Shown here in pieces: positions 1-64,000 of a stretch of 64,000 bases of DNA. The position numbers and the translations under genes were made by a program. The notes beneath the pieces were generated by a model. It worked only from the letters and a program-made list of their open reading frames with translations. It had not been told where the DNA came from and ran no database searches. Source of the DNA: Mugil cephalus (lineage: Eukaryota > Chordata > Actinopteri > Mugiliformes > Mugilidae); assembly GCF_022458985.1 (NCBI RefSeq), contig NC_061789.1:7296357-7360356 (forward strand), written 5' to 3'. Positions within the stretch are counted from its first letter, which is position 1. The number at the start of each line of letters is the position of its first letter.

Positions 1-368
1 TGTCAAACTCATTTTAGTTCAGGGGCCACATACAGCCTAATTTGGTCTCAACTGTGCCAGACCAGAAACATGATAGTATAATAATCTATAAATAACAACA
101 ACTGCATTTATTGAACTATGATTTTGCGAAACTAAAAAAAATACTCAAATTTCTCAAGAAAAATAAGTGCAGTTTTGTTGCATTGCTGCCATCTGCTGAT
201 TAGTTCGGGGTGTTGCGTTGCGTCTGAATAGCAGTGAACTTTGTTGAAAATTTGCAGTTGTTGTCTTCAATGTTATTTTGGCATTTAACAAAATTACCCA
301 GGCGGCCAGATTGGACACTTTGGCGGGTCATTTTTTTTGCCCACAGGCCATATGTTTGACATCCCTGT
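1..368. repeat. hAT-like non-autonomous element in a gcat intron
   Basis: The left end reads TGTCAAACTCATTTTAGTTC and continues into GGGGCCACA. The right end, near 345-368, reads on the minus strand CAGGGATGTCAAACATATGG, so the two ends form imperfect terminal inverted repeats. The first few bases of the left repeat are cut off by the window edge. No transposase frame is present. The same terminal sequence recurs at about 12940-13030, 20925-20992 and 22366-22430. Placing it with hAT elements rests on the CAGGG-type end and general knowledge of fish repeats; no library was searched. Confidence 0.6.
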
Positions 369-736
369 TTTTAGCTGTGACATTACTACGCAAGATGTGA
401 CATAAAAGACATAAGACAACATGTATTTATCCCACGTATGGGAAATTAGCTTGTCACAGTAGCACAGAATTAAGTAAGAAATATATACAAAAGACAAAAT
501 TGTAAAGAATATACAAAATATAGAAGAATATAACAGCACTCTGACAGTCAGTTTATACCATGTGGGCTCGGAATGAAAGAAATACTAAAAAACTGAAATA
601 TAATTGCTAACATGAATAGTGCAAAAAAAGCAGATTATTGTGCAAAAGGAATCTGTAATAAGGACAAAACAGGTCTCAAATGATGTGATGTAGCCTTCTT
701 CAGTTTAATGTTATTCTTTTGTTGTTGTTCTTTCAG

Positions 737-1451
737 GCGGCTACACAGTTGGTCCCAAGCCTCTCATCGACCTGCTGAGGCAGCGCTCGCGGCCCTACCT
801 GTTCTCCAACTCCCTTCCTCCTCCCGTGGTGGGCTGCGCCACCAAGGCCGTGGAGCTGCTGCTCGCCTCCAACGAGATCGCACAGAGCATGACGGCCAAA
901 ACCATGAGGTGAGTGTGTGTGTGTGTGTGTGTGGGGGGGGGGGGGGTTCCTGTCTTTGCTGTGTTATCAGAAACACCCAGTCACTTATCAGGGGATACGT
1001 CAGGTCATGGAAACTTGTTGTGCAAGACTTGAAGATATGATTGAGTTTGGATTTTAAATTGAATGCCTGTTTTTTTTTTCCCTGTGTGAATTAGATTCAG
1101 GAACAAGATGACGGAGGCCGGCTTCACCATCGCAGGCTCCGCTCACCCCATCTGTCCCGTGATGCTCGGCGACGCAAAGCTGGCCTCTCTGATGTCCGAC
1201 GACATGCTGAAGCTCGGTGAGGCTGTGATCCTGTTTTATTCTTGAATAAACGTCCTGAAAATATCTCCGTCTTAATGGCTCTCTCTTTTCTCTCCACAGG
1301 CGTGTATGTGATTGGATTCTCCTACCCGGTCGTACCGAAGGGCAAAGCCAGAATCCGCGTCCAGATTTCGGCGGCGCACACGAACGAAGACATCGACCGC
1401 TGTGTCGACGCTTTCATCCAGACGGGAAGGAAGCACGGCGTCGTCTCCTGA
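737..1451 (+). CDS. gcat: Glycine C-acetyltransferase (2-amino-3-ketobutyrate CoA ligase), C-terminal part
   Basis: Three exons are visible: 737-908, 1095-1216 and 1301-1451 (stop TGA 1449-1451). All have AG/GT borders and matching phases. They encode about 147 C-terminal residues beginning GGYTVGPKPLIDLLRQRSRP and ending KHGVVS. The upstream exons, including the PLP-lysine region, lie before the window. GCAT is a mitochondrial PLP enzyme of the alpha-oxoamine synthase family. It splits 2-amino-3-ketobutyrate with CoA to glycine and acetyl-CoA, the second step of threonine breakdown after threonine dehydrogenase. The visible part is the C-terminal small domain of the fold type I enzyme, including the HTNEDIDRCVDAF segment typical of the family end. 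A poly(A) signal AATAAA lies at 1582-1587. Nothing is broken in the visible part. The gene is partial only because of the window edge. Confidence 0.95.
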
Positions 1452-2051
1452 GTCCGGGAAACACTTTCCCTTTCCAGATCACGCTGCCTGTTACTAAAGA
1501 CCTATGAATGATATTGATGGATTTATCGGTTACACTTGCAGGTCAGAGGAGGCGAATGTTATTGTTGTGTTTGCTCAGCCAAATAAAGCACTTCAAGTGT
1601 AGGTGTTTGTAATAGAACAAAAAGGGCTTTTTAAATCCGTATTTGCCTCAATTTTTTGGTCTTGAAATGTTTCTATTGAGCTCTTAGATCTGTCTAGTAG
1701 AGATAAGTCTGTGATTTTAACCACAATTGTGAGGATAACAATGACAAGTTTAGAGATGCTACACGGGTTAAACTCCTCCTTAAATAACAAAAGAATTGGG
1801 TTTCTGGGTTTTGCATATTAGTGAGAGATTTTTATGGTTGGTTTCATGTTCATAGTCTGAAAGAACTCATCTGAAATCTCCTTTTAACATGTGACAACAC
1901 AAGTTTGTTGCATCGCAGCTTATTTAGAAACCTGGCCAGTAGTGGTCGCACAAGAGTCAGTGTGCTGAAAAATGTGCTCACAGTGATGACTGTAAAAACA
2001 CTATAACTTAACATCTCAAAATAATTAAAAGTTTCCTGAAACCAAAGCTGC
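1452..2051 (+). other. gcat 3' UTR and unannotated intergenic DNA
   Basis: The gcat 3' UTR runs to just after AATAAA at 1582-1587. The remaining sequence to 2051 is AT-rich, and I see no gene or clear repeat in it. Confidence 0.7.
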
Positions 2052-2059
2052 AAGCTTCC

Positions 2060-2625
2060 ATGTCATTGTTTTAAAATATGTCATAATGTTGAGATGCAAT
2101 GTCAAAAAATGTTGTGACACGGTCAGTTTTTGGGGATAGACGAAGTTACATTTTTTGAGATAATGTGCCAAAAAAATTGAGACACTACATCAAAAATTTG
2201 AGATATTATGTCAAATGTTTGTGATACTATGTCATTATTTTGAGATACTAACTGATTATTTCAAGATACAATTCATTATTAAGAGAAACTAGGTCATTAT
2301 TTCGAGATACAATGTCAAAATTTGTGATACAGAGTTATTATTTTGAGATACGAGTCATTATTAAGAGAGGCTAGGTCAGGATTTTGAAATGCTATGTCAG
2401 AATTTTGAGATACTATGTCAATAATTCAAGATATGTCACTATTTTGGGACGCTAACTCATTATTTTGAGATACTGTGTCAAAAGTTTAGATACCAATTCA
2501 CTATTTTGAGATACGAGTCATTATTAAGAGACGCCAGGGTATTATTTTGAAATACTATGTCAAAATTTTGAGATATTAACTCACTATTGAGAGATATCAA
2601 GTCATTCTTTGAGAATATTTCCCAC
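2060..2625. repeat. Degenerate tandem array of GAGATACTATGTCA-type units
   Basis: About 570 bp of diverged units resembling ATTTTGAGATACTATGTCAA, with a period of about 22 bp. Variants include GAGATACGAGTCATTATTAA and GAGATACTAACTCATTATTT. The array lies between gcat and mcm5, about 0.6 kb upstream of the mcm5 start. It has no coding capacity and looks like an old minisatellite. Confidence 0.75.
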
Positions 2626-3049
2626 CGTTTTTAAGATTTCTCATAATATCATTCACAGGATCTTTCTTCATAATGTTGGCAGAAATGTGCTTCCATACGC
2701 ACTCGTGTAACATTCAAAATAATCATACACTGAATGTTTCAAAGTGGAGAGTGTAGGAGAACTTAAATGTGAAAGGCTGTGTAAGACATGATCATTCAAA
2801 CAATGCTCCTCCCTTGACATCTTCGGCTGTGGTTACCCTTTGTCCTTTCACATAAGAAAAATAACTCGGGAGACTTAAAACTTCCTTATTTTACTTTAAA
2901 AACACAACACAAACTATTTAAACATGGCAGCACATCGAATCTATTGTCTCATTCAGGCACCCATGCCTCTTCCTCCCCTCCCCTCGTTCTCTTTTTCGCG
3001 CCACCAGTCCTCAGTAGCTCCACCTCCACCGTCTCGACACGCCCCAAAA

Positions 3050-3267
3050 GAGCCTCTCTGACCAATGGCAACTCTCGGTCTTTACTCACAGCCAATCAGA
3101 GGCCAGGGGACGCGTTGCGTGAAGCGAGCTCGCGGGAAACAGACGGGAAGGAGTTGAGTTTTTGCCGCGAAGCATACACGCAGCAACTTCGTCTCCACGC
3201 AGGTTTTTTACCTTCAGTTTATTAGTTTTCTTTCTTTGTGCCGTTTTAATCCACCGACTGGTTCAAC
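3050..3267 (+). promoter_or_regulatory. mcm5 promoter: two CCAAT boxes and an E2F-type site
   Basis: CCAAT boxes stand at 3062-3066 and 3092-3096. The sequence CGCGGGAAA at 3131-3139 fits the E2F consensus. All three lie within about 210 bp of the mcm5 start codon (3268), and there is no evident TATA box. CCAAT plus E2F is the usual promoter layout of MCM and other G1/S genes, so transcription probably rises at S-phase entry. The transcription start probably lies after 3140; it is not mapped. Confidence 0.65.
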
Positions 3268-9544
<6,277 letters not shown>

Positions 9545-9707
9545 AGGAAACTGAGCTCAGATAGTTGATGTAAATAGTTTTTTTTGTTTTTTGCTGTTCT
9601 ATCCACCATTAGATAATAATAATAATAATATGCTAAAACAATGAATAAACAGTGGAAATGATGCTTTCTGTGAAGTTAAAAATGTCTCCATGTTCTGTTT
9701 AAAGAAA

Positions 9708-9755
9708 AATAAAGTATTTCAAGTCGTATTAAGAGACTTATTCTGGTTCTTTATT
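9708..9755. terminator. Facing poly(A) signals of mcm5 (+) and hmox1 (-)
   Basis: AATAAA on the plus strand at 9708-9713 serves mcm5, about 165 bp after its stop. TTTATT at 9750-9755 is AATAAA on the minus strand and serves hmox1, about 160 bp after its stop. The signals are 36 bp apart and cleavage follows each, so the two 3' UTRs probably overlap or abut. Confidence 0.75.
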
Positions 9756-9914
9756 AGACACAAATCATTTTAAGATACAAAACAGTTTGATATTGAGTCA
9801 ATCAATCTGTGATTTGTTACATAAATCAGGTACAAATGACAGTGATTTGATTTCTTTCATTGAAATGAGTAAAGTGCTGATAGTGCGTATCATCGGTATA
9901 AATGCGAGTAAAGC

Positions 9915-12457
9915 CTACAAGCCATAGATTCCCACGCCGATAGTGGCCAGAGCGACGCATAATCCCACGGTGAGTTGCACGACGGGTGACGATCTAAGCC
10001 CGACCGCTGGGGAGGTGGCGCTTGATTGGTCCCCGGTTCCCGTTGTGACACTCAGCATTTTCTGCAAGTCATCAAAAACCTGGGAGAAAACAAGTTTTTA
10101 AAGATGATCAGCAAGTTGGAAAGTTCTGCATGTGTCAGATTCAGTTCCTCTTTTCGTTTTCTGGATCGTTTGTGAAGCGCGTGTTACTCGCGTTGGGGGC
10201 AGCGAAATCTCACCTGGATGTTGAACTCGAAGGCCGACACGGCCTCCTCCAGCACCGCCGCCTTCTCCTCCTCTGTCAACTCGATGCTGTTCATGCGGCT
10301 CCGGTACAGCTGCTTGAAGCGGTTCGGGCTGGAGACGCCGGGGAAGGCGAAAAATGACAGCCCCTCTTTGCTGCTCAGCCCGAGAGACTTCTGGGTGATT
10401 TTTCCCAGCACTTGTCCCCCTGATAGGTCCCCGAGGTATCGGGTGTAGGCGTGGGCCACGAGGAGCTCTGGGTTATTTTTGCCCACCTATAAAAAAAATG
10501 TAAAAAAATAAGGCACGCTTGTTATACAGGACACATTATCTTTGGGGTTTTCTTTGGTTGCCCTTTTGCTTAAATGGCTAAAAGTAACGTGCTAGCATAA
10601 ACATTTAAGTCAAATTAAATTTGACGTTAGTCAGAAACTTTGCTAATGCATAAATTTTAATAAATATTTGCCTGTAATGAATAAAATGTCTAAAACTGAC
10701 AAAGGAAGATGAATGTTTAGCTAAAAAATTACAAACTTACAGGAATGCTAGCTTAGCAGTTAGCTAATAGTAGTATGTTAGCTAAATAGGATAAATTTTA
10801 GCTAGAAAAAAATAATAAGGAAATGGTTGAAAACTCCACATACTAGTTTAAATAAAACTGAGGAAATGACTTAAATGTTTAACTACATTTAATCAATTAG
10901 CTGAAATGGTTGGCTACAAAGAAGTAACTTAATACTGGCTAACTTAAAAGTAATGCGACGTAGCCTACTAGCTTAAATAGTTAGCTTATACTAAAAACAA
11001 ATGTCTAAAATATATTTATTTAAATGCAATAACATATATAAAATGGCAAAACAAATGATTAAACAGTGGGTTAATAGTAAATTGTTAGCATCAGTAGTTA
11101 GTTGAAAGTAATGTACTAGGTTAAATAGTTGGTTAAAACTAAATACATGACTAAATTATTTGACTAAATTTAATATATTAGCTGAAATAGTCTGTTACAA
11201 ATGATGAAATGACTGAAATGATTGATTAAAAGTAATGCACTAGGTTAAATAGTGAGCTAAATCTAAAAAAAAAAATGGCTATATTATTTGACTAAATTCA
11301 ATAAATTATCCGAAACGCTAACCAGAAGCTCTGGATTTTCTGTGCCGATCTAAAAAATAAGGAACAGCAGGTAACTGCCACAAGCTACAATATCCTTGGA
11401 GTTCTCTAATTGATCTATTTTTAAAAAAGGTACTTTCAATTTGCCTCTCAATCTTACTGGATATACTTCATAGCATTTCTAAAAAAAAGCTCTGGGTCAT
11501 TCAGGTCATGGTGTATCTAAATTAAAAAAAAGCCAACTTGTTAAATTTTCTTGTTTTCTTAACTCTTAACATCTAAAAATGTCTAGTGAATGGTGCTCAC
11601 TTGAAACTTGCATTAGTGAGACCTGTAAACTAGCAGATACATGCAACACGTCCTGTTTTAGTTTATTTTTTTTGTACATGTAAGTGAAGGATAGGTATGA
11701 CGCCTGACGAAAAAGGAAATGAGATAAATTTTTCCAAATACAGAAAGGCTCTTTCAGAAACCTTGACAACTAGCTGTGAGAATTTAAGGTGGGTTTACAG
11801 CTTGAATTTGTCATAAGGTCATGTGATTTTTGCTTATTTTGATTTACAAATCACTTTTCCACACTCACCTCTCGTAGCCTTTGCTCATATCTGTGCGTGG
11901 CTGCAGGAACTACCACCCTCTTCCTCCAGTCCGAGCCGAAGAAATGCTCCAGATCGCTTTCCAGTGACTCCACACGGGCCAGTTCCTGAGGGAAATATAT
12001 CGGGGCGACAGCTGGATGGGAGGAATTCCTGTCCAGCTCCTCTTCTAGCGCCTTGTAGATCTCGTAGAGGGAGCAGAGCAGGACCTGGCGAAAGCAGAAC
12101 ATCCACCGTGAGGACTAAAATAAAACAGAAGCGTGGTGGTGGTGGCGGTGGTGGTGGTAGCGTGTCTAGTTCAGTTTGAACTCCTTACCTTGTACTGTTG
12201 CAGGGTGATCTGTCCTTTCTGGTAACTCAGCATCAGCTGCGTGTTCTCGGCTCTCACGTGGTTGTCTTTAGTGGCGGCTTTTATCTGCTCTGATAAATCA
12301 CTGAGGGCAAAGACAGAAATCAAAGACACAACATATTTATATATATATATATTAAGAAAAATACTAAAAAACATGCAGGTTTTACTTTGAAATCTACACT
12401 GACATACCTGCCAGCTTCCCCGCTGTCATTCTTCCTTGCGCTCTTCATGTTCTCCAT
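9915..12457 (-). CDS. hmox1: Heme oxygenase 1
   Basis: Five coding exons on the minus strand: 12408-12457, 12189-12300, 11869-12084, 10214-10486 and 9915-10079 (stop 9915-9917). They give 271 aa; human HO-1 has 288. The enzyme cleaves heme to biliverdin, CO and iron at the ER membrane, using electrons from cytochrome P450 reductase. The proximal heme ligand is His31 in [10 protein letters not shown]. The distal-helix motif YLGDLSGGQ lies at about 143-151, with Asp146 matching the catalytic Asp of the human enzyme. The block [14 protein letters not shown] is typical of the family. The C terminus (about 250-270) is a hydrophobic anchor ending GVGIYGL. The start ATG directly follows a likely acceptor AG (12458-12459), with a non-coding exon upstream at about 12535-12627. 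The gene runs tail-to-tail with mcm5. All key residues are present. Confidence 0.97.
10560..11330. repeat. Degenerate GCTAAA-rich tandem array (hmox1 intron)
   Basis: Same repeat family as 6465-7390, filling the 1.4-kb hmox1 intron between exons 3 and 4. Shared phrases include TTAGCTGAAATGGTTGG near 10897 and TGACTAAATTTAATATATTA near 11160. The marker spacing 11178 to 11303 is about 125 bp. The copies are more diverged than in the mcm5 intron. Confidence 0.7.
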
Positions 12458-12534
12458 CTGTTCCAGGTGCAATAAAGAGCTTAGTAAAAACACATCTAAG
12501 GTGAACAAAGACGTATTTGATTCGTTTTACTCAC

Positions 12535-12720
12535 ATTGTTCAGTAAGCTGAAGTCTTTGATGGTAAATGCCGGCTGGAGCGTCTTCTGTCAGTTGTCACT
12601 TCCTCTGGGCGAACTCGACGAACTGTGGAGTCTCAACTCTCTCCGGCCTCGTATTTATACCGCTGCGATGCCGTGGCCGCTGACTCAAAAGGGAAGTGTG
12701 ACTGTCGAGTCATTTTACTC
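12535..12720 (-). promoter_or_regulatory. hmox1 promoter and non-coding first exon, with MARE/ARE-like site and TATA box
   Basis: Read on the minus strand, TATAAATA lies at 12652-12659. About 20 bp upstream of it, TGAGTCAGC (plus-strand GCTGACTCA, 12679-12687) matches half of a Maf recognition element, the class of site bound by NRF2 or BACH1 with small Maf. A weaker AP-1-like GAGTCAT lies near 12707-12713. The non-coding exon starts roughly 25-30 bp below the TATA box (about 12627) and ends at a GTGAG donor at 12534. Induction of HMOX1 by heme and oxidative stress through such sites is well established. That this particular site is used is inference. Confidence 0.7.
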
Positions 12721-12939
12721 AAAGTTGAAGCCGCTACCATGACGAAGCAGTCGCTCAAAACATGACGAGGCAGAAAACATGAGGCAGAAAACATGATGAG
12801 GCAGAAAACAAAAGCTTAACTTAAAAAGAGGTTTTGTATTCATATAAAATGAATAGAAATGGAAACATTCTCCCAATTTACTTCTTCTTCTTTGCACTAA
12901 AACAAAAGAAAAAAATCTGGATTTGTCGTTACTTAGAGG

Positions 12940-13030
12940 TTTTTATGCTTTTATCTTACTGGTCTGGTCCATTTGAGGTCAAATTGAACTGTGTGTGGCC
13001 CCCAAACTAAAATAAGTTTGACACCCGTGG
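12940..13030 (-). repeat. hAT-like terminal fragment
   Basis: Ends with AAAATAAGTTTGACACCCGTGG, the inverted form of the terminus seen at 1 and 22366. It is preceded by TTATCTTACTGGTCTGG, which is nearly identical to the copy near 20935. Confidence 0.6.
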
Positions 13031-13394
13031 TGTCTAGAGGACACGCGGTTATAGAAGAAGATGAGAATTTATGCTGATAATATGAGTGTTGTTACACCCG
13101 CATTTCAACTGGCGACGCTGTGCAAGTGTCTTTGCTTTGTGCTTCGTCACCTCAACCAGCCACAACTGAGAAGACTGAATAAAGGGCCTTGTTGAAGAGG
13201 CCTATGAAGGCCACTTTTTAGCTGCAGAAGCTCACCATGTCTCACCTTTTTGGTTTTCTTCTTAAGGAAATATTTCCTTATTTTTGTAACTCATGTGTTT
13301 CCACTTTATGTTGCGCCACTCGAGTTTCGGAATTTGGTTGAATCTTAATATACTTCTTACACACTCATGTGTCAGTATTAGTAATCTAATGGCG

Positions 13395-13760
13395 TCATGT
13401 AAGATAAGATAAGATAAGATATGCCTTTATTCATCACTTAGTGGGGAAATACTCATTGTTAAAAGCAGCAGAGGCCATCAGCTATCACAGACAGCGCGCA
13501 TATGGGTGGACTAAAGTATAAAAGTGAGAGTATATATATATATATTCACACATCTACCAAAACATTAGGTAAATATTTAAGTATATCTACATGTAGTTGC
13601 ACAGAGAATAGTAGTGGATGAGGAGGAACATTGCACATTAAACAGGATATTGTACATATGTTGTTGTTGGTCTACTGGGAGCAGACCTGGTTGTAGTCTA
13701 ATAGCAGAGGGGAGGAAGGACCTGCAATACCGAAATATTCTATAACTCGGAGGGAACCGA
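13395..13760 (+). repeat. Interspersed repeat resembling a fish LINE/SINE 3' end
   Basis: Starts with an AAGAT pentanucleotide run (13401-13421), followed by CCTTTATTCATCACTTAGTG and GGGGAAA. Further on come TTGCACAGAGAATAG and GCAGAGGGGAGGAAGGACCT. These phrases resemble a common teleost dispersed repeat that I associate with LINE 3' ends. The class is from memory. Confidence 0.5.
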
Positions 13761-15534
13761 ATGTAGCCTCGGAGCCAGACCCACTTCCTCCCCGCCCACA
13801 AATTTTCTGTGGTGGAAAATTGGCCTGGGGTCCTTGAGTCCCTTGGGATCTGATTTTGGTCCTGCAAAGATCTTTCAGGCGGGGTGGGCTTTGTGCAGTG
13901 ATGTGCAGACAGAGAAGTCACAGGAAAGTTATTTACGTTCTCTGGGTACCATGGAGTTGTATCTAGCTACAACAAAATGGCATCAGAAACATCAGAAAAG
14001 TGAGATATTTAGAGTTCACTATAAGATTTATTAACGCTGTAACTTCTAGATGTAGCCTATGTCAGTGTGCGCTATTTGTACTTGTGCGCTTGTACTTGTG
14101 TTTTGTTTCTACTTCCTGCTTCACTTTCAAAGATGGCGACTGAATATTTCGCCGATATTTTGCTGAAGAAAAGTTTCAAACTTTCCTCAATTTATTCCCA
14201 CAAATACTAATGTGGAAAAACGCTAATACCAAGCGGACCAATCACAGCACGTAGCTACATTTCTGGGGAGGTGCACGTCAGCTACGGCGCTAAGGTCGAC
14301 GTGTGCTGTCGCTGTAGCTATGGTGACGCTATATGACGCAGAAGCCTAAACCGCCTATAAGTCTTACGAACTTAATGCTGCATAATATTGTAGGACTAAT
14401 CAATTACATGAAGATATTTCCTCTCTATATTGGCTGACACCAGCCTCATAATGAAAAGACGTGCTAGCAGACTCATATAATGCCAAAATAAAAATAAATA
14501 AATACATAAATAAAATGTGCACAATGATGTCACAAACCAATTTTCATCATTTTAATCTGTTTTCATGTTCAATCCCAGGTTAATAAATGTTTATATAACA
14601 GGCAGACTTAGTTAAATAAAGATTTATTCCTATAGATAAAGTCTCTGTTTTATATTATTACTTTTATTTATTATACAACTTTTATTTTTTATTTATTTAT
14701 TTATTTTTGCAGTCCTGCAGCCTTAACATAATGTCTCGCTTTATCTTTATAAATCACAGCAGTGTATTTTAAGTTAACCATGCACGTCTAATTTTATTAT
14801 TTATTATTTATTTATTTTTTCTATTCTGAGGTATTTTCCTGATCACGCCCTCTGATGCAGGCAGCCCTCCATTGGTGTTTAACCCACCACGCAGAGGGGA
14901 AGTGGGTTGAGCTAGTGGATTTTATTTTATTTTTTTTTTTCCCACTCCAGAGGGGACGACACAAGGCGGACGGATCGCGTTTTTAAAAATGTTGAAGAGT
15001 AAACATGTAGCGACCAAAGCAGGATTCAGACCCCGGATGCTGCGCGCAAGGCATCGACTGATATAAAAAAAAAAAGGTATCTCCGTGTTTCTGTGATTTG
15101 TTGGGTAATAAACCGAGCTCACATCTGGTCCTGGAGGCGGCGCATCCTCAGCAGGGTGATATAACGTCGGCTGGAGAGTTCATGGAGTCCCGGGGGATTC
15201 TCTGTTTAGCCCACAGTCTGCTGCTGTCTCTTCACCCGGTTTGACCTCTTATGGGTCGTTAAATTATCTCTTCAGCTTCCCATCAAGTTTGGATTTGCTC
15301 AGAATTGCTTCATATCATCGAGCTGTGGCTGCTGCTGCTGCTGCTGCTGCTGCCCCATCATGGCCCAAATACCTCTGCAGGCTGGGAGTCAAGTAAATAC
15401 AAAATAAAACTTGACATAACTTCTTCTTTTTGGGGTGGATTTAAAATAACAACTCAACTACCAGATGTATATATTTTGATTTTATGTTCCCAAATGTGTT
15501 AAAACTCTGACTTCCTCTCACCATCCAAACACAT
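13761..15534. other. Intergenic DNA between hmox1 and foxred2
   Basis: No supported gene. It holds a repeat segment at about 14240-14370 with GACGCAGAAGCCTAAACCGC, also seen near 34745 and 38850. AT-rich simple stretches lie at about 14640-14830, and a CTG-type triplet run at 15328-15353. The GC-richer part, about 14930-15250, is the likeliest place for the foxred2 promoter and non-coding first exon; I cannot fix the transcription start. Confidence 0.5.
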
Positions 15535-15612
15535 GCTTGTCAGGTTAGGTTGGCCCTACGATAGACTGGCTACCTGTCCAGGGTGTACCCCGCCTCTAGC
15601 CCCGGTTACAGA
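15535..15612 (+). repeat. Interspersed repeat tail ahead of foxred2 exon
   Basis: Contains ATAGACTGGCTACCTGTCCA followed by GGGTGTACCCCGCCTCTAGC. This phrase is typical of a very widespread fish repeat 3' end (LINE-type, from memory). It lies just before the acceptor of the first foxred2 coding exon. Confidence 0.55.
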
Positions 15613-15664
15613 AAACGAATTTGGTTTTAACATTCCCTAATTCCTCCATCTCCTGCGGCAGGTT

Positions 15665-18600
15665 ATGGAGCCGACCTTTTCTTGTTTCATCCTCTTCACC
15701 CTGACTGGCTTCGTCACGAGCTCCTCTTTCGATGACCGCTACCGCCGCAATGGCACGGGCCGCCACGACTACTGCGTGCTCGGAGCCGGACCTGCCGGGC
15801 TACAGATGGGATACTTCCTCTCCAAGGCCAAGAGAGACTACATCATCCTGGAGAGGAACTCGGGACCTGGGAGCTTCTTCAACAAGTAAGGAAACGCATG
15901 TTGAGACTTTGCCATGTGGTGCAGTAGTGGGGAACTTTCGGACGGCGGGAACTTTTTAAGTAGTTCCTGTTAGAGTGTTATGTGAACGGCGTAGCTTACG
16001 GCGGAGGTCTCTCTACTCTGTTTTGTCCGTCCCAAAGGTATCCCAGGCACAGGAAGCTCATCAGCATCAACAAGATCTACACCGGACGGCGGAACCGGGA
16101 GTTCAACCTCCGCCACGACTGGAACTCGCTGCTGAGCGACAAACCCGACCTCTTGTTCAGGAGGGTGAGCAGCGAGTTTTACCCTCCGGCCGACGCCTTC
16201 CCTCTGTACCTGTCCATGTTTGTGAAGGAGCTCGGGTTGAGGGTCCGGTACGGGGTGGACGTCGGGAGGATCAGAGCCGTGCAGTCGGCCTCCGGAAGGA
16301 GCTACGTCCTGACTGACCAGCACGCGTCGGACTACACCTGCGGGTATTTGGTGTCACGCCGAACCTCACATGGAAATACTGCGTTTAGATGGGGGATTTC
16401 ATTGTGTTTCTGTTTTCCCCTCAGCGTCCTCCTGGTAGCCACGGGTTTGTGGGTTCCTCAGGAGGTCGAGTTTGTCGGTTCCGATTTGGTCGAAGGCTAC
16501 GAGTCCATCTCCACTAACCCCGAGGACTACAAAGACCAGGCTGTGCTAATTCTGGGAAAGGGGAACTCTGCTTTTGAAACGGCCCAGAGCATCTTGGGAC
16601 GAGCGAGTCGGGTGCACATGCTCAGTTCCAGCCCCGTTCGACTGGCGTGGCAAACGCATTACGTCGGAGATCTCAGGTAACGTAAGGATGCTTTAAAAGA
16701 TAACAACCAAAAAAGGTGTGTCAAGCAGGTATTTTAAACAAAACCAACTCATCGTTTTTGTTTTCCAGAGCCGTTAATAATGAGCTCATAGACACGTATC
16801 AGCTGAAGTCCCTCGACGGGCTGGTGGAGGCGCGCCTGGAGAAAATAGCTATCGCTCGCCGAAAGGAGGAAGGCCGGAGGAGACCGGGTGGAAAGAAGAA
16901 AGAAGAGAAGGGACGGTTGTATCTGACTTTAAACAAGTACGTACAAAGCAAAGAGGAGACGAATAGTTCGGAAGTGACGGGAGAAGAACTGCCAGGGCAT
17001 CACATTGACAATTTCCCGATGCGAAAACCGTACGACCGAGTGATTCGATGTCTCGGCTTCCGATTCAACTTCAGCATATTCGAAGGGTATGGATTCACTT
17101 GTTAGTCCTCGTAACAAAGCTGTTTCGTCTATGTGATGTACGATAGATAATGAAAAAAAAATAAAATAAAACTCTCCTCAGCGCCTCCTGCCCACCGAAC
17201 AGTGAGAACGCAAAAGGGAGGTTGCCGGGGGTGACGGCCTGGTATGAAGGGAAGGAGACGCCCGGGTTGTTTGTGCTGGGAACCGCAGCTCACTCCAGAG
17301 ACTACCGCTCGTCTGCCGGCGGCTTCGTCCACGGATTCCGTTACACAGGTAGGAGACTTGGCGGAGAAGGTCCCAAGCCTTCGTCTGGTCGTATATTTAG
17401 GTCTCTGATTCTACGATCGGCTGTGAGTTTTCTACCGCTAATGCACGGACTTTCTACCTCAGTACGAGCTGTACACCGCGTGCTGGAGCACCGTTACCAC
17501 AACAACCCGTGGCCGTCGACAAAAGTGGCGACGACGCATTTGCAGTCCTGGATCCTGAAGCGTCTCGGCGAGGCCTCCGGGCCGTACCAGATGTTTGAGA
17601 TGCTCGGGGACGTTATTCTTCTTCGAGGGTAAGTTTGTAGGGTTGGGTGTTGCTCCTCATCATTTCATGTAGTCAGTTTTACTTGAAACTAAACACTGTT
17701 TTCAGGGATTTGTGGTGTTTGCACAATATTTTGCCTCTCGTTTCACACCGTGCATATGACTTTTGTGCAGCTCCTGTTCTCTGAAGTGTGGTGTATTATG
17801 TACAACAGATAGTGGCCCCCGGCTTAAAGTAACTGGACAAGATTAGAAGAAAAACAGGTTCTAGTCACGTAAAAAAGATATCAGTTGAAATATTATCACC
17901 ATTTGGTGTCAGGCGGCTTTTAATTAGGGGAACTGACACCATTATATTGCTCTTTTAAAGTCACCAGAGTCCATTCATAAAAACAGTAATTTTACACCAC
18001 AGAGGACGTGAGATGCTGATTTGATCACACACCATCGTCAGGCTGTCAGTCCCTGTTCAAATTACTCAACCTGACATTTTTTCAATATTTTTTTTTTTCA
18101 GTTATTAATTTGTTTGTCCGCTCCTCTCTTCTTGACCCGAAGCTCTTACTGCGAGTACCTGGAAGAGTTCCCCATCCAGGCCTTGCCCCAGTTCTCCTCT
18201 CTAACCGGCCGAGAGGTCTCCAGCCACGGCCTGATAGTTGTGGTCATGCAGTACGGGAAGGAGAAGATAGACTACCTGGGGCGTAACAGGGCGGAAACAG
18301 ACTGGACTAAAGCTTGGAAATCCAACTTCCTACACCCTGTTTTATACTTCTACGACACGCTTCCTTCTGGTGAGTGGAGATTCTGCCACATGTACCGATC
18401 ACAACGTTAGTGTACTTTTTTTTTTTTTTCCAGGTGAAGTAATTTTCGTTTTTCTTGCAGATGAAGAAATGAAGCGTCGCCCCCACAGCTGGACTTTACC
18501 GAGACCCAAGGCTATTCATCACATCGTCGAGGATTTCCTCACAGAATGGGAGAGTCCCGTGTCGCACATCCAGCCTCTGCGGCGCTTCCTGGAGCACTGT

Positions 18601-19537
18601 GTCCAGACCGACCTCAGAGCCTTCTATGCAGGTAAAGCTGACAGTTAATCTGTATGAAATATACAATATTAAGTGAGCACCTCCCTTCACCGATGTTTCG
18701 TTAAGTTAGGCCCGCGACGCCTCAAGAAGGCTAGTTTCACCCCCATCCATGCTGCGCGTAATATTCAATTAGGGTGGGAGGAGTGGGATGGGGATACAGA
18801 CCCTAATTCGGGTCGGACATTTTTGTAAGTATGCTAGTGTAGCCAAGTTAGCTAATTTTCAGCCGCAGTCTCTGGGGCAGATGATATGAGCACTACTACT
18901 GCTGGTACTAGTACTCACAATACATTACAATACAATACATTCAGGGACGGCTGGTATAAAGAGGCTAACAGGGCTAAGCCGTCCCAAGCTAACACAAAAA
19001 AAGATGAGAAAATAATTTTTTAAATAACTTGCAGTGGATTGTTTTAAGTTTTGGTGAAACCAAGGGTAGCAACAGCATCAAAAAGTCAAAAGAAAAACGT
19101 AGAATGTAGAGAAAGTGATTGATGATGATAATTATAATGGTAATTGATGTAACTGAGTATATTGTAGGTGATGTTCCCTTTGCTGCTGTGTTAACTATTT
19201 AATCGGTAGCCCACTCACCAAATCTCACAGTCTCAATTTCGAGTGGCACTCCTGCGGCTGCACCCACCCGCTCAATGTCTGCCTTTCTCATCCCGTCCCT
19301 TTAGAATCATGTTTCCGCTCATCTCTCACCCACCGCAAGCCGCCGCTGTTCTGCCAGCAGGGATACCTGAGGCGGCAGGGGGTCGCCCACCACGCTCGGC
19401 CGTCGCAGCACGTTCATAAGCCTGGGCCGATGCCGGCCGATCAGGACGCGGGCACATCGGGGGCCGACGCAGCGTTTCCCAACTACCTGGCACCAGCTGG
19501 AGCCTCCGTGTCTTCGGGACTGAAACTTGACTTCTGA
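15665..19537 (+). CDS. foxred2: FAD-dependent oxidoreductase domain-containing protein 2 (ERFAD)
   Basis: Nine coding exons: 15665-15885, 16038-16343, 16425-16676, 16769-17086, 17182-17348, 17463-17628, 18143-18369, 18461-18631, 19305-19537. They give 686 aa, against about 684 in human. FOXRED2 is a flavoprotein of the ER lumen that works with SEL1L/OS9 in ER-associated degradation. The N terminus [20 protein letters not shown] is a signal peptide. The FAD-binding GAGPAG is at about 40-45 and the second nucleotide motif GKGNSA at about 220-225. [16 protein letters not shown] and [13 protein letters not shown] are strongly conserved blocks. An N-glycosylation sequon (NGT) is at 29-31. The coding start follows an acceptor AG at 15660-15661. 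Oddities: a Lys/Arg-rich stretch at about 290-309 inside the oxidoreductase domain, and an end reading GLKLDF in place of the human KEEL-type ER-retrieval tail. Introns 17629-18142 and 18632-19304 hold no gene I can see. Confidence 0.97.
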
Positions 19538-20779
19538 TTGTTTCATCAGCTGTTTAAGTCCCTCCGAACTGCTACCTCCTGCACGCATTGGTACTCCCTC
19601 TGCCAGACAGAAGTATTTGCACAGACTACCATCCTACATATCAGTGGCTCCCATCCTGTTTATGGCCTGTGCGACTGTTTCAACCAAAGACTGATTTCCC
19701 TTTCTTTATTTGGACCACGTCTAAGTGTCACAAAAGAAGTACAATTATTCTGTGATTTACCAGAAGAGAGTCTGGAACTATGAGCTTAAAGTGGCAATCT
19801 TGAATATTTCATTTCTGGTTGATTTAGCGACACCTGCAGTCATAAAAACTGATTTTCTGGCAAAAAAAAAGTGATGAAATAACCAACGAATGATAGCGTT
19901 GCGTGCTAAGCTCACTGACAGACATGCTGAATTCACTACTTATCTTTTTGCCAGTAAATCAAATTTGAGTACAAAGCTGCAGAATTAGCCATTAGCAGTC
20001 CATAAACTGAGATTATTCTAGCAGTGACGTAATGCAGCAATGTTACCGAAAACGTCTCCATAACCAGTGCAATACTTTAATCTCTGGGCTGTCACCTCTG
20101 TCACCATTGATTTACCTCATGGATAGAGACTTTACCGAGATATGTATTCCTTTACTTAAAGGAATATGATATTCCTTTAAGTGAAAATCTTCAAGGTGGC
20201 CACTTTAACTTTCCTCTTCTGTCCTCTGACCCTCCCTCCGACTGATCCTGTGACTTCTTGGGATCCAAACCCACACTGGAGACGATCTTGTTCTTTAAAA
20301 GCACCTATATCGATGTTTTTCTTCACAAATATACATTAAACTATTTTCATATCATAGAAAGCTGTATTATTTAAGGGTGTGTAAAGAGGTGGAGGGTGGC
20401 TGTCATTGCAGATTATTATGCATTTTATATGATGTTAAATGATTAAACATAAACTAGTGACGGAATATACGCTTTGTTTTTTTGTGTTTTTAATTTCATC
20501 TTATTTTAACAAGTACAATTTTGATTTAAACAACAACGACATGCATTTTCGAACAATATGTGACACCTCTCTGAAAAATAAAATCACTATTGAGCTTTTT
20601 CCACCAGAGAAAGAAAAAATATCCAGTAATAAACTTAAATAAAATAAATTAAATAAATAAAAACATTTATAATTATTGAGGAACTATGTATCTTATGCAT
20701 ATTATAAGTGATCAATTCGATAATTAACCACATTTTTATATGGTGTTAGCTGATTAAACATACCTCAGTGTTAGAATAC
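19538..20779 (+). other. foxred2 3' UTR and AT-rich intergenic DNA with a perfect palindrome
   Basis: No coding region supported. A perfect inverted repeat lies at 20154-20182: arms ACTTAAAGGAATAT and its exact complement around a single G. The distal part from 20340 is AT-rich, with several AATAAA-like words, so the foxred2 poly(A) site cannot be chosen with confidence. Confidence 0.5.
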
Positions 20780-20992
20780 AAGCATTGTTGTGTAGTTGAA
20801 GGCTCTAATCTGGCCCGCAGCATAAATTTGCTTTTTTGCACTTTTTGCAAAGTGCAAAAGAAATTACACAGAAGTCGGCATTTTTTTTTATTATTTATTT
20901 ATTTATTTATTGAAGGATATAGGTTATTATGTTGTTATCTTACTGGTTTGGAGATCAGATTGGGCTGAACTAAAATAAACTTGGCACCCTTG
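20780..20992 (-). repeat. hAT-like element fragment
   Basis: The right end CTAAAATAAACTTGGCACCC at about 20969-20988, with TTATCTTACTGGTTTGG upstream, matches the fragment at 12940-13030. The left part has TCTAATCTGGCCCGCAG. Non-coding. Confidence 0.5.
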
Positions 20993-21127
20993 GCCTCTTT
21001 GTTGCGCGGTGTCATCATGACATGAGGACATGATAACGTATTTTGAAACAAGCTGTAAGGGCTGAAATCAAAGACTTTCAGTGAGTAAATATTTAAACCA
21101 TAGGGGGTACTGCAGGGGGGATAATCT

Positions 21128-21176
21128 CTCATCAATTTGGGGATCCTTGGCCTGAAAAACCTTCAAGAACCCTGGT
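21128..21176 (-). repeat. Terminal fragment of a second hAT-like family
   Basis: On the minus strand it reads CAGGGTTCTTGAAGGTTTTT followed by CAGGCCAAGGATCCCC. This matches the left end of the copy at 53386 (CAGGGAGTCTTTAACGTTTT, then CAGGCCAAGG). Confidence 0.5.
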
Positions 21177-21239
21177 TTAAAGGAACGTTTTTCCTTTACA
21201 CCTTTAAAGGACTTTTTTCGGATTAAGATTTTCACAAAG

Positions 21240-21673
21240 CGCATACCCGGAACTATCAGTCTCAATCTGATTGGCTGCTTGCTTGCGTTGATCCTATTGG
21301 ACGGCAGCAAATTAACAACACGGACTCTGATTGGTCGCCACCGCTCCGAGGCTGTCGACTGCACAATGGGTGTGCCTCTTACTACTAGTATCCGATGAAG
21401 TGGAAAATGTGACATAGGGGACATTTTGAAGGAAGGTATTCACTGTTTTCATAGTTATTATCATCCGGGACAGGTGTAGCTTAGTGAGGGGAGTTGCTGC
21501 GTTGCTGCGCCGTGCAATGGCCCCAGGTGCAGCTGAGGGTAAACAAGCCGTGTTCAAAGTTGACTCCACATCTTACTGACGGAGCCTGCGCTTCCCTCAG
21601 GCTCTGAGCAAGGAGTTGCAATAACCGTATGCAACGAGCGCAAACCATCGCTTCCCCCATGTCACGGTGAAGT
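21240..21673 (+). promoter_or_regulatory. ankrd54 promoter and 5' UTR: three inverted CCAAT boxes
   Basis: ATTGG (inverted CCAAT, NF-Y type) occurs at 21270-21274, 21296-21300 and 21330-21334, spaced 26 and 34 bp. No TATA box is apparent. The row of CCAAT boxes sits 340-400 bp before the ATG, so the transcription start probably lies around 21380-21480. This is inferred from motif layout only. Confidence 0.5.
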
Positions 21674-25231
<3,558 letters not shown>

Positions 25232-25899
25232 AGGATAAAGTGTATGGACTGATCCTTTTTCCTTTCTGTCTTTCTTTTTTTTTTTTTTAAGCAAGCCTCT
25301 GCTTTGCGTCACTGGTCTCGGTCAAGACAAACAAAGGCCGAACAGTGATGGCGGGGTTCGTCTGCCCCAAACACAGTGTTCAGCCAAAGTACTGCATTGT
25401 AACCAAGATAAGACTGTGTTTTTTTTGGCTAACATTTAACGGCTGCAGTACTACAGTAGAGAATAAAAGGGAGTGTCACGAGTTGGATTATATGAAGCTT
25501 AAAAAAACAGTGAGAACAGGAAGCTAGACGCTAATTCAGAGGTGCAGCGGGACCATAAATCTTTAACATGACTTTGAGAAAGATTAGACAAGCTCTAAGA
25601 TAATTGTGTTGATTTAACAGTTTTGTGTTTTTTGTGGTCTTACCAACAGCTATGTTGTATCGTTGCCTTTTTTGTTGTAACGCATGTTATTACGTGAATT
25701 GTACTGTAAAAAAAAACAAAATAATTGATATATGTGAATGAATAAATCGATATCTTTGTGTATATTCGTGTGTTTTTTGTCTTTTATAAAGTGTGAGTAT
25801 GTATTTGGCCATATTTATTTGAAATACAGGCATAATATTAAATGAGAGTTGGTTGTAGTTGACATTTCGGATGATGGCAGACTAACATGGCCACTTGTG
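25232..25899 (+). other. ankrd54 3' UTR
   Basis: No frame of interest. AATAAA words at about 25463 and near 25740 could serve ankrd54. The following hmgxb4 promoter begins only about 150 bp beyond the last of them, so the two genes are packed head to tail. Confidence 0.55.
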
Positions 25900-25904
25900 C
25901 GCTA

Positions 25905-26012
25905 CGCTGATTGGCTGCGTAACCTAAGCCCCGCCCCGACGCAGACACGTATTGTTGTCTCGCCGAAAATAAAGATGGCTGCCGGACCCGCGTAAATTGG
26001 GGATCCCGTAGA
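25905..26012 (+). promoter_or_regulatory. hmgxb4 promoter: inverted CCAAT, GC box and YY1-like site
   Basis: ATTGG is at 25910-25914, a GC box CCCCGCCCCG at about 25929-25938, and AAGATGGCTGCC, a YY1-type initiator motif, at 25972-25983. A plausible non-coding exon ends at a GTAGTA donor near 26012. This TATA-less layout is that of a housekeeping gene. The YY1 motif contains an ATG that opens a 6-codon frame ending in TAA at 25992-25994, translatable only if transcription starts upstream of it. Confidence 0.55.
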
Positions 26013-26668
26013 GGTAGTAATATTTAATAAATTCACTCTTCCTCACATCCCAGTGTTTGTAAACTGCACACGATATCACTGTAGACGAGATTAAGGCAGG
26101 GGAGAAACTGAACGAAGGCCGTGCGTGGTGTGTGGTCCGCTACAGGCGCCCGCGGCCTAGCTTTTAGGGAAAGCCTCGGACTTTCCTTGGCCTCTCTCAC
26201 CGGTCAGCTGAGGCCGCACTCGGCGGTAGGGATTGTAGTCTTGGAGATGTTGGGAAGCTCGAGTGTCAAAGTGAATAGAGAGGGGGTGTGTTTGTGTATC
26301 TTTTACAAAAGTAGGCGGGAATTTGTTTAGGTATCATTTTGGTTCCCTTTTTGAAGACGATAGACCGCAATACACTACAAATATAGCGCAAGTGGTATTT
26401 TTCCTCAAGTAGCGGGCAATCGTGGAGGACTAAACCCATGGCCACTGCTTCCTGCAGGGTTCAATGTGGGAGCAAGGAGAGACAGTTTATAGAAAGCCAT
26501 GATGTGTTAGGATGAATAAGTAACAGAACTGCCAAGGTTGACCCACTGTATGTTTTGCTTCTACCTTAAACTGCACTAATCTATTTTGTTGCGGGTCAGA
26601 ATTTGTATTATTTCTGCAACAGCTTGATTTTCATTCATTTATTTTTTTGCCCTGTTCATCAGGTCAGT

Positions 26669-26710
26669 ATGATGCCTGAATTGTTGTCTGCTACATCCCA
26701 TAACAAGTGA
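26669..26710 (+). promoter_or_regulatory. Short upstream ORF in the hmgxb4 leader
   Basis: ATGATG at 26669-26674 opens a 13-residue frame, MMPELLSATSHNK, stopping at TGA 26708-26710. It ends 22 bases before the main start at 26733. It lies in the exon after an acceptor AG at 26661-26662. Such uORFs often lower translation of the main frame; use here is untested. Confidence 0.5.
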
Positions 26711-26732
26711 AAGCTCTGACCCAGGAGGAACC

Positions 26733-29700
26733 ATGGCTTTCGAGGAGATCAAGGGTAAAGGAGGCATCGGTAATGCACACTTGCAGTTTTTCCATCTCTC
26801 TGTTCATTATTCATTCATTCGTATTTTTTAACGCTTCACCTGTGGCGTCTAAATCACATCATATGTTGTTTGTTGACTTCTTTTCTGTCTCATTTTGCAC
26901 CTGCCAAACACAGACGCTGCACTGGCCACTTTACGCAACACGTCTGTTATCTGCCTTAGTTTATACATTTATATTATGTTATATTCTAGTTTAGTGTTTA
27001 ACTTGTTTCAAATACGATAATAAAGCTTAGGCCTAGACTTTGAACTGTGTTCTTACTGTATAGTTTTATTTAGTATGCGACACAGAACATGTTCAGACTG
27101 AATCAGTGACGTGATTGAAAATGACGCCTCGTTTAGAAACAAGTCGGAGAAAAAAAAAAATGCAATTTTTGAATGATTTACCTGAAAAGATGAAAAGTCC
27201 CAAAAGTATTCATGGGTAGTCACTGTTACCTAACAAAATAATAAATGAATAAACTAAATTGTTGACTACACATGGGCTTTATGTGTTTCTGATTGGCACG
27301 TGTTTAAGTAGCCAAAGCTTCATGTTGATGTGAATTACAAGATTTTCTCAACATTGACCTTTGTCTTTATTATCTTTTATGATAGAAGTGAGATCACTGT
27401 GTGTCGTTCAGTTTATAATCTGAGGTTTGTTCAGGCTAATAACATAAGTAACATCAAGAGAGGAGACTCAGAAATAAATAATAACATATGCTTTCAGTTA
27501 TTCGACTAATAGTCCGCTAAATGAACTAAATAGTCTTGAGAGACGTGTTAATAAAAGGGTTTCACGGTTAGTTTGTGCAGGAAAAAGAGGAACTCTCTCA
27601 TCCTTCAGACGTGGGAAAACCCATATTACCGGCTACGTTGCTTATGTTATGAAGAGAATCAAAGTGTTTACTGGCAACGGTGGAAAAGTAATATAAGGTG
27701 GATTTCGTGTACTTTAGACGTGGGGATGGAGAGTGAGAGGGGCCTCGTGGCCGGACGTAGCCAGAGAGAGAAGAGGAGGTCGTACAAGGATCTGTTGAGG
27801 GAGGAGGAGGAGATTGCCGCACAGGTGCGAAAGTCTTCCAAGAAACGTCCAAAGGTGAGTTTATCCGTCTTTGTCTTCCTGGTCCAGTATCGCGAAAGCA
27901 TGTTTAACCCTTTGAGACCTAGACATCTGCCCACGGACAAAAAAAAAAAAAAAAATGTATTTGAGTTGCCGTAGCTGAAAACTGGGAAGGTGGAGGAATT
28001 TTTTGGAAAAATTAAGTTAGTTTAACCTTTGAGGTGTCATAAAGGTCTTCAAGACAAAAGCACAACTTCCCAGTGTTCAGTAGTTTTGTCAATAGAACAA
28101 ACCATTGTGAGTTACAGTAACTTTAACGGATCGTCTGCAATGTGTTTGGTTTTGAGGGGTTCCTTTCCCAACACTAACAAAAATCAATCTTGTGCGTATT
28201 CTTGACGTATTTCCCGAAAAACTATTTTAAAATTTTGATGACTCATCCTGCACTCAGGGGCGTGTACTAATTAAATGTTTTAGGCGCTCTCTTAAATCTT
28301 CATTTACCGTCTTTCCTACGTCTGTCAAGCGTGTATGTGATGGTCATGCTGGTGTGTATGTGATGTCGTGGCTCGACCGGCTGTTTCTCTGGGACTTTAA
28401 AATGTGCTGTTAATCCTCGTTTCAATGTAATTAATTAAATCAATTTCAAAATCAGGATTCGGAGCTCTTCATGCTCGGAGGAGACTCGCACAAAAAGAAG
28501 AAAAAGCATAGCGATGACTACTACTACAGAGGTGAGAGAAGATGTGCAGCCACCTGCCAAAACATTAAGTACACTAACAGAGAATGAATCCTGATATAAC
28601 CTTGTATCCTTGATCCTCAGACCACGACGGCCCCCCTCCCCACAAGAAGAAGCACAAGTCCACAGACCGCTCGCCGACTCTTTCCTCGCCCTCCTCGTCC
28701 CACCCGACGGACACGGCGATGGGGCTCCTCCAGGCCATCACGTCTCCTCTGGCCACGGGCTCGGACCCGAGCCCCCACCTACACAAGAAACCCTCCTACC
28801 CCTCGCTCTCCTCGCACTCGTCCAAGGACCGCAAGCGCGACAGCAGCGGGAGCAAGAGCAGCCACTCCTTCTCCCACTCCCGGCCCGCGTCTTCCTCCTC
28901 GTCCTCCTCCAAGAAGCACTCGTCGTCCTCCTCGAAGTCGTCCCTCTTCCACGGCGGAGCCCCCAAGGAGGAGCCCCTGACGCTGCGCGAGGCCGACGGG
29001 CTGAAGATGAAGCTCATCATGTCGCCGGAGAAGGAGGAAGGCGAGAGCTTCCCGTTCACGCCGCACTCCTCCAAAGGAGGCGGGAAGAAGGAGAAGGACA
29101 GGGAGCGGACGCAGCTTTCGAAGTCGCCGAAGAAGAAGATGCAGCAGAGCAGAGACCCGCTGCCCGTGGTGGGGAAAGAGGTGGAGGTGGAAGGTAAGAA
29201 GGCGCTAAACGTCGCTCGTCTGACAGTGAAATAAACCCGTTAATAGTCGTTATGAATCGGTCGTCACTCTCTGCTCCGTCCTGCAGGTCATTATGGAGGA
29301 GGCCTGGGAGATGAAAGCTCTTCTTCTGGGGGAGAACTGGAGGCGGGTGAACTGGTCATAGACGACTCGTATACACATCTGTCGAAGAAGAAGAAGAAGA
29401 GCAAGAAGAGCAAAAAGAAGAAGGACAAAGAAAAGGACAGAGACAAGGAAAAGAGCGGGAAGGACAAGAAGCACAGCAAAGGATTTGGAGGTGAGTTCAG
29501 CCCTGATGCAGTCGGTTATGTTGATGCTGTGAAGCCAAAAAGATTTGACGGAAGTTTTAAAAAAAAATTAATTTAAAAAAAAATAAATAAATTAAGGCTC
29601 GACGGTATGAAAAATGTATATTTAATATTTTGTATATTTAATCATATATTCACAACATTTTCTACTGGTTGAGAGAAGAATTAATGCAGTAGAATGATTA

Positions 29701-32700
29701 AAGATGGACTATTTTACTGTCAAATATTGTAGAATAAACCCACACTAGTAGTAAAACAGGTGTTAGCTCTGAGTGCTGATGTGGAAATCTGGGGACATTT
29801 ACAGCTCAGATATAAAATAAAAAAGAATTAAATGTTGTCAAGATGAATGAAGAAACAGACACATTTATTTGTATTTAAATGTATTTAAACTGCTATGTCT
29901 TTAATGTCAATAGCAGCGTGACCAGCTACCGTAATGATTGTAGTTTGCGCCCAAATTTTTTTTCTCATTCATAAACAGCTAAAATCGGGGACATTTTCGG
30001 GGACAACTTTAGCTGGGGGACAGGTCATCCAAAGTGGGGACGTCTGGTCACCCTAAAAAAAAAAAAAACCCAGACAACCGTCATGGCACCTCTTGTTCTG
30101 CCGCTGCTTCATTTTTCGTAGCTTTCCATCTTCACCACACGTGTTTATAAGCGCCACAGTAAAAATGGTCCAGTCTGAAACAATATCTCTTCGTGCAACG
30201 TTACAAACACTGTGTGATCAAATACACCAGTTTGCTGGTATATTAAAAATTCATATCATAATGGGGGAAAAAATACCAGTTCATTCTAGTCCATTTTTTT
30301 AACTCCTCCATCCCGACTGGACTCTCGTCAGACTCATCGAGGAGCCACGGTCACTCCCATCCCACGGTCACCCACAGCGCCGTGGGCCCGATGTACGCCA
30401 TGGGCACCCCCATCCCTCCACACCAGCCCCACCACCACCACCACCACCACCACCAAGGCAGCGACGTCGTGACGGAGAAGAAGAAGAAGAAGGAGGAGAA
30501 GGACAAAGAAAAGCACGAGAAGGAAAAAGAGAAGGTGATTTACAGCCAGGTGTCATGTTTATTTGTGGTTGTGGTTAAAACACTTTTTTCTAAATGTTGT
30601 TGTGTTTTACCTCGTAGCCCAAGAAGAAGAACACGACAGCGTACCAGGTGTTCTGCAAAGAGTACAGAGTCAACATTAATGCAGAACAGCCTGGACTAGG
30701 TGGGTTAACGTTTGATTTTAAGTATTATCCTATCAGATGTAACCAAATGAAATCATTTAAACCGTGTCTGTCTGGTCTCCAGTGTTTGGTGAACTCAGCA
30801 AAAGGCTGGCGGAGGTGTGGAAGGCGATGCCCGAGAAGGACAAACTAGTATGTTGGGTTATTTTTTTTGTTTGTTTTTTTTGCCTCAAACGTTTGCACCA
30901 CTTCTGGTTTGTTTTGCAGCAATTTTGTTGTTTATGGTCACACGTGCAGTAGAAACACTGCACCTCAGAACATGCAGTGACAATCCTGCTTTGATAGAAA
31001 GAAACAACAGTAGATTTAAGAGAAGCTGGAGGAGCAACGGGGTAAATTAAAGGTTTGAGTCGTTCCATTTGTCCGTTTGTCCATTCCAGACGTATAAACA
31101 GAGCTTACGACTGTTATTGCTTCGGTCGTGCTGATGCACTTTACGCCACCAGGCTTTTTCACACTGTTTTTGTAACGTCTGACTTCTTCTTCTCTGCAGG
31201 TCTGGAGGCAGAAAGCTCAGTATCTGCAGCACAAACAGAACAAAGCTGAGGCCACGACCGTCAAACACAAGACGTCCAGCGAGAGCAAAAGCAAAGGTAT
31301 CTTTTGCTACATATTTTTATTTTTTTTTTATGATTTCATTCATTGATTGAAACACAACAATCACTATAAACACAAACGTTCCCAAATCTGAATGAATGGG
31401 AGCAGAAAGAAGAAGAATCTGATATAATCCACCTCTTTACCCCAAGAATCAGTTCATAAAGAACTCAATAGAGTTTACAAGAACACAATAAGCAGCAAAA
31501 TAATGACGATAATAAAATAAAATGAAATAAAATAGGTATCGGACAACACTGACTGTTTCCATACATATAAACGTTGTGTTGACCTTTCATGCCTACACAA
31601 CAGGCAGGACAGTCAACATTGTTTCATTATATTTCCTTAAGTTCCTGAATCTTGTTTATTTTTTTATTTTTTTGAGTTATACTTGTTTTCTCTTTTTTCA
31701 AATCTTTCTGAATGTTGATAAGTCACATTTTTTATGAGCTTTTAACATAATTTGCAGAATATTTTAATCCACTATTTCTTTAAATTTCAACAATTTTAAC
31801 TGAAGAAATAATGGATTTGTTGGATCTCTATATGCTTAGATATGCAGAAAACCTTAATATTGAAAATATAAAAACTGGTAATGGAAACACTTACAATTTA
31901 GAAAAAAAGACGTATCCATAGAAACGTTTATCGCAAAGTGCAATGGAAACACTTTTTCCGCAATTACTTGTCACTGGAGATGATGTGGGGGTCATGTGAC
32001 CAGTTTTTTGAAGAGAAAAAAAAATTCTCTTAAATTCTCTTCTCTTACATGAAGAGAATTTCAGAGAATTATGGGATATTACGAGACGAGACCTGAGAGT
32101 TACAGCTCATTCATAAAACACCTTTCAGTGGAAACGCATACAAAGCACAACTTTATCGAAATTTCACAAGTATCAGTTTTATTTTGTCATGGAAACGCAG
32201 TCATTGACTCAGACAGTTTCAGCTGCTTCATACGTTCTTTGCCTTTGTGCTGTTGACTGTGTGACTATGGAAACACCATTGACTGTATGGACAAACCCAT
32301 CGTTACGTCACCCATCGGATTCTGAAAAAAAACCTCTCGAAAATGTAGGCCAAAGTGGGCGGAGCCTGCAGTCGCCATGTTGGATGAGCTTTACTTTTAC
32401 GCCCACACTCGGATATTCCAGATATAAACATGGAGGGGTCGCGTCGAACGTTGAGATCCGCCCACCCAACTCTCCGCTACCTGTTAGCTCAGGCTACCAC
32501 CTGTCACTCAAAGCGGGAACGCCCTTAATTACGCAAAATTTTAAACCTTAAAATTAATTCACCCCCTGTACAGTCGTCATGAATATCGAGCCTTTTGAGG
32601 CCAAAATCGTTTTTTTGTACCAGGCTGTAAAAATATTTAATATTGCTGTAAAGTTGGGCTTTTATAACATGGGGGTCTATGGGGATTTAATCCCTTTTGG

Positions 32701-33664
32701 AGCCTCTAGTGGCCACTCGATGAACTGCAGCTTTTTACACTTCCACATGGGTGCAGTGTTCACTAAAAGAAAAAGTCCTAATCCTCATGTCAAAACACCC
32801 TCTGGACGTTTGTAGTTGTTAATACTTTTAGAGGCCAGTAACACAACCTGTAGCTCAAACCTGTCAAAATCCCAAAAGAAGAAGATGTTGAATTGGTTTC
32901 ACTCTTACTAAAATATTAAATATTTGGACAGTTACAGTGGATTTATCTGTTCAATGTCTGATGGTTGGTTGGTGGCCAGAGTCTTGCTGGGAGTCGTCTA
33001 TTAGTTAATTTAATTAAAATTAATTTAAATTGTTAAATAGTAAATATGATGTTTAAATACGTCATTTTAATGTTTTTTTTTACTTTTTAACCAAAAGATG
33101 AATCGATAGAATCGTTGAAATAATAATCGTTTGTCGTCGCCTCTGATTTATTTTGTTGTGTAGTTGTAGGAACGGGATCAGGGATGGTGTCTCCGAGCAG
33201 AGCGTCCGGCACCGTGTCTCTGTCCCCGGCTCGGGTCCCAGACGTCGACCCCATCGATGCCGCCGCTCACCTGCAGCTCTTAGGAGAGTCCCTGTCCCTG
33301 ATCGGACACCGGCTACAAGAAACGGAGGTGAGTTTTCACGCAGATATTCGATGTGCGATTCGAGAAATAGCAGATTAGAGAATTAATTAAACTGTTTGAC
33401 GTCTCCTTGTGTCCAGGGGATGGTGGCGGTGTCTGGAAGTCTGTCTGTTCTTCTGGACTCCATCTTGTGTGCCTTGGGCCCGTTGACCTGTCTCACAGCG
33501 CAGATACCACAGTTAAACGGATGTCCTCGAAATGTCCTGGTACGGATAACGCTCCTTCATTTAATCGGCCTCAAAGTGTTTATTTTAGAAACTAACCAAC
33601 CTCGTTCTTTCCCTCTCAGTCAAATACGTTGGACAACATCGCCTACATCATGCCTGGACTGTGA
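26733..33664 (+). CDS. hmgxb4: HMG domain-containing protein 4
   Basis: Twelve coding exons: 26733-26754, 27718-27854, 28456-28531, 28621-29193, 29287-29490, 30332-30534, 30618-30699, 30783-30847, 31200-31296, 33164-33327, 33417-33539, 33620-33664. They give 596 aa (human about 601). HMGXB4 (HMG2L1) is a nuclear HMG-box protein linked to Wnt signalling and to chromatin-associated transcription control. The N-terminal [13 protein letters not shown] motif is strongly conserved. Next come a Ser/Lys-rich low-complexity region, [13 protein letters not shown], and a Lys-rich nuclear-localisation tract. The HMG box is at about 406-478 ([43 protein letters not shown]). A conserved C-terminal helix region ends [12 protein letters not shown] run of eight His lies at about 368-376. 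The acceptor of exon 33164 could instead be 33170 (same phase, two residues shorter). A poly(A) signal lies near 34044. Confidence 0.96.
29965..30060 (-). repeat. Transposon terminal fragment with AGGGTGACCAGACG motif (hmgxb4 intron)
   Basis: Read on the minus strand it starts TTAGGGTGACCAGACGTCCC and continues with a CCTGTCCCC-type stretch, a terminus familiar from vertebrate hAT-like repeats. The other end was not found. Confidence 0.5.
31532..32775. repeat. Two adjoining dispersed repeats in the large hmgxb4 intron
   Basis: From about 31532 to 32240 the text repeatedly carries GGAAACAC or GGAAACGC words and CAACTTTATCGAAATTTCAC, a familiar fish repeat. From about 32250 to 32775 follows another, with GACTATGGAAACACCATTGA, GGGCGGAGCCTGCAGTCGCC, GGAGCCTCTAGTGGCCACTC and AACTGCAGCTTTTTACACTT. 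I believe both are known teleost repeat types. Borders are approximate and no gene lies within them. Confidence 0.45.
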
Positions 33665-34734
33665 GTGAAGGATCGATCCGGAGGAACTTGGCGTCAAAGA
33701 CTCGACAGATTTGTCCGGACTTTAATTTAAGCCACAGCTTGGCATCTGAACATTTGGATATTTCTAGCGTCGACCTGTTTTTAAAGTGTATTTTTTTAAA
33801 AAAAACAAACCCTTTTTCCCCTCTCTCTTAATTTTGTAATTGCTGTATTTTTAAACAAACCTTTTACTGAACATCTTTTCCAGCACGTCGGCTTAGTTTT
33901 ACTGTTACTGTACAGCGGTCTGTTTTATGAAAGGGTGCCTGTATGTACTGATCTGGATATGTGTAGTTTGTGTAGCTGTTTAAGGACCAACGTGTCGGAT
34001 TAACTGGCATCACAGCCCAGTTGGTCTGATGATGGGTTGTTGAGAATAAAGAGAAAAAAAAAAAGAAATCTGAAATTGTGTTGGACCACATAATCCGGTC
34101 TTGATTGGGATCTAGATTAAACCTCCAGAGTATTACTGAGAGAAATCTGGATTTCAGGAATCAAATGTAATAAAACTAGTCAAATAATCACGTGTCTGAG
34201 TGGATCTGTTTGACTTTTAATAGACAACAGGCAAATAAAGTCCTTTTAGCGTAATCCCCTAAAAAAACGTAAAACGTTGGTATCAAACCGAGCTATATTA
34301 AATTATTAATTAGTACTTTAATTAGAGGCCGTTTCACATGTCTTGAACATGAACACTGGACCTAGTAGTGATTTTTATTTATTTATTGAAGATGAGATGA
34401 GAAAACAATTTAAAGGAAAATTTAAATATTCTACTTTTTGATGGTAGTTCAGGACATAGACACCATAACTAATGTACATAGCCTACACCGATGCAGACCA
34501 TTTATACTTTGTCCGTGTACGTTTTGGTCATTGAATTTTCTGTTCGGAAAAAGATATTTAAAAAACAAATGAGTGGTTATTTGATTTTCATTTTAAAATT
34601 TCAAAATTGAAGTTCAAGGCACGTTTTTAAAAACACAATCGTTAGAACACAGTAACAAAAAAGCGCTCGTTTTTTTTTTCATATTGTACGACAGGAAATT
34701 GTGGTTTTCAAAATAAGAGCACGTCGGCTACGGC
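33665..34734 (+). other. hmgxb4 3' UTR and AT-rich intergenic DNA
   Basis: The 3' UTR probably ends near the GAATAAAGAG signal at about 34043-34052. Beyond it to 34734 I see only AT-rich sequence without a gene. Confidence 0.55.
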
Positions 34735-34900
34735 TTGTGCATCAATTTACCGCGGAAGTCTAAACCGCCTATTAATCCCATTTAGAGCAGCCGCAATGTG
34801 GATTTTTTTTTTTTTTTTTTTGAGAAGCAGTTTTCAAGCCAAACGAGTCTGAACCATAATGCTGCCACCACCATGCTTCACAGTATCTTGAGCTACGTTG
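34735..34900 (-). mobile_element. Tc1-like transposase relic (minus strand)
   Basis: On the minus strand, TGAAGCATGGTGGTGGCAGC followed by ATTATGG (about 34857-34882) encodes the KHGGGSIM-type segment of Tc1 transposases, out of any long frame. The stretch 34735-34775 before it carries GCGGAAGTCTAAACCGCCTA, a different repeat. A dead fragment. Confidence 0.55.
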
Positions 34901-35394
34901 CAAAGTTTTAAATTCTTCAAGTGTTCTCACGTTTGACCAATCAGCTTTCTGGCTACTTGATTTTTGAGGAAACTGCAGCGATGTTGGGCCTTTTGTCATC
35001 ATGACCTTTTACTAATTTATTGTTGTTGTTAGTTGTTTCAGTAGGTGTTTTAATTAACGGGGTTTCTTCACGGTCTTGCGCAAACTTTGACATCAGACTA
35101 TCAAAGGTCTTGAATTTCTTGTATTTATACACAAACTGTCCAATTTATCATTATTTACACAGGCTAGTTCGTGAAATAAGTTCGTTTTTAACTTTTTCAA
35201 ACCTGATTAGCACAAAAAAGGGTGAAATAGACGAATGAAAACCTTGTTTTCAAAATAAAAGTTGGGATACTGTAATTGAAAATTATATATTTGAATAGAT
35301 TATTATAGTTGCACACTTTGAATGAATCCAAAGTCATTCTTAAAATTGAACAAACTGTCTCTACTTCCTCTTTGTTTGACTGTTTGACGCCCAG

Positions 35395-35645
35395 AGGAGG
35401 AAACCCTTCATTTCCTTATATAGCGCCATAACATGACCTGAATTGCGGGGAAACACTACACCGTTATTGGCTGGATTACAACGAGTTATTCATTCCTCGG
35501 TGTCATCAACACATCCCCACAACAGATGGAGCTGTGTTCACCTCAGATGGAGTTAACTTCAGTCCAGAGGCTGAGTCAGGCTGCAGGAATCAGGAAGTCT
35601 CGTTTATTTATCCCGGACTGAACACACACTGAATCCGGACCAACA
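35395..35645 (+). promoter_or_regulatory. Probable promoter and 5' leader of the GIMAP-like gene
   Basis: CCTTATATAG near 35413-35422 could act as a TATA-like or CArG-like element about 225 bp before the ATG at 35646. The intervening sequence has no upstream ATG in the last 60 bp. An AP-1/MARE-like CTGAGTCAG lies at about 35570-35578. This is motif inference only; the start site is not mapped. Confidence 0.4.
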
Positions 35646-36325
35646 ATGTCCGCATCTGCTTCGCAGTCAGGTATGTGGTTGCATACAGTTGCAGTTTGTA
35701 TTATTATTATTTTTTTTTTACATGCGCCGTTTCAGATCCGTATCGGCGAGACTAGTGGGGGTGCGTCTTGCGCGTTATCGTAATTTTTGCGGGTTTGTGA
35801 TGCGAAGCTGCTGTGATGCGATGCAAAGGGCGCTGCCACTTCTCAGAAATGTTTCAACGATTCCACGTAAACCGCGAAGACAAAGGCACATTCTGTTTAC
35901 TATAGAAATACTCGGACCGTAAAATAAGTACATAGCATCTCTAATGAAATGCGTGCGGATAATGTAAGTTTATTGTGATAAAAGCCACTGGTTGTCATTT
36001 TTGGATATTGTTATTGTTTTTTAAAAAGTGCATTCATTGTGTTTCATGTGTTCCTGCTGATCAGAGCTGAGGCTCGTGGTGCTGGGGCGCACCGGAGCAG
36101 GAAAGAGATCCGCAGTCAGCGCCATCCTGAACCTACAAGACCCGGATCAGGGCGCGGATGCTTCTGGTGTCCGGGAGTGCAGCAAACTCATCGGGGAGGC
36201 TGCAGGCAGACAGGTACCGAGAGGAGAAGGTTTACATAGATTTAAGCACCCGTGTTCACAGCATTGTAACAGCTGCTGTCTGTAATGAGTCTGCGCAGCT
36301 ATTTTAGAACCGCAAACGGATGTTT

Positions 36326-36381
<56 letters not shown>

Positions 36382-38033
36382 ATGACTTGGGGATATGACC
36401 TATATTTAAGAACAAACTGGGAAGTATCTCTGACTTATTGTGTTATTATTCTAAGTAGAATTATTCTTTATTTAGTTATTATAGTTATAGTGTCTATCCT
36501 GTTGTTAGCTGTTTATATATATATTTTTTTTTGTTTTTGTTTTTTTAGTTATTAATAACTTGTAGCAGATCAGAAACATTCAGCTCTAAAGATTACAAAC
36601 ATTCAGCTCAACGGATCAGAAACATTCAGCTCTAAAGATCGGAAACATTTAGTGTCACAGATCAGAAACATTCAGCTTCACAGATCAGAAACATTCAGCT
36701 CTAAAGATCAGAAACATTCAGCTGTAAAGCTCAGAAACATTCAGCTTCACAGATCAGAAACATTCAGCTCTAAAGATTAGAAACATTCAGCTCTAAAGTT
36801 CAGAAACATTTAGTGTCACAGATCAGAAACATTCAGCTTCACAGATCAGAAACATTCAACTCTAAATATTAGAAACATTCAGCTCTAAAGATCAGAAACA
36901 TTCAGCTGTAAAGATCAGAAACATTCAGCTTCACAGATCAGAAACATTCAGCTCTAAAGATCGGAAACATTTAGTGTCATAGATCAGAAATATTCAGCTC
37001 TAAAGATCGGAAACATTCAGCTTCACAGATCACAAACATTCATCTCTAATTATCAGAAACATTCAGCTCGAAGCATCAGAAACATTCAGCTCTAAAGATA
37101 AAAAACATTCAGCTCCACAGATCACAGTAAGTGTTTAATTGTGACGCTTCTGCCACTTCTCTGCAGGTGGTGTTAGTCTCTAGTCCTGCCTGGTTCGGCT
37201 CAGCCTGCAACCCAGAGGAAAGGAGAAAACACATCTCCTCCTTCATCGCCTTATCCAGCCCCGGACCACACGCCTTCCTGCTGTGTGTCCCTCTGAACCA
37301 GCCGGCCGATGGAGAATTCAAGGCTCTGGACGCCCTCGAGAAGCTGTTTGGCCAATCCGTCACCAGAAACACCATCATACTCTTCACCCACACGGAGGAG
37401 CTGGGGGAGGACGAGCAGCTGGAGGAATACCTCGTCACGTGGCGCAAGGACCTCCGGCAGCTGGTGGAAAGATGCGGCGATCGCTACCACACTCTGGAAA
37501 CCCGCGACGGGGAAGAGGCGGAGAGGAAAGCTGTGGAAGAGCTGCTGGAGAAGGTCGAGGAGGTGACGACGGAGAGCGGCACGCAGCACTTCAGCTGTCC
37601 TCTCTACGAGGAGGCTGAGGAGAGGGTGAGGGGGAGGCAGGCGGAGATAGCGAAGCAGAGGAGAGGAGCGGAGGAAACGAATGACCGGGAATCACCAACA
37701 GACTCGCAACCGGAGGAAAACGTGACAGAAGAGGAAATGGAAGCGGCCCGGGACGAGGCGGAGAGGAGCATCGGCGATCTGAACGTGGACGTGGATGATA
37801 TTTTCCCTCCCGCCTGCGTCTCGCCTTCTTCAACCTCTCCGTCTTTTCTCTGGGGCCTGTGGGAGAAACTCACCGGCTGGATCAAGTGGCTTCCCACTCT
37901 GGTGAGACGAGAGGCCCTGCTGGGAGCCTTGGTGGGCCTCTTTGTGGGGGGGCCCGCCGGAGGTATGGTGGGGGCCACCGTGGGGTCCGTGGCCACTGAA
38001 GTGGGCAGAAGAAAAACTCAGAAAACTAAATGA
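35646..38033 (+). CDS. GIMAP/AIG1-family protein with degenerate GTPase motifs (probable pseudo-GTPase)
   Basis: Three coding exons, 35646-35670, 36065-36213 and 37167-38033, give an intact 346-aa frame. The fold-level match to the immune-associated AIG1/GIMAP GTPases is clear: ELRLVVLGRTGAGK at the N terminus, RECSKLIGEAAGRQ, the conserved box PGPHAFLLCVPLNQP after G3, ILFTHTEEL at G4, and RYHTLE near G5. The key residues are changed. The P-loop reads GRTGAGKR, with Arg23 where Ser/Thr binds magnesium. The switch I Thr aligns with Val44. G3 reads SSPAW (residues 63-67) in place of DTPGx, losing the Asp and Gly. An acidic coiled-coil-like region (about 180-260) precedes a Gly-rich hydrophobic C terminus (about 308-336: LLGALVGLFVGGPAGGMVG), a likely membrane insertion. 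GIMAPs usually coat organelle membranes in lymphoid cells. Here nucleotide binding or hydrolysis is doubtful. AATAAA is near 38199-38204. Confidence 0.85.
36329..36380. repeat. (GT)n microsatellite in the GIMAP-like gene intron
   Basis: About 26 uninterrupted GT dinucleotides, 115 bp after exon 2. Likely polymorphic in length. Confidence 0.95.
36565..37127 (+). repeat. 23-bp minisatellite, about 24 units, in the GIMAP-like gene intron
   Basis: The unit is about AGATCAGAAACATTCAGCTC followed by TAA or a CACA-type variant, period 23 bp. Two main variants alternate, one with CAGCTCTAAAGATC and one with CAGCTTCACAGATC. The array ends about 40 bp before the acceptor of exon 3 (37167). It is non-coding and well conserved between units, so relatively young. 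Confidence 0.9.
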
Positions 38034-39990
38034 GACACGACCTCACATTAATATATTATTATGCAGTGTGTTGCACCATGAAGTCAGTTAACTGTTTTCA
38101 CAGCCTACTAGCTGCCAAAAATAGTATTTATGCCTCATCTCTAAGGCCTTGACTTAACATCCGACCTGTGCGAGTACCAATTTCACTCTCTGTATGCAAA
38201 TAAACACCAATGAGGTTGTATCAGCCAGGACGGATGTTAATCCAAGGTGCTAGCGGGGCCAAAGCTGCACTACTTACGTCAGAATGGTTACTATTGTTGC
38301 AAAAAGCTTAAAATGATTAATAAATCCTGCTTTATAGATGAGTGATACTCCTTTAATAAGAACAACTTCATTGCAAATCAGTAAAGAAAAAATTGCGCAT
38401 AAATGACAATATGTTTTTAAAATACATCTTTTGGCCACTTGGGGGCAGCAGAAACACCACTGTTAAAATACTACCACCTTTTAACACTATATAATTTAAA
38501 ATTTTGTTATGCTTCTGGGTCAGGCCTCTGCCATAACCTTTAGTGAGTGACCCGAGCATTTCTATTTGTGTGCTGGTATGTTGGTCATTGTTCAGTTGAA
38601 AAACAGCAGTTGTCGGTAGCAGCGGTAGTTTTCTTCTTTTGTGTACTTTAAAAACAATGGCGAGTGGGACTGACCAGAGCTCTCATGTTGGCAAAGCAGA
38701 AAACAGAGAAGACGTGTGAGTAGATGTAGGAAGCAGAATGAGAGCCATACAATGAGGACGTGGAGGTGCGCTTCAGGCCGCTTGCAGTTCTCGCAATCTG
38801 CGTCACCACAACTTGTAGTCACATTTCTGGGCAGGGGAACATCATCCGACGCAGAAGCGTAAATCTGGCCTAAGCGGTTAGCTGTTGGTTATTTTTAGGA
38901 GAACATGAGCAACTAGTGGAGGATGTCCCAACTTCACATTCAGTTTTAGCTCTGTTTTTGGCCTCCATTGGTTTCTGAGGGAAAAACAAAAAATCTCTTT
39001 AAATGTTCTCTGCAAAATGCTCCATTTTTGTTTTTGTGCGAATCTGGACGGGTAGTTTTACAGTATTGGTCTTGTCTTCTGTGACTGTAAACATGGTCCT
39101 GGGAGAAGAGGCTACTTGGATGGGTGGTGGTGAAACTTCTGCAGAAACAAGGTGCCTTTGTTTCACTTTACTCTTTGGAAAAAGAATATATAATATAATA
39201 ATATAATACAATGTAAGATGATGTAACGTTCATAATAATAACACTTCTCTGTGGGTTTCTTGCTGCAACCAAAATCCTTATAATTACACATATGTTTAAA
39301 TAATACACATGTCCAAATTTTTTTTTTTTTCAAACAAATTGTGGGGGATTTTTTAAAAAAATATATATATATAAAAATGTCTAATCAACTAAAGATTTTG
39401 CGACCCCCTTGCAGTTCCTCCGTGGACTCCCTAGGGATTGCGGACCCCCTGTTGAAGACCTGTGATTTAATTCATTATCACTGTATACATGTTATATTAT
39501 AGCTGCTTTAATTCTTAAAACAGAGTTTCCACTACATACGTCAGATTATTCGTAACCCGGAAACCAAGTTGTTCTTATTACCGGATCATTACACAACCCA
39601 AGTTTTTTTTTTTAATCGCTTTTTATGAATGTGTACAGCAGAAAACAGCTGACGCACGTTTTGTTACGAAGCAATGCTGAGAAAAATCCACAAGGTGGAG
39701 ACATTGAACTTCAATTCAGGAGTTTTAAAGTTTAAAGCTTCGAGATGAAAAAAGAAAAAGAGGGAGATGATTATTTACTGCTCACCAAGCAAATAAAAGT
39801 TGCTGATTTAAGTAAAAAAAAAAAACTTCCCAGGTATTTTTGTTTCTTGACATCTACGAACGTGAAAGTACTTTTTTGCAGCGTTACAGCGGACAGGGGC
39901 GGAATTGAAGGGTGCCCCCCCCCACTCATCACCCCCCTGCCCCCCTTCTCCTCTGTGCATTTTGGACAACATCAATTACAGTAAAGTGAC
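38034..39990. other. Start of the gene-free region: 3' UTR and old repeats
   Basis: The 3' UTR of the GIMAP-like gene probably ends after AATAAA at 38199-38204. About 38800-38880 carries the repeat with GACGCAGAAGCGTAAATCTG, related to 14330 and 34745. About 39350-39470 is a hAT-like end (separate entry). A C-rich stretch lies at 39915-39950. No gene seen. Confidence 0.5.
39350..39470 (+). repeat. Second hAT-like family, right-end copy
   Basis: Contains ATGTCTAATCAACTAAAGAT and ends GGACCCCCTGTTGAAGACCT. Nearly the same text closes the copy at 53552 and appears inverted at 46595. Confidence 0.6.
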
Positions 39991-42509
39991 TGGATATAGA
40001 TAGATGCGGCGCAGAGGAACAAAAGAAGCGCAGGACTCGGGCGTCACAATGGCAGTTTCCAGCTTTGACACTGATGTAATTGATACTCTGCTAAAACCGT
40101 CCGTCATAACCCATCCTTACATCTTCCTTTAGTCTCCCCCCCCCCTCCCTCCCTCCCTCTAAGCTGCCGGCGGCTCTGCCTCAGGAACAGCTAGGCGTTT
40201 CCGAATGTGGGTGGTCCGGCCAGGGTGGGAGGGAAGGATAGAGAGAGAGAGGGAGGGAGAGGGAGAGAGAGAGAGAGAGAGAGATTTAGCCGAGCTCTCA
40301 TGTTTCCCAAAAGCAGAGGGAGAAGGGAGGGAGGGAGGGGAGGACACGAGAAAGAGAGAGTGAACGAGAGGCAGCGATCGCGAGGGATAGAGAGAGCGAG
40401 AGAGAGTCAGAGGCGGAGGAGAACAAGCTGTGGGCCTACATCTGTCCTCCAGATGTGGCCTCCTCTTGTCTTGAAACAAGGAGGAGGGAAAAAAAGAGAG
40501 AGAGAAGGTTTTAAAAGTAAAGGAAAATTGGTGCTAAACAGTTTTTTATTGTCAGGGATTACGCACACACACAACGCAGAGTACAGTACACAGCACAGGC
40601 TTCAGAGTCCACCTTTATTACACACACAATATATATATGAAACCTGAGTGAAACGCGCACACTGGACCCCTTGAAGTTATAGGAAAAGAACACCTGTCCA
40701 AATATTATTCAGCCTTAGTGGATACGCGTCACGGGTGAGATGGAGCTGTGGATTGAAATGAATGTGGATTTTTTTTTTTTTATTTTATTTTATTTTATTT
40801 TTTGAATTTCTTCGGGAAGACGTGAGACACCAAAATAAACAACACGAAAAAAAAGGCAGAATATTAAGGTCGGTTCCAGAGTTCACGTCGGCGGCGGCCA
40901 GTATCAGCTCCACCAGGACGCGGAGAGACGCAGCGTTGATTTGTGCCTGTGTGAACAAGCGAGGCCAAAATCTGAACAAACACGCGAGGGGGGGAGAATG
41001 AGCAGTGAGCCATCATTAACTCACAGGCTGTAACTCCTGCTCTTCTCCCTCAGAGCAAAAAAATGTTGTTGTAAGGGCCTTTGCGGTCCCTCGGCGGATC
41101 CTAGGAGGGGGGCCGGTCGGCTGCGAGACGCGGACGCCGCGGTATTTTTATTTATTTTTTTTTCTGTTATCATCGCGCCCTCTGGGCTGGAAAAAAAAGA
41201 GAGACAGCAAACCAAAGGAAAATCAACAAGATGACACACTTTTTTCCTTCTCAAAGCAAGTCGCTGTTGCCAGAAATATCATTAAACTAAAAAAAAAAAA
41301 AAAAATTATGACGGTCTGAAGACGCTTTTTAATTTTCGGGTCAGCACCGCTCATCTGAGGAAGAAGTGCTTTTTTAAATAATAAGAAGAAAGTAAATTTA
41401 ACATAAATGTGACATCAGTGCAGATAGAGAAAAAAGATAATTTGGTGCCATAAATAAATATTTATAGGTGGATAGAAAGGAAGCACGCGTAAAATAACAA
41501 CTTTAAAAGGAGAAGCGAATCCACAGTGATCCTATCTGACCCCGGGGTCCGGCGGCCGGCTCTCTTCTCCTCCTCTGTCCTCCTCTGTCCTCCTCCTCCT
41601 CCTCCTCTCTCTGGGTGTGCTCACTCCGGGCCCTCTCATCTTTTTCCCATTAGAGCTGTTTTCATGTTCCTTCCTGGCGTGTGTGGCTGCAGTTGTTTAT
41701 GAAGCAACGCTCGCTTCCATCCGACTGTTTGTTTGAGTGCGCGCTCAACGAAGGACGCATAAAACATATAGTCACAAATATAAGGATGTTATTATTATTC
41801 TACAAAAAAAAGAAAGAAAGAAAGAAAAAAGAAATGAGGTTTCAAATGTAGTGGGAAATTATTTTTTAAAGTCAAATAAAGTTACTTACCTTTACTTTTC
41901 TTAAGGTCTTAAACTTAATATTATAGCTTTCATGCAGCTTCTGCACTTTCAGCCACGTATTCATTATTTAAAGTTAACTGCCACAAGGTTAACATTTGAG
42001 TTTGTGCTCTAATAACCTAACATTTTTAATTACTTTCATCTATTTTTGCACGATTGCTTTCAGCTCTCTGCCTGCTGCCATAGTCTCTCCACCTCTATAA
42101 GAATATTCATTTTCATCATATTTATGTAAAAGCCCTTAAGGAGCAGTGAGGTTTGAAGAACTGGCCGCGTGGAGAGACAGAAAAAAAAGAGGAATCAGGA
42201 GGAATAAATCTTCGTGTGCATCTGGATTAAACAAACAGGAGTGCTGGATACACGGGAGACTGACGCTCATGCATAAGAGTTAATATGCAGTTTTCGAGCC
42301 CTTAAGAATTTCTTTTTACATTTCTGCACAAAACTGACTCGAAAAACCAGCAGATATCTGCACAGGTCTTGGAAAAAAAAAGAGAGAGAAGTAGATCAAA
42401 CAAATGAAATTATTACACTTTGTGGGGATTTGTTTACTCGAGCAGCAAGAAAACGAGCCGAAGAGCACGAGTCGTTGCGCGAAAGAATGATTAAAGACGA
42501 ACAAAATTT
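39991..42509. other. Gene-free region: purine-rich and simple-repeat DNA
   Basis: A GA-rich block spans about 40220-40500, including (GA)n near 40240-40284. TCC triplets lie near 41569-41610 and A-rich tracts near 41290. No exon with family support. Frames here are low-complexity and lack splice context. Confidence 0.5.
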
Positions 42510-42640
42510 ATGTTTCTCAGCAACCGAGTCCAAGTCCTGACCTTAATCCAATGGAAATGTTGTGGAAGGACCTGAAGCGAGAAGTTCAAGGAGAGGTTCT
42601 GCTCTTAAAAGTCCTCCGAGCCAAAAGGCAGATCAGCAGT
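42510..42640 (+). mobile_element. Tc1-like transposase C-terminal fragment
   Basis: CCAAGTCCTGACCTTAATCC and the following bases translate to PSPDLNPMEMLWKDLKREV, the DDE-domain end typical of Tc1 transposases (usual form SPDLNPIEHLW). It lacks terminal repeats and the rest of the frame. A dead fragment, of a different family from the one in the ankrd54 intron. Confidence 0.75.
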
Positions 42641-45600
42641 TGCCGGAAATGCTTAGTTGCTGTTATTTACCTGCAGCTCATATCTAAGTAGCACTGGCTT
42701 CACTTCCTCAATAAACAATTACAACAGATCTCTTTGTCTACTTTAAGGGCTTTCAGGAAAATGTGCTGACGTCTTGAGTCATTATTTTTTTATGTAGAAA
42801 TATAAAAAAAAAACGTCTGAGGGGCACTTTATGCACTTCTCCCACTTCTCCTTGATGCTTTCTACCCCTTTTTTTTTAAATTAAATTAGTGTCTCCCACA
42901 TTTTATATAAATGCACCAAAAAATGAATTGAAGAAAACAACTAGGATTATAGATTTATATCCGGAACAATGTTGATGCAAGAAGAAGAAGAAGAAGAAGG
43001 AAAGAGCTGTCAAATTTCTGATAACTTTCAAACACACACACACACACAAAAAAACCCACAAAAACAAAAAAACGTCTGCGTGTTATATACCTTGAAAAAA
43101 AAACATATTCAAACTAAGCCTCAGATATGGAAGCATTGCGTCCGACGGATCTCGGACGAGGTGTCAGGACACGACAGGAAGGAAAGAAGCCTCCAGACGA
43201 CACGAATACACAATCACACACAGCTGCTGAGGTTAGGGCTCACTGACGGACACGCTGAGCACATGCGCCGGCAGCTGGCTGAACGAGAGTCGTGCCCTTC
43301 GTCCCTTCGCCGTCGAACCTAAGCCCACGTCCAGATGTGACCGAGGAAGTCCTCCCGTAAGAAGAAGAAGGAGAAGAAGAAGAAGAAGAAGACATGGTCG
43401 GTGTTGTGTGGTCTGGTTCAGGTTCGTGCGCCCCGCCGTGTTCCCAAATATGGTCGCCACATTTGAGTCATTTATTTTTCACTCGAACAACCTTAGCACG
43501 CGTTCTGTTACTTGGATGCCAGAAAGGCACTGGGGCTTAACTAATACCCCGTGGCAACATGTCAGAATCAGATGACGGCAAATGAGTTCCAGTTTCGGCT
43601 CAGTTCGCTCGCCAAGGGACGGGAGGACGGGGAGGACGGGGAGGGCGAGGTCGCGGGCCCAGTTTTACGGGCGGCTCCGCTGCGGGACGCTGAGCGCAGG
43701 AGGGAAGCGACTGTCACATTAGCGCGTCAGGAGGACGAGCTTTGTCTGAGGCGGCTTCACGTCTCCTGCTGTGGATCTGAGGTGTGTGTGTGTGGGGAGG
43801 GCGGGGGGGGCTTCAGTCAGAGCAGGAGACAACTCACTACTCGTGGGGCTGCGGTGCGGGCGCTGGACCCCCCCCCCACCACCACCCCTGAGCTCGCCCA
43901 TAATTGATGAATAGTGTGGTCCACATTAAGTGACATGCGCCGTTGGCTGTAAGTGGGTGCGATGATTGGGGGGCCTTTTGAAGCCGAGGCCGAGGGCTGT
44001 GTTTGAACCGTCAGCGGAGACCCGTCCGCTCTGTAAAGGACACCAGGCTGCGGTTTGGTCGCACACAAAACGCACACGCAAACAAACACACACATGCACA
44101 TGCACAGGGGGGAAACTTCAGTAGTCTTACAGGGTTTTGGGGGAGGTGGCTGTATTATTCCTGCTGCAACACTGACTTAATTCAAGGCAGATCTGACCCG
44201 AGCTCGTTCTCCTCCACTTCTGCTCCGCTGGATCAAGTCTTAATCCTGCCCTCACCACATGAATGAGAGACACAAAGAGGAGCTGCACTCGCTCCTGCCA
44301 CATACATCAAATGTCACTCAGGTCCATGTGCTGTCATGCAGCCCGTGATGGGTATCGGCGTGTCATGTGAAAGCGGAGGGAGTTTAATGGAGGCCTAGAG
44401 CCGGAGACAGACACGCGGGAAGATTGGAGCCACATCTCGCGCGCTCTTTACGCCGTCAACCTGGAACTGATCTCGCGCAACGCACGGTTGTTCCCCCCAG
44501 ATCCCGACACATCCTCCGCCAGGAGCCAGCTGACCCGTGTCGCCACTTCACAGTCGCGGCGAGGCTACCATCCAAGTGGAGCGCGTTTTCGCAGTAGGCT
44601 GCGACCAACTGAACCCGAGGCACCTCAAAACAACGCTGGGAGGCGTCCAGCTCCCGTCGGCGGCGACGCAAGCTCACATAATAACTCCGGCTCAAGGGCC
44701 CCCCTTTTTCTTTTCTTTTTTTTTTTTATTGTCGTATCTTTTCAAACGGCGCCAAACCCGAGACACGCTCCTCTCGCGCAGGAACCTTGGGTTAACAAGG
44801 GATGCAGGGGAAGCTTTCCAGCGACCGCGCTCACCAGACGGAGGACCGTGGGGCTGAGGCACTTGCGGTGGGTTTTCGGCGTTTGGTTGTGTGTCACGGT
44901 CCGGCTCCCACGCAGTGGAAACACAGGGGCCCACAGCGGTGGGTGCTACTGAGGCCCCCCTGATCCCCGCTGACGCCCCAGGGGCAGACATGCCCTTCAA
45001 TCTCCATCCGAAATGAGAGGCAGGCCATCGGTGCGCAGGGACGGGCCTCTGATTTGTTCTGTGGTCCCTTTGAAACCATGCATCCTGCAGAAAAGGGGAG
45101 AGAGGGGAACATGGAGCAAACATGACAGGCGAAATAAGATTAAGATGTGCAGCTGCAGTGGCTTTACTCCGGCCCAGAGAGGGCAGTGGAATCAATGTGG
45201 AAATGATAACGTAGTGTGAAAAAAGTGGTGATTCCTCTTATATATGTATAGATATAAAAAACAAAAAAAGCTCAAATAAATGCCAGGGGAACCGGAGCGC
45301 AATCATCATCAGAAAGTGAATCACTCGTGTTTCTGAACGCTGTTTTGGAACGAATCCGCCGCCAGACGAGCGGTGATCAAAGAATACGTCGAGTACGACT
45401 CATAACACGCTCCTACACAAATGTGTTTCGGTTTGTGCATGGTTTGCGCAGCGGAGAGGGAGAGGAGTGTGTGAGAGACAAATCGTGAGAGAAACAGACA
45501 GATTGTGGCGGCTTTGATGTGAGCTCAGAATAGATACTAGGTGGAAAAAAAGCGCAGTATCATAGGACAAATGTCTCTGTGCAAACCACTACAGTAGAAA

Positions 45601-46594
45601 TAAGGCTTCTCTCTCTCTCTCTTTCTCTTGTGTGTGTGTGTGCGGTGTCATTACTGGTAAATGGCTTGCACACACTCGTTCATGTGCGCAGACGATCGAG
45701 ACGTCAATCACGAGGAGTGATGAAGTGGAAAGAAGTTTTTTCTCTCGAATGTCCTGAAGCGGGGCAGACAACTGACACGCCTTTAAAGGGAAACAAAACA
45801 GCCCCCGCCACATCTAAATCTCGCCGTATCCTCGTCTTCTCAGAGGAAACTTCTGTGATCACAACTCCGCCACCAATATGCTCCCCATATGTCCAAATCC
45901 GGCCTTTTGTTTGTAGGTTTTTTTTTTCTCCCCCCGTCTCTTGTGGTGGGTCTATTTATCTCTTCTGTGTATCCCGTGTATAAAGACAAGGCCGTCCGAG
46001 TGTGAACGCTGACAGACCGTCACTTCGCACCCAGGAGATGACTCAACTGTTTAAAGTCGATAGTCTCTCGAGAAGGTTTTTCATTAAAAAATGTTTTCAG
46101 TTTCGGTCGTGTTACTTGTGTGAATGTTTAACAGCGGAGGTTTAATGTAGTTTAATTCAGAGTTTGGCAAAGGCATTAAATTGGTGTCACTATTGGTACA
46201 ATTTTCACATGAGTTACAGACATTTAAATGTGAGGGGACACTTTTAATGAATCCACATCTACACCACGGACTGCGCGTGAGGGACGGGGACGTGTATTAG
46301 TTTTTATTTCTAAATTGAAACTTCTTGCTTATTTTCTCTCTTTATTTCCAAACGTAATCAATTTTTTTTCCTTGTCCCTTCCAGGACTGTGGTGCTCGCC
46401 AACATCCCCATGCTGGGAACTCGAGTACCTGTATAAATACACAAGTCGTCTTCCAAATGTTCTCATTTAAATGGATGACGTGTAATTATTTTAAATGTAC
46501 TGGGGTGTTATTCTATAGGCTGATTTGGTCAAGTTACCTCTTGGTGTGTCAGACTCTGGATATTTCAACCATCGCTTTAAGTCCATTACTTTAA
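42641..46594. other. Gene-free region with GC-rich segment
   Basis: Triplet runs (AAG) occur near 42980 and 43361-43393. The part 43560-45100 is GC- and CpG-richer than its surroundings, and open frames occur on both strands there, but none has a recognisable domain or exon borders. It could hold a regulatory CpG-rich segment or non-coding transcript; the sequence alone does not show which. Confidence 0.4.
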
Positions 46595-46690
46595 AACGTA
46601 GGTCTTCAACGGGGGGTCCGTGACCCCTAAGGCGTCCGCAGAGGTCCTGCAGGGGGGTCACAAAACCTTTGGTTGATTAGACATTTTTTA
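46595..46690 (-). repeat. Second hAT-like family, inverted copy
   Basis: AGGTCTTCAACGGGGGGTCC at the start and CTTTGGTTGATTAGACATTT at the end mirror the copies at 39350 and 53386. Confidence 0.6.
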
Positions 46691-49379
46691 TTAAATTTTC
46701 CTCTACAAATTTAAATCTATTTAAAAACACATTAACATGAATCCAACATATTTTGGTAAAGGGACAAAAGGCAGAAGACATTATCTTTTAGTCACCACCC
46801 TACTGTTGCACATTAAAAAAATAATAATATCTGAACCTGTGTTTTATTTGAATAGCTTAATATTAAATGCAAAATGATAAAATAATGTATATTTATAAAA
46901 AGCGAGAAAAAAAAGCAAGAGAACACATATACTTTCTTTTTGACCTGTTTATCCAATAAATTGAGCTTTTTAATCCTTTTATCCATTAGCAACAATCCAA
47001 ATAGCCAACTTAACCGGTAAACGTAATAAGTTTAGCAACGGTTTTAACTTTTTTATTTAATAGCTTTAACTAATTTAATCATTAATCTGTTAAATCAGCT
47101 CAGTGTTTTAACTGTTAATTGCAAGGCTCTATCCTACAAGTTTGCAAAAAATTTTTTTACTGAAATTTAGAATATTACCAATAGAGGGCACTAAATCATA
47201 CATGCTGGTCCTTTAAATACGACTTTAGGGCAGCTTTAGCTGAAAATATGTTTAAACATGTTCTTAAGTATTATGTCGATCCACTTGGTAATTCAAATTA
47301 ATTTACTTATGGAATATTAAGAGCATGGTTCCTTTTTTTTATTTTTAGGATTAATTTATTGTTGAGGTTGAGACTGGCAGTGAAGAGAACTCAACAAACT
47401 TGACCACATCGACCTACGCAGCTAAATATCAGGCCAATAATATCCAGTATATTTGGTAGCTGTTATATGTTCGTGTATTTTTGTTTTTCAGATACTTCCT
47501 GGGAACTGCAGAAATAATTTCTGTGCTACAAGAGCTGACCAAGGTTGGGAATCTCTGGCCTTAATGGGCTCACGGCTCAGCAGTGCAAACAGATCGTGCC
47601 GATATGAAAGCACATCAAGCAACGTCAATGTTTTTTCAATCTAAATTCCACGATTACTTCATTTTTCTAGCACAACGCCAGACCCCAGTCACAGCCAACA
47701 TCTGAATTCACCATCGCTCACTGAAATATTGCAGACATCACAAGCAGCGGGGATTTGAGAAATGAACCCGGGCATTCACGCGGCCCAATCTAATAATTAA
47801 CGGATGCTATGACTCAACATGGTCACAGCACGGTAATTATCTGAGGAGGCTGTCATATTTATTTTACTAGGAAGCTAAGACTGCTGAAGTCCAGCCATGT
47901 CGTATGTTAGATCGTGTCAGATTGAAACCATGACACATTAAGCTGATTTTTTTTTTCTCTTCCCCCCCTTCCCCTCACTCTCTGCTGCAGCAGGGTGGTC
48001 CTGACTCTGGCTCCGACATCGGTGTGTATGTGTGCTGTGTTTGTGAGACTGTCACAACAACATGACCCCCAGAAAATTTCAAACACACCCGGTAATTCTG
48101 CTCAGACACGCACGGCTTGTGTTTCCACACGCACCCACACCAAAACCTCTGTCCCGTCTGCGGGGACAGAAACAACAAGGCCGCCATTGACACTGACCCT
48201 AACCTCCGTTCCCATCTCTCCATCCATCCCCCTTGGCCCTCATCACCCTCCCACGTTGCCCCGAACGCGGCGCTGGCCACGAGGCCCGAGAATGCGGTTC
48301 AGGTGCAGGGCTCTGCTGTTTCCAATTAGCGTAGTATAAATTAGCATCACTCTCCCCTGTCCTCTCTCCAAACATTGCTGTCTCTTCATCCTTGTCGACC
48401 CTGCACACTTCACTCTGCCTCTGACCTCCGCCTTGTATCACTCTGACACATAAATTCACCTCCTTTATGGCTCTTGTCAGAAACCTCTGCACTCCACTAA
48501 CTCACGCTCGGCGCTGTTAATGTGCAGTGCATTCGGTATAAAACCTTCCACTTTCAGTCAATGAGAAAATAAATCCAGCGCCATATATCTGACTTTGAAG
48601 GGAATATAACTTCTGGTTTTACTGTACAGTCTGGTTACTGTAACTGAGATATTTCACAGAAGACAAGGACATAACCTGACACATGCGTTCCACATTGCAG
48701 CAAGTGTTGATAAGGTTACACTGGGATTCAATTACCCTGTGAGAGGAAATGCAGCTTTATTCCCCGACTCATCTTACACAGCGCGTTTGCGAGCGCTTGC
48801 CTCCACGGGTCAGTCTGTTAAAACGAGTGTTATTTTTCCAGGGCGGAGAGATCAGCTTCAGTGTTGCAAGTAGGACCTGAGGTCACCCTGGCACTGGGAG
48901 TTCACATCTGTTCAAATAAATCCTCCACTGTGCCATCAGCACTAAAAACACACGCATGCAAGCAATGGTGGAATGTAACCAAGTACATTTAAGTTTTTAG
49001 GCATGCGAGCGGATTTCATTTCTATGACTCAAAATGTTATAAATTACTAACTTATTTTGGAGCTTTACGTAATTGGACTTACTACTACTACTACTACTAC
49101 TATATTCATGATTGTACATACAGCACATGTAAGCTTCTAAAATGTGATTATAGTAAAGTCTGAGATACATGCAAGAGGTTCTTCTGCAGAAAAGTAATTT
49201 AAACTATGTAGAAACCCAGTGTGTGCAATCATAAAATAACCCAGACTATATTATATGACGGTAATTACGCTATGTTTAATAGTAAGTGTTGGCTAAAGGA
49301 TAAAAATAAACAAAACAAAGTTATGTGAAAGTGGAAATTATTAAAAAATTGTGAAAATGACAAAAGTATTGGATTAACA
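46691..49379. other. Gene-free region, mixed single-copy-like DNA
   Basis: No supported gene. The segment 47780-47890 is rich in TAATTA-type words (CTAATAATTAACGG, GGTAATTATCTGAGG) and has no repeat character, so it is a possible regulatory element. A (CTA)n run lies at 49081-49101. Frames near 48000-48340 are not supported. Confidence 0.4.
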
Positions 49380-50480
49380 ATTTAAATGATTTGTTAAATG
49401 TAAACTACTGAAACTAGCCACTAGCAACTAGCTAAATGGCCAAATGTTGAGTCTAAAAGTAGCAGATAAATAGCTAAAATGGTTAGCTCAATGCTATATA
49501 TAAACTAGAAACAGTTTGCTGGGTGACGCCCTTAAAAAGGCCAGCTAACGGGCTAATTGTTGAAAATGGCAGAAGCATTAGGCAAATAGTTTAAATGGTT
49601 AGCTATAAGTAGTTTACATACATTAAAACAGTTAGCTAAATGGTAAAAATATTGAATAAACAGCTGAAATGGTTAGCTACATAACTGTGTAAACTAGAAA
49701 CAGTTAACTAAAAAGCTGGATGAAACTCTTAGCTAAATGGCTAAATGCCGAAGCTATTGGGTTAAAATGGTTAGCTAAAAGTCATGTCGCCTATGAACTA
49801 AAAACAGCTAAAAACCTGGATTAACCCTTAAAACTGTAGCTAAATGACTAAACGGTGAAAATTACAAAAGTACCCGATGAACAGCTAGCTAAAAAAAAAT
49901 GTATAAACTAGAAACATTTAGCTAAAAACCTAGATTAACCCTTAAAACTTTAGCTAAATAGCTAAATGGTGAAAAGGACAAAAGTAGTTCAAATAGTTAG
50001 CTAAAATAAATGTGTAAACTAGAAAAAGTTGGCTAGAAAGCTGGATGAGTGTCTTAAAACAGTTAGCTAAGTGGCTAATTGCTGAAAGTGGCAAAGCTAC
50101 AGGGTAAAAAGTTAAAATGGTTAGCTAAAAGATAAGCTAGCTAAAACAGTTAAAAACCGAAATTAACATTTAAAACAGTAGCTAGATGGCTAAATGGTGA
50201 AAAGGACAAAAGTACTGGATGAACAGCTGGCTAAAAAAAATGTGTAAACTAGAAACAATTAGCTAAAAACCTAGATTAACCCTTAAAACTGTAACACTGT
50301 AACTGATCCCTTAAAAAGTAGTTCAAATAGTTAGCGAAAAGAAATATGTAAACTAGAAAAAGTTGGATTAAAATCTAGATGAAGCCCTTAAAATTGTTAG
50401 CTAAATGACTAATAATGGCTAAGTGGCTAATGTATTTCAAATCGTTACCTAAAACAAATATAACCTGAAATCAGTTAGGT
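49380..50480. repeat. Degenerate ~113 bp tandem array rich in GCTAAA words (gene-free region)
   Basis: The marker phrase CCTGGATTAACCCTTAAAAC, or a variant, recurs near 49814, 49928, 50040, 50157 and 50269: spacings 114, 112, 117 and 112 bp. Between markers are GTTAGCTAAATGGCTAAATG, ATGTGTAAACTAGAAACAGT and GACAAAAGTACTGGATGAAC. The word composition and unit length match the arrays in the mcm5 and hmox1 introns, though the unit order differs. Confidence 0.75.
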
Positions 50481-52793
50481 AAAAGCTAGACAAAATTAGT
50501 TAAAAAATAAACAAATAATAAAATCTTATAGTAGGAAGACAGTAGCATAAAAATGTTCAAATAGTTATTAGTAATAGTAAATAGTAATGTGTAAACTAAA
50601 GTTATAAAAAATTAAGGTCCAATTTAAATTTAAATGAATACATTCACATCACTGGGAGCAGTCCATCCAAAACTGTATAAAATAGCTCCAGTTACCTGCT
50701 ACTCACAAAGTTATTAATGAATGTGATTTATAAAGTACAGCCAATATGTTTTTTTATGCATCAATAACTTTTAAATTTTTACTACTAATAATCCCCATTT
50801 ACGGCAGAGCACACACGCACACGTCTCATCTCACAAAAAGAAATAAAAAACGAAAAGGAAATAACTAGCAAGTGGCGTGATAATATTTCATTATTCACTG
50901 TTTCCACATTCCTGACTTTGGCACCTGTCATGTGTGTGGTTTTTCTTTCTTTCTTTTTACAAGCTGCTGTTACTGAGAACACAGCACACGGGAGGGAGGG
51001 AAATTTACAGAGCGTGTCCTCTCCAAGCCGTGCAGCGTTCACAGGGATCAAATGCTCCAAAGGTGTGGAGAGAGTGTACATAACTCTATATTCCTCCGCA
51101 CCGCCTGCTACTTGCGCCAGAGCTGCTGGCTTTTACAGAGCCCAGGACCTCAGCGTGCCCTCTGAGTTTTCCCTTTATGAGCTCCAGCTCATCCCTCGAC
51201 TTGTAGAGAAAACAAGAGCTGAGCAGACTTTTATAGGACTCCTGGGGAAAACACACACACTCACTAAAAAAAAAAAAAAAAAAAAGGGAGAAGTTTTTAG
51301 CAGTCGGTTTAAGGCTTCTGTGAAGGATGGCAGGAGCCTGATATAAGAGGTTTAGACAAAATTTTGCGCCGTTTACTGCAGCCTCTGACCTCTAGCTGCC
51401 TGGGAGATGTTAGAACAAAAAAAAAAAAGAAGAAATGCCAGAAAGAGGAGCAGATGAAAATGCAGGAGGAGGGTGTGAACTTTCTCCCACCGACAGGCGC
51501 TCACTTATGTGGCCTTCCTCCTCCACAGGAGTCCCCAAGATAAACACGGGTGTTCGTTTAACATCTTTCACCTCTCCCCCTGACCTCAGTCCATCCCTTT
51601 TTTTTTTTTTTTTTTTCACCCACACACTCTCCTCCCTCTTCTTTTTGTCACTTCCTCTCAGTTTCTCTCTCCAGATGTTTGGCCCCGGGAACGTCAGCAG
51701 CAGCAGCAGCGGCGGCGGCGGCGTAGTCATCGTCATCGTCGTCGTCCACGGCGGCTGCAGCAGACGCAGCGAGGACCCAGGGGCTAAGCGGCGGGGATCT
51801 CCAGCGTGGACTGGAATGCTGACCCTCCATCCATCTCCATCAGCGGAGACACATTTGTTTGACTTGTGATGTGATTGTGTTTTCTCTTCCCCACACCTGC
51901 AGCTTCCTCTGAACCGTGCTCTACCACCACCTCCACCTCCCCTCCCTCCGTGGACCCCTGTCCTCCTTTAGGACTCTCGCTGATCAATTGCTCTAACTTG
52001 GAAAAACATTCACGCAGCTGCTACTGCTTCTCCTCGTGCTCCACGTTTCCCCGGGGCCGACTCGCGCGGGGGGGAAAAAAGCTGCGTCTCGGCGAACGGC
52101 GTAGTTTTTTGAGATAAAGCCGTGCTCGGTCTCAGTGACAGCTCCTGTCACTTCTGCTTTGACTGTCTGCTGAGAAAGCAGGCCTCTATGGGGGGAGATG
52201 AGGGGGGGTGGCAGCATCGCTATCAGAGGCAGCTCATGTGGGATCTGCATGCAACAATAAACCTCCTCTCCGGGTTACGACGGTGCTCTCGCTCTTCGCT
52301 GCAATGTGACTTTCAACAAACTGCGGTTTGGTGCAGATCAAACGTCCCCCCGCTTCCCTCACCCCCTTGTTTTTGAATTTATCATGCAGCAAACCCGCCC
52401 CCATTAGTCAGCGGCACTCAGCAAGTTGTAGCGTCTAATTCGGAGGGGCCGCCCAAACTTATCACCCTTCATTTCAACATGGTGGGCTGCCCTGTAGCTG
52501 AAACCCTCTCAAGCTGTTCCAGACATCTGACAACAGCCACATTTATTTATTGACTTCATTTCGCTTACGGGGCAGCCTTTACAGCTCCCCTGAGTGATAC
52601 AGAGTTAATGTAGAACTGTTCATTGCTCGTGAGTGTTTTTTCACTCCTCCTCCTCCTCCTCCTCCTCCTCCTCCACCACCACCACCGCCGTCGCTGCCGC
52701 CGCCACCTCCTCTCCCTCCTTTTAAACTGTTCTTAAGTGTTTAAACACTCGGGGTAATGACGTGCTGTTGTGGAAGCGAAAAACCATGTGGGA

Positions 52794-52824
<31 letters not shown>

Positions 52825-53385
52825 AAAACATCCATGTGGGCTTTTCCCCCCGGAGGAGGAGAGAGTGAACCACCGAGGGATGGGATGAGAGCGAGGAAGG
52901 CCCCGTTAATCAAAATGAATGAGCACCTCTCAGGGCCCTCGTGTCGACGGGGGCCACAGAGGAGCGCTCAGGCCCATTCGCTCCGGGTGTAAAGAGACAT
53001 CCAGACGCTGCAACGTTCACCTCCTGTCTGCTCATCTCTGCAGCCGGTCAGAATGCATAAATTATTATGCTATTTAACCACAAAAATATTGTTGCAGTAT
53101 TTTTCTTGTAATCTGGTTCGATCAAATTTGCATTCAATTTTGCATTAATGCATTTACTATTTTCTTTCATTATTTAAGCCATAATTTATTTTTTTCTACT
53201 AATGTAATACTCAAATATATGCTCACTTTATTGTTTACGCTACCAGAAGTGAATGCAGTCCATTATAATAATATACCAGTATTCCCCTAAATCTTAGCTT
53301 CATGACTGTCGCTCTTTTAATCATTATTTTTTATAAATCACACAAAGGAGCGCTCTCTTATTTTTAGCAAATGCTGTAAACCAGG
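50481..53385. other. Gene-free region: simple repeats and GC-rich DNA
   Basis: Poly(A) or poly(T) tracts are at about 51266-51284, 51598-51616 and 52796-52822, and CTC/ACC triplets at about 52648-52700. A GC-rich part with GCA/GGC triplets lies near 51698-51780. No frame with recognisable domains or splice logic. Confidence 0.45.
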
Positions 53386-53552
53386 GAGTCTTTAACGTTT
53401 TTCAGGCCAAGGTCTTTGAAGGACTTTAAGAAATTTAAATTTGTGGAAAAAAATATCTAAAAAAAATGTCTAATCAACCAAAGATTTTGCCCTGCAGTGC
53501 CTCTGTGGACCTTCTAGGGGTCACGGACCCCCTGTTGAAGACCTGTGCTGTA
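53386..53552 (+). repeat. Second hAT-like family, copy with both ends
   Basis: Left end CAGGGAGTCTTTAACGTTTT; right end GGACCCCCTGTTGAAGACCT. The minus-strand right end (AGGTCTTCAACAGG) and the left end form imperfect inverted repeats. About 165 bp, non-coding; the most complete copy of this family in the window. Confidence 0.6.
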
Positions 53553-53754
53553 AAATATGACCTTTGCAAAGATAAGATTTAGAGCAAGTTATTGTACATT
53601 TAGACTACAAAAGTTGGCGAGTCATTGAGAATCCTAAGAGAGGATTGATACCAAATTTGTGTCTTTGAGGTAAAGAAGCTACCACTAGCAGTTGGCTGCA
53701 TTAGCTTAGCACGAGAGCTGGAAACACCTGGAGTCAGGTAGCCTTTCAACAATA

Positions 53755-54172
53755 ACCAACAGTAACCCTAAACCTACGGTTAAAACTTATTTATTTAAGC
53801 TTATTAAGGTTTCTAGATTGGTATGACCTGTAAATTTAACAAATGTTATCAATAGCAACAAGCTACAACCTCACTAATTAGCAAGTACTCATTCAAGGAT
53901 GTTGGGACTTCATTGTTCACATTTCTGGTTTCGCCCAGCCATGTTCAGGTATTAAAATAAAGAGTTTTATATTTTGTCACACATCAATGACTTTATTATG
54001 ATATAAATATGGAAATAATCCCAATGTCCACATATGAGGACAAAACTTGTACTTCCTGTTGAAAGACGATGCTTAGTTTTTATACTTCTTAGGTCCTACT
54101 AATCCCAAATTCCTTGGGAGGAATTAATAATGCATACCAAATAAAAGCTCGGGTCTCAGGAGGTTAAATCTC
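53755..54172 (-). repeat. piggyBac-like non-autonomous element
   Basis: The right end GGGTCTCAGGAGGTTAAA reads TTTAACCTCCTGAGACCC on the minus strand, a fish repeat terminus flanked by TTAA. The inner part (AACTTATTTATTTAAGCTTA, TATCAATAGCAAC, CCACATATGAGGACA) matches the copy at 8056-8290. The class is inferred from the TTAA. Confidence 0.5.
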
Positions 54173-57100
54173 ACTAAATACACAATATTTGTTTAATGCA
54201 TAAAAAGGTTTAAAAATGTGTCTTGTCTGTCTGGATTCCTGCTTCTTGTCTTTATGCTAACATAAACCAGGTGGTAGCTTTGCATACATACATGAGAGTA
54301 GCACTTATCTTTTCATCTAACTAACAAAAAAAAAAGGAAGACAGCAGTTAAAGTGCATCTTAGGTTAATTGCCTGCAAAATGATGAAAAAAAAAATGTAT
54401 TCAGAGGAAATAAAAGTGGGCCAAGTGTAGTACCTTGAGGGACTCCGATGAACCAGTGTGAGTTGTCCTCATTGACCTTTACACACTTACCTGAGAGATA
54501 ATTGCTAAACCAGAATTCTGCTCATCATTAAATGTTCTTCAGAACTGTCCAGCTGTTTTCCCTTTTACAGATGGCATCTCTTATGCCTGGGAGTCGGAGA
54601 GGAGAGAGTTTTTATCTGAGAAATTTTGCGAAGAAGACACAAAAGTGAAATACGAGCATTGTGATTACAGTAAGAGTGTTTTCACAGGCTTAACAGAAAT
54701 CACATTAACTTGGGATAGAAGAGCCGACATTATCGCTATCATTTCATTGAAAGGGCCATAATTATTGGTGGCCACAGATTACATTACCCAACTGTTATTA
54801 TTGCATTGCAGTCTTATCGTGTTTTTGCTGTTTTTCCTTCTCGACTGATTGGATTTAGGCTCCCTCGCTGCCTCTCCTCTCCCTACTGTTGCTCCTACTG
54901 CCTCTCACAGAACGGGCTTCAAACTCCTCAGCAGCTTTTTCAAATTTGGGGCTTGCGACACTCAGCCAAAAGCCGCAAATTACCCCCCTCTAGCAGCAGC
55001 GAATTAGGAACAATTTTGTGTTCGCTATAAAAAAAAGAGAGAGAGAGAGAGAAGTGAGGGGAAAATATAGCTTACACCAGGGACCACCAACAGAGGCAGC
55101 ATGGGATCAACGGCTCCTTGGGCCGACAGTTTGGGTGGCAGGGCGGTGCTAGAAAGCAGCCTCAGTGATCTTCAGAGCAATCAATCCTATCATATCACAT
55201 CTACATAGTACGGGACAAACATCCATTACCAAACACAAAGGCCTGAATTAGTGGATTTATGTTGCTGTTACAGGATGTTTGCAAGCCTGTGAATTGGTTT
55301 TACAGTTCCCTGAGCACACAGAGACCTGCAGCAATGATGAAAAAAAATATATAAATATATATATATTCAAGTCTGTCCTTTAACTTTGACAACCTTACAG
55401 CACCTTACAGCGTTATTCACTGCGGTGACGAAAAAAATGAGGGAACAGATTCGTATGAGGTGACGATTCACCGGCTGGGATTTTCATTCTCTCTTTTTCG
55501 GACAGCAGGGTGGGATTTTTTGATTTCCCCCCAGCTATGCGGTTGGTCCGTAACTCCCGAGCATTAATGTAAAAAGAGTCTTTTTCTTGTTTCTTACAAA
55601 GCGTGAGGTTTGGCATGCCCGCCTAATCTGCTTCCCTTGAGCCAATCCATGTTTTTCCCATTCTGGCAACCCCTTTTTCTACTGCCTTTTAAAATCCACT
55701 TCCAAGTTGTAATATGCCACTGCAGACGTTATTGAGGAGAGAACCCCGAAGCCCCCTCACTCCCCCCGTCCCCCCTCCCCAAAAAAAAGAAAAGTGGAGC
55801 GAGGTTTCCAGCTATTAACTGCCTGGGTTTTGAAGCGTACCCCGCTCTTCGTGGCGATGCCTGGTGTGGGAGGCAGACCACTTTGTCTTCCTCGGAGATC
55901 AGACGGAGCGGGCGGGCTGCAGCCAGGTTGGGGTTACTGACTCTCATTAGGCCGTAACGTCGACCGCCAGGTTTTGGACCGTGCAGCCGTAATAAGAGCC
56001 CGCACTGTAACAGTCTGACCCCGATCTGACACATCTTGGCCCAGATGTTAATTGGGCTTCCTGCTGAACCCTTTGATTAAATGACACAGAGCTTTAAGTC
56101 TTTGTTTGTGCGGCTAATGGCTCTCATTTAGTGCAGTAAGTGGTTTAGGGGGCTGCTGTGGGTGACATCACACTCTCACGACGTTTGATCTCCACGCCTG
56201 TAGACCGACTCTGTCTGTGGCTGGTTGGAGGACTTCTACCTGCAGTGCGTAGCCTTACCTCACACGATGACGTGAACGCCAGGCCCGTGGTGCTCAAAAT
56301 AGGAAGCCAAGCTAAAGTGTGCAGGGCGAGGGCATGAGGCCGGCAGCTGGGCATGAACAGTCAAAAACCGGGGAGATTGAAAATAGAGACGTGCCACCCA
56401 GTGAAAGTACAAATTAGGGGTTGCACGGGTTCAGATGCTTTAAAGTCGCCTGTTATGGGATGAAAGTCGGCTAGTCTCTGATGACATCACTAATAAAAAC
56501 ACAGAAGAAAGTAATGATTTGCAACAACGAAATCCGTACCTGAACACATACGCCGAGAGCAGACGGCTCATGTGCTTCACACTGTGCACTGCAGAGAATG
56601 TGTAGACTGTAGAGACCCCTTTGTAAACAATGTGACGTTTTATGAGGGGCGGGGCTTAACTGGAGGCAAAACGTCTCAAACGCCACAGCTTGTAAACGGA
56701 AGTTAGCATATTTCAACGGACTGTTTCGGGAGAAAATGTACTACTAAAACTCATATTTTACATTATATACTAATACAGTCACTCCTTGAGATAGTGAGTG
56801 TCATTTTCAAAAGTTGATCCTGACAGATGGGACTACGATTTGACCAAACGAGGACACAGAGGGGACAAAGTCTCGTGTGTCTTACAAGAAGCGAGAAGCA
56901 CCACTGTGGAGAGTAACGTAGCAAATCCAAGTTAAGCTTGGACCTCCAAAACATACAACTAATGTTGGGTTAGCTAGCAGTTAGCATTAATGTCTAATAA
57001 GAATCCCCCAAATAATGATTAACCTAGCATAATTTCAGTCACAATTTAGTCTGTCCCATAACGTTTCCCAGGCTGAAACTGATGATGCATTATATATTAA

Positions 57101-58235
57101 TTGTATATGGTAAGAAGTGTGCGCGTTGTTGATGACTGTGGCTGGTATGTGATACAACTTCAAGTTTTTATTTTTTCAAAAACACAGCAAGATGACACGG
57201 TGACAGTGGTCGCCTCAAGCTTCTGTCTGTTTTGCCTCCAGCTAACGTTTGTGATGTCACAATGACATAGGCCATGAAGGGGTCAATAGAAACAGGCTTC
57301 AGCTCAGTCCCATCAATTCAAAAAAATGTGGTGCGCCTCCGAAGTTCTAATAACTGATGATATAATTCACCAGTAAATAGTTGATGTGCAGCCTCCTTCT
57401 CTCTGTAACCACAGGGCGTTTGGTGAAGTTGTTAATGGACTCCCGTGGAGAGGATTTGGACGGTTCCTCTGCTAGCATGTTAGCGGATGTCTTTTTAGAT
57501 GCGCCGCAGCATTACTTTTAGTATTTCAGGAATGACATGTCACGGTAGTAGGCTGCGGCCTTCATCTTAAGTGAGGTCTTTCCGCACGCTTGATGAACCG
57601 CTGCTAGTTCGCTGCAACGACCCACTGGAGTGAACTAAATGGAGAATCTCTAAAAGTTTTGAAGTTTTTTTAGATGTCTAATGGAGTAGAGCATTTCTCC
57701 CAGAGTTTGGCTACGACAATAGTCTGAGGGTAAGAATAGAATATTTAGGAGGTTTAACATAGTTTGGTTTATTTGGAAATTATTAAAACACAATGTTCGA
57801 GTTTGGCCAGCATCTTGAAGTATTTGAATACGGCATATTTTTGGTTTGCCTCTCCTGCAGATCATTGACTGTGTGTTTGTTTTTTTTATCCTCTTTCTAC
57901 CTTTTTGTTTCCCCTCGCGTCTCTTTTCATCTTGATTTTATTGTCCCCTCCACCCCTCCCCAGCTGTAGATCTCCCTCTTTCTCCGCTCTCTCCACTGTT
58001 TTCTCCCACTCCCTGCGAGCGCGTGGCTGAGGTGTGAGATCATTCTCCTTCTGGGTGGCTTTCCTGCTATATGTCACTGTCATCTGTTGGCACCCGGGCT
58101 CGAGGGGGGGTCCCTTTTCCAAAAACACACCGCACTAATAAATTCTTGGGCACGAGACTGGAGAGGGGTGCACCAGCGGAGCGGCGTGTTTTACAGGGCT
58201 TGGCAGGGCAACCCATGGACCGGTGAGGGGGAAAG

Positions 58236-58291
58236 CAAGGAGAGGAGGAGGAGGTGGAGGAGGAGGAGGAGGAGAAGGAGGAGGAGGAGGG
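58236..58291. repeat. (GGA)n trinucleotide repeat
   Basis: AGGAGGAGG-type run with a few interruptions (one GGT and one GAA-like unit). Its translations in all frames are artefacts. Confidence 0.9.
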
Positions 58292-59866
58292 TTGGAAGAT
58301 TTATAATTGAATAACTCCCCGAAGCAGGGCAGCGGGGATCGACCCTGCCAGGAAAAGCAAACGCCAAGGAGCGAGCGGGGCCTGTGGAAGTCAGCCATTA
58401 AAGTGAGAGGAGAGCTCAGAAGAAAAGGTGTGAGATTTACTAATGATAACTGAAAAACCACAGCACCTAAAAGGAACTTTCTGTTCGGCACAGACCCACG
58501 AGCGAATGCGCCGACTCCAAGTTTGCGGTTATTGTTGTTTTGGGGGGGGGGGGTTTCTACGACTTTATGTGTGAGGTGAGGTGTTTATCCGGAGCGTTCC
58601 CACGACTCGCTCTCAGCCTCCAAACTCTTATTAGGAAACAGCAGGAAAAAATGTTTTCAGGGGGAACTTATTTCAAATTGTGCAGAGTTGTGTTGATTTT
58701 CCTGCCCTAACTGAACCTATCCCAGAATGCACCACTCCCTGCCCTCCCTCCTCGGAGGCGTTTGAGGCGGGGTGCTCCACCAATGAGTTTATCTTGCCTG
58801 TTTGGCTTGGCGTTTGCGAGCGGAGAGTGAAAGCATGGCACAGTTCGGCATGAATGGAGTCCCGGCCCCCGAGTCGACTCACTTTTCCCAGCTCCACACA
58901 TCAGAGGCCCCCAGATACGGGCCCGGGCGACTCGTGGCCGATCCGTCCGGCCGAGCAGAAAAGCGCCATGCACCGCTGACACCCCGACACACATCCACTC
59001 ACGTCGTGAATCATCTTAATGTGACACTGATTCGAGGCCCACGGCGGCGACATGTCCTCTCGTTCCTGAGTGACTTAACAGCCTCCAAACGGGCACGGGG
59101 AGGGAAAAAAAAAAGAAAAAAAAGGGAGAGAAAAGTGGTTGGAAACAGGAAAATCTTGCAGCTGATGATTAAAAAAGAAGCTTTTACTTGTAGTACAAGT
59201 GCAGGTTTAATAAAGCGTGTCACGCTTAATGAGGGGAAAAGGGAGAGAGAAAGAGTTAAAGCAGCACACTGGCGACGTTCACCTCCTCCACGATGGAAAA
59301 CTGATGTGCAGTCGCAGCTACATAAGCCCAGGGTGTCTGAATTGCTTATTTTATCAGGTGCACCGACTACTCGCCCCCCAAGAAATGACCCTGACTCCCC
59401 TCCCTGGCTGCCAATCTCTCTGCGAATGTTTGCCTGCTTCAGTTTTTTTTTCTTCTTCTCTTGTCTTCACACCAGCAGAAGATTACACTAAAAAAAAAAA
59501 AGATTTCTTCTTCCTCTTCTTCTCCTGACTCGTTTCCTCCTTCGTGTTCTCACTCTTCCCGTCCTTCTAAACTCACATTCGTCTTAATTGGATTAAATCA
59601 TTAAAAGCAAACGGCTGTAAACGTGGGTTTCCAGCAGGATAATAGCGGAGGGGTTGCGGTGCACGATATGAATCTCGTGTTGGATCAGTTTAACCACAGC
59701 TCTCGCCGCTCTGTTTAAGATTAGCCGTGCAAATATTAGACATTTGGCTATGTGTGCGGCGGGGGAGAGAAGAAAAGGAAGAAAAAAAAAGAAAAAAGAA
59801 GAGAAACCTCAGCACAGACTGAATTAAATCCAAAACAACTAATGTAAAATTTCCTGAATGGAGACT

Positions 59867-59868
<2 letters not shown>

Positions 59869-59908
<40 letters not shown>
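59869..59908. repeat. (GT)n microsatellite
   Basis: About 19 GT dinucleotides without interruption, in the gene-free region. Confidence 0.95.
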
Positions 59909-59911
<3 letters not shown>

Positions 59912-61364
59912 CACTCGCCATCAGGTAACAATCTCTTTATTTGTTTCAGTCCAAGCTACAGGACTGAGTGTGTGGCGCGATCCATCAGCCAGTCCCACAG
60001 TCCAAGAGCGTCAGTGTGGCAATCCATCTAACCCAGAATAAAAATCAAATAAATACTTCCATGCTGCGAAAACCTCGAGTTATTTTACTTCTGTCTTGCT
60101 CGTCGCGAAGGAAGTTTTAAAGTGAACCAGATATCCTGAATTATGCGCGTGGAATAATTACATTTTCTTGGACAGATTTAGAAAATACAGATTTGCTCTG
60201 CGTGTGTTTTGTGTGGAGGTTCTACCTAAGGAAAGAAAAATAGAATGAAATGATTTGGGTGGATTGTGATTAATTTGCCTGGTTTTGATTCAGTCTGTAA
60301 GTGTAAAATGAAAAAGAATAATAATATAAAAATAAACACCTATTAGATTTTTTTCTAGCTGAATGTGTAGGGGCATTTCTTGATATGACAAACATTTAAA
60401 AGTGTGTCATTCCATATTATTTTAATTAAAATGAATTCCTTATTCACTGGGGTGGTTTATTCCACATAGTAAAAACAGAAACACGAACTGTAATTTATAA
60501 TATATGTATATATAACAAAATATATAACAAAATTAAGCAAAGGGTATTTTAACACGAGCCTTTGTGGGAATAAAGCAGCAGAAAGCAGGTTATGATTACT
60601 TGACACGAGAATGTGTTGCGCAGATTTTTCTGCGGGGAACAGGACGCGTGTGTGGCCCTTCTTCTGGAAAACCCACTCAATTACAGACGTGTATATTTTC
60701 AAGGTTGCAGCTTAAAAACACCTGACAGACCTGCGCGTTTGGCGCTGATCGACCTCTATGGGTGCTCTGTTAAACCCCTCAGCTGACAGATCCTCAGGGT
60801 TTTTTAATCCCTGTTTCGGTGAACTGTCAAGCATCTATACCAAACTGACTTTGAGATTTACGCGCAGGATTTTATTTGACGTAATTCACAATTTGGGCTT
60901 TTTTCCCCCCACGCGTCTGTTTGAAAAAAAAAAAAGAAAAGAAAAGAAAAAAGGTCACGTTTACTGTTAAAGAAATTATTTTTTTGTAGATTATTTATTA
61001 GGTTCTATAAATCAATTAAGTAACAAAACATCTTTGCGCGTCATAAACTTCCCAAGTGCAATCTACTTACGCAGAGGAGACGCGCACGTTCGCAGGGAGG
61101 GAGTGAAGCTTTAAGGCCTGTTTTATTTCTCATTTGTGTGTTTTTTTTTTATTTAGTTTCTTTTTCACCCTCAGCCGAAGATTTTTGTTTGTTTGTTTTA
61201 AAATTGAGATTAATGCCTCATATAATCCAGAAATTAAATATTCAGAACCCAGAAATGAACGTATGTTTTGATAAAATATTTGAACCTTAGTTGTTGTTTT
61301 TTTTCTAAACTTCCCACGTGGGTCTGTGCAAAATACAACTTAATGCAGACTTTAAATATTCAAC

Positions 61365-61370
61365 TTTATT
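61365..61370 (-). terminator. Probable poly(A) signal of the FoxD gene
   Basis: TTTATT here is AATAAA on the minus strand, about 290 bp past the forkhead gene stop. Other AT-rich alternatives exist nearby. Confidence 0.4.
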
Positions 61371-61657
61371 TCTTTCCGAGAAGAAAAAGCATAGGAAACT
61401 CGTCATTTAAATATTTAAACAAAAGATGATAATTCAAGATAAAAAAAAGTGTGTTGAACGATTCTTTTTTTTTCTTTTTGCCACAAACGTGAGAAGGAGG
61501 TTGATTTTTTTTTTTAAACATATCTACAACATTATTTTAAAGTCAGATCCATCCGTTTTTTTCCCGCTGTTGGAGAAACTGTGAGTTTTCTGCTTCAAAT
61601 GTCTCTGTTACCTGAGAAAACACGAGTTCAAAGTCTGTTTTTTAAAAAGAAAAGCTG

Positions 61658-62626
61658 CTATTCGTTGTTGGTGCTGATGTGTTTGACCGGGTCGCCGCTG
61701 CCTCGCTGTAGTTTCTGATACTCCTGGTGTAAACTGAGGAAGTGCGGGGACGCGGCCGGGTGAAAGAGAGCGGGGGACGCGTAGGCAGCGCTGGAGGTCA
61801 GGGGAGAGGAGTACGCGGCGGCGCACTGGGCCGCGGAGAACGCGTCCATGCCGGGCTGCGACTGGAGGAAAGCCTTGGCTGTGAGGGCGCCGCGGGAGAA
61901 GAAGCTGGAGAGAGCCGGCAGGATGCTGCTGACAGGTGGGATGGCTGCGGGGCCGCACGGCGACGGCGTGTGGTGATGGAGGTAGGGGTAAATCTCCAGG
62001 CTGGGCAGCTGCAGGGCGGCCGCGCCGAGCCCGTACGTGCCGTGCGGGAAGCCGTGCAGTCCGCTGGGCTCCAGGTGCTGCTCCTTGAGCGGGTCGAAGC
62101 GAAAATGCTGCCGCTTGAAGCGCTTCCTCCGCCGCAGGAAGCTCCCGTTCTCAAACATGTCGGAAGAGTTGGGATCTAGCGTCCAGTAGTTGCCCTTCCC
62201 CGGGTTTCCGGGCTCCCTGGGCATCTTTACAAAACAGTCATTAAGAGACAGATTGTGCCTGATGGAGTTCTGCCAGGCGGGGAACTTCTCCCTGTAGTAA
62301 GCGAAGCGGTGGCTGATAAAGTCGCATATCTCGCTGAGGGTGAGGCGTTTCTTTGGACTCTGCAGTATGGCCATCGTTATCAGCGCGATGTAAGAGTACG
62401 GAGGCTTCACAGATGCGGGACCTTTGGTTTTGGGAGTCGGGGGACACGCCGGCGCGGGGCTGTAGGCGTCCCGCTCTTTTCTCTGGCCGCCGTGAGTCTC
62501 CGCGCCGCGGTCCAGCTCGCTGCGAGACACGTCCAAAGGTAGGAGCTGCTCCTCTCCACTGTCTCTGAGTCCTTCCCCCACCACGTCGATAACAATATCC
62601 TCCATGATTTCCAAACCTAATGTCAT
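61658..62626 (-). CDS. FoxD-class forkhead transcription factor
   Basis: A single exon of 322 aa, intronless like other FoxD genes. The start [19 protein letters not shown] matches the acidic N-terminal IDVVGE motif of FoxD proteins. The forkhead domain spans about 73-171: [47 protein letters not shown] and [11 protein letters not shown] are all intact, so DNA binding should be retained. Compared with FoxD1/2/3 it has [10 protein letters not shown] for LTLSGICEFI, HRFAYY for the usual FPYY and KMPREP for KIPREP. The C terminus is Ala/Pro/Ser-rich and lacks a clear eh1 (FSIENII-like) Groucho-binding motif. FoxD factors act in neural crest, mesoderm and kidney development. Which paralogue this is (a foxd5- or foxd7-like fish gene is possible) I cannot decide without a tree. 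Confidence 0.9.
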
Positions 62627-63120
62627 AGTAGAAGTCCGCGAGTAAAGCCAACACCACCTGGCAACAGGTGGGAGAGTGACAGCCCTTCTCTCAGACGTGA
62701 TGAAAAGATATTTACGCGCGACCCATATCCATCCACAAAAGAGAGAAAGCGAGAGAGAGAGAGAGAAAAAAAATCCCAGCGCAGTCCAGCTCCAACTTCT
62801 CTAAGATCAGAGTCTCCAAACCGCAAAGCATCCGCGCTGATATCCTTTATTTCGGTGTCTTTGAGCGCACGGAGCGGCGATTGTGCGTAAAAGTGCGTGC
62901 GTCCTCGGAGATGTCCAGCATCATCTGTAATCTGTGTTGCTTCCCCGTGGGTCGGGTGGATGTGATGTCACGCAGAGGCACGAGGAAAAGGGATCCTGAC
63001 CAATGAAAACGGCGCAAACGGTGCCATACCAAGGAGGCCTATAGGCTCCCCGGCACCCGGCGCACCTTCATCATAATCATCATCAGCATCATCATCATCA
63101 TCATCATCGGGGCATCAGCG
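62627..63120 (-). promoter_or_regulatory. 5' flank of the FoxD gene with paired E-boxes
   Basis: Immediately upstream of the start, 62654-62671 holds CCACCTG-GCAA-CAGGTGG, a perfect inverted pair of CAGGTG/CACCTG E-boxes of the type bound by Snail and ZEB factors. An inverted or direct CCAAT (GACCAATGAA) is at about 62998-63007. An ATC triplet run lies at 63067-63108. The transcription start is not determined. Confidence 0.45.
63067..63108. repeat. (ATC)n trinucleotide repeat
   Basis: About 14 ATC/ATA-type triplets with a few interruptions, about 450 bp upstream of the FoxD start. Confidence 0.85.
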
Positions 63121-64000
63121 CTGCCAAGCCGACGCGGACATTAGAGATCAATTCAGGAAGGGAATAAATAGGTTTGACGGGAAAGTTCATTTTGAGTTTG
63201 AAAGTCTGAATGAAGTAAAGTTAGTTAACGAGGTGACAGTTTCCAAACCATCCACAATTTTAGATTCATCTAGAGATTTATCTTATCACTGACATTTTTA
63301 TTTTAAAAGAAAAAGAAAATAATAAAAAGAAAATAGAAGCAATCCTTGAGAAATTGTTGGATGCATTCTTAAATAAAGTTTGTCGAAGTATTTTAGAAGC
63401 GCATCTATTTCTTCGTAGGACACGAGACACGAGCACTGCCGCCTCTTTAAACGCGCAGCTCCGGTGGAAAAAATTGCATTAAAAGAAAACAACAATCGAT
63501 TTTAATTTCAGAATATTCTGAGTGACGCGTTTGGGGACCAGCGGAATTTAACGAGTGAAGGGGGAAAATCCCCAAAACACTTCTCTGACGAGAGGCAGGG
63601 ATTTAAACCTTAATCCCCCTCGAAGGCTCCCGAAGGCGCACTCCACGCACACACTTGCCTCCGGACAATTACACGTTTACAGAGAGGATACAGAGGATAA
63701 ACGTGGAATGACTGATTTTGCGACGCTGAGAAAATAATAATTTGTCGCCTGCATGATGAGGGCCTCGCCGAACAAACTGATAAGATTTTTTTTTTCTTTT
63801 TAAGTATAAATGTCACCGCGTGGGAAATAGATAAAGAAGTATTATTGTTTCTGAGGCTTGTGAGCAGAAACTCTACACTCTCTGTTCTCCGTCTGATCAC
63901 AAACCCGTCGGACTCCGTCAGATTATCTCCTTTAATAACGGGCAGCTGAGAGCAGACGGGCGATATCGGGATGAAAGTAATAGATTTTCACTTGCTCAGA
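63121..64000. other. Distal FoxD 5' flank, nothing recognised
   Basis: AT-rich sequence without recognised gene, repeat or motif. Small frames here lack support. Confidence 0.4.

Follow-up and report, generated by a model that had tools for sequence, protein, structure and literature searches.

A three-exon GIMAP gene on chromosome 20

The window is a stretch of 64,000 nucleotides of Mugil cephalus chromosome 20 (contig NC_061789.1, positions 7,296,357 to 7,360,356, forward strand). It contains a GIMAP gene of three exons on the plus strand. The exon borders are GT/AG, and reading of the joined exons gives a stop-free frame of 346 amino acids, with an A at position -3 of the start codon (Table 1). 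Exon 2 is bounded by a phase-1 border before residue 9 and a phase-0 border after residue 58, both identical in position and phase to those of the closest relative, a gene on chromosome 2 hereafter named the sister gene.

Table 1 Positions of the features discussed, numbered from the first nucleotide of the window; the sister gene is given in chromosome 2 (C2) coordinates.
Feature	Position	Strand	Remarks
Exon 1	35646..35670	+	Start codon (ATG), residues 1-8 and one base; CAG/GTATGT donor
Exon 2	36065..36213	+	Rest of residue 9 to residue 58; P-loop, switch I region
Exon 3	37167..38033	+	Residues 59-346 and stop; G3, conserved box, G4, G5 region, C-terminal extension, membrane segment
G1/P-loop GRTGAGKR, residues 16-23	36085..36108	+	Arg23 (AGA, 36106-36108) where Ser/Thr is expected
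G3 position SSPA, residues 63-66	37179..37190	+	Replaces DTPG/DTPD
AIG1 conserved box core SPGPHAFLL, residues 89-97	37257..37283	+	Kept, from the alignment
G4 segment FTHTEEL, residues 131-137	37383..37403	+	Glu is a family variant
Hydrophobic Gly-rich C-terminal segment, residues 308-326	37914..37970	+	Counterpart segment in the sister gene
Forkhead gene	61658..62797	-	Synteny marker; Pfam Forkhead, E=4.6e-39
Sister gene (C2A)	C2: exon 2 1336414-1336259, exon 3 from 1336082	-	Found by genome search

Pfam AIG1 covers residues 10-213 of the predicted protein with 128.7 bits (curated cut-off 27; E=2.6e-37). The other ten Pfam families listed for the protein stay under their cut-offs; they include glycine-zipper models placed on the C-terminal segment. 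Hence, the intact frame with an AIG1 layout described in the earlier note stands. In a phmmer search, the nearest solved chains are those of GIMAP4, 7 and 2, followed by 5 and 1; the match to GIMAP4 (3lxx) has E=3.6e-28, and seven further GIMAP chains of known structure were matched as well, all of which we take to be human. A GTPase fold is predicted for the protein by this homology. The C-terminal hydrophobic segment has a mean Kyte-Doolittle value of 1.78 over 19 residues, and such a segment is also present in membrane GIMAPs. In addition, a scan of viral contigs for relatives of the protein gave 8 pattern matches, none of which is a relative.

An alternative exon carrying a normal P-loop was considered and rejected. 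An N-terminal AIG1 model built from 68 sequences was run against 2109 six-frame segments of the window and matched exon 2 only (E=9.7e-7), with nothing else better than E=1.1. Intron 2 contains a 23-bp minisatellite of about 24 copies (AGATCAGAAACATTCAGCTCTAA) that spans 558 bases (36567-37124), as well as a TG run at 36328-36380.

The gene has further neighbours in the window. Upstream, the interval 15964-29231 contains matches to Pfam DUF4171 and Pyr_redox_3, which we take to be HMGXB4-like and FOXRED2-like neighbours, respectively; in human, FOXRED2 and HMGXB4 are found on either side of the APOL region of chromosome 22. Some 24 kb downstream of the GIMAP gene is a forkhead gene in convergent orientation.

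GTPase motifs of the predicted protein

The motifs were read from an alignment of the window protein with human GIMAP2, 4 and 7 and with 109 AIG1 domains from the same genome. The protein lacks the Ser/Thr following the P-loop Lys, the switch-I Thr and the G3 Asp. Neither the GxxxxGK[S/T] pattern of G1 nor the DxPG pattern of G3 is present. The G1 Ser/Thr and the G3 Asp are Mg-contacting positions. On the other hand, the P-loop glycines and Lys are retained. The P-loop ending in GKR and the replacement of DTPG by SSPA, both reported in the earlier note, are thus confirmed. In the sister gene, the G3 codons are GAT ACC CCT GAC, as compared to TCT AGT CCT GCC in the window gene; since five bases differ across three codons, the G3 change is not a single base-calling slip. 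In the switch I region (ASGVREC), a Val is aligned to the Thr position and adjoins a two-residue gap, so that the absence of Thr or Ser at this position is firmer than the exact substitution of Thr by Val that had been claimed.

The fourth alteration proposed at the outset, in G4, does not hold as a loss, although its letters were read correctly. Glu occupies the G4 Asp position in human GIMAP2 (FTHKEDL) and GIMAP7 (FTRKEEL) as well. It is also found in the canonical domains of this genome, defined as those, among the 109 domains read, in which the P-loop Lys, the Ser/Thr after it and the G3 Asp are all present: these 64 domains carry Asp (58), Glu (4), Asn (1) or Gln (1). Because GIMAP2 binds GTP, GIMAP7 has GTPase activity and four canonical domains share this residue, Glu in G4 was rejected as a sign of inactivity. 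The Thr preceding it in the window protein is unusual. The statement that G1 to G4 are all altered was therefore too broad, and applies to G1, switch I and G3.

The remainder of the domain resembles human GIMAP4, GIMAP7 and GIMAP2 (Pfam PF04548), with which it has in common the AIG1 domain, the conserved box, where SPGPHAFLL aligns with SPGPHALLL of GIMAP4, and the G5 region (GDRYHTLET). The family residues and the Gly-rich membrane segment are kept, as had been noted. Apart from the three positions above, the window protein also differs from these human proteins by the absence of the Arg of LGRYT, a site that reads VPLNQPA in the window protein and VPLDQPA in the sister. This Arg is Gln in both copies, including the canonical sister, and its absence is thus no mark of the loss in the window copy. 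As the protein belongs to the family by descent in the tree described below, whereas its G1 and G3 deviate from the canonical patterns, we file it as a diverged GIMAP member and not as a canonical GTPase. It falls under pseudoGTPases in the sense of one or more G motifs lost, those concerned being G1, G3 and the switch-I Thr.

The sister gene and degenerate AIG1 domains across the genome

When the 634.8 Mb genome (24 contigs) was searched with the window protein, the closest relative was the sister gene on chromosome 2, with 188 bits, the next match scoring 116. The two are 49.8% identical over 213 aligned AIG1 codons and have in common a hydrophobic membrane segment and an EVGRR end. The sister keeps GKS, the switch-I Thr and DTPD. 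It differs from the window gene by a long, amphipathic-looking repeat tract (SSVWGKVGSGAK...) that precedes the membrane segment in exon 3 (L009 3506-5083, minus strand); to us, this tract is reminiscent of lipid-droplet-binding repeats. Beside the sister lies a further AIG1 gene in several pieces, C2B (L009 6508-7727, minus strand), in which GKT is kept and EAPR replaces DTPG.

A tree was built from 60 of 115 sequences of this genome and human, with the chromosome 1 and 8 sequences thinned and those shorter than 150 residues left out. It pairs the window gene and its sister with support 100/99, the bootstrap being not fully settled. The end branches measure 0.83 for the window gene and 0.37 for the sister. 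Relative-rate tests on the domain leaned towards faster change of the window copy with all ten outgroups tried, but were nominally significant (p<0.05) for only four of them. As both the sister and the family at large have canonical motifs, the motif loss is most simply placed on the branch of the window gene.

The dN/dS comparison suggested in the earlier note was run on this pair over the 213 AIG1 codons, and gave a dN of 0.43-0.44 and a dS of 1.5 (LWL85) or 2.8 (NG86). Differences at first, second and third codon positions amount to 0.36, 0.34 and 0.57. The dN/dS of the pair is well below 1, and with dS near saturation it shows no more than that. In the extreme case where the window branch carries all dN (0.44) but no more than half of the LWL85 dS, a ratio of about 0.6 results.

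A genome search with the window forkhead gene as query gave C2:1301893 as the best match outside its own locus. This second forkhead gene lies about 32 kb from the sister and has the same convergent orientation relative to it. Of the three neighbours tested, the forkhead gene is the one shared by both GIMAP loci, the HMGXB4-like and FOXRED2-like exons having matched only themselves; the latter result could be explained if one of the duplicates was later lost, but gives the duplication no support. A teleost whole-genome duplication took place about 300 million years ago, and the forkhead-GIMAP pair on two chromosomes looks like what would be expected of a segment derived from it. Because the duplication looks old, the window gene should exist in other teleosts. 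The lineage specificity raised in the earlier note would thus not apply to the duplication, but may still apply to the motif loss.

To place the window gene among the AIG1 domains of this genome, 111 of the 152 matches reported were taken, of which 109 were readable; the window gene, the sister gene and C2B bring the set to 112. Outside the 109 are partial matches and some full-length ones, on chromosomes 19, 20, 7, 9, 12, 8 and 1 and in part of the chromosome 16 cluster. Within the set read, at least one of three residues (the P-loop Lys, the Ser/Thr after it, the G3 Asp) is missing from 47 of 112 domains; degeneracy as such is therefore common among the AIG1 domains of this genome. In 9 of the 112, the G3 Asp and the Ser/Thr next to the Lys position are both gone. 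Within this set, a canonical domain lies at most 5 kb away on the same strand for 34 of the 47 degenerate domains, and three of the 47 are megabases from any other, namely C16:16636349, C20:21461239 and the window gene, whose next AIG1 match is 2.9 Mb off. The isolated chromosome 16 domain has GPPGGGRTSL in G1 and DTPD in G3, and that at C20:21461239 has GSSGPSQFML and NGPN.

On chromosome 8, AIG1 clusters at about 0.50-0.61, 1.09-1.18 and 1.47-1.49 Mb include several GIMAP8-like frames with two or three domains. Degenerate types recur there near canonical domains (ERS or KT in G1; NTPD, ELPA or KTPD in G3). One 683-residue frame has three AIG1 matches with the G3 segments KTPD, ELPA and DTPG, and resembles the layout of GIMAP8, a protein with three GTPase domains (PMC8201404). 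Like the window gene, these GIMAP8-like genes have domains that lack G1 and G3 residues with the box largely kept. However, their degenerate domains are mostly a few kb from canonical ones, some in the same open frame, whereas the window gene stands alone.

A candidate pseudo-GTPase and its possible partners

In the window protein, residues that contact Mg and the GTP phosphates are lost, while they are kept in the sister, and the frame, family signature and tail are intact; the protein therefore probably works without GTP. We find it rather probable that the gene encodes a membrane-anchored GIMAP turned pseudo-GTPase, which would act as a nucleotide-independent partner of canonical GIMAPs. 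The three lost residues, the canonical sister and the low dN/dS of the pair support the pseudo-GTPase with a maintained frame put forward in the earlier note.

Beyond the lost residues, we infer a course of events from the sequence. With Arg23 present and the G3 Asp missing, the protein would be unable to bind Mg-GTP, or at the least to hydrolyze it, and would therefore not cycle. It could then reside as a nucleotide-independent subunit on an internal membrane and pair with canonical GIMAPs via the GIMAP G-domain surface. Such pairing might cap or restrain the GTP-dependent oligomers of canonical GIMAPs, or give them a fixed platform. A scaffold or GTPase-regulating role appears plausible on these grounds. 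More tentatively, one of the two copies of a membrane GIMAP left by the teleost genome duplication may have become a dedicated, stand-alone pseudo-GTPase regulating canonical GIMAPs in trans, as GIMAP8-like degenerate domains may do within one chain.

Relations of this kind are known. The IRGs, for instance, include the IRGM (GMS) regulators, GTPase-fold proteins whose G motifs are altered and which work by pairing or scaffolding with active relatives or partners. Within the GIMAPs, GIMAP2 has a high affinity for GTP and dimerizes upon binding it, and scaffolds have been proposed; GIMAP2 and GIMAP5 alone bind GTP and do not hydrolyze it, whereas GIMAP7 stimulates its own GTPase activity and promotes hydrolysis by GIMAP2 (PMC8201404). 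The nearest worked-out parallel is provided by the septin pseudoGTPases, in which altered G motifs go with pairing with relatives, although that case is built on experiments and ours on sequence alone. Some septins are without GTPase activity, or by prediction without nucleotide binding, yet take part in hetero-oligomers, and these losses coincide with changes at the hetero-oligomer interface (PMC10731463). Non-binding pseudoGTPases are established in p190RhoGAP pG1/pG2 and CENP-M (PMC5593906, PMC10211241). These have GTPase folds with altered G motifs and act via partners, but belong to other families and are experimentally based.

PseudoGTPases are divided into those that have lost nucleotide binding (class i) and those that have lost hydrolysis (class ii) (PMC5593906). 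A class ii protein, catalytically dead and still binding GDP or GTP through the P-loop Lys and G4, perhaps without Mg, is the most serious alternative, to which we assign a minor share of the probability. Weak GDP or GTP binding is possible because the P-loop Lys and an acceptable G4 are kept; the P-loop glycines are kept too, G4 has the THxE of GTP-binding human GIMAP2, and GTP-bound septin pseudoGTPases are known (PMC10731463). Against this, the G1 Ser/Thr, the G3 Asp and the switch-I Thr are gone together, and an Arg beside the P-loop Lys should leave little room at the Mg/beta-phosphate site.

It is unlikely that the window gene is a decaying copy, recently released from selection and on its way to a pseudogene. 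Its longer branch (0.83 versus 0.37 for the sister) and the clustering of the losses on catalytic residues point in that direction. However, the gene has 346 codons without a stop, frameshift or broken splice site, it retains the conserved box, GDRYH and the membrane segment, and the dN/dS of the pair is low, with an extreme-case ratio of only about 0.6. A release too recent to have left visible marks is possible. Finally, an assembly or model error hiding a canonical P-loop exon or canonical bases is very improbable: the gene model is computational and intron 2 contains the 558-base minisatellite, but no other N-terminal AIG1 exon was found in the window, the changes affect several codons across two exons, and the exon borders agree with those of the sister.

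Overall, the reading of the window gene as a pseudo-GTPase partner of canonical GIMAPs credibly makes it a new GIMAP variant with a testable prediction, and no new type of system. No description of a GIMAP pseudo-GTPase was found in the open-access literature searched; in a snail survey, AIG genes missing a conserved motif are labelled 'partial' (PMC7053062). GIMAPs, a family of immune GTPases, form one short cluster in mammals and number over a hundred genes in zebrafish (PMC7053062, PMC9245644); in teleost lineages the count reaches nearly 190 at most (PMC9245644). Since the two duplicates differ in catalytic residues and have the same exon layout and membrane tail, they offer a natural experiment on whether GIMAP function needs nucleotide cycling. 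More generally, AIG1 domains of the degenerate kind belong regularly to the GIMAP repertoire of this fish, which the blanket label 'GTPase' would hide.
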